Shown here: one piece after another, positions 1 through 64,000 of the stretch
How the letters are laid out: every line of letters starts with the position of its first letter
How positions within the stretch are numbered: the first letter of the stretch is position 1
Origin: Cytophagales bacterium
GTDB lineage: Bacteria > Bacteroidota > Bacteroidia > Cytophagales > Microscillaceae
Assembly: GCA_004293905.1 (NCBI GenBank)
Contig: RDZE01000018.1
Location: 1 to 64,000 of the forward strand
Direction: 5' to 3'
Length of the DNA: 64,000 nt
Program-made: the position numbers and the translations under genes
Notes under the pieces: model-generated
What the model was told of the DNA's origin: nothing
The model's database searches: none
The model's input: the letters and a program-made list of their open reading frames with translations, nothing else

Positions 1-236
1 CCCGTTTGAGTTCAGAACAAAGACGTTTGTACGAAGAAAATTTGATACACTATTGGGGTATGAAAAGTGCCATAGAAACGGCAGTAGAAGAAGCCATAGG
101 AACGGCAGTAGAAGAAAATAAAATCGAAATTGCGAAGAATGCTATCTTGGAAGGCTTTGATAACCAAATAATTGCTAAATTAACAGGCTTACCTACCACA
201 CAAATAGAAAAACTACGCAAGGAAATGAAAAATTGA
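1..236 (+). CDS. C-terminal end of an Rpn-type nuclease/transposase-like protein (partial)
   Basis: The reading frame is open from the left edge, so only the last 77 or so residues are seen; the TTG at 6 is probably internal rather than the true start. The fragment has a long helix, a tandem Ala/Glu-rich repeat (ETAVEEAIGTAVEE) and a C-terminal helix-turn-helix-like tail ending in TQIEKLRKEMKN. This is the usual ending of Rpn/PD-(D/E)XK 'putative transposase' proteins, which are common in Bacteroidota. The catalytic domain lies outside the window. The family call rests on the tail alone. Confidence 0.6.
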   Translation, partial: RLSSEQRRLYEENLIHYWGMKSAIETAVEEAIGTAVEENKIEIAKNAILEGFDNQIIAKLTGLPTTQIEKLRKEMKN

Positions 237-284
237 TGAAAATTTCTTTAGGTTTTGTTCATTTGCAGTACAAAAACAGTTTTC

Positions 285-1631
285 TTAGAAATAAAGTAGC
301 TTTTCCAAGTCGAGTTTTGCTACTACATATTCATAGAGGCGTGCCAAATATTGGGTTTGGGCATCAGTGAGTTTTAGTTCGGCATCGGTGAGTTCTTTGG
401 CAAGAGCCAATCCTGTTTTGTAACGTGTGTTTATGTTTTGAAAAATTGCCTCTGCCAACTGTAGATTATTGCGTTGTATGTTCAGGTTTTTCCAAGCGTT
501 TTCTTGTGCAATGATGGCTTGCGTACATTCGTAGTCATATTTTTTTACGAATTTCTGTTGTTCTATTTGTTTTTTCTCAATAGATATACGGCTTTGTTGT
601 ATCTGATTTTTTTTCAAAAAACCATCAAAAATAGGTACATTCACCCGAACACCCACATAAGCAAGCCCAAACCAAGGCTCATTGGTATTCAAGATATTAA
701 ACTCTTGCCTAAAGGCTTGTGTGCCTACATAGCCATAGAGATTGACAGTAGGCAAAAACGTACTCTTGATTCGTTTTTGGTTCATTTGTTCTTGTTCTAT
801 TTGTAGGCTCAGACTTTGGTAGTTTAGTTGGTTTTCGGCTTGCCAAGTCGTGATGGCATTATTAGAAAGAGATTGGTTATATTCTTTTAAAAGCAAACTA
901 TCCGAGAGCACAATGGACTCATTGAGCGGTAAGTTAAGGGTATATTTGAGCGCGATGAGGCTTTTTTCATAGCTTTGTTGTGCTTTTTCCAATTCTGTTT
1001 TTTGGTTTTCGTGTTCCAATTGTACTTTCAACACTTCCACTTCTTGTATTTGTTGATTGTTGTAGAGCGTTTTGGCATCTTCATAAAATTTGGCAGTACG
1101 AACCACATTTTTTTGGTAGAGTTTTATTTTTTCCTTTTCTAACAAAGCCGCATAGTAGTTTTTTTTCACTTCCCAAAGCAGTTCATTCTCTTTTGTTTTA
1201 GTACTATTCGCATTTATTTTGGTATTGATATTTTGGCTTCTGATATTTTGGCGATAATTGGGGTCATACACAGCCCAATTCAGTTCTATGCCTGCCGTAG
1301 CATTGTATTGTGTACCAAATTGCACAGGCGTAGCACCTTGCACAGCAGTAGGGCTGGGGTCAGGGTTGAAGGGCAAAATAGAAGTCTGTAGTTTCAGATT
1401 ATCCCTCACATCTACAACGCCATTGATTTGAGGGCGGTTTTTACTTTTTGTTTGTGCTATATTATTTTCTATCAATTGCGCCTCTGTTTGGTAGCTTCGT
1501 AGGTCTTCGTTGTGTTCTTTGGCATATTGTAGGGCTTCTTGTAAACTAATGTTGGTTTGTGCAAAAATGTTAAAACATAAAAAGGTATTAAAAAACACCC
1601 AAAATGATAGTTGCAAATAAGAGATGGTCAT
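285..1631 (-). CDS. TolC-family outer membrane efflux protein
   Basis: An outer-membrane channel component of a tripartite efflux or type I secretion system. After the signal peptide the mature part begins with ISLQEALQYAKEHN, the typical TolC opening. Two long helical repeats follow, with Gln/Asn-rich coiled-coil segments and short barrel-forming stretches. The frame stays open upstream to 1727, but the Met at 1631 gives a conventional signal peptide ending FNIFAQ and leaves about 120 bp for promoters divergent from hisG, so I prefer it (448 residues). No membrane-fusion or RND/ABC partner lies next to it, which suggests the partners are elsewhere. Confidence 0.85.
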   Translation of the reverse strand: MTISYLQLSFWVFFNTFLCFNIFAQTNISLQEALQYAKEHNEDLRSYQTEAQLIENNIAQTKSKNRPQINGVVDVRDNLKLQTSILPFNPDPSPTAVQGATPVQFGTQYNATAGIELNWAVYDPNYRQNIRSQNINTKINANSTKTKENELLWEVKKNYYAALLEKEKIKLYQKNVVRTAKFYEDAKTLYNNQQIQEVEVLKVQLEHENQKTELEKAQQSYEKSLIALKYTLNLPLNESIVLSDSLLLKEYNQSLSNNAITTWQAENQLNYQSLSLQIEQEQMNQKRIKSTFLPTVNLYGYVGTQAFRQEFNILNTNEPWFGLAYVGVRVNVPIFDGFLKKNQIQQSRISIEKKQIEQQKFVKKYDYECTQAIIAQENAWKNLNIQRNNLQLAEAIFQNINTRYKTGLALAKELTDAELKLTDAQTQYLARLYEYVVAKLDLEKLLYF

Positions 1632-1714
1632 AAGGTATAAAGAGGATAAATAAAACACTGAAATAATAACTATTTTGTAGTATTTTTTGTTCCAAAATTG
1701 TAGTATTTTTTTAT

Positions 1715-1746
1715 TTTGTAGTTTCAAAACTTTCCATTTATCTTTG
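1715..1746 (+). promoter_or_regulatory. Promoter of hisG
   Basis: TTTG at 1715-1718, a 20-bp spacer, then TATCTTTG at 1739-1746: an exact Bacteroidota sigma-A type promoter. The ATG of hisG begins only four bases after the -7 box, so the transcript would be leaderless or nearly so. Confidence 0.7.
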
Positions 1747-1750
1747 CTTC

Positions 1751-2614
1751 ATGAACTCATCATACCTCAAAATCGCCATTCAAAAATCGGGGCGATTGTT
1801 AGAAAAATCCTTAGCTATGCTCAATGAGTGCGGCATTAGAATCAATAGCGGCTATAATCAATTGAGAGCCGTATGCGATAATTTTCCCTGCGAAATACTC
1901 TTTCTACGCGATGATGACATACCCGCTTACATAGAAGACGGTGTGGCAGACGTAGGCATTGTAGGGGAAAATGTAGTGGTCGAAAAACAAAAAGACATTC
2001 TTTTGGCGACACGTTTGGGCTTTGCACAGTGCCGTTTGGCGTTGGCAGTACCTCGCGATTTTGCCTATACAGACATCAAAAGTCTGGAAGGGAAACGCAT
2101 AGCAACCTCTTACCCTAAGATACTACAAAATTTCTTAGACGAAGCAGGCATTCAAGCCGAAATACACATCATCAGTGGCTCTGTAGAGATAGCCCCAAGT
2201 ATAGGTTTAGCCGATGCCATTTGCGATATCGTAAGCACAGGAAGTACTTTGCTGAGCAATGGTCTGAAAGAAGTGCAACCCGTTATGAAATCGGAAGCGG
2301 TTTTGGTAGCCAATCACCACCTCAACGATTTCAAACAAAAATTACTCGATAAACTTATCTTCCGTATCAATGCCTATAAAAAAGCGCGTTACTACAAATA
2401 CATACTCCTGAATGCACCCGCTGACCAACTCCAAGCCATCATAGAACTCATTCCGGGTATGAAAAGCCCTACGGTACTTCCTTTGGCAGAACCCGGCTGG
2501 ATTTCTATTCACTCGGTCATTCAGGAAGATGATTTTTGGGAAATCATAGAAAAACTACAAGCCTGCGGCGCGCAAGGTATATTGGTAGTGCCGATAGAAA
2601 AAATGATTCTTTAA
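1751..2614 (+). CDS. hisG: ATP phosphoribosyltransferase, long form
   Basis: Catalyses the first step of histidine synthesis: ATP plus PRPP gives phosphoribosyl-ATP. The 287 residues match the long, hexameric HisG form. It has an N-terminal periplasmic-binding-protein-like catalytic core (LKIAIQKSGRL start, DVGIVGEN, SGSVEIAP and the PRPP-binding region with DIVSTGSTL) and a C-terminal ACT-like regulatory domain from about residue 210, the site of histidine feedback in this family. The start is fixed by the conserved N-terminus. No other his gene follows, so hisG is detached from any his operon here. Confidence 0.95.
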   Translation: MNSSYLKIAIQKSGRLLEKSLAMLNECGIRINSGYNQLRAVCDNFPCEILFLRDDDIPAYIEDGVADVGIVGENVVVEKQKDILLATRLGFAQCRLALAVPRDFAYTDIKSLEGKRIATSYPKILQNFLDEAGIQAEIHIISGSVEIAPSIGLADAICDIVSTGSTLLSNGLKEVQPVMKSEAVLVANHHLNDFKQKLLDKLIFRINAYKKARYYKYILLNAPADQLQAIIELIPGMKSPTVLPLAEPGWISIHSVIQEDDFWEIIEKLQACGAQGILVVPIEKMIL

Positions 2615-2642
2615 TTACAAAAATAATTTCAATACAAACCTT

Positions 2643-3812
2643 ATGAGCTTAACTTCCTACTATTTAAAAGGAGAACATCAACTATTTAGACAAGAATTGC
2701 GCAATTTTTTGCAAAAAGAAATTGTACCACACATAGACCAATGGGAAAAAGAACAAGAAATACCACGTTGGGTTTGGAAAAAATTTGGTGAAATGGGCTA
2801 TTTTGGCTTAAGCTACCCACAGAAATATGGCGGGTTAGACGCAGATTTTTTCTATACAGTAGTCTTTTTAGAAGAGTTAGCACGCATCAACTCCGCAGGC
2901 TTTGGCGCAAGCATAGGCGCGCACCCTTTTTTGGCTTGTTCGCATATCAATGCCTATGGAAGTGATGCCCTCAAAGAAAAATACCTCGCTCCGAGTATGA
3001 CAGGCGATATTTTCGGCTGTATGGCAGTCAGTGAGCCTATAGCAGGCTCCGATGTTGCCAACATTCGCACCACAGCCGTTCGCAAAGGCGATGTATATGT
3101 GGTCAATGGTTCAAAAACTTTCATTACCAATGGCGTATTGAGCGATTTTATTGTGGCTGCCGTCAAAACCAAACCCGAAGCCAAAGCAGGAGGCTTAAGT
3201 ATGCTCGTGATTGATAGAAAAAGCAAGGGCGTAAGTGCCAATAAACTCAATAAATTGGGTTGGCATGCCTCTGACACAGGCGAAATATTTTTCGACCAAG
3301 TAGAAGTACCCGTAGAAAACTTAGTAGGGCAAGAAAATTGGGGATTTTACTATATCATGGACAGATTCCAACTGGAGCGCATCATTATGGCAGTTTCGGG
3401 GGTAGCTACTGCCGAATACGCCCTTGAGTACAGTTTGGAATATATGAGTCAAAGAGAAGCCTTTGGGCGAAAAATCAATCAATTTCAGGTATTAAGACAC
3501 CGTATCGCAGATTTAGCCTCCGAAGTAGAAGCCCTCAAGACCTTTATTTATCATGTAGCCCAATTGCAATGTGATGGCAAATATGCCGTAAAAGAGGCAT
3601 CAATGGCAAAACTATTGGCTACGGAACTTTCAGACAAAGCCGTGTACCAATGTTTACAGTTTTTTGGTGGCTATGGTTTTATAGAAGACTTTAAGATTGC
3701 GCGCATGTTCCGCGATAGCAGAGTAGGCACTATTGGAGGGGGAAGTTCAGAAATTATGCGCGAAATCATTGCTAAAATGGTTATTGACAATATAAGTTAC
3801 AAAACGAAATGA
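2643..3812 (+). CDS. Acyl-CoA dehydrogenase
   Basis: An FAD enzyme introducing the alpha,beta double bond into acyl-CoA. It shows the family motifs MAVSEPIAGSDVANI (about 127-141), a middle beta domain, and a C-terminal helical domain with REAFGRKI and QCFGGYG-like QFFGGYGF. The usual C-terminal catalytic Glu region reads GTIGGGSSEIM and lacks the Glu. The family's alternative base position on helix G is occupied (Glu245 in FQLERI), as in long-chain and isovaleryl-type enzymes. The substrate cannot be deduced. It overlaps the next gene by 4 bp (ATGA). Confidence 0.92.
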   Translation: MSLTSYYLKGEHQLFRQELRNFLQKEIVPHIDQWEKEQEIPRWVWKKFGEMGYFGLSYPQKYGGLDADFFYTVVFLEELARINSAGFGASIGAHPFLACSHINAYGSDALKEKYLAPSMTGDIFGCMAVSEPIAGSDVANIRTTAVRKGDVYVVNGSKTFITNGVLSDFIVAAVKTKPEAKAGGLSMLVIDRKSKGVSANKLNKLGWHASDTGEIFFDQVEVPVENLVGQENWGFYYIMDRFQLERIIMAVSGVATAEYALEYSLEYMSQREAFGRKINQFQVLRHRIADLASEVEALKTFIYHVAQLQCDGKYAVKEASMAKLLATELSDKAVYQCLQFFGGYGFIEDFKIARMFRDSRVGTIGGGSSEIMREIIAKMVIDNISYKTK

Positions 3813-4375
3813 AAATCATCGTCATAGACAATTACGATTCTTTTGTTTATAATCTGGTGCATTTGCTCAAAGAGTTAGGCGCGCAGCCTACAGTAGTAAG
3901 AAATGATAAAATAGCATTAGAAGACATAGCCAAATACGATAAAATACTCCTTTCGCCCGGTCCTGGGATTCCTTCGGAAGCAGGGCTATTGCTGGAAATT
4001 GTTAAACACTATTCTGCTCAAAAAAGTATTTTAGGGGTGTGTTTGGGGCATCAGGCAATTGGAGAAGTATTTGGAAGTCCGCTCGCGATTATGCCCGATG
4101 TGCAACATGGTTTGGCTACCGAAATAAATGTGTTAGAGGCAGAGAATACACTATTTAAAAATCTGCCTCAACGCTTCAAAGTAGGGCGTTATCACTCTTG
4201 GGTGATAGAAAAAACAACGATACAACCCGATTTACAGATTACAGCCGAAGATGAACAAGGTTTTATCATGGCAATTCAGCATCGTAAATATGCCCTCAGT
4301 GGCGTACAATTTCACCCCGAATCGGTATTGACTGAACATGGAAAACAACTGATGACCAATTGGCTTCAAGCCTAA
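3809..4375 (+). CDS. pabA: Glutamine amidotransferase subunit of anthranilate/aminodeoxychorismate synthase
   Basis: A class I glutaminase that feeds ammonia to a TrpE or PabB partner. The nucleophile is Cys78 in GVCLGHQ, and the other triad members are His169 and Glu171 in QFHPES. The SPGPGIPSEAG oxyanion-loop motif is present. At 188 residues it is a free-standing glutaminase. TrpG and PabA cannot be told apart by sequence, and no trpE, pabB or other trp gene is nearby, so the symbol is a choice; a shared (amphibolic) role is possible. Translationally coupled to the acyl-CoA dehydrogenase by ATGA. Confidence 0.88.
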   Translation: MKIIVIDNYDSFVYNLVHLLKELGAQPTVVRNDKIALEDIAKYDKILLSPGPGIPSEAGLLLEIVKHYSAQKSILGVCLGHQAIGEVFGSPLAIMPDVQHGLATEINVLEAENTLFKNLPQRFKVGRYHSWVIEKTTIQPDLQITAEDEQGFIMAIQHRKYALSGVQFHPESVLTEHGKQLMTNWLQA

Positions 4376-4391
4376 GCCTGAAGCCTTATTT
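4362..4391. terminator. Bidirectional terminator overlapping the end of pabA/trpG
   Basis: GGCTTCA (4362-4368) pairs with TGAAGCC (4379-4385), followed by a T-rich run. The pabA/trpG stop codon sits in the loop, and the convergent gene ends at 4386. Confidence 0.7.
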
Positions 4392-5885
4392 TTGTTTGTT
4401 GTTTCGTTCGTTTTGCGTTTCGTCTTCTTCAGGAAAAGGCACATACATTATTTTTCGCAGATAGAAAGTAGGATGCTCTCTGCCTGCGTCTGTTGTATAG
4501 CCTTCTATGATAAAATAATTATCGTACAAATGCCAAAGTTTCTTTTCGGCATATTGCGAAATGGTTTTATCTTCCAATAAATCGGAAATGATTTGCTCGT
4601 TTTCGGCTCTTACAGTTTGGTAGCGATAAATCATTTTAGAACATATTTTATCATCTCTTTCGTAAGCCAAAACAATACTATCGCCCAAATTTCCAACTTT
4701 TACTACTTCTTGTACCTGTTGTAGTTTTAGCTTTTCTATTTTGATAAGATTGTCCCAAATTTTTTTCCCCTGAGCATCAAAAGCGCATACTGTAGCATAG
4801 CGGTATTGGTATCCATCAAACACACGATAATCGCGCCCTTGTAGCCCTGTAGAGCCCATTTGTCGGTATTCTTCTGTGTAGTTTTCTAAGGTACTAAGCG
4901 AATAAGAGGGCATGGTATAAAAATTTTTATGCATCACCATATCATTCGTAAGAATTAAATCTTTGCTTTTTACCTGTTTTTTTACAATCCTTCCCCGTAT
5001 TCTTTCCTCTTTGGGAGGGCGATATTGTTTGAGGAAATTGGTAAAATCAATGAATTTGTAATAAGAAGGTTCTCCTTTGGGTTCATTATTACTAAAAATT
5101 TGTGTTATAAGCCCTTGCGTATTGGTGGTGCAACGAAACACCTGCGTACCGACCATCAAACGATTGCCCGAAGGGAGTACTTGATAATTGACATTTTTGA
5201 GTTTTCTATCGCTTTTTTCGTTCAGATTATAATTTTTTACCATACCCAACAAAGTGGAATAAGCCGCAATGAGCAAACGGCAATTTCTTCGGTCATAAAT
5301 ATCGACGAGTAATTGTTTATTGACCAAATCGGCATGGATATTTTGTATTTTCAAGTTTTTATTATTCGCCACAGGAATCAACACTGCTTTCTCTTTGTCC
5401 CTGAACTTGAGCAATACAGAAAAATATTCTTTGTAAACACCTACTACAAAAATTTCATCATCTATCACTTTGAAATCTACTACCTCTATTCGGAAAGGCA
5501 AATCACCTAAAATATTGGTATAATTACCCGTTTCTATGTCTACTTTAAGCACATTGAGCGAGGTTTCGGAGGTAGATTGCGCCAATAAGTAGAAATATTG
5601 GTTTTCGTCATAGTATTTTGCTCGCTCAAAAAAGCGTGGCGGAATGATCATTTTTTGTGTCCATACTTGCACAAAATTGGTATCCAAACAATAGAAATTG
5701 AAGGATTGTTGCGAGCGTTCTTCTTGGCGATAGTAAATAATGCCTTTTTCGTGTGCATTGATAAATTCGGGGTCAGTATAGAATGTTTCGGCAGGTAAAA
5801 TATTGACTTCCTGCAAAGGCACAAACTGCGCTTTGAGTGTTTGTGATGATAAAAAACACATCAGCCCAATGAATATTTTTTTCAT
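4386..5885 (-). CDS. Secreted protein of unknown function (about 499 residues)
   Basis: I do not recognise a family. The Met at 5885 gives a clear signal peptide (MKKIFIGLMCFLSSQTLKAQ) and is preceded by a strong GGAGGG Shine-Dalgarno, so I prefer it to the longer frame reaching 5945, which would run into the epimerase gene. The mature protein is rich in short alternating beta stretches with Tyr/Phe and has no cysteine motif or lipobox, suggesting a beta-rich periplasmic or surface protein. It follows the epimerase gene by 32 bp on the same strand and may be co-transcribed, but a functional link is not apparent. Confidence 0.8.
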   Translation of the reverse strand: MKKIFIGLMCFLSSQTLKAQFVPLQEVNILPAETFYTDPEFINAHEKGIIYYRQEERSQQSFNFYCLDTNFVQVWTQKMIIPPRFFERAKYYDENQYFYLLAQSTSETSLNVLKVDIETGNYTNILGDLPFRIEVVDFKVIDDEIFVVGVYKEYFSVLLKFRDKEKAVLIPVANNKNLKIQNIHADLVNKQLLVDIYDRRNCRLLIAAYSTLLGMVKNYNLNEKSDRKLKNVNYQVLPSGNRLMVGTQVFRCTTNTQGLITQIFSNNEPKGEPSYYKFIDFTNFLKQYRPPKEERIRGRIVKKQVKSKDLILTNDMVMHKNFYTMPSYSLSTLENYTEEYRQMGSTGLQGRDYRVFDGYQYRYATVCAFDAQGKKIWDNLIKIEKLKLQQVQEVVKVGNLGDSIVLAYERDDKICSKMIYRYQTVRAENEQIISDLLEDKTISQYAEKKLWHLYDNYFIIEGYTTDAGREHPTFYLRKIMYVPFPEEDETQNERNNKQK

Positions 5886-5917
5886 AAGAATTGCCCTCCT
5901 TGTTTTGACTAACGAAG

Positions 5918-6328
5918 TTAGGAATTTTTTTTGATTTCTTGGCATATTTCTACCAATACTCCAGCAGTAGTTTTGGGGTGCAGAAAAGCTACAAGTTTGT
6001 TATCTGCGCCTTTTTTCGGGGTCGTATTGAGCAATTCGAAGCCTTCAGCGGCGAGGCGTTGCATAGCCTCTTCTATGTTAGCGACTTCGTAGGCTATATG
6101 ATGAATGCCTTCGCCTTTTTTGGCTATAAATTTTGCGATGGGGCTTTGTTCGTTAGTAGCCTCCAAAAGTTCTATTTTTGTGTCGCCTACTTTGAAAAAA
6201 GAGGTGAGTACGCCCTCCGATTCTACGGCTTCGGTTTTGTAGGGGGCTACTTGCAAGAGGGTTTCGTAGAGGCGGTTTGCATCTGCAATACTCTTAACAG
6301 CAATGCCTATGTGTTCTACTTTTAGCAT
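5918..6328 (-). CDS. mce: Methylmalonyl-CoA epimerase
   Basis: Interconverts (R)- and (S)-methylmalonyl-CoA in propionate and odd-chain or branched-chain acyl catabolism. It is a single-module vicinal-oxygen-chelate protein of 136 residues. His6 (VEHIGIAV), His77 (GIHHIAYEV) and Glu127 (LVEICQ) sit at the expected metal-binding positions, and IELLEATNEQSPIAKFI is the diagnostic MCE stretch. The partner mutase is not in the window. Confidence 0.93.
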   Translation of the reverse strand: MLKVEHIGIAVKSIADANRLYETLLQVAPYKTEAVESEGVLTSFFKVGDTKIELLEATNEQSPIAKFIAKKGEGIHHIAYEVANIEEAMQRLAAEGFELLNTTPKKGADNKLVAFLHPKTTAGVLVEICQEIKKNS

Positions 6329-6350
6329 ATTTTGATTTATTTTTTTTAGA

Positions 6351-7676
6351 TTAACAAAGCGGAAAAGACAAAAAGAAAGTAGCGTGTTCGTTCCAAATGC
6401 TTTCGCACCAAACTTTCCCCTGCATAGTTTCTACGTATTGTTTGACTATAGCCAAGCCAAGCCCGATAGAAGGTTCGCCAGCAGTGGGTTTGGCATTGAG
6501 CCGCTGAAATTTTCCGAACAAACGCGGCATATTTTCAGCACTGATGCCTTCTCCTTCATTTTTGATGGCTATTTCTATGTTTCTGTCCTTTTGTATTACC
6601 ATAATTTCTATCTTTTTGTTCAAAGGTGTGTATTTAATGGCGTTCGAAATCAAATTTTCATATACTTGTATCAGCAGGTTTTGGTCGGCGAAGATGAAGG
6701 CTTCTTCCAAACCAAAATGAGTAGTGAGTTGTATGTTTTTTTGTACTATTTGACTCTGAAACCCTTCAAGCGTATTTTGGAGCAAGGCGATTGCATCTAA
6801 ACGTTCGTTTTCTAAGGTCATTTTTTTGCTCTCGATGGCTTCCACGTCTAAAAGGTTATCAATCATTTCTATCATTCGATTAGTGCTGTTTTCTATCATT
6901 TGCACATATTGTTTTTGGGTTTCTTGCAAAGATTCTGTTTGCAAAATGAATAATAAGCCTTTGATTTGCGTGAGCGGATTGCGGAGGTCGTGTGCCAAAA
7001 TGCTGATGTAGTAGTTCTTACTTTCGTTCAGGGTTTGCAATTCTTCGTTTTGTTTCTCTATGTTTTCTTTTTGGGTTAAAATTTCCTCTTGTTGTTGCTC
7101 CATTTCTGCATTTTTGGTATCTAAAGTTAGTTTTGCTTGTTTGAGCCAATGCGCATATTGATAGTTGGCATAGGCAAAAAAGTAAAAATATATCACTAAA
7201 CCTAAAACATTGCTAAGCGTAAAAATGATGGAGGTTTTCTCTACTATTTCGAAGTCGTATAAAAAGCCTAACAAAAACAAAGAAGCCGAAAGTACTAAGA
7301 ACGACAATAAAAATTGTTTTTTACCCGCAATCACCAAACTATTTGCCGTAACCACTATTACAGTAAATATAAACGGCAATAAACTAAAACGAATGAGAAC
7401 GATATAAAAACTGGCAAAAATGGTATCTAACAAGAGTAAAATCCACTCTACTTTGTCCGAATGATAACGTAGGTAAGCACGATAACCGATATGAGGTATT
7501 ACAAGGCTTAGTACAAAAAAGAGATATACCCATACATCGTACTGTAGCATAGATAGATAAGCTCCTAACACTAATTGCAATGAAAGAAACGCATAGCCGA
7601 AAAGCCTGAAAGAGAAAGTAATCTCGCCTATCTTTTGTACATTATTTTGCATACTTCTGTTGATTTCGATATGCAA
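6351..7676 (-). CDS. Membrane-bound sensor histidine kinase
   Basis: The N-terminus (about 20-175) carries six or so hydrophobic segments with a MASE2-like look (FRLFGYAFLSLQL, PHIGYRAYLRYH). A coiled coil follows (185-220), then a HisKA domain with the phospho-acceptor His229 in ILAHDLRNPL, and a HATPase domain with N-box NLISNAIKYTP and G-boxes ending GLGLAIVKQY. There is no receiver domain and no adjacent response regulator, so it is an orphan. The signal may be sensed in the membrane. An internal Met at residue 9 is an alternative start. Confidence 0.9.
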   Translation of the reverse strand: MHIEINRSMQNNVQKIGEITFSFRLFGYAFLSLQLVLGAYLSMLQYDVWVYLFFVLSLVIPHIGYRAYLRYHSDKVEWILLLLDTIFASFYIVLIRFSLLPFIFTVIVVTANSLVIAGKKQFLLSFLVLSASLFLLGFLYDFEIVEKTSIIFTLSNVLGLVIYFYFFAYANYQYAHWLKQAKLTLDTKNAEMEQQQEEILTQKENIEKQNEELQTLNESKNYYISILAHDLRNPLTQIKGLLFILQTESLQETQKQYVQMIENSTNRMIEMIDNLLDVEAIESKKMTLENERLDAIALLQNTLEGFQSQIVQKNIQLTTHFGLEEAFIFADQNLLIQVYENLISNAIKYTPLNKKIEIMVIQKDRNIEIAIKNEGEGISAENMPRLFGKFQRLNAKPTAGEPSIGLGLAIVKQYVETMQGKVWCESIWNEHATFFLSFPLC

Positions 7677-7728
7677 TTTATCTTTATTTTAGAAAAAATT
7701 TCATTTTTTTTGCAAAAATAACGAAAAC

Positions 7729-8865
7729 ATGCAACAATATCTCTACGACATAGCCCTTTATCAAATAGAAGGCATCGGGGCAGTGCTCGCACGCCAACTC
7801 ATTGCCTATTGTGGTTCTTCGGAAGCTGCACTGAAAATGTCTGCGGCTTCACTTCAAAAAATACCACAAATAGGGGAGGTTTTAGCCCAAAAAATAACCT
7901 CCCAATCTGCCGCACTTATCAAAAAAGCACACAAAGACCTTGAAGCCATTGCCAAGAATAACATTCAGATAGTAGCCCTACACGAGGAAAACTACCCCAA
8001 AAGATTGCGCGAAATTCATGATGCACCTTTGTTGCTCTACTATCAAGGCAATACGCCCCTCAATGCCCAAAGAGTAATAGCCATAGTAGGTACGCGCCAA
8101 GCCTCTGACTATGGCAAAAGTATTACAGAACAGTTAGTAAAAGATTTGAAAAAATACAATCCTCTCATTGTCAGTGGTTTGGCTTATGGAATAGACATCG
8201 CCGCGCACCGTGCCGCCCTCAAATACGAACTCCCTACACTTGGCGTACTTGCCAATGGTTTAGACCAAATTTATCCCAAAGACCACCTCAAAACAGCCCA
8301 AGAAATGCAACAACAAGGGGGCTTGATTACTGAAAATGCCTTAGGTATAAAAGCAGATGCCACAAGATTCCCCGCCCGCAACCGAATCATTGCAGGACTT
8401 TCAGATGCAACCATCGTAGTAGAAGCGCGTGAAAAAGGAGGGGCTCTCATCACTGCCAATTTAGCCAACGAATACGACCGCGAAGTTTTTGCTGTACCCA
8501 ATGATGTTAATAAAATTAATGCCGTAGGTTGTCATCACCTTATTAAAACCAACAAAGCACACCTGCTCACCGAAGCCGAAGACATCGCCTACTTACTCAA
8601 CTGGGACAATCAACAGCCCAATAAATCTATACATTCGCCACAACTGACCCTCAATCTTTGGCAACAACTCCAAGAAAACGAACAAAAAATAGCACAATTT
8701 ATACAAAAACAAAAAGAGGCAATTGCATCTATCGATGACCTCATTGCGCACCTGCAACTCTCAGCAAGTCAAGTAAATGTGCATTTGTTCAATCTCGAAA
8801 TGCAAGGTATCGTTAGAACACTTCCGGGGAATAAAATACAATTATTGATGCAAATAAAAAATTAG
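7729..8865 (+). CDS. dprA: DNA-processing protein DprA
   Basis: Loads RecA on incoming single-stranded DNA during transformation. The 378 residues have three parts. An N-terminal HhH/SAM-like region begins IEGIGAVLARQL. The Rossmann-like core (about 110-285) contains GTRQASDYG, SGLAYGIDIAAH, LANGLDQIYP and PARNRIIAGLSD. A C-terminal winged-helix domain (about 310-378) contains IDDLIAHLQLS. It is complete. It sits just left of the accessory island, so its 3' side is the chromosomal junction. Confidence 0.95.
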   Translation: MQQYLYDIALYQIEGIGAVLARQLIAYCGSSEAALKMSAASLQKIPQIGEVLAQKITSQSAALIKKAHKDLEAIAKNNIQIVALHEENYPKRLREIHDAPLLLYYQGNTPLNAQRVIAIVGTRQASDYGKSITEQLVKDLKKYNPLIVSGLAYGIDIAAHRAALKYELPTLGVLANGLDQIYPKDHLKTAQEMQQQGGLITENALGIKADATRFPARNRIIAGLSDATIVVEAREKGGALITANLANEYDREVFAVPNDVNKINAVGCHHLIKTNKAHLLTEAEDIAYLLNWDNQQPNKSIHSPQLTLNLWQQLQENEQKIAQFIQKQKEAIASIDDLIAHLQLSASQVNVHLFNLEMQGIVRTLPGNKIQLLMQIKN

Positions 8866-8868
8866 TAA

Positions 8869-8896
8869 CAACATAGTTGCGTCCCATTGGTAGCAA
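8869..8896. repeat. 28-bp repeat, copy 1
   Basis: Begins CAACATAGTTGCG and ends ATTGGTAGCAA. It contains a short imperfect palindrome (GTTG against CAAC). It lies between dprA and the IS200-type transposase, with further copies at 9539 and 14957. Confidence 0.75.
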
Positions 8897-8928
8897 CGAT
8901 TCATTGATAACAATCCATTTGTAAATTT

Positions 8929-9390
8929 ATGGCAAATACATACACCCAAATACATATACAATTTGTTTTCGCTGTCAAAGGACGAGCAAACCTTGTAAGA
9001 GAAAATTTCAGAGAAGAACTACAAAAATATATTTGCGGAATAGTCAAAGAAAGGGAAAATAAGCCACTCGCTATCTATTGCATGCCCGATCATACACATT
9101 TATTAGTGGGTTTGAAACCAACACAAAATATAGCAGATTTGGTAAGAGATGTCAAAGCAATTTCAAGTAAATTCATCAATGAACAAGGGTTTTTGCAACA
9201 AAAATTTCAATGGCAGAATGGTTATGGAGCTTTTTCCTACTCCAAATCTCATGTACCTGCCGTAGTGAAATACATCTTGAACCAAGCAGAACATCACCGT
9301 AAACGCAGTTTTAAAGAGGAATATTTAACGTTTTTGCAAAAGTTTGAAATAGAATACGATGAAAAATTTTTGTTTGATTTTTTGGATTAA
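8929..9390 (+). CDS. tnpA: IS200-type (REP-associated) tyrosine transposase, Y1 HUH family
   Basis: A single-strand DNA transposase that nicks and joins through a 5'-phosphotyrosine. At 153 residues it is a complete single-domain member: the HUH pair is His55-x-His57 (CMPDHTHLL), and the probable catalytic Tyr115 with Gln119 lies in VVKYILNQAEHHRK. The Bacteroidota-typical FQWQNGYGAFS stretch precedes it. No tnpB or accessory gene adjoins. It is flanked by two copies of the 28-bp repeat (8869 and 9539), which may be its recognition elements. Whether it is an autonomous IS or a domesticated RAYT cannot be decided here. Confidence 0.9.
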   Translation: MANTYTQIHIQFVFAVKGRANLVRENFREELQKYICGIVKERENKPLAIYCMPDHTHLLVGLKPTQNIADLVRDVKAISSKFINEQGFLQQKFQWQNGYGAFSYSKSHVPAVVKYILNQAEHHRKRSFKEEYLTFLQKFEIEYDEKFLFDFLD

Positions 9391-9428
9391 GCCAAATGAC
9401 CGATCAATATCCATATCCATTATAGAAC

Positions 9429-9447
9429 GCCCTTATAGGGCTTTTTT
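9429..9447. terminator. Terminator after the transposase gene, hairpin 1
   Basis: GCCCTTATAGGGC with a 5-bp stem followed by six T. The stem sequence recurs in hairpin 2 50 bp on. Confidence 0.65.
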
Positions 9448-9479
9448 GGGTTTTGTATCTTATTTTCTATCAACGGAAC

Positions 9480-9500
9480 GCCCTTACAGGGCTTTTTTTT
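9480..9500. terminator. Tandem terminator, hairpin 2
   Basis: GCCCTTACAGGGC followed by eight T. It differs from hairpin 1 at one loop base, and both are preceded by GAAC, so the unit is duplicated. Confidence 0.65.
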
Positions 9501-9538
9501 AGCTGGCAGTATAACAACGTTGGTTTTTAAAAAATGAG

Positions 9539-9566
9539 CAACGTAGTTGCGTCCCGTTGGTAGCCA
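9539..9566. repeat. 28-bp repeat, copy 2
   Basis: Begins CAACGTAGTTGCG and continues with GTTGGTAGCCA. It differs from copy 1 at three positions. It lies downstream of the transposase and immediately upstream of the first duplicated promoter. Confidence 0.75.
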
Positions 9567-9572
9567 AAACAC

Positions 9573-9610
9573 ACGCATTGATATAAATAAATAAAAATAA
9601 AGAGCGTTTT
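9573..9610 (+). repeat. 38-bp direct repeat, copy 1
   Basis: Starts ACGCATTGATATAAATAAAT and ends GAGCGTTTT. It is identical over 38 bp to 10919-10956, and each copy leads directly into a TTTG-N19-TATATTTG promoter. Confidence 0.9.
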
Positions 9611-9638
9611 GTTTGTATGAATGGTTGTGATATATTTG
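9608..9638 (+). promoter_or_regulatory. Promoter of the YhcG-type nuclease transcript
   Basis: TTTG (9608-9611), a 19-bp spacer and TATATTTG (9631-9638). The same arrangement with the same spacing precedes the GHKL gene. Confidence 0.65.
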
Positions 9639-9660
9639 TGGTATTGACATATTGGTAGCC

Positions 9661-9759
9661 ATGGAAAAAAACGATAAAACCACAGCAGATTATTGATTTA
9701 GAAAAAACTTGAGATTTGAACTCACAGAAACGAAAAATTATTTGACTCAACAACCATGA
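9661..9759 (+). pseudogene. Small reading frame interrupted by TGA, overlapping the nuclease start
   Basis: An ATG 22 bases after the promoter opens a 32-codon frame with an in-frame TGA at codon 12 (9694-9696): MEKNDKTTADY, stop, then FRKNLRFELTETKNYLTQQP. It ends in a TGA that overlaps the nuclease ATG as ATGA. The amphipathic, coding-like second half and the coupling overlap suggest a decayed first gene of the operon or a leader peptide. Chance cannot be excluded for so short a frame. Confidence 0.35.
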
Positions 9760-10835
9760 AATTCCAAGAACTTTTACAAAACATCTCGCATACACACGAC
9801 GAACTGCAAGCAAAAGCCGTTCAGAGTGTCAATCAATCCCTCACTATTCGGAATTGGTGCATTGGAGCATACATTGTAGAGTATGAACAAAAGGGACAAG
9901 ACAGAGCAAAGTATGGCGTAAACCTTTTTGCAACATTAGCCAAAGAACTCAAAACTATCAAGGGTTTGGGGAGTACAGAACTAAAAAAGTGTAGAAAACT
10001 CTACCAAACCTACCCTTTGTTGAATTTTGCTGTTAGGCAAAATCTTTTGCCTGACTCAATTCGACAGACACTGTCTGTCGAATTACAAAATATTGAAAAT
10101 CAAGAGATTGATTTTGCAAAACTTGTTTTAGAAAGGGTTTCTTACTCTCATCTTACGGTTTTAATGAACGTGGAAAACCCCACCAAACGCCGTTATTACG
10201 AAATGCTTACGCTCAAAACCACACCTTCGGTGCGGGAATTGGAAAGGCAAATCAATACGCTTTCCTACGAAAGATTAGGACTTTCAACAGACAAAGATCT
10301 AACTTTTGAACAAATCAAAAAGGCAATAACCGTACAAACGCCCCAAGACGTCGTTAAAGATGTCTATATTTTTGAGTTTTTGGGACTGAAACCACAGCAA
10401 AGTTTTGATGAAAATGACCTAGAAAGTGCCTTGCTTGCTCATTTACAGGACTTTATTTTGGAATTGGGCACCGGTTTTTGTTTTGAAGCAAGGCAAAAAC
10501 GCATTTTGATAGGTGAGGAATATTTTTATATTGATTTAGTTTTTTACCATCGTTTGCTCAAATGCCACGTTTTGATAGAACTCAAAGTAGATAAAATGCA
10601 AGCGGGACACATCGCCCAACTGCAAACCTATCTGAACTATTACCAAGCCGAAATCAAAGAAGAAACCGACAATCCGCCGATTGGTATTTTGTTGGTAACG
10701 GACAAAAACGAGGCACTTGTGCGTTATGCGATGCCTACGCAAGGCAAGGAATTGTTTATCTCGAAATACAAAATCCAACTGCCTACGGAAGAAGAGTTAC
10801 AGAATTTTATTTTGAAGGAACTCAAAAAACGATAA
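9756..10835 (+). CDS. YhcG/DUF1016-type PD-(D/E)XK nuclease
   Basis: A 359-residue protein with the N-terminal DUF1016 helical domain (SVNQSLTIRNWCIGAYIVEY, residues 24-43) and a C-terminal PD-(D/E)XK endonuclease domain. Asp260 (EEYFYIDLVFYH) and Glu275-x-Lys277 (HVLIELK) form the expected active site, followed by the Gln-rich AGHIAQLQTYLNYY helix. These proteins are widespread on mobile DNA next to restriction and other defence genes; the biochemical role of most is unknown. It has its own promoter and lies in the repeat-bounded island beside a GHKL-ATPase defence candidate. Confidence 0.9.
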   Translation: MKFQELLQNISHTHDELQAKAVQSVNQSLTIRNWCIGAYIVEYEQKGQDRAKYGVNLFATLAKELKTIKGLGSTELKKCRKLYQTYPLLNFAVRQNLLPDSIRQTLSVELQNIENQEIDFAKLVLERVSYSHLTVLMNVENPTKRRYYEMLTLKTTPSVRELERQINTLSYERLGLSTDKDLTFEQIKKAITVQTPQDVVKDVYIFEFLGLKPQQSFDENDLESALLAHLQDFILELGTGFCFEARQKRILIGEEYFYIDLVFYHRLLKCHVLIELKVDKMQAGHIAQLQTYLNYYQAEIKEETDNPPIGILLVTDKNEALVRYAMPTQGKELFISKYKIQLPTEEELQNFILKELKKR

Positions 10836-10865
10836 ATAATTTAATCTTTAAAAGCACCTATCATC

Positions 10866-10940
10866 ATGGCAACTCCCGAACAATGACAAATAGCAGCACA
10901 ACTGATAGCAGAAAATCTACGCATTGATATAAATAAATAA
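10866..10940 (+). pseudogene. Short interrupted frame upstream of the second promoter
   Basis: ATG at 10866 reads MATPEQ, TGA, then QIAAQLIAENLRIDINK and a TAA. The last seven codons lie inside the 38-bp direct repeat. It looks like the remnant of a small coding sequence cut by the repeat, but it is too short to prove. Confidence 0.25.
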
Positions 10941-10956
10941 AAATAAAGAGCGTTTT
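10919..10956 (+). repeat. 38-bp direct repeat, copy 2
   Basis: Identical to 9573-9610, and 1346 bp downstream of it in the same orientation. Confidence 0.9.
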
Positions 10957-10957
10957 A

Positions 10958-10988
10958 TTTGTTTGTAGTAATTATTATTATATATTTG
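10958..10988 (+). promoter_or_regulatory. Promoter of the GHKL/DUF3883 gene
   Basis: TTTG (10958-10961), a 19-bp spacer and TATATTTG (10981-10988). The ATG follows 49 bp later. The promoter and its upstream 38 bp are duplicated from, or into, the nuclease promoter. Confidence 0.65.
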
Positions 10989-11037
10989 TAGTGCTAAAAC
11001 TTAACCGAAAAAAAATCTCAACTACAAGATAATAGTT

Positions 11038-14000
11038 ATGGAATACAAAAACTTCATAGAAAATCTTTCACAAAACAATGCAAATTACAATAACCCTGAA
11101 CAGTCTATTACAACAGCTAACCTTTGCGACACTATTTCAAGGGATATAAACACGGATAGCCAACGGTTTATCTACGAACTTTTACAAAATGCTGATGACG
11201 CAAGTAACCAAAGTGGAATACTTGATGTTCGTGTAGATTTTGTCGAAGAATTTGTTGTGGTTTCTCACAAAGGCGAGCCATTTTCTAAAATTGATATTGA
11301 GAGCATATCAAGTGCAGGGGACGGAACAAAAACTGGCGACAGTAATAAGACAGGTTTTAAGGGCATTGGCTTTAAATCTGTTTTTTCGCACTCAAATTTT
11401 GTGATTATCAAAAGCGGAAACTTTTGTTTTAAGTTTGATAAACAGCATTGGGCAAACCATTGGAATAGTGCTTGGGGTGCTCAAAGTGCTTGGAAAGCGG
11501 AACGAAAGACAAAAAACAAAGACGAAAGTCTAAAAATGCCTTGGCAAATTATTCCTATTTGGACAGAATTGCCTAACGAACTCAAAAATTTATCCATTTT
11601 TCAAGAGTATAGCGTATCTACAATTATACGTTATGATAAAATTGAACAACTGAAAAAGGCATTAAATGAGCTATTTTCAGAAAGTCAAATCGTGCTTTTC
11701 TTGCGTAGCAAACAAGTTAAAGTATCCATCAATACGAGCAAAAAAATTGTACTTGAAAAGGGCGTAAGTGGAGAAGTAACCACATTAAAACGCAATGGCA
11801 ATACGCTAAGTGAGTGGCTTATTAAAACCGAGCAGTTCTCTATCCCCTCAGATGTTCAGACAGAAATAAATGCGGACGATAAATCACCTAAAAAACTAAA
11901 AGAAGCAAAAGAAACCGAAATTTCCTTTGCAATTCAGGTTGAAAAAGGCAAGTTGAAAGCAGTTGAAAAAGAAAATAGGTTAATTTTTACATACTTACCT
12001 ACTTCTATTAATTACGATTTCCCTTTTTTGGTAAATGCAAGTTTCTTAACAGATGCGGGTAGACAGCATTTACACCAAGATACATTTTGGAATCAATGGC
12101 TTTTTAAGCAAATTCCCATAAAGTTCTTTTCTTGGGTTGCTAAACTTGCCCACAAGAACAGCAAATACAACAAGCAATTTTTAACCGTTGTACCACACAA
12201 ACTTGGTGGTTCTTTATTGGAAAGCAGTTTTAATGAAGGTTTTGATACAGCACTTCAGACTATTGCGTTTATTCCTAATCTAAAAGGTGATTTGCTTAAA
12301 GTGAAAGAAAGTGTATTTGATAAGACTAATATTTCGCAGTGTATTAATCCCCAAACGCTCATCAACTACATCAACGAAAGCAGAAACGAAAACTTTTCGG
12401 TATCGTCTTATACGCCCTACCTTGAACCACTAAGTACATTAGGTAGGTTAGGTACGGAAATGTTTGATATTGATGATTTAGAAGGCTTTTTTGCTTCGTC
12501 AATATTTAAAAAAGAACACAAATTAAGTGAGAACTTTAACCTGATTTCTTTTCTATACGAACAAGCGCAACGAAACAAGGGAGATGATAACAGAAATGTT
12601 TGGAACGAAATACTACGGCAAACGCCTTTCATTTTTGATGAGAATTTACGATTAAAAAGCCCATTTGAAATATACTCTCCTTCTGCAAAATTTTCAAGTG
12701 AAATTATGAATGATATAAGTATTATACATGAAAGCGTTTTTGAAGACATAAATCAAAATGAGTCTATAAAAAATTGGCTTAGTGATTTAGGTGTCAAAGA
12801 ACCATCAGACTTAAATTTTATAGAGAAAACCTTGATACCTAATCTCAATAATTTTATCAATGAAGATAATACGATAAGTGTATTAAGATTTTTATTCCAA
12901 ATTCATAAAAAAGGTATATTAAGTAATATACATTATTATAAATTTAGGGCAATTAAACTTATTAGTAATAATGGAAGTTTAGTTGTAGCATCAAAGTTAT
13001 ATTTATCCGATTTTTATGAACCTACATTGAAATTAGAAAATTACTTAGAAGATTTTTTGTTTTTAGATAAATCTTATATAGAGAAAAAAGACTCGGTCAG
13101 CATGTGGAAAATTTTTTTTATAAAAATAGGAGTAAAAGAGAAAATAGTTTGGATTAAAAAAAAGATTTCTGCGAACAACATTCATAAACATGAGGGTTAC
13201 TCATTATTTTCGCAAGAAACAGAATTTAATAGGGATACTTACATAAATAACTATCATAGTTACGAATACACTACGTTACTCTTTTTAGAATATACTAATA
13301 ATTATTCGGATTTTTCAAAAATATTCTGGAGTTATGTTTTCAAAAACATTCCGTTTGAAATTAAACCAATTTATGGATATTGGTATAGTGATTATAGAAA
13401 TGAATACCCCAATACTACCAAGCTTGAAGATTATGTAAAATGGTATGTAAGAGAGTGTTGTGGTTTTCCGACAAAGAATGGAAAGTTTGATAATGCTAGT
13501 CCTCAATATATTTTTGATAATAGTATTCCCCAAATAGATGATATTGCTGGAGATTATTTACCAGTAATAAATTATGATGATATAATTCCGCCTGCTTGGG
13601 TAAAATGTTTAAGATTAAAAAAACAAATTTTATTTAAAGATTATTTAGATATTCTAGCAGGAATTGCAAAAGATAAATTATCTAGCGAAATAAAACAAAA
13701 GGAAAACCAAAAACGCATAGGGCTTATTTACGAAAAATTGGCTTTGATGAATCTCCATTCTTCTGAGAAAGAGAAGATAAAAGAATGGGGTAATTCAAAC
13801 AAGTTGTTAGCAAAAAACGGAATAGATTTTTACTATCCAAAAGAATTATCCATTGTTACAGTTGAAGGTTTTAGGGCATCTCATTTGGCATTTACCGAAA
13901 AACAAAGCCCTGAAATCACTGAGTTATTGCGTCTTTTTGGAGTGCAAATCATTGATAAAGTAAATGCGACTATTTCTAATAGCAAAGTTGAGATAACCGA

Positions 14001-14844
14001 CCTTAAAAATAAGTTGTTGCAAACTTCGCCTTTAATTGCATTAGTCGCAGTTGAGAAATCAAAAAATCGCAAAGAATGGGAAAACGAATATGAAAGAATA
14101 AAGCAAAAACTTTCAGCCATTCGTTTCTTTGAAACCACAGAGATTTACTTGTCTTATGGAAACGAAGACGATAAACAAAAGCGGAGTTCTTGGGCTGAAA
14201 ATGATAATTTTTACTATGTTGGCAAGTGGTATAGTCCAAGAGTTTTAGACGGTTTAGTGGAGCCATTAGGCAACTTTCTAAAAATCAGATATGCCGAAAG
14301 GATTTTGACTGTTTTGCTCTTGGAAACATTTGCAGGTGGTATTGAGTACCTCAAAGAAAAAGGGTTTGACATTTCTTTAATACCTGATGCACTACTCAAT
14401 CTCAAAGAGCCAGAAGTTAGAGTAATCAATGAAGGAAATAGACAATACAATCCAACTGATGAAGATTTGGGAAGAAAAGGAGAATTGGTAGTATTTGAAA
14501 AATTAAAACAGATTTACGCACGAAAATACAATAAAAGTGTTGCATATACAGAAACAGGTTTTAAAGTTGGTGGCAAGGTTGAAGTTTTTTGGAAAAACAT
14601 TTCAGAAAATACAACAGCAGACCACGACTTTAAAGTTGTAGAACTCAATAAAGAGATTTATATAGATAGCAAGGCAACAACTTACGGAAAGAATGTTGAA
14701 AAACTTGCCTTGTACATCTCAGGTAACGAGTTGAATTTAATGGAAACAGTGGATAAATACTTAATAGCAAGAGTTTACAACGCTACAAGCGAAAACCCGT
14801 CTGTTGAATTTGTAAGAATGCAAATTGATGATTTTAATGTATAA
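11038..14844 (+). CDS. Large GHKL-ATPase (sacsin-N-terminal-like) protein with C-terminal DUF3883 nuclease-like domain
   Basis: A 1268-residue cytoplasmic protein. Residues about 30-250 form a GHKL ATP-binding fold of the sacsin/NOV type: the N-box is ELLQNADDAS (47-56) and the glycine box is TGFKGIGFKSVF (105-116). The long middle part is not recognisable, and its DNA (roughly 12.7-13.7 kb) is clearly more AT-rich than its neighbours. The end (about 1140-1245) is DUF3883, a PD-(D/E)XK-like fold with Glu1149 (GRKGELVV), Asp1197 (ADHDF) and Asp1210-x-Lys1212 (YIDSK). Related architectures occur in prokaryotic defence islands. A role in anti-phage defence is inferred from architecture and setting, not shown. 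It has its own promoter. Confidence 0.85.
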   Translation: MEYKNFIENLSQNNANYNNPEQSITTANLCDTISRDINTDSQRFIYELLQNADDASNQSGILDVRVDFVEEFVVVSHKGEPFSKIDIESISSAGDGTKTGDSNKTGFKGIGFKSVFSHSNFVIIKSGNFCFKFDKQHWANHWNSAWGAQSAWKAERKTKNKDESLKMPWQIIPIWTELPNELKNLSIFQEYSVSTIIRYDKIEQLKKALNELFSESQIVLFLRSKQVKVSINTSKKIVLEKGVSGEVTTLKRNGNTLSEWLIKTEQFSIPSDVQTEINADDKSPKKLKEAKETEISFAIQVEKGKLKAVEKENRLIFTYLPTSINYDFPFLVNASFLTDAGRQHLHQDTFWNQWLFKQIPIKFFSWVAKLAHKNSKYNKQFLTVVPHKLGGSLLESSFNEGFDTALQTIAFIPNLKGDLLKVKESVFDKTNISQCINPQTLINYINESRNENFSVSSYTPYLEPLSTLGRLGTEMFDIDDLEGFFASSIFKKEHKLSENFNLISFLYEQAQRNKGDDNRNVWNEILRQTPFIFDENLRLKSPFEIYSPSAKFSSEIMNDISIIHESVFEDINQNESIKNWLSDLGVKEPSDLNFIEKTLIPNLNNFINEDNTISVLRFLFQIHKKGILSNIHYYKFRAIKLISNNGSLVVASKLYLSDFYEPTLKLENYLEDFLFLDKSYIEKKDSVSMWKIFFIKIGVKEKIVWIKKKISANNIHKHEGYSLFSQETEFNRDTYINNYHSYEYTTLLFLEYTNNYSDFSKIFWSYVFKNIPFEIKPIYGYWYSDYRNEYPNTTKLEDYVKWYVRECCGFPTKNGKFDNASPQYIFDNSIPQIDDIAGDYLPVINYDDIIPPAWVKCLRLKKQILFKDYLDILAGIAKDKLSSEIKQKENQKRIGLIYEKLALMNLHSSEKEKIKEWGNSNKLLAKNGIDFYYPKELSIVTVEGFRASHLAFTEKQSPEITELLRLFGVQIIDKVNATISNSKVEITDLKNKLLQTSPLIALVAVEKSKNRKEWENEYERIKQKLSAIRFFETTEIYLSYGNEDDKQKRSSWAENDNFYYVGKWYSPRVLDGLVEPLGNFLKIRYAERILTVLLLETFAGGIEYLKEKGFDISLIPDALLNLKEPEVRVINEGNRQYNPTDEDLGRKGELVVFEKLKQIYARKYNKSVAYTETGFKVGGKVEVFWKNISENTTADHDFKVVELNKEIYIDSKATTYGKNVEKLALYISGNELNLMETVDKYLIARVYNATSENPSVEFVRMQIDDFNV

Positions 14845-14956
14845 GTAATTGACAAGTTTTAAATGTTAGCTTAATTTTATAAACATTTGATTATAAGATA
14901 TTATGAAATTTTATGTATAAAATAAGAAGTGCTGATTACTTACAAAATTCTATCAT

Positions 14957-14984
14957 CAACATAATTGCGACCTATTGGTAGTAA
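14957..14984. repeat. 28-bp repeat, copy 3 (diverged)
   Basis: Begins CAACATAATTGCGAC and ends ATTGGTAGTAA. It lies 113 bp after the GHKL gene and closes the accessory island on the right, in the same orientation as copies 1 and 2. Confidence 0.65.
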
Positions 14985-15019
14985 AAATTAATTATTCTTT
15001 TCTTATCCAAAAAAATCCC

Positions 15020-15027
15020 TACCTTTG
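15020..15027 (+). promoter_or_regulatory. -7 element of the DUF268 gene
   Basis: TACCTTTG, 19 bases upstream of the TTG start at 15047. No good TTTG -33 box is visible. Confidence 0.45.
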
Positions 15028-15046
15028 CAAAAAATATAGATAACAC

Positions 15047-15838
15047 TTGAAAAAATATCTTTGGCAACTCTATTTATGGCTTTTGGCGATGGGCATACAA
15101 CCCCGCCGATTATTTGTGTTTTGGCGTGCTTGGTGGCACTTTTGGAGCAATCATCGACAACTTAAAAAACAACTCAAAAATCACCCCCAATTTCCCATCA
15201 AAAGCCTATACCCCATACTCCACGAACGGCACGAAACCAGCGGGCAGATGTCAGGGCATTATTTTCACCAAGATTTACTCATTGCACGCAAAATATACCA
15301 ACGCAACCCCACCAAACATTTAGACATTGGCTCGCGTACCGATGGTTTTGTAGCACACGTAGCAGTTTTTCGCCCTATAGAGGTCTTAGACATCAGACCC
15401 CAACCCTCACAAGTGCCTAACATAATCACCCGCCAAGCAGACCTTATGCAACTCCCCTCCGATTTGATGGATTATTGCGATTCGGTATCTTCTTTGCACG
15501 CCATCGAACACTTTGGTTTAGGACGTTATGGCGACCCTATCGATGCTGAAGGCTACCTCAAAGCCATCAAAAATATCACCTACATACTCCAACAAGACGG
15601 CATTTTTTACTTTTCAGTCCCCATAGGCGAACAACGCATTGAGTTCAATGCACATCGTGTGTTTAGCATTGCTTATGTCCTCTCTATTTTCCAAAAAAAT
15701 TACGAACTTCTCCAGTTCTCCTTCGTAGATGATGAAGGCAAACTCCAAGAAAATATTAACCTTACGCCCGAACTCATAGAAAACAATTGCTTCTGTCATT
15801 TTGGCTGTGGCATTTTCGAGTGGAAAAAAATCAAATAA
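15047..15838 (+). CDS. DUF268-type methyltransferase-like protein
   Basis: 263 residues. A basic, aromatic N-terminal segment (WQLYLWLLAMGIQPRRLFVF) could be membrane-associated. It is followed by a Rossmann-like fold with a degenerate SAM-binding motif HLDIGSRTDGFVAHV (about 93-107), VLDIRPQ, and SSLHAIEHFGLGRYGDPID, the DUF268 signature. Such proteins lie in surface-polysaccharide loci and resemble class I methyltransferases; no activity is established. TTG is used as the start because it follows the -7 box at a normal distance and gives MKKYLW. It begins a three-gene run with the next two genes. Confidence 0.78.
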   Translation: MKKYLWQLYLWLLAMGIQPRRLFVFWRAWWHFWSNHRQLKKQLKNHPQFPIKSLYPILHERHETSGQMSGHYFHQDLLIARKIYQRNPTKHLDIGSRTDGFVAHVAVFRPIEVLDIRPQPSQVPNIITRQADLMQLPSDLMDYCDSVSSLHAIEHFGLGRYGDPIDAEGYLKAIKNITYILQQDGIFYFSVPIGEQRIEFNAHRVFSIAYVLSIFQKNYELLQFSFVDDEGKLQENINLTPELIENNCFCHFGCGIFEWKKIK

Positions 15839-15850
15839 CCCATCATCTTC

Positions 15851-16270
15851 ATGCAATACAACTTCGACACACTCTCTTACCACTTCCGCGATGCTTCCCT
15901 GCCTCCACGCTACCACCGTAGCTATGACATTAGTTATCAAAAAGAAGGACTCATCAAAATTCAGGTGTATGTCTATGCCGAATTAATCGCTCAAAAAGAA
16001 TGGCAAATGCCCGATAGCAGCCATTTCGATTCGCTCATAGCCCTTAGCCCAACCTTAGAACCAGCTACTCGCAAAGTCAACAAACGCCTAATGGGGGGCA
16101 AAACCTATCAGCTATTGCTCAAAAAAGAAGATGAAACCATTTATGAGCTTATTTGGGACAGTGCCGCCACCATCACACCCGAAACCCAAGCCTTTATCCA
16201 ACAACTCAAACAACCTTTTCAAACGGATATAGACACACTACGCGCCACCCCTTATGACGAAAAATCTTAG
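15851..16270 (+). CDS. Hypothetical protein (139 residues)
   Basis: No family recognised. It is a soluble, mixed alpha/beta protein rich in Tyr, Asp and Gln, without signal peptide or cysteine motif. Twelve bases separate it from the DUF268 gene, and its 3' end overlaps the next gene by 17 bp, which supports a real gene in an operon with both. Confidence 0.7.
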   Translation: MQYNFDTLSYHFRDASLPPRYHRSYDISYQKEGLIKIQVYVYAELIAQKEWQMPDSSHFDSLIALSPTLEPATRKVNKRLMGGKTYQLLLKKEDETIYELIWDSAATITPETQAFIQQLKQPFQTDIDTLRATPYDEKS

Positions 16271-17357
16271 GTCGTTATTCCTGCTGTTACTCACCATAGG
16301 AAGCACCCTTACCCATTTACAAGCACAAGAAAAGAAAAAATTAGAAAATTGGGTAATTCTGCCCATTGCCATTTTTTCACCCGAAACAGACTTTGGCGGA
16401 GGCTTACTCACCATGCGCGTTTTCAAACTAAGCCACGCCGATGATACCCTCACACGCACCTCGAATGTGCAAGCCTACGGGCTCTATACCACCAACAATC
16501 AACTGTTGATTTCTCCCCTCTACAATATTTTTACTAAAGGCGAAAAATGGATTATCAACGGAAATATAGGCTTTTTCCAATTTCCAGAGTATTATTATGG
16601 CATCGGGCACAATGCCCCCACCACACAAGAAGAATTAGTCGGTTATGATGCCTTTAGAATAGAACATCGAATGGTGAATCAACTCCGTCCTCATTTTTTT
16701 GTAGGAGGGCAATACCGTTTTTTTGATTTCAGCCAACTCAAACGCCCTACAAATGGATTGTTAGATACGACCCGTGTAGAAGGTTACAACGGTGCGGCAG
16801 TATCGGGTTTGGGCATTGTGTTGCTTTGGGACAATCGTAACAATATCACCTATACCACTAAAGGCAGTTTTTTAGAACTAACAGCCAATTTTCACGGAGG
16901 TATTTTAGGAGGAACGCACCAATTCAATATGTTCAGCCTTGATGCAAGAAAATTTTGGGCTATCCCATTCCGAAAAAAACACAAACACATCATCGCATTA
17001 CAATTCTACGGACGTAGTGTCGTAGAGGGAGTAGCCCCTTACAAACAACTTTCTGAATTAGGAGGAGATGTCATCATGCGGGGCTATTACACAGGGCGTT
17101 ATCGCGACAATCACCTCATAGCCGCCCAAGCCGAATATCGCCTACCTTTGATAGGTCGTTTTGGAGCTGCTTTTTTTGTAGGCGTAGGCGATGTAGCCGC
17201 ACAATGGGAAGATTTTGCACAGCAAACCCCCAAAATATCTTATGGCGGAGGGGTTCGATTCAATGTCAATCAAAAAGAAACCGTTAATATTCGCATTGAT
17301 TATGGTTTAGGCTACCAAACACAAGGATTGTATGTGAGGTTGATAGAGGCATTTTGA
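16254..17357 (+). CDS. Omp85/BamA-TamA-like outer membrane beta-barrel protein
   Basis: 367 residues with a signal peptide ending in LQAQ and no POTRA repeats, followed by a C-terminal Omp85-type barrel. The family motif appears as GGDVIMRGYYTGRYRD (about 269-284), followed by the strand LIAAQAEYRLPL. The protein ends in LYVRLIEAF, with the terminal aromatic residue typical of barrels. Short POTRA-less members are common in Bacteroidota and their cargo is unknown. The start overlaps the upstream hypothetical gene. Confidence 0.82.
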   Translation: MTKNLRSLFLLLLTIGSTLTHLQAQEKKKLENWVILPIAIFSPETDFGGGLLTMRVFKLSHADDTLTRTSNVQAYGLYTTNNQLLISPLYNIFTKGEKWIINGNIGFFQFPEYYYGIGHNAPTTQEELVGYDAFRIEHRMVNQLRPHFFVGGQYRFFDFSQLKRPTNGLLDTTRVEGYNGAAVSGLGIVLLWDNRNNITYTTKGSFLELTANFHGGILGGTHQFNMFSLDARKFWAIPFRKKHKHIIALQFYGRSVVEGVAPYKQLSELGGDVIMRGYYTGRYRDNHLIAAQAEYRLPLIGRFGAAFFVGVGDVAAQWEDFAQQTPKISYGGGVRFNVNQKETVNIRIDYGLGYQTQGLYVRLIEAF

Positions 17358-17382
17358 GGTAAAATTGAACCTCATCAAAGAA

Positions 17383-18120
17383 TCAAATTTGTAACAATTC
17401 ACAACATTTTTCAGCGGCGGCTTGTTCTGCCTTTTTCTTGCTCAATCCCGAACCCTTTGAGATAGGCGCATCACCTATGAATACTTGCGCTATAAATTCA
17501 CGTTGATGTTTGCTACCACGTTCTTCTATAATTTCAAAACGGACTTCTTTGCTTTCACGCTGTGCCCACTCAACCACAATGCTCTTAAAATTTTTATTAG
17601 TACCTACAATTTTATCCAAATCGAAATGAGGTTTGATGAGTTTATCAAGCACAAAAAATTTGCAACGCGTAAAACCCATGTCCAAGTAAACAGCACCTAC
17701 TAAGGCTTCCAAGGCATCGCCTGCTATAGAACGATACGCCATAGCACTGCGTCTGATGTTTTCGTAGCGAATAAGATGGTACAAACCAATTTTTCGCGAT
17801 AAATCATTCAAAGATTCACGATTGACTATCCGCGACCTGATTTCCGTTAAGAAACCCTCATCTTTAAAAGGGAATTTTTTGAATAAATACTCTGCGACAA
17901 TGATACCCAACACGGCATCACCTAAATACTCCAGTCGTTCGTTAGACTCTCGCACGCCTGTATTTGGGTGCACCTTCGACACCGAAGTATGGCTGACAGC
18001 CAATTGATAAAGAGAAAGATTTTTGGGTTTGCGCCCTATGATGTGTTGAATAGCTTGCGCAAGTTTTTTATCTTCTGTACTTTGTTTTTGGAATATGTTT
18101 TTTATCCAATGAGTAATCAC
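17383..18120 (-). CDS. rnc: Ribonuclease III
   Basis: Cleaves double-stranded RNA in rRNA and mRNA processing. It carries the catalytic signature ESNERLEYLGDAVLG, a second acidic motif in AGDALEALVGAVYLD, and a C-terminal double-stranded-RNA-binding domain ending GLSKKKAEQAAAEKC. At 245 residues it is of normal length. The start is GTG at 18120. It is the last gene of the acpP-fabF-rnc run, an order that is conserved in many bacteria. Confidence 0.95.
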   Translation of the reverse strand: MITHWIKNIFQKQSTEDKKLAQAIQHIIGRKPKNLSLYQLAVSHTSVSKVHPNTGVRESNERLEYLGDAVLGIIVAEYLFKKFPFKDEGFLTEIRSRIVNRESLNDLSRKIGLYHLIRYENIRRSAMAYRSIAGDALEALVGAVYLDMGFTRCKFFVLDKLIKPHFDLDKIVGTNKNFKSIVVEWAQRESKEVRFEIIEERGSKHQREFIAQVFIGDAPISKGSGLSKKKAEQAAAEKCCELLQI

Positions 18121-18231
18121 TTGTAAATACCTAAGGATTGGGACAATAAAAAAAGTAAAAAATTGACAGAGCGAGCATTACCTTTTTCAAAAAAAAGCAA
18201 TACCCACTATGTCAAAAAAAATGATGTTAGA

Positions 18232-19485
18232 TTAATCTTCAAATTTTTTGAAAATAACCGAGCTATTATGCCCTCCAAAGCCGAAACCATTGCTCATGAT
18301 GTAGTTGATAGTTCGTTTTTGGGCTTTATTGAATGTAAAATTCAATCGAGGGTCAAAGGCTTCATCATCTGTAAAATGGTTAATAGTGGGCGGAACCATT
18401 TGGTGTTGCATAGCTAAAATAGAAGCAACTGCCTCTATTGCGCCTGCTGCACCCAAAAGATGCCCAGTCATAGATTTTGTACTACTAATGTTTAGCTTGT
18501 AAGCCGCCTCTCCGAAAACTGCTTGAATGGCTTTCACCTCTTGTGGGTCGCCGATAGGGGTGGAAGTACCATGTACGTTGATATAATCTATTTGGTCAAC
18601 GCTTACACCTGAATCTTGGAGCGCATCTTCTATCACAAGTTTCACACCGATTCCTTCGGGGTGAGGAGCTGAGATATGATAAGCATCTGCCGAAAGCCCA
18701 CCACCGATGAGTTCGGCATAGATTTTCGCACCACGAGCTTTGGCGTGTTCATAGTCTTCTAAAATCAAGCAAGCACCACCTTCTCCCAATACAAATCCAT
18801 CTCTGTCTTTGTCAAAGGGGCGTGAGGCAGTAGCAGGGTCATCATTGCGCTCGCTCATAGCTTTCATTACACTAAACCCGCCCATACCTGCTTCAGTAAC
18901 TGCCGCTTCGGAGCCACCACTAATGATGATGTTGGCACGCCCCAAACGGATATAGTTAAAAGCATCAATAAAAGCATTGTTAGAAGAAGCACAAGCAGAA
19001 ACAGTGGTGAAGTTTAAGCCTCTTAGTCCGTATCGGATAGAAATATAGCCGCTTGCCATATTTGCTATCATCTTAGGAATGAAAAAAGGATTAAATCGGG
19101 GCGTACCATCTCCTTTGGCATAGTATTTTACTTCGTCTTCGAAAGTGCGTAGCCCTCCGATACCTGAAGCCCAAATAATGCCAATGCGGTCTTTGTTTAG
19201 TTTTTCCAAATCTAAGCCAGCGTCTTGCATTGCCTCTGTAGCTACGACATAGGCATATTGTGCATACCAGTCCAAACGTTTCGACTCTCTACGGTCGAGG
19301 TGTTGGTCTATGTTAAAGTTTTTTACTTCGCAAGCAAATCTTGTTTTGAATTTGGAAGCGTCAAATTTTGTAATAGGAGCAGCTCCACTCACACCCGCCG
19401 ATAATCCCTGCCAATACTCTTGTACATTATTACCAATAGGAGTGAGGGCACCCATTCCGGTTACAACTACTCTTTTAAGATTCAT
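18232..19485 (-). CDS. fabF: Beta-ketoacyl-ACP synthase II
   Basis: Condenses malonyl-ACP with acyl-ACP during fatty-acid elongation. The Cys-His-His triad is intact: Cys165 (VSACASSNN), His305 (VHGTSTPIGD) and His342 (GHLLGAAGAIE). At 417 residues it has full length, with the FabF-type N-terminus RVVVTGMGALTPIG. It follows acpP by about 38 bp on the same strand. Confidence 0.97.
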   Translation of the reverse strand: MNLKRVVVTGMGALTPIGNNVQEYWQGLSAGVSGAAPITKFDASKFKTRFACEVKNFNIDQHLDRRESKRLDWYAQYAYVVATEAMQDAGLDLEKLNKDRIGIIWASGIGGLRTFEDEVKYYAKGDGTPRFNPFFIPKMIANMASGYISIRYGLRGLNFTTVSACASSNNAFIDAFNYIRLGRANIIISGGSEAAVTEAGMGGFSVMKAMSERNDDPATASRPFDKDRDGFVLGEGGACLILEDYEHAKARGAKIYAELIGGGLSADAYHISAPHPEGIGVKLVIEDALQDSGVSVDQIDYINVHGTSTPIGDPQEVKAIQAVFGEAAYKLNISSTKSMTGHLLGAAGAIEAVASILAMQHQMVPPTINHFTDDEAFDPRLNFTFNKAQKRTINYIMSNGFGFGGHNSSVIFKKFED

Positions 19486-19523
19486 TGATACCTAATTAAG
19501 AAAGTGTTGAATAAGAAAGCATA

Positions 19524-19757
19524 TTACTTAACGTGTTCTTCTAAATAAGAAACTGCCTGCCCTACGGTAGCAATATTCTCAGCGTGTTCATCAGGAATTG
19601 AAATTTCGAACTCTTTTTCGAATTCCATAATCAATTCGACTGTGTCCAACGAATCGGCACCTAAATCGTTAGTAAAGTTTGCCTCAGGTGTTATTTCTGA
19701 TTCATCAACACCCAATTTGTCAATGATGATTTTCTTTACTCTTTCTGCAATGGACAT
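19524..19757 (-). CDS. acpP: Acyl carrier protein
   Basis: Carries acyl chains on a phosphopantetheine attached to Ser36 in the [10 protein letters not shown] motif. The 77 residues start at the Met at 19757 (MSIAERVKK), which matches the family. The upstream in-frame extension to 19808 would add an unrelated 17 residues and is rejected. It is strongly acidic, as expected, and is the first gene of the acpP-fabF-rnc operon. Confidence 0.97.
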
Positions 19758-19869
19758 TTTATAAAAAGTTTTAGTTAAAAAAAAACACTGCAAAGAAATA
19801 TATTTCATTGCAATTTGCCAAATAGAGCAGTAAAAATATTTTTTTTACGCTTTTTTCAGGACTATTTTT

Positions 19870-19877
19870 TATCTTTG
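19870..19877 (+). promoter_or_regulatory. -7 element of the DUF2911 gene
   Basis: TATCTTTG, 39 bases before the ATG at 19917. It lies inside the longer open frame, arguing that the frame's upstream part is untranslated. Confidence 0.5.
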
Positions 19878-19916
19878 CAAATCACTCATTTAGCAACTCC
19901 AAACTCCCAACAAAAT

Positions 19917-20456
19917 ATGATTAGACGTATTCTCATTATTACAGGTATTGTCATTTCTGTTCTTATTGTCCTTTTCTATGTGTTGCGTACCTATACCAAA
20001 TCGCACAGCCCCGCTACCGAAGCCAAAATTAAATTCAAAGACACTGAAATCTCTGTTAAATATTGCCAACCCGCCAAAAAAGGAAGGGAAATTTTTGGTA
20101 AATTAGTGCCTTATGGCAAAGTATGGCGCACAGGGGCAAATGAAGCCACAGAGATTACTTTTTCTACTGATGTAATCATTAACAATGATAAAGAACTCAA
20201 AGCAGGCACTTATACACTTTTCACCATTCCTGATGAAAAACAATGGATTATTATTTTCAATGGTGTTTTAGGGCAATGGGGACATTTTACTTATGATGAA
20301 AGCAAAGACGTTGCTCGTACTCAAGCAAAAGTAGAAGCAATAGAAAACGTAAAAGAAAACCTTACGATTGATTTGCAAGCAGGCACTGAAGAAGCCAATA
20401 TGTTGATTATGTGGGATAAAACACAAGTAAAAGTAAGCATTAAGCCTAAAAAATAA
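19917..20456 (+). CDS. DUF2911 protein, membrane-anchored
   Basis: 179 residues from the Met at 19917. It has one N-terminal transmembrane or signal-anchor segment (RRILIITGIVISVLIVLFYV) and then a DUF2911 domain, recognisable by YCQPAKKGREIFG, LVPYGKVWRTGANEATEI, LKAGTYTLFTIP and WGHFTYDESKDVAR. The family is periplasmic and of unknown function, typical of Bacteroidota. The longer frame from 19815 covers the promoter and is not used. Confidence 0.85.
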   Translation: MIRRILIITGIVISVLIVLFYVLRTYTKSHSPATEAKIKFKDTEISVKYCQPAKKGREIFGKLVPYGKVWRTGANEATEITFSTDVIINNDKELKAGTYTLFTIPDEKQWIIIFNGVLGQWGHFTYDESKDVARTQAKVEAIENVKENLTIDLQAGTEEANMLIMWDKTQVKVSIKPKK

Positions 20457-20482
20457 CTCGTTTTTAAGCTCCTAAAATCTCG

Positions 20483-20522
20483 ATATTCCACTTTTTCAAG
20501 AAAGAAGAAGTGGAATATTTTT
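20483..20522. terminator. Terminator between DUF2911 and ruvX
   Basis: An 11-bp perfect stem, ATATTCCACTT (20483-20493) with AAGTGGAATAT (20508-20518), followed by T. It serves the convergent genes. Confidence 0.8.
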
Positions 20523-20535
20523 GTTAGTTATAGAT

Positions 20536-20949
20536 TTATGTTTTTTTAGCAAGAAAAGATTGTAAAATAATAGTAGCACTGATTTTGTCTAAGTTGCCTT
20601 TTTCTTTTCTATACTTTTTAGAAGTGCCCCCTGCTATCATCGTTTCTTGTGCTATTTTTGAGCTAAAACGCTCATCTTCCCAATGTAAGGGCAAATCGGG
20701 GAAGAGTGCTGCCAATTTTTCAGCAAATGAGCGCACCAAAACAGTAGTAGTAGTGTCCTCACTTTTCAAAGAAAGAGGCAATCCAATGACGATTGCCTCC
20801 ACAGATTCCTTTTTGATGTACTCACGAAGGTAATCCCATATTTTTCCATTATCTATAGTGTCTAAAGGGGTAGCAATGATTTGGAGAGGGTCAGTAACAG
20901 CCAAGCCTATTCTTTTTTCGCCATAGTCTATAGCCAAAATACGCCCCAT
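20536..20949 (-). CDS. ruvX: RuvX/YqgF RNase H-fold protein
   Basis: A putative Holliday-junction resolvase or 5' rRNA-processing nuclease of the YqgF family. It is 137 residues with ILAIDYGEKRIGLAVTDP at the N-terminus (the first catalytic Asp is in AIDYG), VIGLPLSL, and HWEDERFSS near the end. Its start overlaps the stop of the DUF4199 gene (TAATG). Confidence 0.92.
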   Translation of the reverse strand: MGRILAIDYGEKRIGLAVTDPLQIIATPLDTIDNGKIWDYLREYIKKESVEAIVIGLPLSLKSEDTTTTVLVRSFAEKLAALFPDLPLHWEDERFSSKIAQETMIAGGTSKKYRKEKGNLDKISATIILQSFLAKKT

Positions 20950-21479
20950 TATGCTATTTCCTCTCGGTTTTTATGCAATATTGCCGAAATAATGAGTGAA
21001 ATGATGCCACCTAAAATCAAAGAACTTATAACACCTAATACAAACATTACCCCTGTGTTCAAAAGAAAATCTGTAAATTGCATTGCTTGTTCTATCTGTT
21101 CATCACCCATGCCTGCTTGTTGAACTTGTAAAACTGCATCTTTACGTAATTTTTCTATGATAGTAGGGTCTATAAAATCTAAAAGAAGGATATTGAAAAA
21201 GCCACCAATGACTGCCGAAATTACGGAGCTCATAGTACCCAAGCCAAAACCTGCCCCTAACGACATATAGCCTTGGTTTCGTTTTTTGTAGTCGTTCATT
21301 GCTACCACCAATACCAAAATAGAGATAGGAATAATGAGCCAGCTTAAACCACTGTTTGTACCTACTACATAAAATTGTAATAATGAGATGAGAATACCAG
21401 CACCTGCCGATATCAACCCATAGCGAAGTGCGATTTGTGTGGTCGAGGGTTTTTCATTTTCTGAGAGTTCTGTTGTCAT
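20949..21479 (-). CDS. DUF4199 membrane protein
   Basis: 176 residues with four transmembrane segments. It shows the family pattern of two N-terminal helices, the YKKRNQGYMSLGAGFGLG cytoplasmic-loop motif, and a soluble helix before the last helix pair. This is a Bacteroidota family of unknown function. It is translationally coupled to ruvX by a one-base overlap. Confidence 0.85.
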   Translation of the reverse strand: MTTELSENEKPSTTQIALRYGLISAGAGILISLLQFYVVGTNSGLSWLIIPISILVLVVAMNDYKKRNQGYMSLGAGFGLGTMSSVISAVIGGFFNILLLDFIDPTIIEKLRKDAVLQVQQAGMGDEQIEQAMQFTDFLLNTGVMFVLGVISSLILGGIISLIISAILHKNREEIA

Positions 21480-21566
21480 AGTATATTATTTTTATTTATA
21501 CAAAAATAGATAAAATTTAAAAAGTTTCTAAATTTGCAGAAAAAAAATAAAAATTCTCTCAAAAGA

Positions 21567-21598
21567 TTTGAAAGAGTGTTGATTAGTTCTTACATTTG
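21567..21598 (+). promoter_or_regulatory. Promoter of the actF-cox operon
   Basis: TTTG (21567-21570), a 20-bp spacer and TACATTTG (21591-21598), giving a leader of about 70 bases before actF. Confidence 0.65.
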
Positions 21599-21675
21599 AA
21601 GCATAAAATCAAACATTGATTTCAAACTGTAGTATCATTTTCATCAAAAATATAAAGTAAAAATCTAAAATAACT

Positions 21676-23025
21676 ATGGCTGAACACGCACATACATCCA
21701 TTGCAGATGAAAAAAATTTTGAATTTACAGCCGCCGCCAAACGCCGCCTTATGGTTGCTTTTGTCATTGGCTTGGTTTTGTTTATTATAGGAGTAGTATT
21801 ATTGGCTTCTGGTATTGATGGAGGCTCAAGCGGACACGAAGTAGAGAAACATGCCGCTATCACAGGTGGTGGTGGTGGGCACGATGCTCACGCAGATGAT
21901 TATCACTGGACAAAACGCGTGTTCGCTAACCTATGGCTCGATGCAGTACTCTTTAATGGAATAGCACTGATTGGTGTTTTCTTTGTAGCCGTTAATTATG
22001 TGGCGTATGCAGGCTGGTCAGTAGTATTCAGACGCATTCCCGAAGCATTTGGCTATTTCCTTATGGTTACCGCTGTTATTATTCCTGTGCTGTTCCTCGT
22101 ATCAGGACACGACCTATTTCATTGGACACACGCCGACCTCTATGACCCCTCAAGCCCTAATTATGATAAAATCTTGGTTGGTAAAAGAGGTTATTTGAAT
22201 ACACCTTTCTACATGATTCGTATGTTGGTGTATTTTGCCGCATGGATTGGTTTATTCTTCATCATTCGTCGCAATTCTCTTAAAGAAGATAGCCTCCCTA
22301 AACAAAATTACAAAACAGACAGTATCAAACTATACAATAAAAATGTATATATGTCAGCCGTATTTTTGTTTGTATTTGCAGTTACTTCCTCTACTTCTGC
22401 TTGGGATTGGGTGATGTCTATAGATGCGCATTGGTTTAGTACTATGTTTGGTTGGTATTGTTTCGCAAGTTGGTTCGTTTCGGGCTTGGCAACTATCACC
22501 CTTACTGTAATATTACTAAAAGAGCAAGGCTACTTAAAAGCAGTGAACGAAAACCACTTACACGATTTAGGCAAATTCATGTTTGCATTCAGTGTATTCT
22601 GGACATATATATGGTTCTCACAATTCCACTTATACCACTATGCCAACATTCCTGAAGAAATCATTTACTTTACAGAGCGTTTCAGCGGTCATAATGGTAT
22701 CTACTTTGGTGTTTTCTTCTTGAATTTATTCGTTAATTTTGCTTTCCCTTTCTTAATGTTAATGACTCGCAATGCAAAACGCAAGATGCTAATACTTAAG
22801 ATAGTTGCCATTGGTATTCTCGTTGGTCATTATTTAGATTTCTACCTTATGGTAATGCCCGGCACAGTAGGCAAACACGCTGGATTCGGACCTGTGGAGT
22901 TCGGAGCCTTGATAATGTTCATTTCTGCATTCATATACGTAATCTCTAATGCACTCTCGAAAGCGAACATCGTTCCTAAAAATGACCCTTTCATCAAAGA
23001 AAGTGTAAATCACGTAGTAGTATAA
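21676..23025 (+). CDS. actF: Alternative complex III subunit ActF (quinol:cytochrome c oxidoreductase)
   Basis: 449 residues with about ten transmembrane helices. It is an NrfD-like membrane subunit of alternative complex III, which oxidises menaquinol and passes electrons to a cytochrome c oxidase. The SGHDLFHWTHADLYDP and AWDWVMSIDAHWFSTMFGWY stretches are characteristic of ActF. The N-terminal loop is His/Gly-rich (GGGGGHDAHADDYHW). It is the first gene of the operon and is followed by coxB. The other ACIII genes that normally precede it are absent: upstream are DUF4199 and ruvX on the other strand. Confidence 0.88.
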   Translation: MAEHAHTSIADEKNFEFTAAAKRRLMVAFVIGLVLFIIGVVLLASGIDGGSSGHEVEKHAAITGGGGGHDAHADDYHWTKRVFANLWLDAVLFNGIALIGVFFVAVNYVAYAGWSVVFRRIPEAFGYFLMVTAVIIPVLFLVSGHDLFHWTHADLYDPSSPNYDKILVGKRGYLNTPFYMIRMLVYFAAWIGLFFIIRRNSLKEDSLPKQNYKTDSIKLYNKNVYMSAVFLFVFAVTSSTSAWDWVMSIDAHWFSTMFGWYCFASWFVSGLATITLTVILLKEQGYLKAVNENHLHDLGKFMFAFSVFWTYIWFSQFHLYHYANIPEEIIYFTERFSGHNGIYFGVFFLNLFVNFAFPFLMLMTRNAKRKMLILKIVAIGILVGHYLDFYLMVMPGTVGKHAGFGPVEFGALIMFISAFIYVISNALSKANIVPKNDPFIKESVNHVVV

Positions 23026-23100
23026 CTCAAAACATTTTTATAAAACAAAAAATTATAAAAGTAAATAAATTAACCATCAATAACTAAATCATACTTAAAT

Positions 23101-24156
23101 ATGCTTGGTTTCATTATAGGCGTCATCGTTGCACTCATCTTATCGGTTTTATTTATGTTGTTCCGTATCCAAACATTAGTTTCTTTGGTGAAGACAGCAA
23201 AAAGCCGTGTAGATAGTTTTAATAAACTCAATGCTGCGTTGATGCTCATTGTGCCTGTTATAGGCTTCATACTCTTTATTTGGTATTCGGGTGTAGCTTC
23301 CCAATACTATCTGCCCGAACCCGCATCGGAGCATGGCAAAATGACTGACGGAATGTTTTGGATTACTATTTATGTCATTACGGCTATGTTCTTGCTTACT
23401 AACGTACTTCTTTTCTTCTTTGCCTTCCGTTATCAATACAAAGAGGGGTACAAAGCAAGTTTCTTCCACGATAATACTCGCCTTGAGATCGTTTGGACTA
23501 TCATCCCTGCTGCCATTATGACTTGGTTAGTACTTTATGGAAACTACATTTGGTGGGAAATTATGAAAGATCCTCCAAAAGATGCTGTAGTTGTAGAGTT
23601 GATGGGGCATCAGTTTGCTTGGAAAGTACGTTACCCCGGCAAAGATAATGCTTTGGGTAAGTATGATTTCCGCCTTACTGACAATGTAAATGAAATGGGT
23701 ATTGATTTCGAAGATAAAAATGCCAATGACGACTTTATGTCAGGCGAAATACATATTCCTGTGAATCACCCTATTTTATTCAAAATCAGAGCGCGTGATG
23801 TATTACACAGTGTGTTTGCACCTCACTTCCGTCTAAAAATGGATGCAGTCCCTGGTATGCCTACACAATTCTTATTTACACCTACCAAAACCACTGAACA
23901 AATGCGAACTGAATTGAACAATCCTAAATTCAATTACGAAATCGCTTGTACGGAAGTTTGTGGTCGTGGGCACTTTGCTATGCGCCTTATTGTGATAGTA
24001 GAAGACGAAGCAACCTATAAAAAATGGTATGCTGCACAAAAACCTTTCTTAGAAAATAACCCTAATTATAAGGGAAAAGGCTTGAACCAATACTTGAAGA
24101 AAAACTTGGCTGAAAGTCAACAAAACACTAAAGAAAAAGCTTCTTTGATTCCTTAA
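23101..24156 (+). CDS. coxB: Cytochrome c oxidase subunit II
   Basis: Accepts electrons through a binuclear CuA centre. The ligands are present in CTEVCGRGHFAM (Cys283, Cys287, His291, Met294), with the upstream His in RDVLHSVFAPHFR. Three hydrophobic helices are present: an extra N-terminal one before the two usual ones. No haem-c motif is fused at the end. It is the second gene of the operon, about 75 bp after actF. Confidence 0.95.
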   Translation: MLGFIIGVIVALILSVLFMLFRIQTLVSLVKTAKSRVDSFNKLNAALMLIVPVIGFILFIWYSGVASQYYLPEPASEHGKMTDGMFWITIYVITAMFLLTNVLLFFFAFRYQYKEGYKASFFHDNTRLEIVWTIIPAAIMTWLVLYGNYIWWEIMKDPPKDAVVVELMGHQFAWKVRYPGKDNALGKYDFRLTDNVNEMGIDFEDKNANDDFMSGEIHIPVNHPILFKIRARDVLHSVFAPHFRLKMDAVPGMPTQFLFTPTKTTEQMRTELNNPKFNYEIACTEVCGRGHFAMRLIVIVEDEATYKKWYAAQKPFLENNPNYKGKGLNQYLKKNLAESQQNTKEKASLIP

Positions 24157-24178
24157 AAAAATTAAAATATAAAAGACT

Positions 24179-26071
24179 ATGGCAATAGAAACACATACAA
24201 ACGTAAGTCATGACGTGCATGGACATGCACACCATGACGGACATCACCATCACAAAGAAACCTTCATTACGAAATATATATTCAGTGAAGACCATAAAAT
24301 GATTGCCAAACAATTCCTGATTTCAGGTTTGATATGGGCGTTCATTGGTGGGGCTATGTCAATAATATTCCGTCTTCAGTTGGGATTCCCCGATATGAAC
24401 CTTAGTTTCTTAAGACCTATTTTAGGAGGTTGGATATTAGAAACAGGCAAATTAGACCCTGAGTTTTATTTGGCATTGGTAACGATGCACGGTACTATTA
24501 TGGTGTTCTTTGTACTTACAGCAGGTTTGAGTGGTACTTTCAGTAACTTCCTCATTCCTTTGCAGATAGGTGCGCGCGATATGGCATCAGGTTTTATGAA
24601 CATGCTTTCTTATTGGTTTTTCTTTGTGGCGAGCCTTATCATGTTCTTTTCTATTTTCCTTGAAACAGGTCCTGCAAGTGGGGGCTGGGTAGTTTATCCT
24701 CCTTTAAGTGCATTGCCTCAGGCGATGCCCGGTTCAGGTTTAGGGATGACTATGTGGTTAGTAAGTATGGCATTGTTCATTGTATCTTCACTTTTAGGAG
24801 GTATCAACTATATTACAACAGTAATTAATATGCGTACAAGAGGTATGTCTTTTTCACGTCTTCCTCTTACAATATGGGCGTTTTTCTTAACAGCCATCAT
24901 AGGCTTGTTGTCTTTCCCTGTATTGTTTGCTGCTGCTTTATTATTGATATTTGATAGAAGTTTTGGAACAAGTTTTTATTTATCTGAAATATACATAGAT
25001 GGTCAGGCTCTACCCAATATGGGAGGTAGCCCTATTTTATACCAACACTTATTTTGGTTCTTAGGACACCCCGAAGTATATATTGTGTTGTTACCTGCCT
25101 TGGGTATTACCTCAGAAATCATTGCTACTAATGCTCGTAAGCCTATTTTTGGGTATCGTGCAATGGTTATGTCAATGGTAGCGATTGGTATTCTGTCTTT
25201 CATTGTGTGGGCTCACCACATGTTTGTTACAGGTATGAATCCTTTCTTGGGCTCTATCTTTATGTTCCTTACCTTGATTATTGCTGTTCCTTCGGCAGTA
25301 AAAGCCTTTAACTACATCACTACTTTGTGGCGTGGTAACATCATCTTTACTCCTGCGATGTTATTTTCTATTGGTTTAGTATCAGTGTTTATTTCGGGAG
25401 GGGTAACGGGTATTGTATTAGGAAACAATGCATTAGATATTCAATTGCACGATACTTATTTCGTAGTGGCTCACTTCCACATCGTAATGGGTAGTGCTTC
25501 TTTCTTTGGCTTTATGGCAGGTGTTTATCATTGGTTTCCTAAAATGTTTGGTCGTATGATGGATCCTAATTTAGGGTATCTACACTTCTGGCTTACATTT
25601 ATAGGCATATATATGGTATTTTTCCCTATGCACTATATCGGTATTGCAGGTTTCCCTCGTCGCTATTACTCATTCACAAGTTTTGATGCTTTCAAAATAT
25701 TCTCAGACTTAAATATGTTTATTAGTGCCGCAGCCATCATTACCTTTGCCGCACAGTCAATTTTTGCTTTTAATTTTATATATAGTATTTTTAAAGGTAA
25801 AAAAGCACCTGAAAATCCTTGGCTCTCTAATACCTTAGAATGGACTACACCTCGCTTACCCGGGCACGGCAATTGGGAGGGAGACATTCCTACGGTACAT
25901 CGTTGGGCTTATGATTATAGCAAGCCTAATGCAGATAAAGACGGGTTTGATGATTTCATTCCGCAATATGTACCTTTATCTAAAACTCCTCATTCTAACC
26001 TGCCTCATGAGCAAGAGTTAGCTAAATTTGAGCAAGAGGAGGAACAGTCTAACGTAAATGCTCAACACTAA
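24179..26071 (+). CDS. coxA: Cytochrome c oxidase subunit I
   Basis: The haem-copper catalytic subunit, 630 residues with twelve or more helices. Ligand motifs are present: HGTIMVFF, the CuB ligand and cross-linked Tyr in GHPEVYIVLLPALG, WAHHMF, and HDTYFVVAHFHIVMG with both haem ligands. The Tyr in HPEVY indicates an A-type enzyme. The N-terminal 26 residues are strikingly His-rich (HGHAHHDGHHHH). The 3' end overlaps ctaA by 14 bp, which suggests coupled translation. Confidence 0.97.
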   Translation: MAIETHTNVSHDVHGHAHHDGHHHHKETFITKYIFSEDHKMIAKQFLISGLIWAFIGGAMSIIFRLQLGFPDMNLSFLRPILGGWILETGKLDPEFYLALVTMHGTIMVFFVLTAGLSGTFSNFLIPLQIGARDMASGFMNMLSYWFFFVASLIMFFSIFLETGPASGGWVVYPPLSALPQAMPGSGLGMTMWLVSMALFIVSSLLGGINYITTVINMRTRGMSFSRLPLTIWAFFLTAIIGLLSFPVLFAAALLLIFDRSFGTSFYLSEIYIDGQALPNMGGSPILYQHLFWFLGHPEVYIVLLPALGITSEIIATNARKPIFGYRAMVMSMVAIGILSFIVWAHHMFVTGMNPFLGSIFMFLTLIIAVPSAVKAFNYITTLWRGNIIFTPAMLFSIGLVSVFISGGVTGIVLGNNALDIQLHDTYFVVAHFHIVMGSASFFGFMAGVYHWFPKMFGRMMDPNLGYLHFWLTFIGIYMVFFPMHYIGIAGFPRRYYSFTSFDAFKIFSDLNMFISAAAIITFAAQSIFAFNFIYSIFKGKKAPENPWLSNTLEWTTPRLPGHGNWEGDIPTVHRWAYDYSKPNADKDGFDDFIPQYVPLSKTPHSNLPHEQELAKFEQEEEQSNVNAQH

Positions 26072-27152
26072 TTTTTACTCTAATTTATACATACGCTTAG
26101 GTCTTACGACCATCATAGCGGTTTATATACTGATTCTAATCGGGGGCATCGTCCGCAGCACAGGCTCTGGAATGGGATGCCCCGATTGGCCTCAGTGCTT
26201 CGGTCAGTGGGTGCCGCCTACTGATGTTTCTCAACTCCCTTCTAATTATAAAGATATTTACGCACAAAAGCGTAAGCAAAAAAATGAACGCATCGCCAAA
26301 ACGCTTAATTATTTTGGTGTAGAGGTTTCAACTACCTTATTACAAGACCAATCTATGTATGAGGAAGCAGATTTTAATGCACTCAAAACTTGGATAGAAT
26401 ACATCAATCGGTTAGTAGGTGTTTTGATTGGGTTGTTCATTTTTGCAACTTTATTGGCATCTATAACCTATTGGAGGCACGACAAATGGATTTTTGTGGC
26501 TTCCTTTATCAGTTTTATTTTAGTAGGTATAGAGGGCTGGTTAGGTTCTATAGTTGTTTCAACCAATTTATTGCCCAATATAATAACTATTCACATGTTA
26601 TTGGCGGTTATTATTGTTTGTTTACTCATTTGGGCAGTAGGCAGAGCCTATCAAATGCAATATAAACCCATAGGAAAACTAAAAATACCTATTCCTTCAA
26701 CAATGCGCTATGTACTTTGGTTAGCATTGGTACTGTCTATTGTTCAGTTGATATTAGGTACTCGTGTGCGCGAAATGGTAGACATAGTAGCGAAAGCATT
26801 CGGCGAAAATCAAAGAGCAAATTGGCTTACCGAAGTAGGTTTGCCTTTTTACATACATAGGTCGTTTTCTTGGTTGTTAGTATTGGTAAATGGAGGGTTG
26901 GGGTATTATTTTTATAAAAAAGTTGCTTTAAGACAAACAATTCTCTTTAGACTTTTTGTTTTATTACTAAGTATTGTAATTTCTGAAATACTTACTGGAG
27001 TAGTAATGGCATATTGGAGTATTCCTGCTTTGGCACAACCTATACACTTGTTGCAAGGTTCATTATTGATTGGAGTACAATTTTTTATGTTATTTTTGCT
27101 CTATGAAAAAGAAAAAAAGACGAACTTTGCACCCGAAAAACAACTTATTTAA
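26058..27152 (+). CDS. ctaA: Haem A synthase
   Basis: Oxidises haem O to haem A for the oxidase encoded upstream. It is 364 residues, with eight helices expected. The conserved RSTGSGMGCPDWPQCFGQW follows the first helix, with His-containing helices later (TIHMLLAVI, YIHRSFSWLL, IHLLQG). A soluble loop between helices one and two (about 55-110) is typical of Bacteroidota members. The start lies inside coxA. Confidence 0.93.
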   Translation: MLNTNFYSNLYIRLGLTTIIAVYILILIGGIVRSTGSGMGCPDWPQCFGQWVPPTDVSQLPSNYKDIYAQKRKQKNERIAKTLNYFGVEVSTTLLQDQSMYEEADFNALKTWIEYINRLVGVLIGLFIFATLLASITYWRHDKWIFVASFISFILVGIEGWLGSIVVSTNLLPNIITIHMLLAVIIVCLLIWAVGRAYQMQYKPIGKLKIPIPSTMRYVLWLALVLSIVQLILGTRVREMVDIVAKAFGENQRANWLTEVGLPFYIHRSFSWLLVLVNGGLGYYFYKKVALRQTILFRLFVLLLSIVISEILTGVVMAYWSIPALAQPIHLLQGSLLIGVQFFMLFLLYEKEKKTNFAPEKQLI

Positions 27153-27170
27153 TCTTTTAGACTATAGACC

Positions 27171-28076
27171 ATGATTACGACTAAGGTGGCAGAAAACGAA
27201 GAGATATATATACCATACAAAACTAAATTATACGCATATTACGAACTTCTTAAGCCTCGTTTGTCTTTTTTAGTAGCCTTCTCAGCCGCTTTTGGGTACT
27301 TATTGGTATCACAAACTATTGATTGGTTTGGTTTGCTTTCGGTAGCATTTGGAGGTTTTCTTATTTCAGGAGCTTCTATTACTATCAATCAAATGATTGA
27401 AAAAGAGATAGATAAAAAGATGCGGCGGACACAAAACCGTCCTTTGCCACTGAACAAAATAACAGTACAAGAAGCAGGTGTGTATGCCTTAGGGGTAGCG
27501 ATGATAGGTTTATCTCTTTTGCTTTATACTACTAATTTACTTACGACTGGTTTGGCATTCCTTTCTATGCTCTTGTATAGTTTTGTTTATACACCCTTAA
27601 AAAGAGTAGGTCCTATTGCTGTTTTTGTAGGGGCAATACCCGGAGCACTTCCTCCTTTGTTAGGAGTTACAGCAGTAAGTGGAACACTCAACAGAGAGGC
27701 TCTTATTGTCTTTGCGATTCAGTTTATATGGCAATTTCCTCATTTTTGGTCAATTGCTTGGGTGCTTGACGAAGATTATCAAAAAGCTGGCTTTAAACTA
27801 TTACCCTCATCTAAGGGAAAAACAACTTGGTCGGCTATGCAAATATGTTTATACTCTTTACTGTTAATCCCTATGAGCGCATTGCCTTATTGGGTAGGAA
27901 TATCAGGTGGAGTATCCTTTATTATTGCTATGTTAGCTGGAATTATTTTTGCCTTTCCAAGTTTCCAACTTTGGTTGGGAGGCACAGACGACCGCAAACA
28001 CGCGCTTCGTATTATGTTTGGTTCTTTTCTCTATTTACCTATTGTTCAAATTGCTTATTTATTAGATAAAATATGA
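27171..28076 (+). CDS. ctaB: Protohaem IX farnesyltransferase (haem O synthase)
   Basis: A UbiA-superfamily prenyltransferase that farnesylates haem B. It is 301 residues with about nine helices. The first Asp-rich-type motif reads NQMIEKEIDKKMRRTQNRPL, in which one usual Asp is Glu, and the second region is WSIAWVLDEDYQKAGF. It works together with ctaA and overlaps coxC by 4 bp (ATGA). Confidence 0.94.
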   Translation: MITTKVAENEEIYIPYKTKLYAYYELLKPRLSFLVAFSAAFGYLLVSQTIDWFGLLSVAFGGFLISGASITINQMIEKEIDKKMRRTQNRPLPLNKITVQEAGVYALGVAMIGLSLLLYTTNLLTTGLAFLSMLLYSFVYTPLKRVGPIAVFVGAIPGALPPLLGVTAVSGTLNREALIVFAIQFIWQFPHFWSIAWVLDEDYQKAGFKLLPSSKGKTTWSAMQICLYSLLLIPMSALPYWVGISGGVSFIIAMLAGIIFAFPSFQLWLGGTDDRKHALRIMFGSFLYLPIVQIAYLLDKI

Positions 28077-28678
28077 AAAAAGTAGAAGAAATCGTACTTG
28101 ATGAAGAAGCCCCCGAAGTGGCTTCTATGCACCCTCAGAAGTTTGCAATGTGGCTTTTTATTGTTACTGTTATTATGCTATTTGCCGGCTTTACAAGTGC
28201 CTATATTGTGCGCAAGGCAGAAGGTAATTGGTTAGACTATGAACTCCCTATGTCGTTCTGGGTTACTACACTGATTATCGTTATCAGTAGTGCTACTATG
28301 CAATGGGCTTATATTTCTGCCAAAAAAGATAACTTACTCAATTTGAAAATATCAATTAGCCTCACTTCCTTATTAGGATTTTTATTTTTAGTAGGTCAGT
28401 GGGCGGCTTGGTCAGAGTTAGTAAGTAGTCAGGTGTACTTTGCGGGCAATTTCTCTAACCCTGCGGGTTCATTTTTATATGTATTTACGGGCTTGCATGC
28501 CATGCACCTGATCGGAGGAATTGTTTTCTTGAGTATAATGTTGTTTTTTGCCCTTAAAGAGCAAATACATTCTCAAAATTTAGTAAAAATGGAAATGTGC
28601 ACTACTTATTGGCATTTCTTAGGGGGGCTTTGGCTCTATTTATATGGTTTTTTGCTCTATAATCATTGGGTGTTATAA
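28073..28678 (+). CDS. coxC: Cytochrome c oxidase subunit III
   Basis: 201 residues with five helices. It has the family features FAGFTSAYIVR, GLHAMHLIGGIVFL and CTTYWHFLGGLW near the end. Only one coxC copy is present, whereas many Bacteroidota carry two in tandem. Its stop codon overlaps the next gene's ATG (TAATG). Confidence 0.93.
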   Translation: MKKVEEIVLDEEAPEVASMHPQKFAMWLFIVTVIMLFAGFTSAYIVRKAEGNWLDYELPMSFWVTTLIIVISSATMQWAYISAKKDNLLNLKISISLTSLLGFLFLVGQWAAWSELVSSQVYFAGNFSNPAGSFLYVFTGLHAMHLIGGIVFLSIMLFFALKEQIHSQNLVKMEMCTTYWHFLGGLWLYLYGFLLYNHWVL

Positions 28679-29943
28679 TGAAAGATACTATAGATATTTT
28701 ACGCTTTTTTACAGCAGGCAATGTAGATGATGGAAAAAGTACACTCATTGGGCGTATGCTTTTCGACAGTGGCTCTATTGCCGAAGACCAAATGGAGGCT
28801 TTGCTTAAAGCAAGTAAAAACAAAGAAGAAGGAGAGGTCGATTTGGCATTGCTAACTGATGGATTGCGGGCTGAGCGCGAACAAGGCATTACGATTGATG
28901 TTGCCTATAAATATTTTGATACGCCACGCCGAAAATTCATCATTGCCGATACACCAGGACACGTACAATATACACGAAATATGGTAACAGGTGCCTCTCA
29001 TTGTCAACTGGCGATAATATTGGTAGATGCACGCAATGGCGTTACAGAACAAACCAAAAGACACACCTTCATTTGTCATTTATTGGGTATTAAGCACCTC
29101 ATTATTGCCATTAATAAAATGGACTTAGTGGAGTATAGCCAAAGTGTATATGAAAACATACAACAAGATTTTCAACAATTTGCAAAACCTTTAGCGATTC
29201 CTAACCTAACCTTTATTCCGCTTTCGGCACTCAAGGGCGACAATGTAGTGAAGCCTTCTATACAAATGGATTGGTATGTAGGTTTGCCTCTATTGAGTTA
29301 TCTTGAAGAGGTAAATATACCCTTGTCTTCATTTCCCGAAGCAAGATTTCAGGTTCAATACATCATAAGACCGCAAACGGAAGACCTACACGACTATAGA
29401 GGTTATGCAGGAAAAGTACTCAGCGGTACATACAAATCGGGGGACGCTATCACTGTATTACCTGCGGGTTTGCAATCACGCATTAAATCAGTAGAATTTA
29501 ACCAAAATGCTATAGAAGAAGCCTATTCGCCTATGTCCGTCATATTGCATCTGGAAGATGACATAGATATTAGTAGAGGCGATATGATAGTGCATAGCCA
29601 TCAGATGCCAACACTTACAAATGGTTTTTTAGCCACAATTTGCTGGTTTGATGCACAAGCCCTCAACTTAAGTAAAAAATATTTACTCCAACAAAATAGC
29701 CGCACCGTTAAATGCGCCCTCAAAGCAATCAAAAGTAAGGTAAATATACATACATTAGCCTCAACAGAAGGTGGAAATCAAATGGTTTTGAATGAAATAG
29801 GTACTGTAGCAATCAAAACAGCCGAAGCACTAAGTATTGACCTTTATGAAAATAACCCTGAAACAGGTAGTTTTATTCTCATAGATGAACAAACAAACAA
29901 TACAGTAGCGGCGGGTATGGTCAGTATGGTAGACGATATATAA
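28678..29943 (+). CDS. cysN: Sulfate adenylyltransferase GTPase subunit
   Basis: The GTPase that drives APS formation with CysD. It is 421 residues from the ATG at 28678; the TTG four codons upstream is less likely. G1 is GNVDDGKSTL, G3 is DTPGHVQYTRN, and G4 is NKMDLV. The EF-Tu-like second and third domains follow, and no APS-kinase domain is fused. The catalytic partner cysD, which usually sits just upstream, is missing: coxC takes its place, with a one-base overlap. A paralogous role is conceivable, but the motifs argue for CysN. Confidence 0.9.
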   Translation: MKDTIDILRFFTAGNVDDGKSTLIGRMLFDSGSIAEDQMEALLKASKNKEEGEVDLALLTDGLRAEREQGITIDVAYKYFDTPRRKFIIADTPGHVQYTRNMVTGASHCQLAIILVDARNGVTEQTKRHTFICHLLGIKHLIIAINKMDLVEYSQSVYENIQQDFQQFAKPLAIPNLTFIPLSALKGDNVVKPSIQMDWYVGLPLLSYLEEVNIPLSSFPEARFQVQYIIRPQTEDLHDYRGYAGKVLSGTYKSGDAITVLPAGLQSRIKSVEFNQNAIEEAYSPMSVILHLEDDIDISRGDMIVHSHQMPTLTNGFLATICWFDAQALNLSKKYLLQQNSRTVKCALKAIKSKVNIHTLASTEGGNQMVLNEIGTVAIKTAEALSIDLYENNPETGSFILIDEQTNNTVAAGMVSMVDDI

Positions 29944-29952
29944 CAAATTTCA

Positions 29953-30858
29953 ATGAAAATAGAACGCAACTCTATGGCTTTTGCTTGGTTGGTGCTCATC
30001 GCTTTGTCAATAGTGTGGGGTACTTCATTTGTTTTGATTAAAATGGGCTTAAAAACTCTTGCTCCTGCCGATGTAGGTGCTATCAGAGTAGTAGCTGCTT
30101 ATTTAGTGCTTCTTCCTTTGGCAATACGGTCGCTCTACACTGTCAAAACAGAAAAATATATACACTTGTTGCTTTCTGGGCTGCTTGGTATCGTAATACC
30201 CGCCTTTTTATTTCCTTTGGCACAAACCCAAATGAACAGTTCATTGGCAGGAATTTTAAATGCACTTACTCCTATTTTCACCTTAGTAGTAGGAGTCTTG
30301 CTTTTTCAGCAAACTACCACATTGCTAAAAGTAACAGGCTTACTCTTAGGGCTATCAGGTTCGTTGATTATCATATTTACGGGTGCAAAAGGAGAATTAT
30401 CATTCAATTATTTTGCTCTTTTTATTGTTGCGGCAACTATCTGTTATGCATTCAACGTGAATATGGTAAAAAAATACCTGCAAGACCTCAAACCTATGGA
30501 GGTTTCCACGCTTTCGCTCTTTTTTTCTGCTCCTTTCGCACTTATTTACTTACTTTTTTTTAGTAACATAACTACTACTTTAGCAACCGTAGAAGGTAGC
30601 GCAATGGGTGTCTTTTACATTGTACTTTTAGGGCTACTCTCAACAGCGATTGCTTCTATCTTTTTTTATCAATTGGTACAATTAACTACCCCCGTTTTTG
30701 CAAGTTCTGTTACGTATACTATGCCTATTGTAGCCTTAGTATGGGGCTTAGCAATAGGAGAACAACTATTTTTGGGACATTACATTGGCATGATTACCAT
30801 TATCGGAGGGGTTTATTTGGCAAATAAACCAGAGAATAAGCCAAAGATAGAAACATAG
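29953..30858 (+). CDS. EamA/DMT-family permease
   Basis: 301 residues with ten hydrophobic segments in two EamA repeats. The first begins ALSIVWGTSFVLIKMGLK, and the second has YAFNVNMVKKYL and a final GLAIGEQLFLGHYIGMITI. It is an inner-membrane metabolite exporter or importer of unknown substrate. It follows cysN by nine bases. Sulfur-compound export would fit the position, but there is no direct evidence. Confidence 0.88.
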   Translation: MKIERNSMAFAWLVLIALSIVWGTSFVLIKMGLKTLAPADVGAIRVVAAYLVLLPLAIRSLYTVKTEKYIHLLLSGLLGIVIPAFLFPLAQTQMNSSLAGILNALTPIFTLVVGVLLFQQTTTLLKVTGLLLGLSGSLIIIFTGAKGELSFNYFALFIVAATICYAFNVNMVKKYLQDLKPMEVSTLSLFFSAPFALIYLLFFSNITTTLATVEGSAMGVFYIVLLGLLSTAIASIFFYQLVQLTTPVFASSVTYTMPIVALVWGLAIGEQLFLGHYIGMITIIGGVYLANKPENKPKIET

Positions 30859-30905
30859 CAAGAAATTTGCATACCTACCAAGTACTATCCATAAAAAGTA
30901 CAAAA

Positions 30906-31652
30906 ATGAGTATGCAAAACCACAAAAAATACTACTCGCTCATGTTTGCGATTTTTTTGTTGCTCAACTTTACAGCCACAGCACAAGACTCTTTGCAAAC
31001 CACCCCAACCGATGAAAGTACCTTCAGCATCAACATAGGGCAAGACATTGCTTTCGGCTTCTATTTAGGAGCTAATGGCTCAGTAAGCCTCCGCGAAAAT
31101 CTGCACTTCACTTATTATGCCAACTATTGGGCAAACCCCGCCTACGGAAACCCCACGACTGGAACAGACTATTGGACAGAAGTAGGTATTGGATTGCAAA
31201 AAGATTATTTCAACAAACAACTCATCATTAACCCAACCTTAGGGTTCACCTTCGGAAAAGACCTATCAGGGGGCACTACAGGGGTCATCGGTGATGGTAT
31301 TGTCCCCAATTTAGTAATTAGCTACTGTAGAAAAAAATTTGAAAGCCAACTATACGTCAGTTACTATGCTGCCTTGCGAAAAATGGGAGCAGTTACCTTA
31401 GATTATTTTTGGTACTCAGTATGGATGGGGCGTTTTTTTAGCAAAAATTTCTCAGCAGGCGCACATTTTGAGCACTTCATGATTGCCCGAAAAACAGGGG
31501 CAAAAAGCGAAAATGTATTCCAATGGTTAGGTATTTATTTAGAAACCAAAGTAAAAGAACAATATCTACTAAGGCTTACTTTAGGCGCAGAACTATTGCC
31601 CTACACAGAAGTAACCGATTTTTATAAATTATATCTCTTTATTCCTTTTTGA
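30906..31652 (+). CDS. Outer membrane beta-barrel protein of unknown function
   Basis: 248 residues from the ATG at 30906, which is preferred to a TTG 39 bases upstream. It has a signal peptide ending LLNFTATAQ, then alternating aromatic strands (SINIGQDIAFGFYLGANGSV, FTYYANYWAN) and a terminal YLFIPF, indicating a small outer-membrane barrel. I know no function. It may be the last gene of the operon that begins with actF. Confidence 0.72.
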   Translation: MSMQNHKKYYSLMFAIFLLLNFTATAQDSLQTTPTDESTFSINIGQDIAFGFYLGANGSVSLRENLHFTYYANYWANPAYGNPTTGTDYWTEVGIGLQKDYFNKQLIINPTLGFTFGKDLSGGTTGVIGDGIVPNLVISYCRKKFESQLYVSYYAALRKMGAVTLDYFWYSVWMGRFFSKNFSAGAHFEHFMIARKTGAKSENVFQWLGIYLETKVKEQYLLRLTLGAELLPYTEVTDFYKLYLFIPF

Positions 31653-31829
31653 AAATAAAAAAATATTATTATTTTTATCAAAAATTTTGAATAAAAAATG
31701 TAACATTGCAAAGCTTTTTTATACCAAAAGTCAACATTCTATTCTTAAATATTTATACAGAACAAGCCCTACCGTGTGTATCTGATATAAAAATTTATTA
31801 AACTATCAACAAAAAAGAATTATAAAACA

Positions 31830-33134
31830 ATGGAATTGGCAAAACAAACAACACATGAATTCGGCTATATCCAAGACAATAAGGTTTTTTTAAAAGGATA
31901 TCTCGATTTTCCTGACCGACAAATAGGCATAGTGAAAGAAACCGAAGCGGCAGCACTTGCGTATTTTGAAAAACGATTTGAAATCGTAAAACAAAAAATA
32001 GCCGACCTTAAAAATCTCATAGAAGAAGCCCAAAACAAAGGCTCTTATCTCATGAAACTACTACACATGAGAAAGTACCTTTCGGAATATGATGCACTTG
32101 GCGACTTTGTCGCACTCTTCAAACAATTAGACGACTTAGAAGTATATCTCCGCGACCTTATTTCTGACAACCGTGTTCGTAACCTTACTATCAAAGAAGC
32201 ATTAGTAGCCGAAGCAGAATCCTTAGACCCACACATGTCTTGGAAAGATGGCACAGATAAATTGCAAGACATCAAAAATCGATGGATAAAAACAGGTTCA
32301 GCAGGGGACAAAGAAGAAGAGTTAGGGTATGCCTTTGACGAATACATCAAAGTATTTTTAGACATCAGAAAATCTATCTATAAAAATAGAGCCTCCGAAA
32401 TCAAAAACAGAACAAAAGACTATCGAAACCTTATTTATAAAGCTGAAAATCTCCGATTCTCTGATAGTTTTGAACAAGCAGTAGGGCAATTCAAAGAAAT
32501 GCAACAAGCATGGAAAAACATAGGCAAAGTACCTCATCAAAAGGCAGTAGCACTTTGGGAAAAATTCAAAAATGCCAATGAAGTATTTTTTAACCGATAC
32601 AAAAACTACAAAAGTTATAAAGAACAATTCCCCGAAGTAGAAAATATACAAGAATACCTCACCGAATACTTAAAAGAAGAATTAGAGAAAATACACCAAA
32701 ATGCCGAAACCATAGAAGCCTCCGAAAGAGCAAAAGAATTGCTCGTAGAATGGAAAAAATTCAATACCACCTTCAGACTCATAGACCCCGAATTTGCCTA
32801 TCGATTTAGGCACATTTGCGATAGGGTATTCGAAATTTCGTATCTTGTTAGAGTTATTAAACGAAAATACCCTCTTTTTGACTCCAAACTACAGGAAGAA
32901 AAACTCCGAATAAAAGTGAGTTATATGAGAGAATTAGTAAGCAAAGATAAAACTGAAATTACTAAAAACGAAGAAATATTGGCAGATTTGCAAAAACAAA
33001 GAGTGAGTGTTTCTACTCAACAACAAATACGAACCACGATGAATATCATCAATACACAAAAAAGAAAATTAGAGGTGAAAAAAGAAATTTTGCAAGAATT
33101 GGAAACAAGTTTGCAAGAGTTTCTGAAAAAGTAA
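31830..33134 (+). CDS. DUF349 coiled-coil protein
   Basis: 434 residues, highly charged and helical. DUF349 repeats are recognisable as WKDGTDKLQDIKNRWIKTG and FKEMQQAWKNIGKVPHQKAVALWEKFKNA. The last 70 residues are a Lys/Glu-rich coiled coil. The family is common in Bacteroidota and Actinobacteria and its function is not settled. It has no signal peptide and is probably cytoplasmic. A 177-bp AT-rich leader precedes it, in which I find no clear -7 box. Confidence 0.85.
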   Translation: MELAKQTTHEFGYIQDNKVFLKGYLDFPDRQIGIVKETEAAALAYFEKRFEIVKQKIADLKNLIEEAQNKGSYLMKLLHMRKYLSEYDALGDFVALFKQLDDLEVYLRDLISDNRVRNLTIKEALVAEAESLDPHMSWKDGTDKLQDIKNRWIKTGSAGDKEEELGYAFDEYIKVFLDIRKSIYKNRASEIKNRTKDYRNLIYKAENLRFSDSFEQAVGQFKEMQQAWKNIGKVPHQKAVALWEKFKNANEVFFNRYKNYKSYKEQFPEVENIQEYLTEYLKEELEKIHQNAETIEASERAKELLVEWKKFNTTFRLIDPEFAYRFRHICDRVFEISYLVRVIKRKYPLFDSKLQEEKLRIKVSYMRELVSKDKTEITKNEEILADLQKQRVSVSTQQQIRTTMNIINTQKRKLEVKKEILQELETSLQEFLKK

Positions 33135-33211
33135 AAAAAGTGCAAAAAAACAAAACATTTTTATTACTATTCGTTTATTGTATAAAATTCATTTAAAACC
33201 GTTAGAACAAT

Positions 33212-33433
33212 ATGTATTGGACACTTGAGTTAGCCTCTTATCTTGAAGATGCCCCTTGGCCTGCTACCAAAGAAGAATTGATAGACTATGCCATCAGAAC
33301 GGGCGCACCGCTTGAAGTAATAGAAAACCTGCAAAAATTGGAAGATGATGGACAGCCCTATGAAAGTATAGAGGAAATTTGGCCTGATTACCCCACGAAG
33401 GACGACTTCTTGTTTAACGAGGACGAATACTGA
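33212..33433 (+). CDS. DUF2795 small protein
   Basis: 73 residues, strongly acidic, matching the DUF2795 family of small Bacteroidota proteins (WTLELASYLEDAPWPATKEE; PDYPTKDDFLF at the end). It is soluble with no metal-binding motif. The function is unknown. It lies 77 bp after the DUF349 gene and could share its transcript. Confidence 0.85.
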   Translation: MYWTLELASYLEDAPWPATKEELIDYAIRTGAPLEVIENLQKLEDDGQPYESIEEIWPDYPTKDDFLFNEDEY

Positions 33434-33461
33434 TATAAATTAAATACTTATCTTCGATTCT

Positions 33462-33512
33462 AATAACTTTCTGCACTTGCTTTTTTATTGATAAGTCAGA
33501 AAGTTATTTTTT
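33462..33512. terminator. Terminator between DUF2795 and ispG
   Basis: A 12-bp perfect stem, AATAACTTTCTG (33462-33473) with CAGAAAGTTATT (33497-33508), then T. Convergent genes flank it. Confidence 0.8.
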
Positions 33513-35433
33513 ATACTTCTGCCTCTACCATTATTTCTATCCAACGTCCGTCTTCTTTGATAAGATTAATCAATTCATCTACTGCTTTGGCAGTCGGTAC
33601 AGACCGCTTTACCACATTTTGCCCTCTGTAAAGGGTGATTTTGTCTTTACCAGAACCTACATAGCCATAATCAGCATCAGCCATTTCGCCCGGACCATTC
33701 ACAATACAGCCCATTATGCCAATTTTGATACCTTTCAGATGGTCAGTTCGTTTTCTAATCAAAGCTGTCGTTTCTTGCAAATCAAATAATGTACGCCCAC
33801 AACTTGGACAAGAAATGTATTCAGTCTTAGTCATGCGAGTGCGTGCGGCTTGAAGCGTGCCAAAAGAAATAGAATTGAGTGCTTTTACTTGTTGTAAGGC
33901 TTCATTTTTATCATTACTATACACATCGAGGCTCAACATAACACCATCTCCCAAACCATCAATCAATAAACCACCTATATCGGTAGCCGAATACAATTGC
34001 AAAGTTTCGATATCTAAGTCGGCAGCGTATTTTCTTTTGATGATGATAGGGTTGGTAAGACGAATCTCTAACACCTCTGAGAAGAAACTACGTAGGCTTT
34101 GCAACGCCTCTTTTTTTTCCGTTTCTAAAACTATTACACAGTTTTTATATTTTCCTAAGAATAAATGACGATAATCTTTCAGAAGTTCATTTTCTTTTAA
34201 GAGAATAAAATTGAGATCGGGCGATAATTTTTGAATAGAATCTTCTAAGGTTATCAGTGGATACGAATTTTCGGGTTCTTGTAGCCAAGTTTCATAATCT
34301 TGGATGGCTTTTAACCCATTAGGCATCATAAAGGGTACTTTTTGTTTGCCCAAATACACAAAATCGGAAGCCGTATCACTACTTCCCCATTTATCTGTAA
34401 GAGGGAGGTAGGTATAGCCAAAGGCTTTGAAATCAGCCATTTCTATAGTTGGAATTTGGCTAAAATCAATAATGACACGCGGCACGTTATTTTTGCCAAC
34501 GTTCTCTACTTCGTGTGTTTCGCGCTTTGTGTATGTTTGGTTGTGTGAAATGTATGTATCAGTAGTCGTATAGTGAACATAACGTTCTACTAATTTTCTG
34601 CCTACAGGCATTTCAAATTCGGGCTCCTCTGTAAGTGAAACTCTTACAGTATCGCCTAAACCCTCCTCGAGCAGCGTACCAATGCCTACCGCCGATTTAA
34701 TGCGTCCGTCTTCACCATCACCTGCTTCTGTAACACCCAAATGCAAAGGATAGGGTTTTAGGTTTTCAGCTTCTAAGCGACTGACTAAGAGCCTATAAGC
34801 CTGCACCATTACTTGTGGGTTCGATGATTTCATGGAGATGACAAGGTTGTAAAAATTCATCTCTTCGCATATTCTGATGAACTCTAATGCAGACTCTACC
34901 ATACCATGAGGGTTATCGCCATAACGATTTACTATGCGGTCGGAAAGTGAGCCATGATTTGTGCCTATGCGTAGGGCAGTGCCGTATTCTTTACAAATTT
35001 TGAGAAAAGGGATAAATTTATCTCTGATGCGCTCTATTTCTTCATTGTATTGGGCATCAGTATATTCTATGATTTCGAATCTTTTCTTATCGACATAATT
35101 GCCTGGGTTGATACGTACTTTTTCTACTATGCGTGCCGCTACTTCAGCCGCATTGGGCGTAAAGTGAATATCGGCTACCAATGGTGTATGATACCCTTTT
35201 TTGTGTAATTCATTTTTGATATTGGCTAAATTTTCGGCTTCTTTGAGGCTTGGCGCAGTGATGCGTACCAATTCACAACCTGCCTCTATCATTCGGATAG
35301 ATTGCGCTACGGTGGCTTCGGTATTGAGTGTATCGGTCGTAGTCATAGATTGTACCCTGATGGGGTAATCGCTGCCAAGCATTAGCTCACCTATTTGTAC
35401 TTGGTGCGTTTTGCGGCGAATATATGAGTGCAT
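33511..35433 (-). CDS. ispG: 4-hydroxy-3-methylbut-2-enyl diphosphate synthase, long form
   Basis: The penultimate step of the MEP isoprenoid pathway, a 4Fe-4S enzyme. At 640 residues it is the three-domain form with a large insertion (about 290-530) between the TIM barrel and the cluster domain, as in Bacteroidota and plants. Cluster ligands are Cys542 and Cys545 (CPSCGRT), Cys576 (GIMGCIVNGPGE) and the Glu583 of the same motif. It is complete and monocistronic in appearance. Confidence 0.96.
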   Translation of the reverse strand: MHSYIRRKTHQVQIGELMLGSDYPIRVQSMTTTDTLNTEATVAQSIRMIEAGCELVRITAPSLKEAENLANIKNELHKKGYHTPLVADIHFTPNAAEVAARIVEKVRINPGNYVDKKRFEIIEYTDAQYNEEIERIRDKFIPFLKICKEYGTALRIGTNHGSLSDRIVNRYGDNPHGMVESALEFIRICEEMNFYNLVISMKSSNPQVMVQAYRLLVSRLEAENLKPYPLHLGVTEAGDGEDGRIKSAVGIGTLLEEGLGDTVRVSLTEEPEFEMPVGRKLVERYVHYTTTDTYISHNQTYTKRETHEVENVGKNNVPRVIIDFSQIPTIEMADFKAFGYTYLPLTDKWGSSDTASDFVYLGKQKVPFMMPNGLKAIQDYETWLQEPENSYPLITLEDSIQKLSPDLNFILLKENELLKDYRHLFLGKYKNCVIVLETEKKEALQSLRSFFSEVLEIRLTNPIIIKRKYAADLDIETLQLYSATDIGGLLIDGLGDGVMLSLDVYSNDKNEALQQVKALNSISFGTLQAARTRMTKTEYISCPSCGRTLFDLQETTALIRKRTDHLKGIKIGIMGCIVNGPGEMADADYGYVGSGKDKITLYRGQNVVKRSVPTAKAVDELINLIKEDGRWIEIMVEAEV

Positions 35434-35492
35434 AGATGTAGGGGAAAAAATATTGGATAGTTTTAGGACTTATACTATTAACTATGATACCT

Positions 35493-36464
35493 TTAACTTT
35501 GTTTGATAAGTGTCTTGCCTAATTGTAAGGCTATATTTTTGAGCATATCTTCGGTCATACGGTTCAGGTCGTATTGTGGTTGCCATTGCCACTCTTGGCG
35601 TGCGCGGCTATCGTCAAGTGAGCGAGGCCAACTATCGGCGATGGCTTGTCTGTGGTCAGGAGCATATTGTATGCTAAAAGCAGGTTGGAGCTTTTGAATG
35701 GCTTGTGCTACTTCTTTGGGCGAAAAACTCATAGCTCCTAAATTGTAAGCAGTACGCGTTTGTATTTTGTCATATTCAGCTTCCATCAGTTCTATAGTAC
35801 CTCTTACGGCATCGGGCATATACATCATAGGTAAATAGGTATTTTCGCTAAGGAAGCAGGTATATTGATTTTCTTGAATGGCTTTGAAATAGATATCTAC
35901 GGCATAGTCTGTGGTGCCGCCACCGGGCAGGGTTTTATAGCTAATCAAGCCGGGATAGCGCAGGCTTCTTACATCTAATCCATATTTTTGAAAATAGTAT
36001 TGCGCCCATAACTCGCCTGTTAATTTACTGATACCATAGACTGTGTTGGGGTGCATGATAGTATCTTGTTGGGTATTTTCTTTGGGGGTATTTGTTCCAA
36101 ATGCAGCAATGGAACTGGGGAAATAAATCTTGTTTAGTTTTTTTTCGCGCCCAATTTCTAATACATTGAGTAGGCTATCCATATTAATTTTCCAAGTGCT
36201 GAGTGGCATTTGTTCGCCTTTGGCAGAGAGGATGGCTGCAAGATGATATATTTGTGTTATTTGGTATTTTTCTACTATTTTGGCAAGGTCTTGGGATTGT
36301 GTGGTATCTAAATTTTCGAAAAGAGCATCGGGAGGAAGTTGGTCGCTGCGACGTATATCTGAAAAAATAACAGCATTATTGCCGTGTATATTTTGGAGGG
36401 CTATGCCTAACTCCGTACCTAACTGACCACAAGCACCCGTAATCAGAATTGAGTCTTTTTTCAT
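35493..36464 (-). CDS. NAD-dependent L-threonine 3-dehydrogenase, epimerase type
   Basis: Oxidises L-threonine to 2-amino-3-ketobutyrate. It is 323 residues of an extended short-chain dehydrogenase: the NAD motif is ITGACGQLGTELG, and the catalytic Tyr143 and Lys147 are in YGISKLTG. The stretch RYPGLISYKTLPGGGTTDYA is characteristic of the epimerase-like threonine dehydrogenases rather than sugar epimerases. The partner ligase kbl is not nearby. A nucleotide-sugar epimerase is the less likely alternative. Confidence 0.85.
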   Translation of the reverse strand: MKKDSILITGACGQLGTELGIALQNIHGNNAVIFSDIRRSDQLPPDALFENLDTTQSQDLAKIVEKYQITQIYHLAAILSAKGEQMPLSTWKINMDSLLNVLEIGREKKLNKIYFPSSIAAFGTNTPKENTQQDTIMHPNTVYGISKLTGELWAQYYFQKYGLDVRSLRYPGLISYKTLPGGGTTDYAVDIYFKAIQENQYTCFLSENTYLPMMYMPDAVRGTIELMEAEYDKIQTRTAYNLGAMSFSPKEVAQAIQKLQPAFSIQYAPDHRQAIADSWPRSLDDSRARQEWQWQPQYDLNRMTEDMLKNIALQLGKTLIKQS

Positions 36465-36554
36465 GGATAGAGGAGGGTTTTGTTGTTGATAAATGCATAA
36501 AATGATAACTACAAAGGTAGGAATTTTGCCTTATTTTTTTATTATAAAAAGAAA

Positions 36555-36582
36555 AAACACTCCTTTTGTATAAAGAGTGTTT
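36555..36582 (-). terminator. Terminator of the 188-residue secreted-protein gene
   Basis: AAACACTC pairs with GAGTGTTT around a short loop, and on the minus strand the stem is followed by a run of T. Confidence 0.65.
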
Positions 36583-36609
36583 CTTGTTGAATATAAAATA
36601 TCGCTTTTT

Positions 36610-37176
36610 TTAGAATTTTTCTTCTTTTACTTTGCCTTTGGTACATAGTTCTAAGGCGTGGTAACAGGCTTTCACAAATCGTTCGGCTATTTCTTTGTCT
36701 GAGAGGTAAATAGCAGTTGCGTTGTCTTTCTCTTTGGAGTATTGTTTTTTGTTTTCTTTTATTTTGTTTTTGTCGTTATAGGTTCTAAATTCTATAGCAT
36801 AATAAAGTTCTTTTTTCTTGGTTTGCATGTTACCCTCTATGGTTACAAGGTTGATTTCGGTGATGTCTTTAAGGTCAAATTTGATTTTATAGGTACGTGG
36901 TTTGCTTCCTTTTCCTTTTTCGGGGTCGTCATAGAAGCGTTCGCTTACTTCATAAAACCAAGTACATTTGCTTGAGCCTACATAAAATTTGGCATCGAAA
37001 AATTCATTTTCGCCTCTGAAGTAGTATTTGAAATTGCCAAACTCTTTTACTTTGCCCTCAATCCACTCGATGGTTTCTTTTTTATCGGCATCATTGTCTG
37101 TTTGGGCGTATGTTTTTTGGCTAAGGTTGATGAGTAAAGAAAGTGCAATGAAGCTGTAAGTATATATTTTTTTCAT
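36610..37176 (-). CDS. Secreted protein of unknown function
   Basis: 188 residues with a signal peptide (MKKIYTYSFIALSLLINLSQKTYAQ) and a basic, Lys/Tyr-rich mature part that alternates predicted strands and ends in a charged helix with Cys residues (ACYHALELCTKG). No family recognised. It has its own terminator and lies alone between ispG/threonine dehydrogenase and tig. Confidence 0.7.
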   Translation of the reverse strand: MKKIYTYSFIALSLLINLSQKTYAQTDNDADKKETIEWIEGKVKEFGNFKYYFRGENEFFDAKFYVGSSKCTWFYEVSERFYDDPEKGKGSKPRTYKIKFDLKDITEINLVTIEGNMQTKKKELYYAIEFRTYNDKNKIKENKKQYSKEKDNATAIYLSDKEIAERFVKACYHALELCTKGKVKEEKF

Positions 37177-37245
37177 GAGATTCTCTATTTTTTATGTGGG
37201 TATACTTTTGTATAGGTTGCTAAGTTACAAGAAAGGTTAAAAAAA

Positions 37246-37289
37246 AATCTGTATGCACTTCTTTTTTTGATAGGGAGGGCATACAGATT
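37246..37289 (-). terminator. Terminator of tig
   Basis: An 11-bp perfect stem, AATCTGTATGC (37246-37256) with GCATACAGATT (37279-37289), with T/A runs on both sides. Confidence 0.8.
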
Positions 37290-37314
37290 GATTTTTTTGT
37301 AGTGCAATAAATAT

Positions 37315-38745
37315 TTATTGTTCTTCTATTGTGGCTACGTTGTCTTCTTTGATGAGTGATTTTTCGAATTCTCTTATTTCTTTGACCGTTTTTTCTACTA
37401 AAGTTTCAAAATCGGCTACTGTAATAGTCGTTTTGGGCTTCTCTGACGATTCGTAGAGTTTATCGCTCACTTGTGTTTCTTGCAGGCGAGAGTAGATTTG
37501 TTGGAAGTTGCTTGTGTTTTCTTGTTTATAGAGATAATTTTGTACAAATTCGTCAATCTGACCCAATAAGTTATATTGTCCAGTACGTTGTATTTGTTCA
37601 AAAATCATATTGCGTGCTTCAGTTTCTACATTTGCAGTTTCTATTTTGATTTCGTATTGTTCTGCTAATTTACGTCTGATGAGCGACCATTTGGTTTCGC
37701 GTGCAAAAGAGTCATATTCTCTTTCTATGTCTTCTTTGGCTACTTTTTCTTCATTGATGGTGTAGAGCCATTCTTTGAGAAATTCGTGAGGGAGTTGCAA
37801 AGATGTTTTCTCAATGAGTTCTTGTTTGATTTGTATAGAGAAGAAATATTTACTTTCGCGCTCATAGTTTTCGGTGATTTGCGCAGTTATTTTTTCTTTG
37901 AATGCTTCCTCAGTTGTTACTTCTTCGCCAAAGGTAGAGGTGTAAAGTTCTTCATTGAGCTCGGGTAGTAGGAAGCGGTCTATCGTTTCTACCTCAAATT
38001 CGTATTCTCCTTCCATCGTGGCAAGCTCTTCGGGAGTATTAGCACCAACAATGTAATGAGCTATATTTTTGATTTCTTCTCTGGCAAACCAATCGGCTAT
38101 ATTTTTTACATCTATATTGATTTTGCTACCTTTTTGCAAGCCTACAAACCTATCTTTGAACTCTTCTTTGAGGTCTTTGGAAGGCATAAAGAAGGGTTTT
38201 TCTTCAGCATTATTTTCTTCAGTTGTTATTTTTCGGAGCTTACCCATCAAAGAGTCATCTTTTTCGGAGGTTTCTACGGGTTCTCTTTTCCCTCTTGATT
38301 GACGAATTTCGTCTATCGATTTTTGTATGTTTTCTTCGGTTACTGTTATCTCATAACGAGGTGTAGTGAGGTTATGTAAAGAGATTTCAAAATCGGGGTA
38401 AGTACCTATTTTAAATTGAAATACAAAATCTTTTTGGTTGTCCCAATCTATGTTTGGAGTTTCGCTGTAGGGGATAGGGTCGCCTACATATTGTATTTTA
38501 TTGTCGCGAAGATATTCAGTGAGTTTATCTTGAAGTTTTCTGATTACAGTATCCATCAGAACGCTTTTTCCATATAATTTTTTGATGAGTGGGAGAGGTG
38601 CCTTTCCAGGTCTATAGCCTTTCATCTGAACAGATTTGGCGTAGTTTTTTATTGTACTTTCTACTTCTGTTTGGTAGTCGTTTTCTTGGGCTGTGCAGGT
38701 AAGCACTGCAGAAAATTCATCTTTTTGGTCTAATACAAACTCCAA
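37315..38745 (-). CDS. tig: Trigger factor
   Basis: A ribosome-associated chaperone at the tunnel exit. The N-terminal ribosome-binding signature is KGYRPGKAPLPLIKKLYG (about 42-59), and a long helical C-terminal arm domain makes up the second half. The middle PPIase (FKBP) domain is poorly conserved: only VGLQKGSKINIDV is FKBP-like, so isomerase activity is doubtful. At 476 residues it has normal length. The start is TTG at 38745, the only reasonable start upstream of the conserved region. Confidence 0.9.
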   Translation of the reverse strand: MEFVLDQKDEFSAVLTCTAQENDYQTEVESTIKNYAKSVQMKGYRPGKAPLPLIKKLYGKSVLMDTVIRKLQDKLTEYLRDNKIQYVGDPIPYSETPNIDWDNQKDFVFQFKIGTYPDFEISLHNLTTPRYEITVTEENIQKSIDEIRQSRGKREPVETSEKDDSLMGKLRKITTEENNAEEKPFFMPSKDLKEEFKDRFVGLQKGSKINIDVKNIADWFAREEIKNIAHYIVGANTPEELATMEGEYEFEVETIDRFLLPELNEELYTSTFGEEVTTEEAFKEKITAQITENYERESKYFFSIQIKQELIEKTSLQLPHEFLKEWLYTINEEKVAKEDIEREYDSFARETKWSLIRRKLAEQYEIKIETANVETEARNMIFEQIQRTGQYNLLGQIDEFVQNYLYKQENTSNFQQIYSRLQETQVSDKLYESSEKPKTTITVADFETLVEKTVKEIREFEKSLIKEDNVATIEEQ

Positions 38746-38877
38746 GGTTATAAATAATTTTAGTGTTTATAAAAAAAAGTATTAAAAATCTTTATCTTTA
38801 AACCCAAATATTGTTTTAGTTAGTTAATAGTATAGAGGTAAAAATATTGGGGTAGGAATGTTTTTTCTAAAAAAAAG

Positions 38878-38959
38878 TGCGGATAGAGGGAGTCGAACCC
38901 CCACACCTTGCGGCGTTAGATCCTAAGTCTAATGCGTCTACCAATTCCGCCATATCCGC
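38878..38959 (-). tRNA. tRNA-Leu (anticodon TAG)
   Basis: 82 nt. The acceptor stem GCGGATA/TATCCGC, D-arm with GGTAGACGC, a 5-bp anticodon stem TTAGA/TCTAA around loop CTTAGGA, a long variable arm typical of tRNA-Leu, and the T-loop GTTCGACTCC are all visible. The discriminator base is A. The 3' CCA is not encoded: the sequence runs into C and then eight T, which may act as terminator. Confidence 0.95.
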
Positions 38960-38980
38960 ATAATTATTGGTAATGGAGTG

Positions 38981-38988
38981 CAAAAGTA
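38981..38988 (-). promoter_or_regulatory. -7 element of tRNA-Leu
   Basis: On the minus strand TACTTTTG, about 21 bases before the tRNA 5' end, with a weaker TTGG-type -33 box 19 bases upstream. Confidence 0.5.
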
Positions 38989-39094
38989 GATACTTTTTTT
39001 TGATATTCCAATTTTTTTTATTACTTTGTATCAAATAAATAGCAAAATATTTTTATATGCTTGAAAATCAACAAGATAAATATGTGGGAAAGTT

Positions 39095-41347
39095 ATGGAA
39101 GAAACTATAGATATTGCCGCTGAGAACAAAGAAATCGTAAGACGCTATAGACGTTTGTACCGTCAAATTCGCCCTTACTTTCAGCAAGGAGATGCCAAAT
39201 TGATACGCAAGGCTTTTAACACTGCCTTGAATGCACACAAAGATGTAAGACGAAAATCGGGAGAGCCCTATATTTTTCATCCTATTGCAGTAGCTCAAAT
39301 TGTAGTAGAGGAAATCAACTTAGGACCTACGGCTGTAGCTGCCGCCTTACTGCACGATGTGGTAGAAGATACAGATACCAATATTCAGGAGATAGAGAGC
39401 AGTTTTGGTGAAAATGTAGCTCGGTTGGTAGATGGAGTAACGAAACTACCAAAATCGGAAAAAGATTTTAGTAGTAATACTTCGCAACAAGCAGAGAATT
39501 TTCGTAAAATGCTTCTTGCCATGTCTGACGATGTGCGTATTATTATGATTAAATTAGCAGATAGGCTTCACAACATGCGCACGCTTGAGAGTATGTCGCG
39601 CAAACAACAGCTTAAAATAGCTTCCGAAACCATGTACATTTACGCGCCCATAGCGCATAGATTAGGGCTTTATAAAATCAAATCGGAATTGGAAGACCTT
39701 TATTTGAAATATACACACGAAAGCGTGTACCGCGAAATCGCTTATAAGCTCAGAAGAACACGTGTACAACGCGATAAATTTATCAAGGAGTTTATCACAC
39801 CTATTGAAAAAGCACTTGGCGAGCACGGTTTTGTAGCCTCTATTTTTGGGCGTCCGAAGTCGATTTACTCTATCTATAATAAAATGAGAAAACAAAATAT
39901 TCCTTTTGAGGAAATTTATGACTTGTTTGCAATTAGAATAGTGTTAGAATCGGAATCTTACCGCGAAAAATCAGATTGTTGGAGGGTTTATTCTTTGGTA
40001 ACAGACTTTTATCGTCCTAATACTGACCGTCTACGCGATTGGATCAGTACGCCCCGTAGCAATGGTTATGAGTCGTTGCATACTACTGTGATGGGCAATG
40101 ATGGCAAATGGGTAGAAGTGCAAATAAGAACAAGACGCATGGACGAAATAGCGGAAAAAGGCTATGCTGCACATTGGAAATACAAGGAGCAAAATTTTTC
40201 GCAAAAACCCGGTAGGAAGCCATTCCAATCGCATGAGGCGGGGCTTGATGCTTGGCTGAAAATGGTCAGAGAGTTGCGAGAAACCAATGAAAAAAATGGC
40301 ATGGATGCCTTAGAATTTATCAATGAATTTCGGTCTAATTTTTTTAATGAAGAAGTATTTGTTTTTACTCCCAAAGGCGACCTCAAAACCTTGCCCTTGG
40401 GCGCAACTACTTTAGATTTTGCCTTCGATATTCACTCTGAAGTAGGTTATCAATGTTTGGGCGCAAAAATTAATCAGAAATTAGTACCCATCAACTACAC
40501 CTTGCACAATGGCGACCAAGTAGAGATTATTACCTCGAAGAAGCAAAAACCCAATGCTGATTGGCTTAAATTTGTGATTACGACCAAAGCCCGCACCAAA
40601 ATCAACGATTATTTGAAGAATGAAGTCAAGGTTTTTGCCCAAAAAGGAAAAGATATATTGATTAAAAAACTCAAAAAATATGACATAGAGTTAGATAATG
40701 ATTTGATTCATCATCTTAGAATTTATTTTCAGAATAAAAATGTAAATAATATTTATGTAAACATTGCTAAAAATATTATTTCTCTGCATCAAATTGTTAC
40801 TTTTAAGACTTGGTTCAAAAACAAAGACAAAGAACGCGAAAAAGAGAAAAAACCTCAAAAAACAGACGAAAATGCACCTATACCTACTCCAAAACCTGTA
40901 GATACTTTAGTAGTAGGCGATACCATTAATTTGCTTTATGAGTTAGCCCCTTGTTGTAATCCTATACCTGGTGATGATATTTTTGGCTTCACAACCATCA
41001 AAAATGGTATCAGAATTCATCGTACTGACTGCCCCAATGCAACAAGCATGCTCTCAAAATATGGACATAGGGTAGTAAAAGCAATTTGGAAATCGCAGGA
41101 AACCACTTCTTTTTTGGTAGATTTAAAAGTAGTAGGTACAGACCGTATCGGTTTGGTGCGCGACTTAACAAGGGTTATTTCGAGTAATTTGAAAATCAAC
41201 ATTGCATCGCTTAATTTTAACACGCACGAAGGTATTTTTGAAGGGCTTATAGGGCTTTATGTACACGATGTTTCGCATTTGGAAAATTTGAGAAAAAAAA
41301 TGGCTAAAATAGAAGGAATTGTAAGCATAGAAAGAGAAGATAAATAA
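39095..41347 (+). CDS. Bifunctional (p)ppGpp synthetase/hydrolase (Rel/SpoT)
   Basis: Makes and degrades the stringent-response alarmone. The hydrolase HD domain is intact: His62 (FHPIAVAQI), His87-Asp88 (LLHDVVEDTDT). The synthetase domain shows YDLFAIRIVLES and STPRSNGYESLHTTV. Its loop reads RLRDW, close to the RxKD type found in bifunctional enzymes. TGS (about 395-455) and ACT (about 670-750) domains follow. It is 750 residues and complete. It may be co-transcribed with the next gene, which also has its own -7 box. Confidence 0.95.
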   Translation: MEETIDIAAENKEIVRRYRRLYRQIRPYFQQGDAKLIRKAFNTALNAHKDVRRKSGEPYIFHPIAVAQIVVEEINLGPTAVAAALLHDVVEDTDTNIQEIESSFGENVARLVDGVTKLPKSEKDFSSNTSQQAENFRKMLLAMSDDVRIIMIKLADRLHNMRTLESMSRKQQLKIASETMYIYAPIAHRLGLYKIKSELEDLYLKYTHESVYREIAYKLRRTRVQRDKFIKEFITPIEKALGEHGFVASIFGRPKSIYSIYNKMRKQNIPFEEIYDLFAIRIVLESESYREKSDCWRVYSLVTDFYRPNTDRLRDWISTPRSNGYESLHTTVMGNDGKWVEVQIRTRRMDEIAEKGYAAHWKYKEQNFSQKPGRKPFQSHEAGLDAWLKMVRELRETNEKNGMDALEFINEFRSNFFNEEVFVFTPKGDLKTLPLGATTLDFAFDIHSEVGYQCLGAKINQKLVPINYTLHNGDQVEIITSKKQKPNADWLKFVITTKARTKINDYLKNEVKVFAQKGKDILIKKLKKYDIELDNDLIHHLRIYFQNKNVNNIYVNIAKNIISLHQIVTFKTWFKNKDKEREKEKKPQKTDENAPIPTPKPVDTLVVGDTINLLYELAPCCNPIPGDDIFGFTTIKNGIRIHRTDCPNATSMLSKYGHRVVKAIWKSQETTSFLVDLKVVGTDRIGLVRDLTRVISSNLKINIASLNFNTHEGIFEGLIGLYVHDVSHLENLRKKMAKIEGIVSIEREDK

Positions 41348-41355
41348 GAATATTG

Positions 41356-41363
41356 TACTTTTG
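41356..41363 (+). promoter_or_regulatory. -7 element of the 218-residue protein gene
   Basis: TACTTTTG, directly after the rel stop and seven bases before ATG 41371. This favours that ATG over an upstream TTG and implies a very short leader. Confidence 0.45.
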
Positions 41364-41370
41364 GGCTGAT

Positions 41371-42027
41371 ATGCTAACTCCAGAAGAAAAAAACAATCTT
41401 TTTAGTCTTTTGCAAAGCCCTGATGAAGGCATTGTGCGGCTCGGGTTGCAAATGATCAGAACCATGCAGTTGTCTACAAATATGACAACAATATGCCAAG
41501 ATTTGGCTTATTTTATTCCTATTGTAAATGCATTTAGCTATGACGATGAAGCCATACCTTACTCTGCAAAAACATTTGTAGAATATTTTGGGAATAAGAC
41601 TGAAATTTCTGATGAGTTTTTACAAATATTAGGAATCATCAATCAAACCATACCATTGTTATTGCCTCATATTCGTTGGAGTGATGAAAAAATAGGCACT
41701 CATAATAAAAAATTTTTACTCTGCCACTTTGCCGCAGACAGCTTTAGTATAGTAGAAGCTGATAACCTCTACGAATTGCTTAAAGAATATGTATACAAAT
41801 TCATAGAACGTCAATGGGGGGGTACTTTTGAGGAATCCTTAGAACTTCCTTTTCATTTTATTGATAGACAAGAAAAATATAAGCAAGACCTGTATATGAA
41901 AAGCTACCTTATTCCTTATTTAACAAAGACAGGAAGAGGTAATTATCAACACCTAATTTGTGCATGGAGTGCTGCTCCTCCCTATCACGAAGATGCCTTA
42001 GCCATTTTGTTCAAAAATGAGAACTAA
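41371..42027 (+). CDS. Hypothetical protein (218 residues)
   Basis: No family recognised. It is a soluble, helical protein. Its N-terminal part (LTPEEKNNLFSLLQSPDEGIV, then LGLQMIRTMQ) looks like a HEAT/leucine-rich helical motif of the kind seen in Bacteroidota proteins of unknown function, and the C-terminal half has several aromatic residues. The ATG at 41371 is preferred because the TTG at 41353 overlaps a promoter element. Confidence 0.65.
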   Translation: MLTPEEKNNLFSLLQSPDEGIVRLGLQMIRTMQLSTNMTTICQDLAYFIPIVNAFSYDDEAIPYSAKTFVEYFGNKTEISDEFLQILGIINQTIPLLLPHIRWSDEKIGTHNKKFLLCHFAADSFSIVEADNLYELLKEYVYKFIERQWGGTFEESLELPFHFIDRQEKYKQDLYMKSYLIPYLTKTGRGNYQHLICAWSAAPPYHEDALAILFKNEN

Positions 42028-42115
42028 GGAATTTTTTGGTTATAAATTTTGTAAACTTTAATAGCAACCTAATCTGCCTTAACAACCTAAACATTATTAT
42101 TTTAAAGCTGCAATT

Positions 42116-42619
42116 ATGAACATATTGGCACAAAGAGCAATAGAACAACTAAAAACACAAGTAGTACCAATTCTTACACAGATTAAAAGCGAAGAATATC
42201 AGTGGCAAAATAACCTACAAAGCCCCATAGGGAAGCATATCAGACACGTAATAGAGTTTTATCAAGTATTGCTCTTAGGTATTCCTACTGCTGTGGTCAA
42301 TTATGACCAAAGAAAAAGAGAGCCTGCCATAGAAAAAGACCCTTTGTATGCGCTTTATACTATAGAGAATATCATTACAAGACTTTATGAAGCCGTACAA
42401 ATACCCACAGAATGGGTACTTATTACTCAGGAGTGTGGCGAAGATATTAGGATTGCGACCAACTTCGAAAGAGAGTTGCTTTATATCATAGAACATACAG
42501 TACATCACTTAGCGATTATCAAACATAGTTTAGACCAGCATTTCGAGCATATCATATTGCCCGAAGGTTTTGGGGTAGCTACTTCTACCTTACAAAATAT
42601 GAAAATGAGTACAAAATAA
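42116..42619 (+). CDS. DinB-superfamily protein
   Basis: 167 residues of a four-helix-bundle fold. A probable metal triad is formed by His44 (KHIRHVIEFY), His127 and His131 (EHTVHHLAIIK), which is the DinB/YfiT arrangement. Such proteins are thiol-dependent metalloenzymes or damage-inducible proteins; the specific role is unknown. The next gene follows after four bases. Confidence 0.78.
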   Translation: MNILAQRAIEQLKTQVVPILTQIKSEEYQWQNNLQSPIGKHIRHVIEFYQVLLLGIPTAVVNYDQRKREPAIEKDPLYALYTIENIITRLYEAVQIPTEWVLITQECGEDIRIATNFERELLYIIEHTVHHLAIIKHSLDQHFEHIILPEGFGVATSTLQNMKMSTK

Positions 42620-42623
42620 CCCT

Positions 42624-43040
42624 ATGCAAAACTTTACTATTCAAGAAGAAAAACTCCGCAACGAACTTTTAGGCAATAGGTACATTCCTGCTACTGAAAA
42701 TACATTGCCAACTATAGCGGTCTATTACTGCAATGCCAATACACTTTTTCTAAAAGAAGAAGATGAGCTCTTTCTGACCAAAATACTCAAAGCCGTTAAT
42801 ACTAAACTTTCGCAGATAAAACTCATTAACACAAATAAAATGCCTGTCATTGTGATAGATGCAAAGATTAAAAAGCATATATTTTTGGGCATAACACCAT
42901 CAGAAATTCCAATAGAAGGGTTGCAATACTATCAAATAAAACAAAACGTGCTTTGTGCTGATACCCTTCAGACAATAGCTCAAGATACTACACTGAAGAA
43001 GGAATTTTGGAATGCCCTCAAACAACTTTTTGAACTATGA
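42624..43040 (+). CDS. Hypothetical protein (138 residues)
   Basis: No firm family. It is a mixed alpha/beta, soluble protein with a central VIVIDAKIKKHIFLGITPSE stretch. It faintly recalls small clamp-loader or psi-like proteins, too weakly for a call. It is separated by 4 bp from the DinB-like gene, so the two are probably an operon. Its 3' end overlaps the convergent SulP gene by 6 bp. Confidence 0.65.
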   Translation: MQNFTIQEEKLRNELLGNRYIPATENTLPTIAVYYCNANTLFLKEEDELFLTKILKAVNTKLSQIKLINTNKMPVIVIDAKIKKHIFLGITPSEIPIEGLQYYQIKQNVLCADTLQTIAQDTTLKKEFWNALKQLFEL

Positions 43041-45368
43041 GAGCAAACCCAATTGCAAATGCTCATGATAGTCAGGGACAGATTTTTTCTCTAAAATAAT
43101 ATCTATAAAATTTTGTATAAAAATCATAGCATCTTCAATGTCTATTTTCTGCAATACATCTCTACGTGAATAAACAAGCATTTTTTCGTTCTTGTATTCT
43201 ATGTTATATATTCTTTCACTATCCAAGAGTTGCAAAATAGGCTTTTTGAAAAAAACGCGAATAGGGTGGTCTTGCCCTACTAATGAGTAATATTCAGAAA
43301 ACTTTTTATCATCTTCAAAATCTACATCTTGAAAACCCATTGCTTGGTAAAGTTTATCTAAAAAACTTTCTCGCTCAAGTCTGAATTCGGGAATCTCAAT
43401 AGGGAAATCGCTCAATAAAAAGATAGAAATTTTTTGACTCTGCTCGCTCATTCTGATACCTTTGTAGAGCAAAACATCTGAAAACTCTATACTTACGCCA
43501 TGGTACTTGGTTTTAAAGCGGTTTTCGCGGTATTTAATCTGAAAACCATTAGCAAACTGAAAACTGCGAAGCCTATTGCCATCATACACTATATTACTAC
43601 GCATTTTCACGTTGTAGCTTGCTGCAAAAGAAAGAATATCTACTTGTCGCTCACTAAGAAGGCTTTCTACTTCTACTTCATGGCGTTTTTTAGGCTTATT
43701 TTTTCGTTCTAGAGCTCTTTTTTCACGTTCCGTATAACGATTTATTTTCTCCCAAGTCGATATTTCATCACTTGGCAATATGCGTGTCGCTAAAGGGTGT
43801 TTAGAGAGAGAAACATGGTCATCTAAACCTTGTATTTCTATGCCATACTCTAATTTTGAACTGTACTCATATTGGTATAACAATTCCATAAAGCTATAAG
43901 TAACTAAAGGGCTTTTCTGGAAATCGATGTATACTTGACAGTTAGATGGTAGTTTTTTGAGCTTTTGTTCTAAGACTAAAAAAGCCGATGCGACACTATC
44001 GCTCCTTATTTTGAGCGTGATGCGGTCGCCAAAATTGACTTCTTTCAATTCTAATGTAAAGAAAGAACGGAGTGTTGCACCCATCAACCAATAAGTAAAG
44101 TAAACTACCAATACGCTGACAAAGATAGCCAATAAAAACGAACTGCTAAGTGCTATCAGAAAGGCAATAACGAAAAAAAGTAACTGCTCACGCCCAATAG
44201 CATAAATATCGCGGACGAGGCGTGGAGAAAGCATACGATACGAAGTATAAAGCATAATCACGGCTAAAATACTGATTGGTATGCCAATGTTAAATGTTGC
44301 CAATACAAAATAAATCATAAGAGAGAATAAGGCTGCATAGAAAGACGACCATTTAGAATGAGCATTGTTGTTTATGTTGCCTGTGCTTCTGAGCATAGTC
44401 GTAACCATAGGCATTGCCCCAATAATACCCCCAATGATGTTGCCAATGCCTATTAAAATCATTTCATTGTCATTGCTCACAATGCGTCTATAAGGGTCTA
44501 AGGCATTGACCGAGCGAATGTTAATAAGACTTTCGAGAGAGGTGATAGTAAGGAGTGTAAGAGTAAAAATCCAAAAGTTGAAGTCTAATAACAACCAAAA
44601 ATCTATCAGATAGGCTTGTGCAAATATTTTTTCGCTATGATAAGGCAAATACAACAGCCAAGTACTATGGATTTGTTGCCAATCTAAATAATTAACAGCT
44701 GCAATACCAACAATAAATATCAAGGAAACCGAAGAAAGAAAAGCACTTTTAGAAAATCGCTCGTGAAATATCAAAGGTACAAATACAATAGCCAATAAGA
44801 ACAAGGAAAAAAGCATACTTTCTATTTGTGCCAAATGCCCTGTAATATATTCAGGATAATCTAACAACAAATGCAGTGTAGTATAACGAGGCGGAATATC
44901 GCTCCAAATATAGTACAAAGTACGCGAAAAAATCATCAGCCCGCAAGCTGCCAATAAGCCATAGACAATGGTGTCGGGAAATAAATTTTTGAACCTTGCC
45001 AACCTAAAAAAACCTATCAATACCTGAAAAATACCTATCATAAACACAGAAGTAAGAATAGACACAATGAGCTTGCCTGTATCTTCGGTAGGTAAATGAT
45101 AATGTGCCAAAAGTAACATAGCAGTTACAGTAGTAGAAGGTCCCTTAACGCTCAATGTAGAAGGGCTTAGCCAAACCAAAAGCAGACCACTAATACAAAC
45201 TGTGAGCAGACCACTTTGAAGGGGAAGCCCACTGATAAAGGCTAAACTGAGTATATAAGGGATATTGTTCAGACTTACTGCTAAACCTGCCCAAATGTCA
45301 GCTTTCCAATGACGGAAAAAACCTTTTAGACCTTCGGAAGGGAGTTCAATAATATTGGGTTGTAACAT
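43035..45368 (-). CDS. SulP-family anion permease with STAS and extra C-terminal domain
   Basis: 777 residues from the Met at 45368 (MLQPNIIELP). The N-terminal half has about twelve to fourteen helices with SulP motifs (AGLAVSLNNIPYILSLAFIS, SVKGPSTTVTAMLLL, GNIIGGIIGAMPMVTTMLRS). A STAS domain (about 520-600) contains QVYIDFQKSPLVTYSFMELL. A further 200 residues (about 600-777) contain a soluble domain with DFPIEIPEFRLERE and FEDDKKFSEYYSLVGQDH, unusual for SulP. The substrate (sulfate, bicarbonate or another anion) is not predictable. The frame open to 45671 upstream is not coding. Confidence 0.88.
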   Translation of the reverse strand: MLQPNIIELPSEGLKGFFRHWKADIWAGLAVSLNNIPYILSLAFISGLPLQSGLLTVCISGLLLVWLSPSTLSVKGPSTTVTAMLLLAHYHLPTEDTGKLIVSILTSVFMIGIFQVLIGFFRLARFKNLFPDTIVYGLLAACGLMIFSRTLYYIWSDIPPRYTTLHLLLDYPEYITGHLAQIESMLFSLFLLAIVFVPLIFHERFSKSAFLSSVSLIFIVGIAAVNYLDWQQIHSTWLLYLPYHSEKIFAQAYLIDFWLLLDFNFWIFTLTLLTITSLESLINIRSVNALDPYRRIVSNDNEMILIGIGNIIGGIIGAMPMVTTMLRSTGNINNNAHSKWSSFYAALFSLMIYFVLATFNIGIPISILAVIMLYTSYRMLSPRLVRDIYAIGREQLLFFVIAFLIALSSSFLLAIFVSVLVVYFTYWLMGATLRSFFTLELKEVNFGDRITLKIRSDSVASAFLVLEQKLKKLPSNCQVYIDFQKSPLVTYSFMELLYQYEYSSKLEYGIEIQGLDDHVSLSKHPLATRILPSDEISTWEKINRYTEREKRALERKNKPKKRHEVEVESLLSERQVDILSFAASYNVKMRSNIVYDGNRLRSFQFANGFQIKYRENRFKTKYHGVSIEFSDVLLYKGIRMSEQSQKISIFLLSDFPIEIPEFRLERESFLDKLYQAMGFQDVDFEDDKKFSEYYSLVGQDHPIRVFFKKPILQLLDSERIYNIEYKNEKMLVYSRRDVLQKIDIEDAMIFIQNFIDIILEKKSVPDYHEHLQLGLLS

Positions 45369-45392
45369 ATAGACTATAGACTTATGAAGCAA

Positions 45393-45400
45393 CAAATATA
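45393..45400 (-). promoter_or_regulatory. -7 element of the SulP gene
   Basis: On the minus strand TATATTTG, 24 bases before the ATG at 45368. The -33 box is weak (ATTG). Confidence 0.45.
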
Positions 45401-45475
45401 AAAAATTGTGCCACTTTATGCAATCATTGTCATTAAAAGTAAAAGTATAGGTAAAAGAATGAATGTATATTTCAT

Positions 45476-45483
45476 TATTTTTG
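45476..45483 (+). promoter_or_regulatory. -7 element of ribE
   Basis: TATTTTTG, 15 bases before the ATG at 45499. It lies inside the longer open frame, supporting the internal start. Confidence 0.45.
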
Positions 45484-45498
45484 CAAAAAAAAGAAATT

Positions 45499-46101
45499 AT
45501 GTTTACAGGTATTATCGAAACACTGGCTATCCTCAAAGATATAGAAGCCGAAGGCAGCAATTTGCATTTTACTTTTGAAAGTTCGCTTGCCCCTGAACTA
45601 AAAATAGACCAAAGTCTTGCGCACAATGGCATTTGCCTGACCGTAACGCACATAGATACGACCCAAAACACCTATAGAGTAACAGCTATAGACGAAACCC
45701 TCCAAAAAACCAATGCCAAACATTGGCAACAAGGCGACTGTGTCAATCTTGAACGAAGTATGTTGCTCAATACACGTTTAGATGGGCATTTAGTACAAGG
45801 ACACGTAGACCAAACCGCTACTTGTCAGCAAGTGATAGAAGAGCAAGGAAGTTGGCGGTATTTTTTTGAGTACGATACCACCAAGCAACGACATGTAACC
45901 GTTGCAAAAGGTTCTGTATGTGTAAATGGAGTAAGTTTAACGGTGGTTGATTCGGCAGAAGGCACTTTTTCAGTGGCTATCATTCCCTATACTTTTGAGC
46001 ATACCAATTTTCAGTATTTACAAAAAGGTAGTATCGTCAATATAGAGTTCGACATCATAGGCAAGTATGTACAGCGATTACTTTTGCCTATACATAAGTA
46101 A
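45499..46101 (+). CDS. ribE: Riboflavin synthase, alpha subunit
   Basis: Dismutates two 6,7-dimethyl-8-ribityllumazines to riboflavin. Two homologous lumazine-binding repeats are present: MFTGIIETLAIL, SLAHNGICLTVT and HLVQGHVDQTA in repeat one, and SVCVNGVSLTVV and TNFQYL in repeat two. It is 200 residues from the Met at 45499, the conserved MFTGI start; 12 upstream codons are discarded. No FMN riboswitch is visible in the 130-bp leader. Confidence 0.95.
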   Translation: MFTGIIETLAILKDIEAEGSNLHFTFESSLAPELKIDQSLAHNGICLTVTHIDTTQNTYRVTAIDETLQKTNAKHWQQGDCVNLERSMLLNTRLDGHLVQGHVDQTATCQQVIEEQGSWRYFFEYDTTKQRHVTVAKGSVCVNGVSLTVVDSAEGTFSVAIIPYTFEHTNFQYLQKGSIVNIEFDIIGKYVQRLLLPIHK

Positions 46102-46801
46102 TCATAGGAGTACTCAAATGAGGTACTTCATTGAAACTTCGCACAAAAAATTTGTTTCTTGCAAAATGTAATTGTGTAATGCCTGTATTTCGGGTTTGCC
46201 AATTGAGGTCTATGATGGTGTTTTCATCAATTCCTAATACAATACCCATCAACATACAAATAGTGCCGCCCGAACTAAAAACAATAATACTTTCGTTTTG
46301 TTGTGCGTCTTCTTGTAATAGAGCAAGTGCTTGTTGGCAACGTTGTTTGAAAGCGTCAAAGTTTTCAAATTTTGAAGAGGTGATTTCACCTTTTGCCCAG
46401 CGATGTAGTGTTTGGAAAAATAATTTCAGAAAACCCGCTCTTACTTCGGCATCTTTGCCGCCTTTTTGGTCGTAAAGGGCTGCCAATTGAGGGTTTTGAG
46501 CCAATAAATCATTGCGTACTTCATCAAAGATTTCAGTAGCTTGGTGTTCATTGAATAGTTCAGAATAAGCAGTATTATTGGGGAAAGGTATTTGTTGATT
46601 TTGGTATACCTTATTCACTTCTTGGAAAGTTTCATCGTGGCGTACCAATTTACCAACCCAAGTTTTTTGGAAGTGAGGAAATTGTTGGCTTAGAAAAAGC
46701 CCTAACTGCGTGGCTTGCGTTTTGCCTAATTTTGAAAGTTGGTCATAGTTTTGGCTCATAAAAGAAGCCTGCCCATGCCGAATGAGATATATATTTGCCA
46801 T
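46088..46801 (-). CDS. Histidine phosphatase family protein
   Basis: A phosphoglycerate-mutase-like phosphatase. The catalytic RHG motif is IYLIRHGQASF with His9, and the second core motif is IVFSSGGTICMLMG near residue 180, though the usual His there is missing: the motif has Gly-Gly instead of the common THG. Substrate unknown. 237 residues from the Met at 46801. It converges on ribE with a 14-bp overlap. Confidence 0.8.
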   Translation of the reverse strand: MANIYLIRHGQASFMSQNYDQLSKLGKTQATQLGLFLSQQFPHFQKTWVGKLVRHDETFQEVNKVYQNQQIPFPNNTAYSELFNEHQATEIFDEVRNDLLAQNPQLAALYDQKGGKDAEVRAGFLKLFFQTLHRWAKGEITSSKFENFDAFKQRCQQALALLQEDAQQNESIIVFSSGGTICMLMGIVLGIDENTIIDLNWQTRNTGITQLHFARNKFFVRSFNEVPHLSTPMITYV

Positions 46802-46815
46802 AAGGCGCAAATATA

Positions 46816-46941
46816 CTACTTAATTCTCAAATCTTTTTGAATGTTTTGCAGTTCTGCCTTGATGCTTTGCATGAGGCGTAGTATTTCCTTTTCCAATCGC
46901 TCAAAATTTTTCTTTTCGTGTTTGTTATATTGTATAATCAT
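46816..46941 (-). CDS. Small coiled-coil protein (41 residues), cassette A second gene
   Basis: A complete ATG-to-TAG frame: MIIQYNKHEKKNFERLEK, then EILRLMQSIKAELQNIQK, ending DLRIK. It has heptad-spaced hydrophobics and high Lys/Glu content, a likely coiled coil. It lies 30 bp downstream of the 94-residue gene. No database family is known to me. The call rests on the intact frame, coiled-coil periodicity and its parallel with the second gene of cassette B. Confidence 0.5.
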   Translation of the reverse strand: MIIQYNKHEKKNFERLEKEILRLMQSIKAELQNIQKDLRIK

Positions 46942-46971
46942 AAAAAAAAGTGTTATGAAGTGAATAGAAAG

Positions 46972-47256
46972 TTAGATGATTTCGTTTTCTTCGGTGTCAA
47001 GTGCAAGAAACTGTTGAAATATTTTCTTTTCTAAGTTGCGTGCATCTTTTGCCATTCCTTGCTCTTCTTTTTTCTCCAAGTTGCGCGCGTAGGCAATCAA
47101 GGCGTTAGAAATAGTTTGCAATTCATAGACCGAAAGACTCATACGAGTTTGAGGCAATTCACTGCCCATGTGGGTGGGGGCGAATACTTGTGTAGTAGTA
47201 GTATTGGTTTGTAGCCCTTGGATCAAATTGAGGAAAGTATTTGTGAGTGTATTCAT
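46972..47256 (-). CDS. Hypothetical protein (94 residues), cassette A first gene
   Basis: No family recognised. It is a soluble protein with a Thr-rich N-terminus and a helical C-terminal half with charged repeats: NLEKKEEQGMAKDARNLEKK contains the word ARNLEKK twice (residues 57-63 and 71-77). It is preceded by a strong promoter that shares a 21-bp block with the promoter at 48.0 kb. It is followed by the tiny coiled-coil gene. Confidence 0.65.
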   Translation of the reverse strand: MNTLTNTFLNLIQGLQTNTTTTQVFAPTHMGSELPQTRMSLSVYELQTISNALIAYARNLEKKEEQGMAKDARNLEKKIFQQFLALDTEENEII

Positions 47257-47274
47257 CGCTTTGTAATGATTAAA

Positions 47275-47298
47275 TTTTAAACAAAATTATGTTTAAAA
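47275..47298. promoter_or_regulatory. Perfect 9-bp inverted repeat across the -7 box of cassette A
   Basis: TTTTAAACA (47275-47283) and TGTTTAAAA (47290-47298) flank a 6-bp loop. The minus-strand -7 box TAATTTTG (47282-47289) lies at the centre. The half-site AAATTTTAAACAA recurs once more at 47387-47399. Confidence 0.6.
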
Positions 47299-47317
47299 AA
47301 TGAGAATTGCAAATTTT
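47297..47317 (-). repeat. 21-bp promoter block, copy A
   Basis: Identical to 47985-48005. On the minus strand it contains TTTG, placed 20 bases before TAATTTTG, so it forms the -33 region of the cassette A promoter. The sequence following the -33 box, CAATTCTCATTTT, is also conserved. Confidence 0.8.
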
Positions 47318-47402
47318 TTCAGCAAATTTTTCAAAAAAAGTTATAAATTATTGACAATCAATGCTTTGTAAAAAGCTATTTTGCTCAAATTTTAAACAAT
47401 AA

Positions 47403-47431
47403 AAAACTTGACCTCATCAAAGTCAAGTTTT
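47403..47431. terminator. Terminator of cassette B
   Basis: AAAACTTGAC (47403-47412) pairs perfectly with GTCAAGTTTT (47422-47431) around a 9-base loop, flanked by A and T runs. Confidence 0.8.
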
Positions 47432-47469
47432 TCTAAACGTATACACAGGCATTCAATCAAGGATTTTTC

Positions 47470-47640
47470 TCAATAGAGGCGTTGCAAGAGCGTCTTTTTG
47501 AGGCGCGTATTTTCGCGTCTTAGTTTTTCTAATTGCATTTGCAAACGTTTGATAGTTTGTTTTGCTTCTGTTTTTTTCTTGTGTTTGATAGGCTCTATTT
47601 CCCACATAAAACCCATCGTTTGTGATAAATAGTTTTTCAT
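47470..47640 (-). CDS. Small coiled-coil protein (56 residues), cassette B second gene
   Basis: ATG at 47640 overlaps the stop of the upstream gene as ATGA, the usual coupling arrangement. The product begins MKNYLSQTMGFMWEIE and continues with a leucine-zipper-like basic coiled coil (TIKRLQMQLEKLRRENTRLK), ending LQRLY. A different, longer frame covers the same DNA (47453-47680), but its composition is not protein-like and it lacks coupling. The basic zipper could bind nucleic acid or a partner; this is inference. Confidence 0.6.
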   Translation of the reverse strand: MKNYLSQTMGFMWEIEPIKHKKKTEAKQTIKRLQMQLEKLRRENTRLKKTLLQRLY

Positions 47641-47948
47641 AGTTCTTCGGTGTTTTGGAAAAAAGCAATGATAGAGGCAATTTCTTCTAATGAGAGTCTA
47701 AATCTTTGATGACGGCTTTTGAATAATACGCCATTTACTTTGCTATTGAGGCAAATTTGCATTTGTTGGAAATTTTGTTGTGCAAAAACTAATTTACCTA
47801 ACAACTGTTCCAATTGTTGTGCTTCTTCGGCATTGAGCGTTATTTTATTGTAAAAGCGGTATTTCATAGGCATATTTTGTGCCTTACTTTTGAGAGTAAA
47901 AAAACAAAATGAACCTATCAATAAAAGAGAGTAAAATAATGTTTTCAT
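47637..47948 (-). CDS. Small secreted protein (103 residues), cassette B first gene
   Basis: It has a signal peptide MKTLFYSLLLIGSFCFFTLK ending SKAQ, and a mature part of about 80 residues with helices rich in Gln and Leu (NAEEAQQLEQLLGKLVFAQQ), probably periplasmic. No family recognised. It has its own promoter with the shared 21-bp block, and its stop codon overlaps the next start. Confidence 0.7.
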   Translation of the reverse strand: MKTLFYSLLLIGSFCFFTLKSKAQNMPMKYRFYNKITLNAEEAQQLEQLLGKLVFAQQNFQQMQICLNSKVNGVLFKSRHQRFRLSLEEIASIIAFFQNTEEL

Positions 47949-47961
47949 CTGAATTGCTTAA

Positions 47962-47987
47962 TTTATTAGCAAAATAACGCTAATAAA
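47962..47987. promoter_or_regulatory. Perfect 9-bp inverted repeat across the -7 box of cassette B
   Basis: TTTATTAGC (47962-47970) and GCTAATAAA (47979-47987) flank an 8-bp loop. The minus-strand -7-like TTATTTTG (47970-47977) lies in its centre. The arms differ in sequence from those of cassette A although the position is the same. Confidence 0.6.
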
Positions 47988-48005
47988 ATGAGAATTGCAA
48001 ATTTT
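47985..48005 (-). repeat. 21-bp promoter block, copy B
   Basis: Identical to 47297-47317. Its TTTG lies 20 bases before the -7-like box of cassette B. Part of it resembles a Fur half-site (ATGAGAAT), but the other half does not fit. Confidence 0.8.
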
Positions 48006-48035
48006 ATTGACATTTTTTTTAGAAAAAAAGTAAAT

Positions 48036-48377
48036 TTATGCCTTATCTGTTATTTCTGAGGGAGTTGGGTTGTCCTTAGGTAAAATTCTGAAACGCTGAA
48101 GCATTTTACGCTCAAAAGCCCAAAAAAAGCGGAACTGACCGAATAAGAATCCGTAGATTAACAAAACAATTTGATAAATAGGCAATATCATCAGAAAATA
48201 AAGCACGCTGCGCAACCAAGCAGGAAAAGAAGCAGGGAGTATAGCTTGTATGGGTGCTTTGAGCCAAAGAACCGTAAAGCCTGTGCAGGCAAATACAATT
48301 AAAATGATAATTACTTGTGTGAGGCTTTTCAGACCCCAACGCTGTTGGAAGCGCACTAACCAAGAAGATAAAGACAT
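48036..48377 (-). CDS. Small membrane protein of unknown function
   Basis: 113 residues with two hydrophobic helices (VIIILIVFACTGFTVLWL; SVLYFLMILPIYQIVLLIYG) followed by an aromatic-basic tail FRFFWAFERKMLQRF. Similar short Bacteroidota proteins are sometimes labelled as diacylglyceryl-transferase-like without support. No catalytic motif is seen. Confidence 0.6.
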   Translation of the reverse strand: MSLSSWLVRFQQRWGLKSLTQVIIILIVFACTGFTVLWLKAPIQAILPASFPAWLRSVLYFLMILPIYQIVLLIYGFLFGQFRFFWAFERKMLQRFRILPKDNPTPSEITDKA

Positions 48378-48401
48378 ATAGGGTGTTTTTTGGCTGCAAA
48401 G

Positions 48402-49283
48402 CTACCACAAACTTTTATAAATCACAATCAAAGAAGTAATACTCAGCAGAATTCCTACCAAACGCATCAAATAGGCGGCTTTGATGTAGCGCAACAAAAG
48501 TGCTCCTAAGGGTGCAGCCAATACGCCCCCTACAATAAGCCCTAATAAAATAGGACTACTACTAAAGCCTACAAAAAATAAGAATGCCATACCACTACAA
48601 AGCGTAACAAAGAATTCGGCAGTATTGACCGTGCCAATGATGATGTGAGGGTCTTTAGGGTTTTTGAGCAAATTCGAAACGACCACAGGACCCCAACCAC
48701 CGCCACCTATAGCATCTAACAAACCACCTGTAAATCCCCAAAAACCAATCCTGCGGGCTGAGATTTCTTCTTTCTCTTTTCCAACAGGGCGATAACTTTT
48801 ATAAACAATAAAAATACCTATGCCTGCTAAGTAAAGCGCGATGTAGGGTTTTATAAAATCCCCCGAAAATACATTTGCCAATAAAAACACACCTAAAAAT
48901 GCACCTAAAACGCCAAAAACTACCAAAAAAAGGAGCAAACGCCGTTCTACATTCTTGGCATAAAGATGAGAAAGCCCCGAAACACCTGTTGTAAATACTT
49001 CGGCAGTGTGTACGCCTGCTGAAGCTATCACAGGAGGAACACCTAAGCTAAGTAACAAGGTATTGCAACTTACGCCATAAGCCATACCCATGGTGCCATC
49101 TACAAGTTGTGCCAAAAAACCTACCATGATGTAGAGCAAAAATTGTTCATTGAGGTGGTCAAAAAGAGAATGTGGGGTTTGAAGAATAGAACTAAGCAAC
49201 CAAAATAGAAGAATGATTTTTAGACCAATCATTACATTGCGAACATGCGAAAGATGTATACGAGCGATTAGAGAGGTTAACAT
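48402..49283 (-). CDS. TauE/SafE-type sulfite or organosulfonate permease
   Basis: 294 residues from the Met at 49283. About eight helices in two repeats show the family pattern GFLAQLVDGTMGMAYGVSCN and GGLLDAIGGGGWGPVVVSNLL. It is an inner-membrane anion exporter; the substrate is uncertain. The additional 15 residues upstream to 49328 are unlikely. Confidence 0.88.
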   Translation of the reverse strand: MLTSLIARIHLSHVRNVMIGLKIILLFWLLSSILQTPHSLFDHLNEQFLLYIMVGFLAQLVDGTMGMAYGVSCNTLLLSLGVPPVIASAGVHTAEVFTTGVSGLSHLYAKNVERRLLLFLVVFGVLGAFLGVFLLANVFSGDFIKPYIALYLAGIGIFIVYKSYRPVGKEKEEISARRIGFWGFTGGLLDAIGGGGWGPVVVSNLLKNPKDPHIIIGTVNTAEFFVTLCSGMAFLFFVGFSSSPILLGLIVGGVLAAPLGALLLRYIKAAYLMRLVGILLSITSLIVIYKSLW

Positions 49284-49416
49284 ATCAAAAAAATACTTAT
49301 CAGAAAAAATGTGTTTATATAACGCCACAAAAGTACATTAATTCTATTAAAATAGTAGAATTTTAAATTAAATTTTTACTCTCAAAAACCAAAAAATAGC
49401 CTATGTATATGATAAC

Positions 49417-50856
49417 TTATTTATTAAGAAATTTTTTGAACCAAAGGGCGGAATTCTTAAGCGTTCTTTTTTGGGTATCGTAATCTACATGTACCAAACC
49501 GAAGCGAGGATGATAACCTTCTGCCCATTCAAAATTATCTAACAATGACCAAGCTAAATAGCCTTCTACGGGTACGCCTTCTTTTTTAGCGCGCAATACT
49601 TGGGCAAGGTATTGTTCAAAAAAAGCGATACGGAGAGCATCATTTACTTTGTTTTTCTCCACTATGTCTTCAAAAGCAGCACCATTTTCAGTGATAATGA
49701 TTTTTTTGACTCCCTCATATTGGGCAAATTGTTTCAAAATGAGATACATACCCTCAGGGTAGATTTCCCAATTCATAGCCGTCAATGGACTCACGCCTCT
49801 TTCTTTTGCTTCTACAAATTTGGCTTGTAACAAAGGTGAATTATCATCGTGTCGGGCAACAATGCGTGTGTAGTTTTGAATGCCAATAAAATCAAAGTCA
49901 AATTTCAGCTTTTGTTCATCACCCTGTTGCATTACTGTTTCTATCATTTTAAAAAGTGGAACAGTAGCCGTAGGGTATCCTAAACCTAAGGCGGGCTCTA
50001 TATATAAACGATTGAAAAGGACATCGAGGCGTTCGCAGGCTTTTTTATCCAATTCATTATCTTGATAGGGCTGTACTATATTGCAGGAGAAAGTAGTGCC
50101 TATTTGCAAATTTTTGCCTACACTGCGAAGCGTTCTCGCGGCTTCGGCTTGTACCATAGCTACATGGTGTACTACTTTGATAAACTTTGTAAAATCGCGG
50201 TGTCCGGGTGCGTGCCTTCCATCTAAGTAGCCCAAGAGCGAAAATATGGTAGGTTCATTGAGTACCATAAAGTGTTTCACACGGTCGCCAAATTTATCAG
50301 CACAAAGTTGTGTATAATCGTTAAACCAACCAATGATATCGCGGTTTGTCCAGCCTCCTAAGTCTTCCAATGCTTGTGGCAAATCCCAATGATAAAGCGT
50401 AAGCCAAGGTTGCAATCCTTTTTCCAAACAAGTATCAATCAATCGGTTGTAAAAATCTATGCCTTTGGTGTTTACTTGTCCTTTGCCTTGTGGCAGTAGC
50501 CTTGTCCAAGCAGTGGAAAATCGGAATGCTTGCATGTTTATTTGTTTGGCTAAAGCCAAATCATCTTCAAAGCGGTGGTAAAAATCGCAAGCCGTATCGC
50601 CGTGTTCTTTGTTCTTTATTCTCCCTTCGGTGTGCGTAAAAGTATCCCAAATGGAAACACCTTTTCCATCGGCTTGGTGCGCGCCTTCTATTTGATAAGC
50701 AGAAGTGGCTGCCCCCCAAATAAAATTCTCGCCAAAATCGGCTTTTGTATAATTGAGCGGCTTGGTTTTGGAAGAAAAATTTAACAATGCATCGGGGCTG
50801 AAAAAAGTGCCTAAAGCAAAAGCTCCAGTTGTTTGTAAGGCATCACGTCTGTTCAT
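49417..50856 (-). CDS. GH1 beta-glucosidase, Tat-like export signal
   Basis: Retaining beta-glycosidase of family GH1. The acid/base is Glu201 in VLNEPT, the nucleophile is Glu390 in IITENG, and the subsite motif IWGAATSAYQIEGA is present. The N-terminus NRRDALQTTGAFALGTFF resembles a twin-arginine signal, so the enzyme is probably periplasmic. It has 479 residues and is complete. It is divergent from a TonB-dependent receptor gene. Joint oligosaccharide use is plausible but not proven, since no SusD partner is present. Confidence 0.92.
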   Translation of the reverse strand: MNRRDALQTTGAFALGTFFSPDALLNFSSKTKPLNYTKADFGENFIWGAATSAYQIEGAHQADGKGVSIWDTFTHTEGRIKNKEHGDTACDFYHRFEDDLALAKQINMQAFRFSTAWTRLLPQGKGQVNTKGIDFYNRLIDTCLEKGLQPWLTLYHWDLPQALEDLGGWTNRDIIGWFNDYTQLCADKFGDRVKHFMVLNEPTIFSLLGYLDGRHAPGHRDFTKFIKVVHHVAMVQAEAARTLRSVGKNLQIGTTFSCNIVQPYQDNELDKKACERLDVLFNRLYIEPALGLGYPTATVPLFKMIETVMQQGDEQKLKFDFDFIGIQNYTRIVARHDDNSPLLQAKFVEAKERGVSPLTAMNWEIYPEGMYLILKQFAQYEGVKKIIITENGAAFEDIVEKNKVNDALRIAFFEQYLAQVLRAKKEGVPVEGYLAWSLLDNFEWAEGYHPRFGLVHVDYDTQKRTLKNSALWFKKFLNK

Positions 50857-51015
50857 GTTTCTATTATTTTAAATTGATTGAAATGGTTGTATATAAAAAA
50901 GTTACAAATTTTTTATTAAAAAATTATATTTTTATTAACAAAAATAGTTTGCATTTGTTTATATTCGAACCCTATAAAGACAATTTTTTTCAAAACCAAA
51001 TTCAATTTTTAATCT

Positions 51016-53967
51016 ATGAAAAAATTATCACTTTTTATTGTATTACTCTGCTTTGGTACGTCATGGGCTTTGGCACAAACGGGCAAAGTATCGGGTACTA
51101 TTATTGACAATGATGGCGAACCCTTAGTAGGGGCTACGGTCATCATTAAGGGCACTACTGTTGGAACTATCACCGATGCCGATGGTAATTTTGTGATAGA
51201 AAAAGTGCGCGATGGCGAGTACACTATAGTAGCCTCATACATAGGTTATAAAGCCCAAGAGCAAACCGCCTCTGTTAGTGGTGGTAGCGAAACTAAAGTA
51301 AATTTTAACCTTGAAAATGACTATCTCAACCTAACTGATGTAGTGGTTACGGGTACATTTGACCCACAAAGCAAATTAGAATCTACGGTTTCTATTACTA
51401 CTATGGATAGAACACTGATAGACCAGCAAGCGGCACGAGGAACAGGTGATTTGATAGATGCTATACCGGGTTTCTATGTAGAGAGTGGTTTAGGAGAAGC
51501 AGCCAATAATGTTTATCCGCGTGGGTTGCCCGTAGGAACAGGTGGATTGCGCTATACTGCTTTGCGCGAAGATGGCTTGAACACTTTTGAAATCTCGGAC
51601 AAAGTATTTTTTAGCTCTGATGGTTATACCAAAAATGACCTCACTATAGAAAGAGTAGAAGGGCTGAGAGGTGGAAATGCAGTTATTTTCTCTTCTAATA
51701 CACCTGGTGGTATCATTAATTTTGTAAGCAAAACAGGCGGACAAGAATTGAAAGGAGATGTGCGTTTTACATTTGGTTCGCAACAACTTTATAGAGTTGA
51801 TTTTAATGTAGGTGGTCCTTTGACTGAAGACAAAAAATGGCGTTTCAACGTAGGAGGACACTATAGATATGATAGAGGATTGCGCGATTTTACAGGACCT
51901 GCCAATATTGGTGGGCAAGTAAAAATGAACCTTACGCGTCTATTTGATAACAACAAAGGCTATATTCGTTTTTATGCCAAAATGGTAGATGACCAAATCG
52001 CATTTTGGGCACCTGTTCCTTATCAGGGTTTTAGCAGCCCACGCCCTATTTCGGGTTGGAACGATTTGCTTACAGGTTCTATGATTCCTGCTCGCTCCGG
52101 TGATATTTCTCTTCCTGACCCGCTCAATCCTGGTCAGTTCAGAACAGTAAGTTTGGGAAATGTTGTAAATACCAAATATAGTAATGTTGGGGCTGAATTG
52201 CAATACGATTTGGGCGATGGTTGGCAAATCAAGAACCAAATGCGTTATATTTCGGGCACGAATCAAGTAAGTTTAACACAAGTAGTTTCTAACCCTTTAG
52301 CAGGGCAAAGTCTTACACTGACAGCCCCTCCGGGTACTACTCCTTTTGTGTTTTATGTAAGTCCTAACCTAACAAGTGGCATTAACTATTCGGCGGCAGC
52401 CTCAAGAGGCGAAGATATTCCTATCACTTCTTTAGCTTCACCTATCACCGATGCACAAGGCATCAGAACTACTGGGCTCAATGGCAACGGTATGCTTATT
52501 CCTTTGGGTTTGTTTGTGGTCAATAGCCAAAATACTAACTTTATGAACAATTTCCAAATCACGAAAACTTTCGGAGATCATAAATTAGTAGGAGGGGCTT
52601 ATATTAGTTTGTACAATTCTAATGAATATTGGAATTTTAATACCATTCTTACAGATGTACAAAGCAATCCGCGTTTGGTAGATGTGCAATACAGAGCAGG
52701 TAGTGCTATCGCTGCTGAACTTACGCGTGGTGGCGTTTTTGGAGCTAACTTCCAATATGAGCGTTCTTTTACTAAAAATGGTACTTACGCCTTGTTCATT
52801 GGCGATGAATGGCAAGTTACTGACCAACTGACTGCTACTTTGGGCTTCCGCTATGAAGTAAATCAGGCGGTAGGTTCTCTACAAAATACAGGACGCCGCG
52901 ATGGACGCACGGCAGGCGTAGTGCGCGCGGGTAGTCCTATCACAGTAGGCATTGGCGGCACGGGTGGCTTAGATGGAAATGCGACCACCTTATACGATAA
53001 CAATGCAGATATTCCTTTGAATAGTTACCAAATTTATGACAATACTTATGAAGTTTGGGGAGCTAATATTGGTTTGAATTATAAATTCAATGATAATTTT
53101 GCCTTATTTGCCAATGGTTCGCGTGGTACGCGCTATGCAACAAGCCAAAACTTTTTAGCAAACAAAGACCAAGGCACTATTACAGGCACTGCACTCATAG
53201 GGCAAGTAAATACTGCTGATAACGGTGGTTTTATCAACCCTGTGATTAACCAAATAGCCCTACGCAACCCTATTGAGGAAGTATTGCAAGGAGAAATAGG
53301 AGCACGTATTTCACAGAAGAAATTCGGAATTACTTTTGCCTTATTTGGTACTCAGTTGAGCAATGCGCCTTTTACCTTACAAAGTACAGGAGCCAATGGC
53401 AATATCCAATTAGATGTTTTGTTGTATGACGTAAGAACCATCGGAGGGGAATTAGAAGCCATTTGGTCGCCTGTAAAAGGTCTAAGATTGAATACTTCTA
53501 TTGCCGTACAACAAGCGCAATATACCAAATACCCTGATGTAACTGTAGTAGAAGTAAACACTGCTGACCGTGTAGACCCTGCTACACCTACCAGAATTGT
53601 TAATTTTTCGGGTAATAATGTAGAGCGTATTCCTCCCATTCAGATAGATTTTACGGCTGATTATACCTACAAAAAATTCAATGTATATGGCAATGTACGT
53701 TATATCGGAGAGCGTTGGGGCAATCGTCGTAATACATTCAAATTACCTGCGTTTTTCGAAGTTGGGGCGGGTGCTTCTTATCGCACAGGCAATTTCACGT
53801 TAGGTGTGCAAGGTATCAACTTGCTCAATGCTTTAGGAATTACGGAAGGAAATACACGTACTCAGGATAATATAGGTCCTAATGCTGCGGCAAACAATGA
53901 TACTGTTAATACAGGTATATTCATTTTGCCTCGCTCATTTAACTTTACGGTCAATTATTCCTTCTAA
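51016..53967 (+). CDS. TonB-dependent receptor
   Basis: A 983-residue outer-membrane importer. It has a signal peptide ending in ALAQ, an N-terminal carboxypeptidase-like domain (GKVSGTIIDNDGEPLVGATV, about 24-105) as in many Bacteroidota receptors, a plug domain with DVVVTGTFDPQ and GGNAVIFSSNTPGGIINFV, and a 22-strand barrel ending in RSFNFTVNYSF. There is no SusD gene next to it and no recognisable siderophore-specific feature, so the ligand is unknown. It is followed by a strong terminator. Confidence 0.93.
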   Translation: MKKLSLFIVLLCFGTSWALAQTGKVSGTIIDNDGEPLVGATVIIKGTTVGTITDADGNFVIEKVRDGEYTIVASYIGYKAQEQTASVSGGSETKVNFNLENDYLNLTDVVVTGTFDPQSKLESTVSITTMDRTLIDQQAARGTGDLIDAIPGFYVESGLGEAANNVYPRGLPVGTGGLRYTALREDGLNTFEISDKVFFSSDGYTKNDLTIERVEGLRGGNAVIFSSNTPGGIINFVSKTGGQELKGDVRFTFGSQQLYRVDFNVGGPLTEDKKWRFNVGGHYRYDRGLRDFTGPANIGGQVKMNLTRLFDNNKGYIRFYAKMVDDQIAFWAPVPYQGFSSPRPISGWNDLLTGSMIPARSGDISLPDPLNPGQFRTVSLGNVVNTKYSNVGAELQYDLGDGWQIKNQMRYISGTNQVSLTQVVSNPLAGQSLTLTAPPGTTPFVFYVSPNLTSGINYSAAASRGEDIPITSLASPITDAQGIRTTGLNGNGMLIPLGLFVVNSQNTNFMNNFQITKTFGDHKLVGGAYISLYNSNEYWNFNTILTDVQSNPRLVDVQYRAGSAIAAELTRGGVFGANFQYERSFTKNGTYALFIGDEWQVTDQLTATLGFRYEVNQAVGSLQNTGRRDGRTAGVVRAGSPITVGIGGTGGLDGNATTLYDNNADIPLNSYQIYDNTYEVWGANIGLNYKFNDNFALFANGSRGTRYATSQNFLANKDQGTITGTALIGQVNTADNGGFINPVINQIALRNPIEEVLQGEIGARISQKKFGITFALFGTQLSNAPFTLQSTGANGNIQLDVLLYDVRTIGGELEAIWSPVKGLRLNTSIAVQQAQYTKYPDVTVVEVNTADRVDPATPTRIVNFSGNNVERIPPIQIDFTADYTYKKFNVYGNVRYIGERWGNRRNTFKLPAFFEVGAGASYRTGNFTLGVQGINLLNALGITEGNTRTQDNIGPNAAANNDTVNTGIFILPRSFNFTVNYSF

Positions 53968-53992
53968 ATTATAAACTCACTATAAAGGCATA

Positions 53993-54024
53993 AAAAAAGA
54001 GAGGCTTTTGGGTCTCTCTTTTTT
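53993..54024. terminator. Terminator between the receptor gene and the NACHT gene
   Basis: AAAAAAGAGAG (53993-54003) pairs with CTCTCTTTTTT (54014-54024) around a 10-base loop. It is symmetrical and can serve both convergent genes. Confidence 0.8.
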
Positions 54025-54049
54025 ATTGATAGGTTTTTGTATGTTTTCC

Positions 54050-55921
54050 CTAAGCCATTTCAGCAGTAGTAGGGTTATTGGCTAAGTCAACATTTTTGAG
54101 ATGTTTTAATTTTTTAAGTATAGTAATGTCTACTATATGATTGTTCTTCAGCAGTAAGGTTTCTAATCGTGCCATCGTACCCAATGCATAAATATTAATG
54201 ACTCTATTATTAGAAAGGTCTAAATGTTTCAAATTTTCTAGATTGACCAAAGCTCCAATGTCATCTATTTGGTTATTAGAAAGGTCTAAATATTCCAAAT
54301 TGGTTAATTTTCTCAAAGGGTTCATGTAGCGTATTTGATTATTGGATAGGTGCAATGATTTTAGATGAGAGAGTTCATTTAGAAAACTAATATCACTGCA
54401 ATCTTTTTGGGTAAGGTCTAATTTGTTTTCATAAAGAAATTCTTTTAAGGTTTTGCCATTGAGTTGCATTCCGCCTATTTCGAGTGTTTCTAAATTTTTG
54501 AATCCTCGCAAGATGCCTAAATCACTTGATTTGATGGATTTGAGAGAAACAAGTCTGATTTCATTCATATCTTTTTGTTTCAAATTGTAGAACGGTTGTG
54601 GCTCGAATACTTTGAAGGTTTTATAGGTACCATCTATGCGGTTGCATGACTCATAAGCCATTTCTATTAGGAGTTTGTCTATGAGTTCGAACTCTTCTGG
54701 ATCGTGAATGGAGTATAATAAGCCGTTATTATTGAACATTTCTAAAGCAATGAAATACTCTAAAATAGACTTGTGTGCAAATTTGAGGTGTCCTTTTACA
54801 TTTTGCGTGAGCAAAGAACGACTTTTTAGCTCTATTTCAGAAAGTTTGACGCCATATTGTTCAGCAATGGGTTTTAATTCGTGTGTTTCTAAGAAAAGAC
54901 CTTTACGTTGTTTGCGGTTAGTAAATAAATCAATGGCAACGGCACGCGCAAATTTATAAAGTTCTTGTTCATAAAATTCTCGGTTGGTATGGTGTTGTCT
55001 TTTTACTTCTCTTTCTATCCATCGGCTGATAATTTCTTCATAAATTTGGAAAGTGAAATTATATTGATGGCGGTTTTCCATAAGGTCGTCTATGTAGCTT
55101 AGAATCATAGGGCGCACCATGAGGTTAGGAGATTTTCGCACTATTTTTTCGGCGCGTCCTCTTTTAAGAAAACTAAACCAAGGGTAGTTTTTACTGAGGT
55201 ATTTGCCAATATCTTTGTCATCAAAAGCAGATACGTATATTTTATGAATACTATATTCCTTGTTTTCATACTCAAATTGTAATTTTCCTACTTCATCTGT
55301 ATCTTCTTCTTCGGGAGGGAAAAATTGTGTACGGCAAGTGATGATTACTTCTCTAAAATCTTTCACGGTATCTAAGATTTCACAAAAGCGTTTTTTATAA
55401 TCAGCCAATGCTTGGTTGTCTTCGTCAAAAGCATCTAAGAGTAAAATCGTTTTGATACGTTGCTCAAAGGGGATTTTTTTAACTTCTTCTAAGGCTTGTG
55501 GAAACCCTAATGGGATAAGCCTTACGGTATCGGGAAGGGGGTATTCGTCTTCTGTTTCGGCTTCTATTTCTTCTTGTGAAAGAAAATCGGGTAAGAACTT
55601 GAGTTTATAAGGGGTTTCTACTATTTTTTTGGCATAGTCAAAATAAAGATTAATCATAAAAGTAGTTTTTCCCATACCAGCTTCTGCTAAAACAATGTAA
55701 AGATTTTGTTCAAGGGTTTTGGTATTGAAGCCTTTTTCTGTAAAGAAGGGAATAAGTGGTTGTTTGGCTACAAATATATAGGGGTTGTCGGGGTCGGTTT
55801 CTAAGACGGGCGCTATATTTTGGCACTGTGTTGATACATAGTATTTGAGTGCTTTCTCGATTTCAGCTTCAGGGTAATATGCCGAAATACCAGCTTTTAG
55901 GTCTTGTTTAGAAAGTATCAT
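54050..55921 (-). CDS. NACHT-domain STAND ATPase with C-terminal leucine-rich repeats (NLR-like)
   Basis: 623 residues from the Met at 55921 (MILSKQDLKAGIS). There is a short N-terminal segment (1-75) without a recognised effector. The NACHT ATPase has Walker A AEAGMGKTTF (about 80-89), Walker B ILLLDAFDED (about 159-168) and CRTQF (about 196-200). A winged-helix region contains FAHKSILEYFIALEMF (about 381-396). At least six leucine-rich repeats follow (about 455-617: LEYLDLSNNQI, LKHLDLSNNRV, LETLLLKNNHI). The order NACHT-WH-LRR is that of eukaryotic NLRs. Bacterial NACHT proteins include anti-phage proteins, and a similar role is inferred here. Confidence 0.88.
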   Translation of the reverse strand: MILSKQDLKAGISAYYPEAEIEKALKYYVSTQCQNIAPVLETDPDNPYIFVAKQPLIPFFTEKGFNTKTLEQNLYIVLAEAGMGKTTFMINLYFDYAKKIVETPYKLKFLPDFLSQEEIEAETEDEYPLPDTVRLIPLGFPQALEEVKKIPFEQRIKTILLLDAFDEDNQALADYKKRFCEILDTVKDFREVIITCRTQFFPPEEEDTDEVGKLQFEYENKEYSIHKIYVSAFDDKDIGKYLSKNYPWFSFLKRGRAEKIVRKSPNLMVRPMILSYIDDLMENRHQYNFTFQIYEEIISRWIEREVKRQHHTNREFYEQELYKFARAVAIDLFTNRKQRKGLFLETHELKPIAEQYGVKLSEIELKSRSLLTQNVKGHLKFAHKSILEYFIALEMFNNNGLLYSIHDPEEFELIDKLLIEMAYESCNRIDGTYKTFKVFEPQPFYNLKQKDMNEIRLVSLKSIKSSDLGILRGFKNLETLEIGGMQLNGKTLKEFLYENKLDLTQKDCSDISFLNELSHLKSLHLSNNQIRYMNPLRKLTNLEYLDLSNNQIDDIGALVNLENLKHLDLSNNRVINIYALGTMARLETLLLKNNHIVDITILKKLKHLKNVDLANNPTTAEMA

Positions 55922-55995
55922 AAGAATTGTTTTTGTCCAAATAAGTTCGAAATATAGTTTTTTTATTTGAAATATGGAAATTATTGTGCCAATTT

Positions 55996-57981
55996 TTACA
56001 ACTCTATTGCCCAAAGCGTAATATCATCGCGTGTATCAGTATTTTGGCGAAATTGTTGGAGCATTTTTTCTATTTCTATCTGTTGTTGTTTGATAGGGAG
56101 TTGCGCGGTGGCTGTTAAAATATTTTTAAGTTGGTGTTCGCCAAGGCTTTTTCGTTGAGGATTGGGCAGGTCAGTGATGCCGTCAGTGGTGAGGTAGATG
56201 CGGTCTCCTTTTTGGAGTGTTAAATTATGCTGCTCGAAGGAGCGGTCAAATGTTTCTTGGAAAAGCCCCCCGATGCTGAGGCGGTTGCCTTGTATTTCTT
56301 GCAGTTGATTTTGTGCAAAATAATAGAGTGGTCTTTTGGCATTGGCATAAAGAAATTGTATTTTTCCGTTGTCATCGGTTTGCCATCTGCATAGGGCTAC
56401 GTCCATTCCTTCTGTATTGCGGGTTTCGTATTGTTTAAGTCCGTAGCGTACTTCTTTGTGTAGTAGGTTGAGTATTTTTTGGGGTTCGGTGATTTCTTGC
56501 ACATGTACTATTTCGTTGAGCAATACATAACCTATCATGCTCATAAACGCACCCGGTACGCCGTGCCCTGTGCAATCTACTACGGCGGCTAATGTATAGG
56601 GAGGCACTTGTGTAAGCCAGAAAAAATCGCCTGATACAATATCTTTAGGTTCATAAATGATAAAATAATCACTAAGCGTTTGCTTCATTTCTTGTTCAAA
56701 GGGCAGTATGGCGTTTTGTATGGTTTGGGCGGTGCGTATGCTGTCCATTATTTTTTGGTTTTGCCCTTGAATTTCTGCACTTTTCTGCTCTATGATGTCC
56801 CTTTGCTCAGTGAGAATTTTGTTTAATTTTGTTTTTTGCCTATTAGACCTCACTAATACACCCAAAAAAACAAGAATAAGGCTGGAGGCTATCAAGATGG
56901 TTGCAATGAAAATGCGTTGATTTTGGAGGGTAGTGTTTTGCAGTTCTGAGGCATTGAGGAGTCTTTCGTTTTCTATGGTTTGTTTATTGAGTTGGTATTT
57001 TGCTTGCATTTCTGCTATTTGTTTGCTTTTTTCCTCATTGTATATTTGGTCGCGGAGTTGTATGAATTTTTGATAGTAGAAAATGGCAGAGTCTAATTGC
57101 TGTGTTTTTTCGTGATAGTGCGCCAAACTTTGATAACTTTCCAATATGCGGTTTTTATTGTTAGATATTTTGGCATAGTGAAAGGCTTTTTGTAGGTGCG
57201 TGGTGGCTTTGTCGTATTGTTGTAGGGTGGTATAAATGTCGCCTAAGTTGTCCAAAGAGGCTGAGAGATTGCTGTAGTTTTGTATTTTTTTGCTGATTTC
57301 TACGGCTCTTTCCAAAAAAAGAATTGCTTCTTGGTATTTTTCCAATCGCGAGAGTGTAATGCCTATGTTATTAGTGGAGGCGGCTATTCCAGACAAGTCA
57401 TTGGTTCTTTGCCTCCTTTGCAGGGCTTGTTCGTAGTAGTGCAATGCTTTTTCATAGTCTTTTTTTGTAAAAAAAACATTGCCTATGTTATTAAGTGAAG
57501 TGGCTTCTAAATTTTTATCATCCATCTTTTGGCTTAAAAATAATGCTTCGTTAAAGGCATTGAGGGCTTCTTCAAGGTTGCCAATGCGTAAGTATATCAT
57601 TCCTTTGGCATTGGTGTAGGTAGCAGTAGTTAGTTTATCTTTTAGTCTTTCGCTGATTTTGAGTGCTTTGATGTAGTAATCCAATGCTTCGGCAAAATTA
57701 CTTTTGTTGTATTCTACATAGCCAATTTGATAAAGTGCAGCGGCTTCTGCCCAATCATATTTTTTATCAAGTGCTATTTCGAGTGCTATTTGCCCATATT
57801 GCACTGCTTTTTCATAACTCTTAGTTGCTGTGATTTCGCTCAATTTCAAAAAACTGAGAATACGCAAACTATCATTTTGTTTGGGTAATTGCTTAAGTAA
57901 ACTATCTACTAAGGCTTCTTGTGCCAAAGAGAGTTTGCAACCCAAGAGCAAAAAAAAGTATATCAGAAAGTATTTTAACAC
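55996..57981 (-). CDS. TPR-repeat SpoIIE-type PP2C phosphatase
   Basis: 661 residues with a signal peptide (MLKYFLIYFFLLLGCKLSLAQ), six or more TPRs (about 60-320: ATSLNNIGNVFFTKKDYEKALHYYEQAL type), one transmembrane helix (about 355-378), a coiled coil (about 385-415) and a cytoplasmic SpoIIE phosphatase domain with metal-binding motifs DIVSGDFFW, VVDCTGHGVPGAFMSMIG, YANAKRP, LTTDGITD and TRDDITL. It senses a periplasmic signal and dephosphorylates a serine-phosphorylated partner, unidentified. It is 74 bp upstream of the NACHT gene on the same strand; co-transcription is likely. Confidence 0.9.
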   Translation of the reverse strand: MLKYFLIYFFLLLGCKLSLAQEALVDSLLKQLPKQNDSLRILSFLKLSEITATKSYEKAVQYGQIALEIALDKKYDWAEAAALYQIGYVEYNKSNFAEALDYYIKALKISERLKDKLTTATYTNAKGMIYLRIGNLEEALNAFNEALFLSQKMDDKNLEATSLNNIGNVFFTKKDYEKALHYYEQALQRRQRTNDLSGIAASTNNIGITLSRLEKYQEAILFLERAVEISKKIQNYSNLSASLDNLGDIYTTLQQYDKATTHLQKAFHYAKISNNKNRILESYQSLAHYHEKTQQLDSAIFYYQKFIQLRDQIYNEEKSKQIAEMQAKYQLNKQTIENERLLNASELQNTTLQNQRIFIATILIASSLILVFLGVLVRSNRQKTKLNKILTEQRDIIEQKSAEIQGQNQKIMDSIRTAQTIQNAILPFEQEMKQTLSDYFIIYEPKDIVSGDFFWLTQVPPYTLAAVVDCTGHGVPGAFMSMIGYVLLNEIVHVQEITEPQKILNLLHKEVRYGLKQYETRNTEGMDVALCRWQTDDNGKIQFLYANAKRPLYYFAQNQLQEIQGNRLSIGGLFQETFDRSFEQHNLTLQKGDRIYLTTDGITDLPNPQRKSLGEHQLKNILTATAQLPIKQQQIEIEKMLQQFRQNTDTRDDITLWAIEL

Positions 57982-58013
57982 TTATCTATAATGATTGGCT
58001 AAATTGACGATAA

Positions 58014-59018
58014 TTATTTTAATTTCACTTTGGTAGCTCCATAGCCGAATTTTTCTTTTTGGGCATCTTGGTAGTATTGTACGTGAGGGTGATTGCTTAG
58101 TTGTTTGTGTATCAGGCTGCGCAATGTACCATTGCCTACACCATGAATGAATATTACTTCTGACGCTCCTCCTAACAGAGCTTCGTCTAAGCCCTTTTCA
58201 AAGGCACGCATCTGAATTTCTAAAATACTTGCATTGTCCATTTGTATGTTTACTTCGGTTAGTTGCTCTATGTGCAAATCTATAGTATAAGTGGGCTTGT
58301 TAGAAAAAATAGTGCTTTTTGAAGTTTTGGCATCTTCTATAGCCTCATTTTTTTCGAACATTTTTTCTTTCAAAGTTTGCACATCTATCGTTTCAGTAGG
58401 AGTGATGAGTGTTGCGGGCGTTTCTTCTTTGTCTAACTGAAATAAATAAGCATTTTTATCTATTACGGGAGCTTTTTGTTTACTTTTAAAAAAGTAGGAA
58501 GCCTTTAGGCGTATATGCTTTACAAAAGGTGCGGGAGGTGTATATTGCCCTACTCTGAAAGGTAGACAGGTAATACTAAAAGTACCCCAATTCTCAAAAT
58601 TTTCCAAACTTACTTCCTTCAATTTATCTGATGTTTTAGGAAGTAAATGCCCCGCACGAATACTCTCTACGGTTTCAAACTTCTCTACAGTAACCGTATA
58701 GGGAAGTTCATAGTCAGTGTTATTAATCAAATGGCAGGATAATTTTTGGTCATTGATTTCATAAAAAGCCAAAAAAATACCTTTTTCTGCAAATAAAAGT
58801 TGGCTGCCACGAGGAGCAGGTTCTGTAAAAGTGTTTTTAGTGTTATTTTTAAACTGTGTAGCCTCTTCTTTAGCAATCAAGGCTACCTCTTGCCGTAAAA
58901 CGGGAATAGAAAAACCCTCTTCTATTTCCACTTCTACCATTTTACTATCTATCAAACGTACCACAATCCCCTCTTCTTTGGAGTGAATAAGGCGCACTTT
59001 ATCTCCTATATTAATCAT
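58014..59018 (-). CDS. DUF2027-Smr domain protein
   Basis: 334 residues. An N-terminal SH3-like/DUF2027 region begins INIGDKVRLIHSKEEGIV, and a C-terminal Smr domain (about 245-330) contains IDLHIEQL and FIHGVGNGTLRSLIHK. Smr domains are nucleases or nucleic-acid-binding modules (as in MutS2), while DUF2027 is Bacteroidota-specific. It probably acts in the cytoplasm on RNA or DNA; the target is unknown. It lies 33 bp before the phosphatase gene on the same strand. Confidence 0.88.
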   Translation of the reverse strand: MINIGDKVRLIHSKEEGIVVRLIDSKMVEVEIEEGFSIPVLRQEVALIAKEEATQFKNNTKNTFTEPAPRGSQLLFAEKGIFLAFYEINDQKLSCHLINNTDYELPYTVTVEKFETVESIRAGHLLPKTSDKLKEVSLENFENWGTFSITCLPFRVGQYTPPAPFVKHIRLKASYFFKSKQKAPVIDKNAYLFQLDKEETPATLITPTETIDVQTLKEKMFEKNEAIEDAKTSKSTIFSNKPTYTIDLHIEQLTEVNIQMDNASILEIQMRAFEKGLDEALLGGASEVIFIHGVGNGTLRSLIHKQLSNHPHVQYYQDAQKEKFGYGATKVKLK

Positions 59019-59036
59019 AACTATCTTACAGATTTT

Positions 59037-59069
59037 TTTGCAATGATACTAAAAAAAGCAATATATTTG
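59037..59069 (+). promoter_or_regulatory. Promoter of the DUF4837 gene
   Basis: TTTG (59037-59040), a 21-bp spacer and TATATTTG (59062-59069). A second -7 box, TAATTTTG at 59081-59088, lies downstream and may be used instead. Confidence 0.5.
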
Positions 59070-59125
59070 GAAAAAAAACTTAATTTTGCCTTTCTGCTTA
59101 TAACATACTACTTTAAAAATCACTC

Positions 59126-60235
59126 ATGAAATCATCTATTCCCATTATTCTTTTATTCCTGATTGTATTTTTATCAACATCTTGCGACAAAATAGAGGAA
59201 ATTCAAAAAACAACTACCCAAAGCAGAGGAGAAATAGCGGAGGTAGTCGTTGTGATGGCAGTTGACCAATGGAAAGGCTCTTTAGGGGCAACAGTCAAAG
59301 AAATCATGACCGATACTATTCCTTGTTTGCCACAAGAAGAAGCCCGTTTTTCTCTCATGCACTTAGACCCTACTGAGTTCAATAACTTTCTTCGCCATCG
59401 CAACAATGTATTTTATATCATCACACTCGATGATGATAGCTATTCGGGCAAACTTATGCGCAAATACATCAGCAAAGATGTAATAGAAAAAACCAAAACA
59501 GATAAAAAAGTACAAATCTACGCCAAAAATAACGAATATGCACAAGGGCAATATTCCCTGTTTTTGGTAGGAAACAACAAAAGCGAAATACAACAATATC
59601 TCACCAACGAAAAGGAACAAATATGGGAACGCTTTTACCAAAGAGAACGCAACCGACTTGTAGCCAAACTTTATGCCATCAATGAGCAAACCAAACTCAA
59701 TGATTTTATCCTCTCGCGTTATGCCCTCAAGATGCGCATACCCGAAAGCTATGATGTAGTCAAAAGAGAAGAAAATTTTATTTGGCTTCGTTTCCTGAGC
59801 GAAAAAATAGACCGCCATATTTGGATTACCTACCGCGACTATACCGCCACCGAACAATTCAACCCAACCCAAATACAAGCCCTCCGCGACAGTATTGGCA
59901 GTCAGCGCATGAGAGCCGATAAATTAGAAAATTCTTATCCCATTACCGAAACATTGATACCCATTTGTGCCCAAAAAATATCGCTCAATAAACGTTTTGC
60001 CACCGAATATAGGGGTTTATGGAAACTTGCCAATGGCACACGTGGTGGCGGATTCATAGCCTATGCATTTGTAGATGATAGTGCCAAACGCCTCTATTAC
60101 GTAGAAGCCTTTTTGTATGCACCCGATAACGAAAAACGCCGATTCATCATGGAGTTAGAAGCTATTTTAAGAACAGCACAACCTGTTAGTTTGCAAATCG
60201 CCAACACTACAAAAAATAAGAATCAAAAACAATAA
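59126..60235 (+). CDS. DUF4837 lipoprotein
   Basis: 369 residues. The lipobox is LSTSC with the Cys at about 20 (SC|DKIEE), so it is lipid-anchored. The DUF4837 core contains VVVMAVDQWKGSLGATVKEI, PCLPQEEARFSL and ESYDVVKREENFIWLRF. The family is of unknown function and restricted to Bacteroidota. The next gene is maeB, 18 bp downstream. Confidence 0.85.
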   Translation: MKSSIPIILLFLIVFLSTSCDKIEEIQKTTTQSRGEIAEVVVVMAVDQWKGSLGATVKEIMTDTIPCLPQEEARFSLMHLDPTEFNNFLRHRNNVFYIITLDDDSYSGKLMRKYISKDVIEKTKTDKKVQIYAKNNEYAQGQYSLFLVGNNKSEIQQYLTNEKEQIWERFYQRERNRLVAKLYAINEQTKLNDFILSRYALKMRIPESYDVVKREENFIWLRFLSEKIDRHIWITYRDYTATEQFNPTQIQALRDSIGSQRMRADKLENSYPITETLIPICAQKISLNKRFATEYRGLWKLANGTRGGGFIAYAFVDDSAKRLYYVEAFLYAPDNEKRRFIMELEAILRTAQPVSLQIANTTKNKNQKQ

Positions 60236-60253
60236 ACAAAACAAAGCCTCACC

Positions 60254-62515
60254 ATGTCTGTAAAAATTAGAAAAGAAGATGCCCTTCAATACCACATGCA
60301 AGGGCAACCCGGAAAAATAGAAGTAACCCCTACCAAATCGCTAAGCTCACAAATAGACTTAGCATTGGCTTATTCACCGGGTGTTGCAGAGCCTTGTTTG
60401 GCAATCGCCGAAAACATAGAAGATGTATACAAATACACCGCCAAAGGCAACTTAGTAGGTGTCATCTCTAATGGTACAGCCGTTTTAGGCTTAGGTAACA
60501 TCGGACCAGAAGCCTCCAAACCCGTAATGGAAGGGAAAGGCGTATTGTTTAAAAAATTTGCAGGCATTGATGTCTTCGATATCGAAATCAACTGCGAAGA
60601 CCCACACGAATTTATCAAAATCGTAAAATCATTAGAACCTACCTTTGGTGGAATCAACCTCGAGGACATCAAAGCCCCAGAGTCTTTCTTAATAGAAGAA
60701 ACCCTGCGCCGTGAAATGAAAATACCCATCATGCACGACGACCAACACGGAACAGCCATCATATCGGGGGCAGCACTCCTCAACGCGCTCACTATCGTAG
60801 ATAAAAAAATAGACGAGGTCAAAATAGTGGTCAATGGGGCAGGAGCTTCAGCCATTGCTTGCACCAACTTATATTTAGATTTAGGGGTAAAAAAAGAGAA
60901 TATATTCATGCTCGATAGCAAGGGAGTTATTTCTACCCAAAGAACCGATTTAGACAACTACAAAGCCAAATTTGCACGAGAAACCAATATACAAACCCTA
61001 GAAGAAGCACTCAAAGATGCCGATGTTTTCTTAGGGCTTTCAAAAGCCAACGTACTTACTGCCGAAATGCTCCAAACGATGGCTAAGAATCCTATAGTAT
61101 TTGCCTTAGCCAACCCCGACCCCGAAATAGCCTATGAAAAAGCAATGGCAGCACGCGAAGACATCATCATGGCAACAGGACGCTCAGACCACCCCAACCA
61201 AGTAAACAACGTACTCGGGTTTCCATATATTTTCAGAGGCGCACTCGACGTAAGAGCAACAGCCATCAACGAAGCCATGAAATTAGCCGCCGTAAAAGCC
61301 ATTGCCCAACTTGCTAAAGAGCCCGTTCCTGACATCGTAAGCCAAGCATACGGCAACAAAAAACTACAATTTGGCAAAGAATACCTCATTCCTAAACCCT
61401 TAGACCCACGTCTCATCACCACCATATCGCCCGCAGTAGCGCAAGCTGCTATGGACTCAGGCATTGCAAAACAACCTATCACCGATTGGGAAAAATACAA
61501 AACAGAGCTACAGCAAAGAATAGGAATAGACAACAAACTTATATCGAGAATAGTACAATATGCCAAAAAACAACCTAAAAGGGTAGTTTTTGCCGAAGGC
61601 GACCACCTAAAAATACTAAAAGCCGCCCAAATACTATTAGACGAAGCCATTGCCCAACCTATACTATTAGGTGATGTTAATAAAATAAAACACCTTATCG
61701 CCGAACATAAACTCGACCTACACAACTGCCCCATCATAGACCCTAAAAACGAAGACGAAAAATGCAAAATCTATGGTGAAATGCTTTATCAAAAAAGGAA
61801 AAGAAAAGGCGTAACCCAATACCAAGGACAAAAACTCATGCGCGACCGTAACTACTTCGGTGCAATGATGTTAGAAGTAGGCGAAGCCGATGCATTCCTC
61901 TCAGGGCTTACCAAAGACTATCCCACCGTACTAAGACCCGCCCTACAAGTCATAGGAGCAGACCCTGAAATTGATTTAGTAGCAGGTATGTATGTACTAA
62001 TGAATAAAAATAGAACACTTTTCTTCGCCGATACTACCGTGAATATACTACCCACCCCCGAACAACTAATGAAAATAGTGGGCTTAGTTGCCAAAGGGGT
62101 CAAGTTTTTCGGATTCGAACCACGCATCGCTATGGTTTCTTATTCCAATTTTGGCTCCGTAAGAGGCGACCTTCCCGACCGTATGGCTTTGGCTACACGT
62201 TTGGCAAAAGAAAAATTTCCACACCTCACCATAGACGGAGAACTACAAGCCAATGTAGCCCTCAATACAGAGATACTCAAGGAAAACTATCCATTCAGCG
62301 AATTAGCCAACGAAGGCGCCAATACACTCATTTTCCCTAATTTAGCCGCTGGAAATGCCGCCTATAAACTACTTCTCGAAGTAGGTATGACCGAAGCCAT
62401 CGGACCCGTACTCTTAGGCATGCGCAAACCCGTACACGTACTACAATTAGGAAGCACCATCAAAGACATCGTCAATATGGCATCAGTAGCAGTAATGGAC
62501 GCACAAAAACACTAA
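60254..62515 (+). CDS. maeB: NADP-dependent malic enzyme (malic enzyme-phosphotransacetylase hybrid)
   Basis: Decarboxylates malate to pyruvate with NADPH formation. The N-terminal half (about 1-430) has [37 protein letters not shown] and [13 protein letters not shown]. The C-terminal half (about 435-753) is a phosphotransacetylase-like domain ([17 protein letters not shown]) that in this family regulates activity through acetyl-CoA. It is 753 residues and complete. The maeB-ruvA-sprA order is common in Bacteroidota. Confidence 0.95.
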
Positions 62516-62547
62516 TCTCGCTCTATACAACAATCATTATTAAACTT

Positions 62548-63141
62548 ATGATAGCCTACATACACGGAAAATTAGCACACAAAGAACCCGCCTATGTCAT
62601 CATCGATGTAGGCGGAGTAGGGTATCACATACGTATTTCGCTCAATACCTACACCGCATTAGGGGCTGTGCCTACAGAATGTCGTTTATATACACACCTT
62701 CAAATTAAAGAAGATGCACATACATTATTTGGTTTTGCAGATACTTTCGAGAAAAAAATATTTCTTGACCTCATCAGTGTAACAGGCGTTGGAGCAAATA
62801 CCGCTATGATGATACTCTCCTCATTGAGCACACGCGAAGCCTACCAAGCCATCGCACGCGAAGAAGTACGCATCATTCAAAGTGTAAAAGGCATCGGAGC
62901 TAAAATTGCACAACGCATCATTCTTGAACTCAAAGATAAAATCCGAAAAGATGTACCCGATTTGCCGATTGCCGTACAACTGCCCGCACACCAAACCGCC
63001 AAAGAAGAAGCACTCTTAGCACTTACTACGCTTGGCATACCTAAAAATGTAGCCGAGAAAAATTTGGATATATTATTGAAGCAAAAAAAAGACGAAGAAA
63101 TCAAAGTAGAAGAACTTATCAAAATGGCATTGCGTATGTAA
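62548..63141 (+). CDS. ruvA: Holliday junction helicase subunit RuvA
   Basis: Binds four-way junctions and assembles with RuvB. It is 197 residues with an N-terminal OB-fold (MIAYIHGKLAHKEPAYVIID), a tandem HhH domain (DLISVTGVGANTAMMILS; SVKGIGAKIAQRIILELKD) and a C-terminal domain III for RuvB contact. The acidic pins in the central domain are less conserved. ruvB is not in the window. Confidence 0.95.
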   Translation: MIAYIHGKLAHKEPAYVIIDVGGVGYHIRISLNTYTALGAVPTECRLYTHLQIKEDAHTLFGFADTFEKKIFLDLISVTGVGANTAMMILSSLSTREAYQAIAREEVRIIQSVKGIGAKIAQRIILELKDKIRKDVPDLPIAVQLPAHQTAKEEALLALTTLGIPKNVAEKNLDILLKQKKDEEIKVEELIKMALRM

Positions 63142-63200
63142 AAACATTACTCTTATTGAACCCAAATTTCTGATAAAAAAATAATTGAAGTCAAGTGTCG

Positions 63201-64000
63201 TTGAACCATAAATATATCTTGCCTTTTGTCGTTACTTTGTTCTGGTTTTTTCAGTATTGGCAGTCTAACTCCTACTTTATCCCTAAAAACAACGATAAAA
63301 TAGCACTACTCTTAGATACAGGAAAAAAAGATAGTACCAAATACAAAAAAAGCGCATCACCTACTTTTATCCCCAAAGATAGGTACGGAGACCCTTTCTC
63401 GAACAATCAAATTCGTTCGCGTTTAATATATGGAAACTCTCAACTTTTGCAGCGTGAAGTGATATTTATGCCCAATAAAGACAGTGCGGGCAAAAGCAAT
63501 AACTATTTTATTGTAAAAGAGAAAATCGGCAATACTGACTACAGACCCGAAACAATACTCTCAGAAAAAGAATTACAACAAATAGCCCAAGAAGAATCTA
63601 AAGAAGAATTTTGGAAAGAAGCAGCAGACGAGCAAAACGCTGACAATGCCCTATCTGGCAGGAATTTAATCCCCAAAATACCTATTCAAAACAAAGCCTT
63701 TGGGCGCATATTCAGAGGCGATTATGTGGAGTTTAGCCCCACAGGATTTGTAAACCTCGACTTCGGGCTTCGGCAGCAAAGAGTTGCGAACCCTACACTA
63801 CCCATACGACAACAAAGAAACACCATCTTCAATTTTGACCCCCAAGCCAACATCAGCCTTGTAGCAAAAGTAGGAGAAGCACTCAAAATCACAGGAAACT
63901 TTGATACCAAAGCCAGCTTCGATTTCGAAAACAATTTCAAAATAGAATACACAGGGGCTGATTATCAAATCATTCAGAAAATAGAATTTGGCAATGTCAG
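63201..64000 (+). CDS. sprA: Type IX secretion/gliding protein SprA, N-terminal part (runs off the window)
   Basis: The outer-membrane translocon of type IX secretion. About 266 codons are visible, with no stop to the edge. After a hydrophobic N-terminus (KYILPFVVTLFWFFQYW), the mature part has the family motifs FGRIFRGDYVEFSPTGFVNL, LDFGLRQQRVANPTLPIRQQ and TGNFDTKASFDFENNFKIEY. The start is TTG at 63201, or GTG at 63195; both are in frame, after an in-frame TGA at 63186. Its presence implies secretion of proteins with T9SS C-terminal signals and probably gliding. The 3' end lies outside. Confidence 0.92.
   Translation, partial: MNHKYILPFVVTLFWFFQYWQSNSYFIPKNNDKIALLLDTGKKDSTKYKKSASPTFIPKDRYGDPFSNNQIRSRLIYGNSQLLQREVIFMPNKDSAGKSNNYFIVKEKIGNTDYRPETILSEKELQQIAQEESKEEFWKEAADEQNADNALSGRNLIPKIPIQNKAFGRIFRGDYVEFSPTGFVNLDFGLRQQRVANPTLPIRQQRNTIFNFDPQANISLVAKVGEALKITGNFDTKASFDFENNFKIEYTGADYQIIQKIEFGNV

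What the first reader, a model, noticed from the sequence alone, without database searches (positions are those of the whole stretch)
11038..14844. Single-gene GHKL-ATPase/DUF3883 candidate for phage defence
The protein joins an ATP-binding GHKL module with full N and G boxes, a 900-residue unrecognised middle and a C-terminal PD-(D/E)XK-like domain with Glu1149, Asp1197 and Asp1210-x-Lys1212 in place. An ATP-gated nuclease would suit defence. The protein lies alone with its own promoter. Similar domain fusions have been found in defence islands, but I cannot say whether this exact subfamily has been tested.
Basis: partly seen in the sequence, partly recalled or inferred. Interest (0 to 1): 0.6.

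Follow-up and report, generated by a model that had tools for sequence, protein, structure and literature searches.

The report
Tiamat-type phage-defence ATPase with nuclease tail
The gene encodes a Tiamat-type (TmtA) protein, a kind already catalogued as bacterial anti-phage defence; comparing its relatives suggests an ATP-driven switch with one very variable stretch and a tail that can be exchanged, which gives a mechanism to test for a system whose workings are unknown.

Summary
The ORF and the residues named are real. The protein is TmtA of the known single-gene system Tiamat (PADLOC model PDLC03972, 1178 bits), so the defence guess is right in kind and the family is not new. Predicted folds support a sacsin/Hsp90-like GHKL ATPase plus transducer (residues 18 to about 411, Z up to 15.6) and a PD-(D/E)XK nuclease (1136-1268, Z 9.3 to the SPARDA nuclease). 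The catalytic residues persist in 14 of 14 nuclease-type relatives aligned. The gene is patchy, AT-rich and horizontally moved: 94% identical at 1-520 and 896-1115 to a relative whose DprA is only 45% identical. Residues 601-895 are hypervariable (19-30% at 701-800 while both flanks are 88-94%). And the output is exchangeable: of 19 TmtA loci in 390 genomes of the order, 9 carry the nuclease domain and no partner, 10 lack it and are followed at once by an SF1-helicase gene. I propose an ATP-gated receptor with a variable recognition segment and swappable output. No activity is shown.

The parts
11038..14844 (+). tmtA (Tiamat), 1268 aa
   Evidence: ORF; PADLOC TmtA PDLC03972 1178 bits
11089..12270 (+). 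sacsin/Hsp90-like GHKL ATPase plus transducer, residues 18 to about 411
   Evidence: Pfam SACS, NCBIfam NF047352 74.7 bits, cut-off 50, AF2 model, VIA Z 15.6 to Hsp90, 15.4 to MORC3, 13.7 to sacsin SR1
12838..13722 (+). hypervariable segment, residues 601-895 (core 701-800 = 13138-13437); proposed recognition region
   Evidence: sliding identity and dS; trees and AU tests; L017 pieces
14443..14841 (+). PD-(D/E)XK nuclease domain (DUF3883/NOV_C), residues 1136-1268, with E1149, D1197, D1210, K1212
   Evidence: Pfam NOV_C 21.3 bits; AF2 model; VIA Z 9.3 to SPARDA nuclease, 8.2 to Hjc; residues kept in 14 of 14 nuclease-type relatives
10958..10988 (+). Bacteroidetes-type promoter match TTTG-N19-TATATTTG
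   Evidence: 15 matches in the window against 4.3 expected; consensus recalled
9756..10835 (+). neighbour: DUF1016/YhcG PD-(D/E)XK protein, 359 aa, PADLOC candidate PDC-S02
   Evidence: Pfam YhcG_C 176.8 bits and DUF1016_N 84.8 bits; PADLOC 391.5 bits
8929..9390 (+). neighbour: IS200/IS605-type transposase, 153 aa
   Evidence: NCBIfam NF033573 65.5 bits, cut-off 55
9566..9619 (+). 54-nt repeat, copy 1, ahead of the DUF1016 gene; promoter match 9608-9638
10912..10965 (+). 54-nt repeat, copy 2 (91%), ahead of tmtA
8869..8894 (+). 26-nt repeat R1, just after dprA
   Evidence: three copies in the window, none expected by chance
9539..9564 (+). 26-nt repeat R2, between transposase and DUF1016 gene
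14957..14982 (+). 26-nt repeat R3 (85%), just after tmtA

Best explanation
It is TmtA, the single protein of a Tiamat-type anti-phage system, nuclease form, brought in by horizontal transfer. Proposed working: the N-terminal GHKL ATPase plus transducer (residues 18 to about 411) is an ATP-driven dimerising clamp like its fold relatives Hsp90, MORC, GyrB and TopoVI-B. The hypervariable segment 601-895 senses a phage-made trigger. Trigger binding changes the ATPase state and releases the C-terminal PD-(D/E)XK nuclease (1136-1268) on phage or cell DNA. In sister systems the same body drives a different output, an SF1 helicase encoded by the next gene. Shown by computation: family membership, the two folds (predicted models), conserved catalytic residues, the hypervariable segment, the exchange of output, horizontal transfer. 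Inferred: defence activity of this copy, ATP gating, dimerisation, what the variable segment binds, DNA as target.
For: TmtA 1178 bits. GHKL and transducer fold. PD-(D/E)XK fold; E, D, [DE], K present in 14 of 14 nuclease-type relatives aligned. Hypervariable segment: window vs L010 94% at 1-520 and at 896-1115 but 30% at 701-800; L010 vs L011 91% and 90% against 19%; tree path between window protein and L010 0.054 in the flanks, 2.36 in the segment. Output exchange: 9 nuclease-only and 10 helicase-only among 19 TmtA loci of 390 genomes; three changes of output forced by starred branches. Horizontal transfer: DprA 45% and 43% identical in the L010 and L017 genomes against 94% for tmtA flanks of L010 and 80-98% for seven of eight L017 pieces; in 390 genomes of the order only 18 have TmtA at E <= 1e-20, and 0 of the 14 other family members.
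Against: No assay. NOV_C scores just under Pfam's cut-off in this protein. No PDB chain matched by sequence. The Foldseek hits for the C-terminal half have E >= 0.07; the fold rests on VIA Z 8-9, which the tool calls middling. High variability of 601-895 may be relaxed constraint; the AU test rejects window+L010 only at p 0.026 and does not reject the clade that adds L011 and L013 (p 0.098), and these groups were named after the sliding identities had been seen. dS is also high there, so replacement of the segment is as good a reading as positive selection.
Confidence: 0.6

Rival explanations
1. A chaperone-like or DNA-metabolism GHKL protein of the sacsin/MORC type with a nuclease tail, used for stress or DNA repair and not for defence.
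For: The best fold matches are Hsp90, MORC, GyrB and TopoVI-B; the gene stands alone in its operon.
Against: PADLOC TmtA 1178 bits; patchy and horizontal distribution; hypervariable segment; a defence-candidate neighbour and a transposase beside it.
Confidence: 0.12
2. A defence protein in which the hypervariable segment is not a sensor but a tolerant linker or the target of a phage inhibitor, and recognition lies elsewhere.
For: Variability alone cannot tell recognition from escape; two stretches of the segment have pLDDT under 50 in the models.
Against: Outside about 711-740 and 771-800 the segment is modelled at block pLDDT 77-93 with regular secondary structure, and some columns within it stay invariant, unlike a pure linker.
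Confidence: 0.3
3. A decayed or inactive copy kept by chance.
For: In a relative (L017) the gene is broken by six identical insertion sequences, so loss does occur.
Against: The window copy is intact; dN/dS against L010 is 0.04-0.06 at 1-520, 896-1115 and 1191-1250.
Confidence: 0.04

Closest known systems
Tiamat (TmtA), PADLOC PDLC03972
   Same: The body, residues 1-1117, matches at 1178 bits; single gene; sacsin/GHKL plus DUF3883 in the nuclease-type members.
   Different: The variable segment and the C-terminal 150 residues diverge from the model's; the PADLOC TmtA models also cover proteins without DUF3883 that sit with a helicase gene.
Sacsin SR1 / Hsp90 / MORC / GyrB GHKL ATPases
   Same: Fold of ATPase plus transducer: Hsp90 Z 15.6, MORC3 Z 15.4, sacsin SR1 Z 13.7 at 2.8 A over 172 residues.
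   Different: These carry no DUF3883 nuclease and no hypervariable segment of this kind (recalled).
DUF3883 / NOV_C restriction-endonuclease-like domain
   Same: Position, D-x-K motif and PD-(D/E)XK fold. A 2013 survey calls DUF3883 'a novel REase domain' fused to SNF2 helicases (PMC3710099, passage seen).
   Different: Here it is fused to a sacsin/TmtA body.
SPARDA nuclease domain and archaeal Hjc resolvase
   Same: Best structural matches of residues 1136-1268: Z 9.3 and 8.2.
   Different: 14-15% identity in those two rows; other system architecture.

Membership tests
Tiamat (TmtA) | Long match to a TmtA profile | tested here: met
   PDLC03972 1178.1 bits, best stretch protein 1-1117, profile 1-1104 of 1302; six further TmtA models match
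Tiamat (TmtA) | Sacsin-like GHKL ATPase at the N-terminus | tested here: met
   Pfam SACS above cut-off, NCBIfam NF047352 above cut-off, fold
Tiamat (TmtA) | Single-gene system, no obligate partner | tested here: met
   No homologue of the helicase partner anywhere in the own genome; the upstream DUF1016 gene has its own promoter match and the downstream gene 15047-15838 matches no NCBIfam model. That Tiamat is single-gene is recalled
Tiamat (TmtA) | Protects against phages | not testable with these tools
   No assay possible; the founding paper is not held
PD-(D/E)XK nucleases (DUF3883/NOV_C) | Profile match above Pfam's gathering score | tested here: inconclusive
   21.3 bits against 22.1; relatives L010 28.3, L011 26.0, L014 23.2 pass; L012 21.4 and L078 20.5 do not
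PD-(D/E)XK nucleases (DUF3883/NOV_C) | Catalytic residues present and conserved | tested here: met
   Present; kept in 14 of 14 nuclease-type rows that cover the site, with D or E at 1210
PD-(D/E)XK nucleases (DUF3883/NOV_C) | Fold | tested here: met
   VIA Z 9.3, 3.3 A over 106 residues, to 9qcc; most rows are PD-(D/E)XK or related endonuclease folds; predicted model only
GHKL ATPase (Hsp90/sacsin/MORC/GyrB) | N and G boxes and Bergerat fold | tested here: met
   Invariant E47, N51, D54, G109, G111; fold. Pfam HATPase_c itself is under its cut-off (13.4 vs 26.4)

The most novel reading that the evidence does not exclude
Tiamat is not one single-gene system but a modular immune receptor: a constant ATPase clamp, a hypervariable recognition segment that is replaced between close relatives, and an interchangeable output, either a nuclease in cis (this window) or a dedicated SF1 helicase in trans (in one case with a PIN-like tail), with the outputs swapped at least three times. 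The helicase form would be an unrecognised two-gene Tiamat.
Probability: 0.55. Interest if true: 0.68.

Novelty: new member of a known kind. Interest (0 to 1): 0.48.

Why it matters
Tiamat's mechanism is listed as unknown in the papers seen (PMC10482375 and PMC12926258, passages). The comparison gives a concrete division of labour that can be tested by segment swaps and point mutants, and it suggests that the single-gene definition overlooks a partner helicase in about half of the TmtA loci of this order (10 of 19).

Tried and rejected
Empty-site comparison: all 14 other family genomes have DprA only 47-52% identical, so no close relative with the empty site was available. REP-element idea for the 26-nt repeat: its core has only 2 places in the 3.29-Mb own assembly at up to 3 mismatches, both in this island, and the third copy is more divergent; fold z-scores are weak. 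The repeats were not found in the 14 relative loci compared.

Integron cassette: in L010 tmtA lies between two attC-like hairpins, but no integron integrase passed the cut-off in any of 5 genomes and the controls ring too; nothing similar was seen at the window. Phage carriage: no relative in viral contigs, one weak N-terminal hit among 50,697 phage records, 11 hits, none covering 80% of the query, among 72,556 plasmid records and no DNA-level plasmid match.

Relation of the helicase-linked C-terminal domain to NOV_C: profile comparison gives probability 27 only; the best single match (L013) lies partly in body sequence; left open. Positive selection alone as cause of the variable segment: not supported, since dS is raised there as well. 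No known function was assigned to about 420-1130; the structure searches barely tested it.

Literature: searches gave no paper on Tiamat's mechanism, a variable TmtA segment, or a TmtA-helicase pair, judged by listings and the passages read; the library lacks most subscription papers and most preprints.
Full report
What is there. It is a strong match to TmtA, the single protein of Tiamat, in PADLOC: PDLC03972, 1178 bits, best stretch residues 1-1117, with six other TmtA models also matching. Pfam sees SACS (41.5 bits) and a borderline NOV_C/DUF3883 (21.3 bits against a cut-off of 22.1). No solved structure matches by sequence. There is one copy in the own genome of 3.29 Mb.

Folds. Two AlphaFold2 models were made from alignments of window and locus proteins: residues 560-1268 (16 rows, mean pLDDT 79.0, pTM 0.53) and 1-900 (19 rows, 83.9, 0.64). 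Residues 18 to about 411 match GHKL ATPase-plus-transducer modules: Hsp90 Z 15.6, MORC3 15.4, TopoVI-B 14.7, GyrB 14.2, sacsin SR1 13.7 at 2.8 A over 172 residues (Foldseek E 2.2e-9 for Hsp90). Residues 1136-1268 match PD-(D/E)XK nucleases: SPARDA nuclease Z 9.3, Hjc 8.2, then other endonuclease folds; Foldseek alone gave no E below 0.07. Roughly 420-1130 has no assignment.

Conservation of the catalytic sites. In the alignment of 19 relatives, N51, D54, G109 and G111 hold in the rows that cover them. At the nuclease site, 14 of the 14 nuclease-type rows that reach it keep E, D, D or E, and K. Rows not counted: L015 and L036 (site not covered in the stretch used) and three that lack the domain: L013, L030, L021.

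Distribution and transfer. In 390 genomes of the order, 18 (own included) have TmtA at E <= 1e-20; of the 14 other genomes of the family none does, though 5 of those 14 have weak N-terminal GHKL hits at E <= 0.001. In phylum and class samples 9 of 395 (E <= 1e-10, own included, five of them N-terminal hits only) and 5 of 395 (E <= 1e-20, own included) match. The nearest relatives sit in scattered Bacteroidota: 77% L010 (Cytophagales MAG), 72% L011 (Saprospira MAG), 62% L013 over 1-1163, 60% L012 (Pedobacter), 58% L014 (Echinicola), and a broken copy L017 (Saprospiraceae MAG). DprA, a chromosomal gene next to the island, is 45% identical in the L010 genome and 43% in the L017 genome, whereas tmtA is 94% identical to L010 at 1-520 and 896-1115 and seven of the eight L017 pieces are 80-98% identical. 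The gene has 32.0% GC against 37.6% for the window.

Hypervariable segment. Against L010 the identity is 94% (1-520), 69% (521-600), 40% (601-700), 30% (701-800, 74 codons aligned), 44% (801-895), 94% (896-1115), 69% (1116-1190), 95% (1191-1250). L010 against L011 shows 91% and 90% in the two long flanks and 19% at 701-800. L012 against L014, more distant overall, shows only a mild dip (67% to 52%), so the pattern is not equal in all pairs. In L017 the piece matching residues 513-947 is 47% identical while the other seven range from 80% to 98%. dS is raised in the segment too (0.52 at 1-520, 1.6 or more, or saturated, at 601-895 for the window against L010), which favours replacement of the segment by a diverged allele over point-wise selection alone. 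On trees of 17 proteins the window-L010 path is 0.054 in the flanks and 2.36 in the segment; AU tests in the segment reject window+L010 (p 0.026) and window+L010+L011 (p 0.035), not window+L010+L011+L013 (p 0.098); these groups were named after the sliding identities had been seen.

Exchange of output. L013 is 62% identical to the window protein over 1-1163 but its last 170 residues differ, lack E/D/D-x-K, and a gene for an SF1 helicase (Pfam AAA_11, AAA_12) starts on the last base of its stop codon. Its C-terminal part is 54% identical to that of L102, whose body is hardly alignable with it outside the GHKL motifs, and the two helicases are 68% identical. So C-terminal domain plus helicase appear to move together. 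I then classified all 19 TmtA loci of the 18 genomes. Nine have NOV_C at the C-terminus: window, L010, L078, L079, L083, L084, L085, L086, L087; seven score above Pfam's cut-off, while the window (21.3) and L078 (20.5) lie just below. Ten have the helicase gene directly downstream and no NOV_C at E <= 0.05: L076/L021, L077, L106, L107, L108, L109, L110, L111, L112, L113 (L077 has a non-significant 13.9 bits, E 0.057). None has both or neither. The helicase gene starts from 23 nt before to 9 nt after the end of tmtA in these ten. Fisher p = 1.1e-5, not corrected for relatedness; on the tree, where three helicase-type rows were included, starred branches force three changes of output, and L029 (nuclease) and L030 (helicase) are starred sisters. 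Controls: for the nuclease-type loci the fetched neighbourhoods hold no helicase homologue (for L010 only 204 and 372 bases of flank exist), and their genomes are not among the 13 of 390 hit by the helicase search (same sample design; the own genome is listed there as negative). From the helicase side, 12 of 14 hits follow a TmtA-type gene, two of which (L102, L105) were recognised by their PADLOC TmtA scores; L103 lies near a contig edge and L104 follows three other genes. Loci found by other routes agree: nuclease without helicase in L011, L012, L014, L080/L019, L081/L020, L082; helicase without nuclease in L013 and L114. The helicase-linked C-termini share a motif of their own without D-x-K. 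The L076 helicase ends in a PIN-like stretch (by eye).

Mechanism. I take the constant body for an ATP-gated clamp, the variable segment for the recognition part and the C-terminal domain for the output, which in this window is a nuclease in cis. That GHKL clamps dimerise on ATP and that PD-(D/E)XK domains cut nucleic acid is established knowledge of those families (recalled); that this protein does so, and that 601-895 binds a phage product, is inference. The known precedent for DUF3883 as a restriction-endonuclease-like domain is PMC3710099 (passage seen). Papers seen list Tiamat's mechanism as unknown (PMC10482375 and PMC12926258, passages).

Setting. Upstream lie dprA (7729-8865; named from its sequence, by recall), a transposase of IS200/IS605 type and a DUF1016/YhcG nuclease gene that PADLOC lists as a candidate defence gene. 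A 26-nt repeat brackets this cluster (8869, 9539, 14957) and occurs elsewhere neither in the window nor, as far as its core was searched at up to 3 mismatches, in the assembly. A 54-nt repeat with a promoter match precedes both the DUF1016 gene and tmtA. This looks like a small acquired defence island; its mode of entry is not shown.

Verdict. The gene is a new member of a known family. The added value is the architecture seen across relatives: a hypervariable segment and an exchangeable output.

Noticed in passing
L013:11993-13807, L077:6058-7824, L076:6245-8512, L106-L114: SF1-helicase gene directly after TmtA proteins that lack the DUF3883 nuclease; looks like a two-gene form of Tiamat not covered by the single-gene definition.
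   Followed up: yes
   Followed up: partly
L010:1-180 and L010:4096-4320: tmtA lies between two direct repeats that fold as long attC-like hairpins (z -13.3 and -6.2), as if it were a 4-kb integron cassette; no integrase confirmed.
   Followed up: partly
window 9566-9638 and 10912-10988: A 54-nt repeat overlapping the same Bacteroidetes-type promoter match stands before both the DUF1016 gene and tmtA, as if the promoter block had been duplicated.
   Followed up: partly
window 8869, 9539, 14957: 26-nt repeat bracketing the transposase, DUF1016 and tmtA cluster; possible end sequences of the element that brought it in.
   Followed up: partly
L012:3839-5539: DndF-like gene (399.5 bits) near tmtA in Pedobacter; a SoFic-like gene at L014:17020-18114 near tmtA in Echinicola.
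   Followed up: no
L104:259-3281: In one genome the same helicase family follows three small genes with similar starts instead of TmtA, perhaps another system using this helicase.
   Followed up: no

Follow-up and report, generated by a model that had tools for sequence, protein, structure and literature searches.

The question raised by this locus is whether two small-gene cassettes in tandem, each behind a promoter with an identical 21-bp block and an inverted repeat over its -7 box, are related units, or whether the likeness is confined to their promoters. The locus lies in contig C41 of a draft assembly (3.29 Mb, 90% complete), and the window, that is, the whole stretch of DNA analysed, comprises 64,000 nucleotides. 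Four open reading frames are involved, all on the minus strand, on which cassette B comes first and cassette A lies downstream of it. Cassette B consists of an orphan gene of 103 aa (47637..47948; ORF list, searches and structure prediction) and a gene for a basic, coiled-coil-like protein of 56 aa (47470..47640), which overlaps the former by ATGA. Cassette A consists of a gene of 94 aa (46972..47256; ORF list, codon usage, family profile and predicted structure) and one for a charged, coiled-coil-like protein of 41 aa (46816..46941), the second gene of each cassette being called from the ORF list and codon usage. The places and strand of all four are as first described, and their codon usage, nearer to that of real genes than to that of spurious ORFs, supports each of them (no more than 2% of spurious ORFs score equally well as any of the four). 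Between cassette B and the promoter of cassette A lies a strong hairpin resembling an intrinsic terminator (47401..47433, minus strand), and the cassettes are therefore probably separate transcription units.

The block reads AAAATTTGCAATTCTCATTTT on the minus strand and is identical at 21 of 21 positions upstream of both cassettes, at 47297..47317 in A (with a TTTG -33 box at 47310-47313) and at 47985..48005 in B (TTTG at 47998-48001). The distance from TTTG to the -7 box is 20 bp at both promoters, the box being TAATTTTG in A (47282..47289, minus strand) and TTATTTTG in B (47970..47977, minus strand). In a flavobacterium the -7 consensus, TAnnTTTG, spans -12 to -5 (PMC9723704), and by this yardstick promoter A matches the sigma-A consensus exactly and promoter B departs from it once, in its -7 box. 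Both fit the layout of Bacteroidota sigma-A promoters (TTTG and TAnnTTTG, about 19-21 bp apart), with the same boxes and a 20-bp spacing; unlike typical promoters of this class, however, they share an identity of 21 bp that includes part of the spacer, and carry a dyad over the -7 box.

How far the block extends beyond the locus was examined across the whole assembly, in which a 20-mer of it occurs twice with up to two mismatches allowed (backward control, 0), so that only the two neighbouring promoters have the full block. Its 13-bp core, TTGCAATTCTCAT, is present in three exact copies in the genome, each of them the -33 region of a promoter and equally far from its -7 box. The third copy (C6:99005; locus L050 in G000, 1501-1540) has the -7 box TAGCTTTG, is without a dyad, and stands before a gene that we take from its sequence to be rplI, for ribosomal protein L9. 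Since it also serves this promoter, at the same spacing, the core looks like a rare promoter element that is not private to the two cassettes. For the original idea of paired cassettes, which depended on the block not recurring many times before unrelated genes, the answer is mixed: the block in its full length is not repeated elsewhere in the genome, but the core also serves rplI. Among eight near-match loci inspected in other genomes of the order, none had a correctly spaced -7 box, and a covariance model of block plus dyad recovered just the two known copies (next best, E 5.2).

Each -7 box lies inside a perfect 9-bp inverted repeat. Dyad A, TTTTAAACA-TAATTT-TGTTTAAAA (47275..47298, minus strand), has a loop of 6 and would extend from about -21 to +3; dyad B, TTTATTAGC-GTTATTTT-GCTAATAAA (47962..47987, minus strand), has a loop of 8 and would extend from about -22 to +4, both being proposed operators. 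The original prediction, which was accurate as to the shared block, the 20-bp spacing and the symmetry about each -7 box, held that the arms differ completely; this is not the case, and arose because the arms had been compared from their outer ends instead of in the register of the promoter. Counted from the C of CATTTT as position 0, the arms pair about one common centre at 15.5, positions 4-12 with 19-27 in dyad A and 3-11 with 20-28 in dyad B. Of the eight pairs that the two dyads share (4-27 to 11-20), five are identical (those at 4, 5, 7, 9 and 11), and the other three have changed on both sides (6-25, T-A/A-T; 8-23, A-T/T-A; 10-21, A-T/G-C), that is, they are compensatory double changes by which symmetry is kept between the copies. 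The claim that position and symmetry are conserved while sequence changes is accordingly upheld between these two copies, as is that of a shared promoter whose -7 box is, in each copy, overlaid by a symmetric element.

All statistics given here are post hoc, run after the pattern had been noticed. Dinucleotide shuffling yields an inverted repeat of at least 9 bp in 3.1% of cases for A and 0.44% for B, and repeats in both at one centre in 0 of 20,000. Among 40 canonical promoters picked by pattern from 541 kb of stretches of the same genome, a run of nine pairs at that centre is found only in A and B; the other 38 have at most four consecutive pairs there, and arms of at most 7 at any centre. 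When nine random substitutions were used to convert one copy into the other, nine pairs survived in 0.03-0.3% of trials, a figure that rises to 5% (0.05) with the substitutions fixed to their observed positions, and the evidence for compensation therefore rests mostly on where the changes fell.

The likeness of the pair points to duplication of the promoter. Against the 21/21 identity of the block, the flanks of A and B are identical at about 50% of positions: 27 of 50 match in the 50 bp upstream (p 0.003 vs shuffles), and 16 of 32 in the 32 bp downstream with the -7 box excluded (p 0.004 vs shuffles). This evidence is moderate, because the DNA is AT-rich. Nevertheless, as the block is identical and the flanks align above shuffles, one promoter segment of about 110 bp appears to have been duplicated locally. 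Nothing suggests that the proteins were duplicated together with it. Homology between the 94-aa and 103-aa proteins was considered and rejected (E 5.3 pairwise; 1.4 bits against a quick family profile that contained a few mis-picked frames), and a match between the 41-aa and 56-aa proteins, with E 0.012 over low-complexity coiled coil, was not counted as evidence. The notion of twin or related cassettes is therefore not supported: the two promoters are genuine and locally unusual, though of a general type already known, and the cassettes are not twins.

What the dyads do is a separate matter, for which we tentatively prefer, at a probability of about 0.45, the reading that a duplicated promoter of about 110 bp carries them as operators for a dimeric repressor over the -7 box. 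A single promoter of sigma-A type would have been copied locally, each copy now driving a pair of small genes unrelated to the other pair. The block, which covers the -33 box and some of the spacer, would have been kept unchanged after the duplication and would set promoter strength or bind a second factor. The dyad around the -7 box would have drifted in sequence without losing its perfect symmetry; it would be an operator in the DNA, from about -22 to +4, at which the repressor would block RNA polymerase at the -7 box. If that box spans -12 to -5, transcription would start near 47277 in A and 47965 in B, inside the right arms, which would place the left arms outside their own transcripts. 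We infer the duplication, the repressor binding and the start positions from this arrangement, in which binding a dimeric repressor over about -22 to +4 is the simplest role for the dyad.

Repressor operators that overlap the -10/-7 box are known, as in TetR- or LexA-type sites. Like these, the present dyads are perfect, 24-26 bp long, and cover the melting region and the start; unlike these, they have no adjacent regulator gene, and their arms differ while symmetry is kept. In favour of operators, the dyads overlap the promoters and are more symmetric than chance allows, by the shuffles and the 40 promoters alike. Against operators, three of the eight arm positions differ, and one repressor would need to tolerate both forms; neither dyad was found to have another close copy in the genome; and no regulator gene was identified for them. 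Specifically, dyad A has no second copy in the genome at up to one mismatch and a single site at two mismatches, in a search in which control matches outnumber real ones, and dyad B has none at up to two mismatches. It is improbable, though conceivable, that the two neighbouring operators have been caught diverging in matched two-sided steps, midway through a change of repressor specificity, with all other features required for initiation left as they were, or that one repressor reads alternate bases, in which case the pattern it read would be TTnTnAnC-N8-GnTnAnAA. Should the dyads be operators, the locus would offer a natural pair of promoters differing mainly in operator sequence, and would be useful for learning how repressor specificity diverges, once a promoter has been duplicated, in Bacteroidota, in which operators are poorly described.

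As a separate observation, a pattern derived from dyad A (and hence not independent of it) picked out an element at C47:26324-26347 (G000, locus L113), TTTTGAA-TAATTTTGTG-TTCAAAA, in which a 7-bp inverted repeat encloses a -7-like box, with an ATG a few bases further on.

The main rival to the operator, and one that fits the present sequence data as the operator does, is that the promoters were duplicated and their arms were then made perfect, and changed together, by template-switch mutation during replication, so that the dyad would have no regulatory role. One event of template switching homogenises an imperfect inverted repeat, from which the same sequence pattern is expected; such events are reported to yield multibase compensatory changes and to make perfect stems or repair them (PMC8794818), and quasipalindrome mutation is reported in E. 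coli (PMC7202029). With perfect arms, and compensatory changes of several bases from one related sequence to the other, the dyads resemble hairpins of that kind (PMC8794818), but both copies, unlike those hairpins, lie over a functional promoter box and at the same centre. The promoter of the closest orthologue of the 94-aa gene (L003) is canonical but without a dyad, an absence that speaks for template switching and against the operator, and that also runs counter to the initial expectation of an inverted repeat kept in orthologues. Template switching, however, leaves the placement at one centre over both -7 boxes unexplained, and none of the 38 other promoters has such a dyad. It is rated as the less probable of the two, with something like a one-in-four chance in our judgement.

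Slightly less probable again is the view that the block is a strong -33 element common to several highly expressed genes, and that the dyads are incidental in AT-rich DNA. The three copies of the core, always in the -33 region, agree with it, and since the rplI promoter has the core but no dyad, the block can work without one. But the full block is restricted to two neighbours, and incidental dyads are made less likely by the rarity of same-centre dyads of this length both in shuffles and among the 40 promoters.

A role for the dyad as an RNA hairpin in the transcripts (an attenuator or stability element), which the original prediction had offered beside the operator, is very improbable. Both dyads can fold as single-stranded hairpins (-4.7 and -5.4 kcal/mol, with DNA parameters), and two distant members of the 94-aa family have longer inverted repeats running from the -7 box into the leader; yet, judged by the -7 box, the expected start falls downstream of the left arm, which would thus not be transcribed from its own promoter, so that a role at the level of DNA is likelier, and any read-through into cassette A would first meet the terminator-like hairpin. 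Equally far-fetched is the suggestion that the cassettes are toxin-antitoxin or otherwise autoregulated pairs, since the small, close-set genes, the ATGA overlap in B and the promoter dyad are countered by the lack of a convincing match to any toxin, antitoxin or defence family in Pfam, NCBIfam, PADLOC and PHROGs, by a two-gene order that is not conserved (no second gene, such as the 41-aa coiled-coil partner, stands right downstream of the inspected 94-aa relatives), by the probable export signal of the 103-aa protein, and by the absence of a recognised DNA-binding fold among the four proteins.

The probable signal peptide of the 103-aa protein (...KSKAQ) was read by eye from its sequence, and its structure is predicted at low confidence (pLDDT 43.5). 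In the genomes searched, it has no credible relatives (the matches are weak and mostly contain stops), and neither has the 56-aa protein, including within Microscillaceae.

The 94-aa protein belongs to an unnamed, multi-copy family of small helical hairpins, which is a second, separate lead. Among genomes of its own bacterial family (Microscillaceae, as judged from the best match), 13 of 15 have relatives, at most five copies per genome, whereas the 276 others examined from the order have none; the closest match of the protein is from Microscillaceae bacterium UBA8158. It matches the family profile with E 1.4e-29 (the profile includes the protein itself), shares 53% identity over the core with L003, and shows the family core LxISLxDLKxISTALLxYRRxL...RAExVxxIDKKFYELI together with a variable disordered linker. 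A two-helix hairpin is predicted for it (pLDDT about 87), members of the family sharing this two-helix core behind the variable linker, and it has no significant match in Pfam, NCBIfam, PHROGs or PADLOC. L003 lies in a different neighbourhood, lacks the second gene and is followed by a gene on the opposite strand, and the promoters of distant relatives align weakly with A or B. Loci of the family include L066-L093. Three distant ones (L067, L069 and L077, in G006, G009 and G005) carry inverted repeats of 9-13 bp that flank the -7 box or begin at it; these lie near the -7 box or the start, in positions unlike those of A and B.

A search of viral contigs found no match, and Rfam gave a single sub-threshold match, taken as chance. 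Two further repeats were noted in the window. At 46790-46815 there is another perfect 9-bp inverted repeat, TATATTTGC...GCAAATATA, the minus-strand left arm of which contains a TATATTTG box, and the right arm of which forms the first codons of a histidine phosphatase-like gene; the sequence suggests a leaderless start for that gene. At 9573-9610 and 10919-10956, a sequence of about 38 bp, ACGCATTGATATAAATAAATAAAAATAAAGAGCGTTTT, forms a direct repeat.
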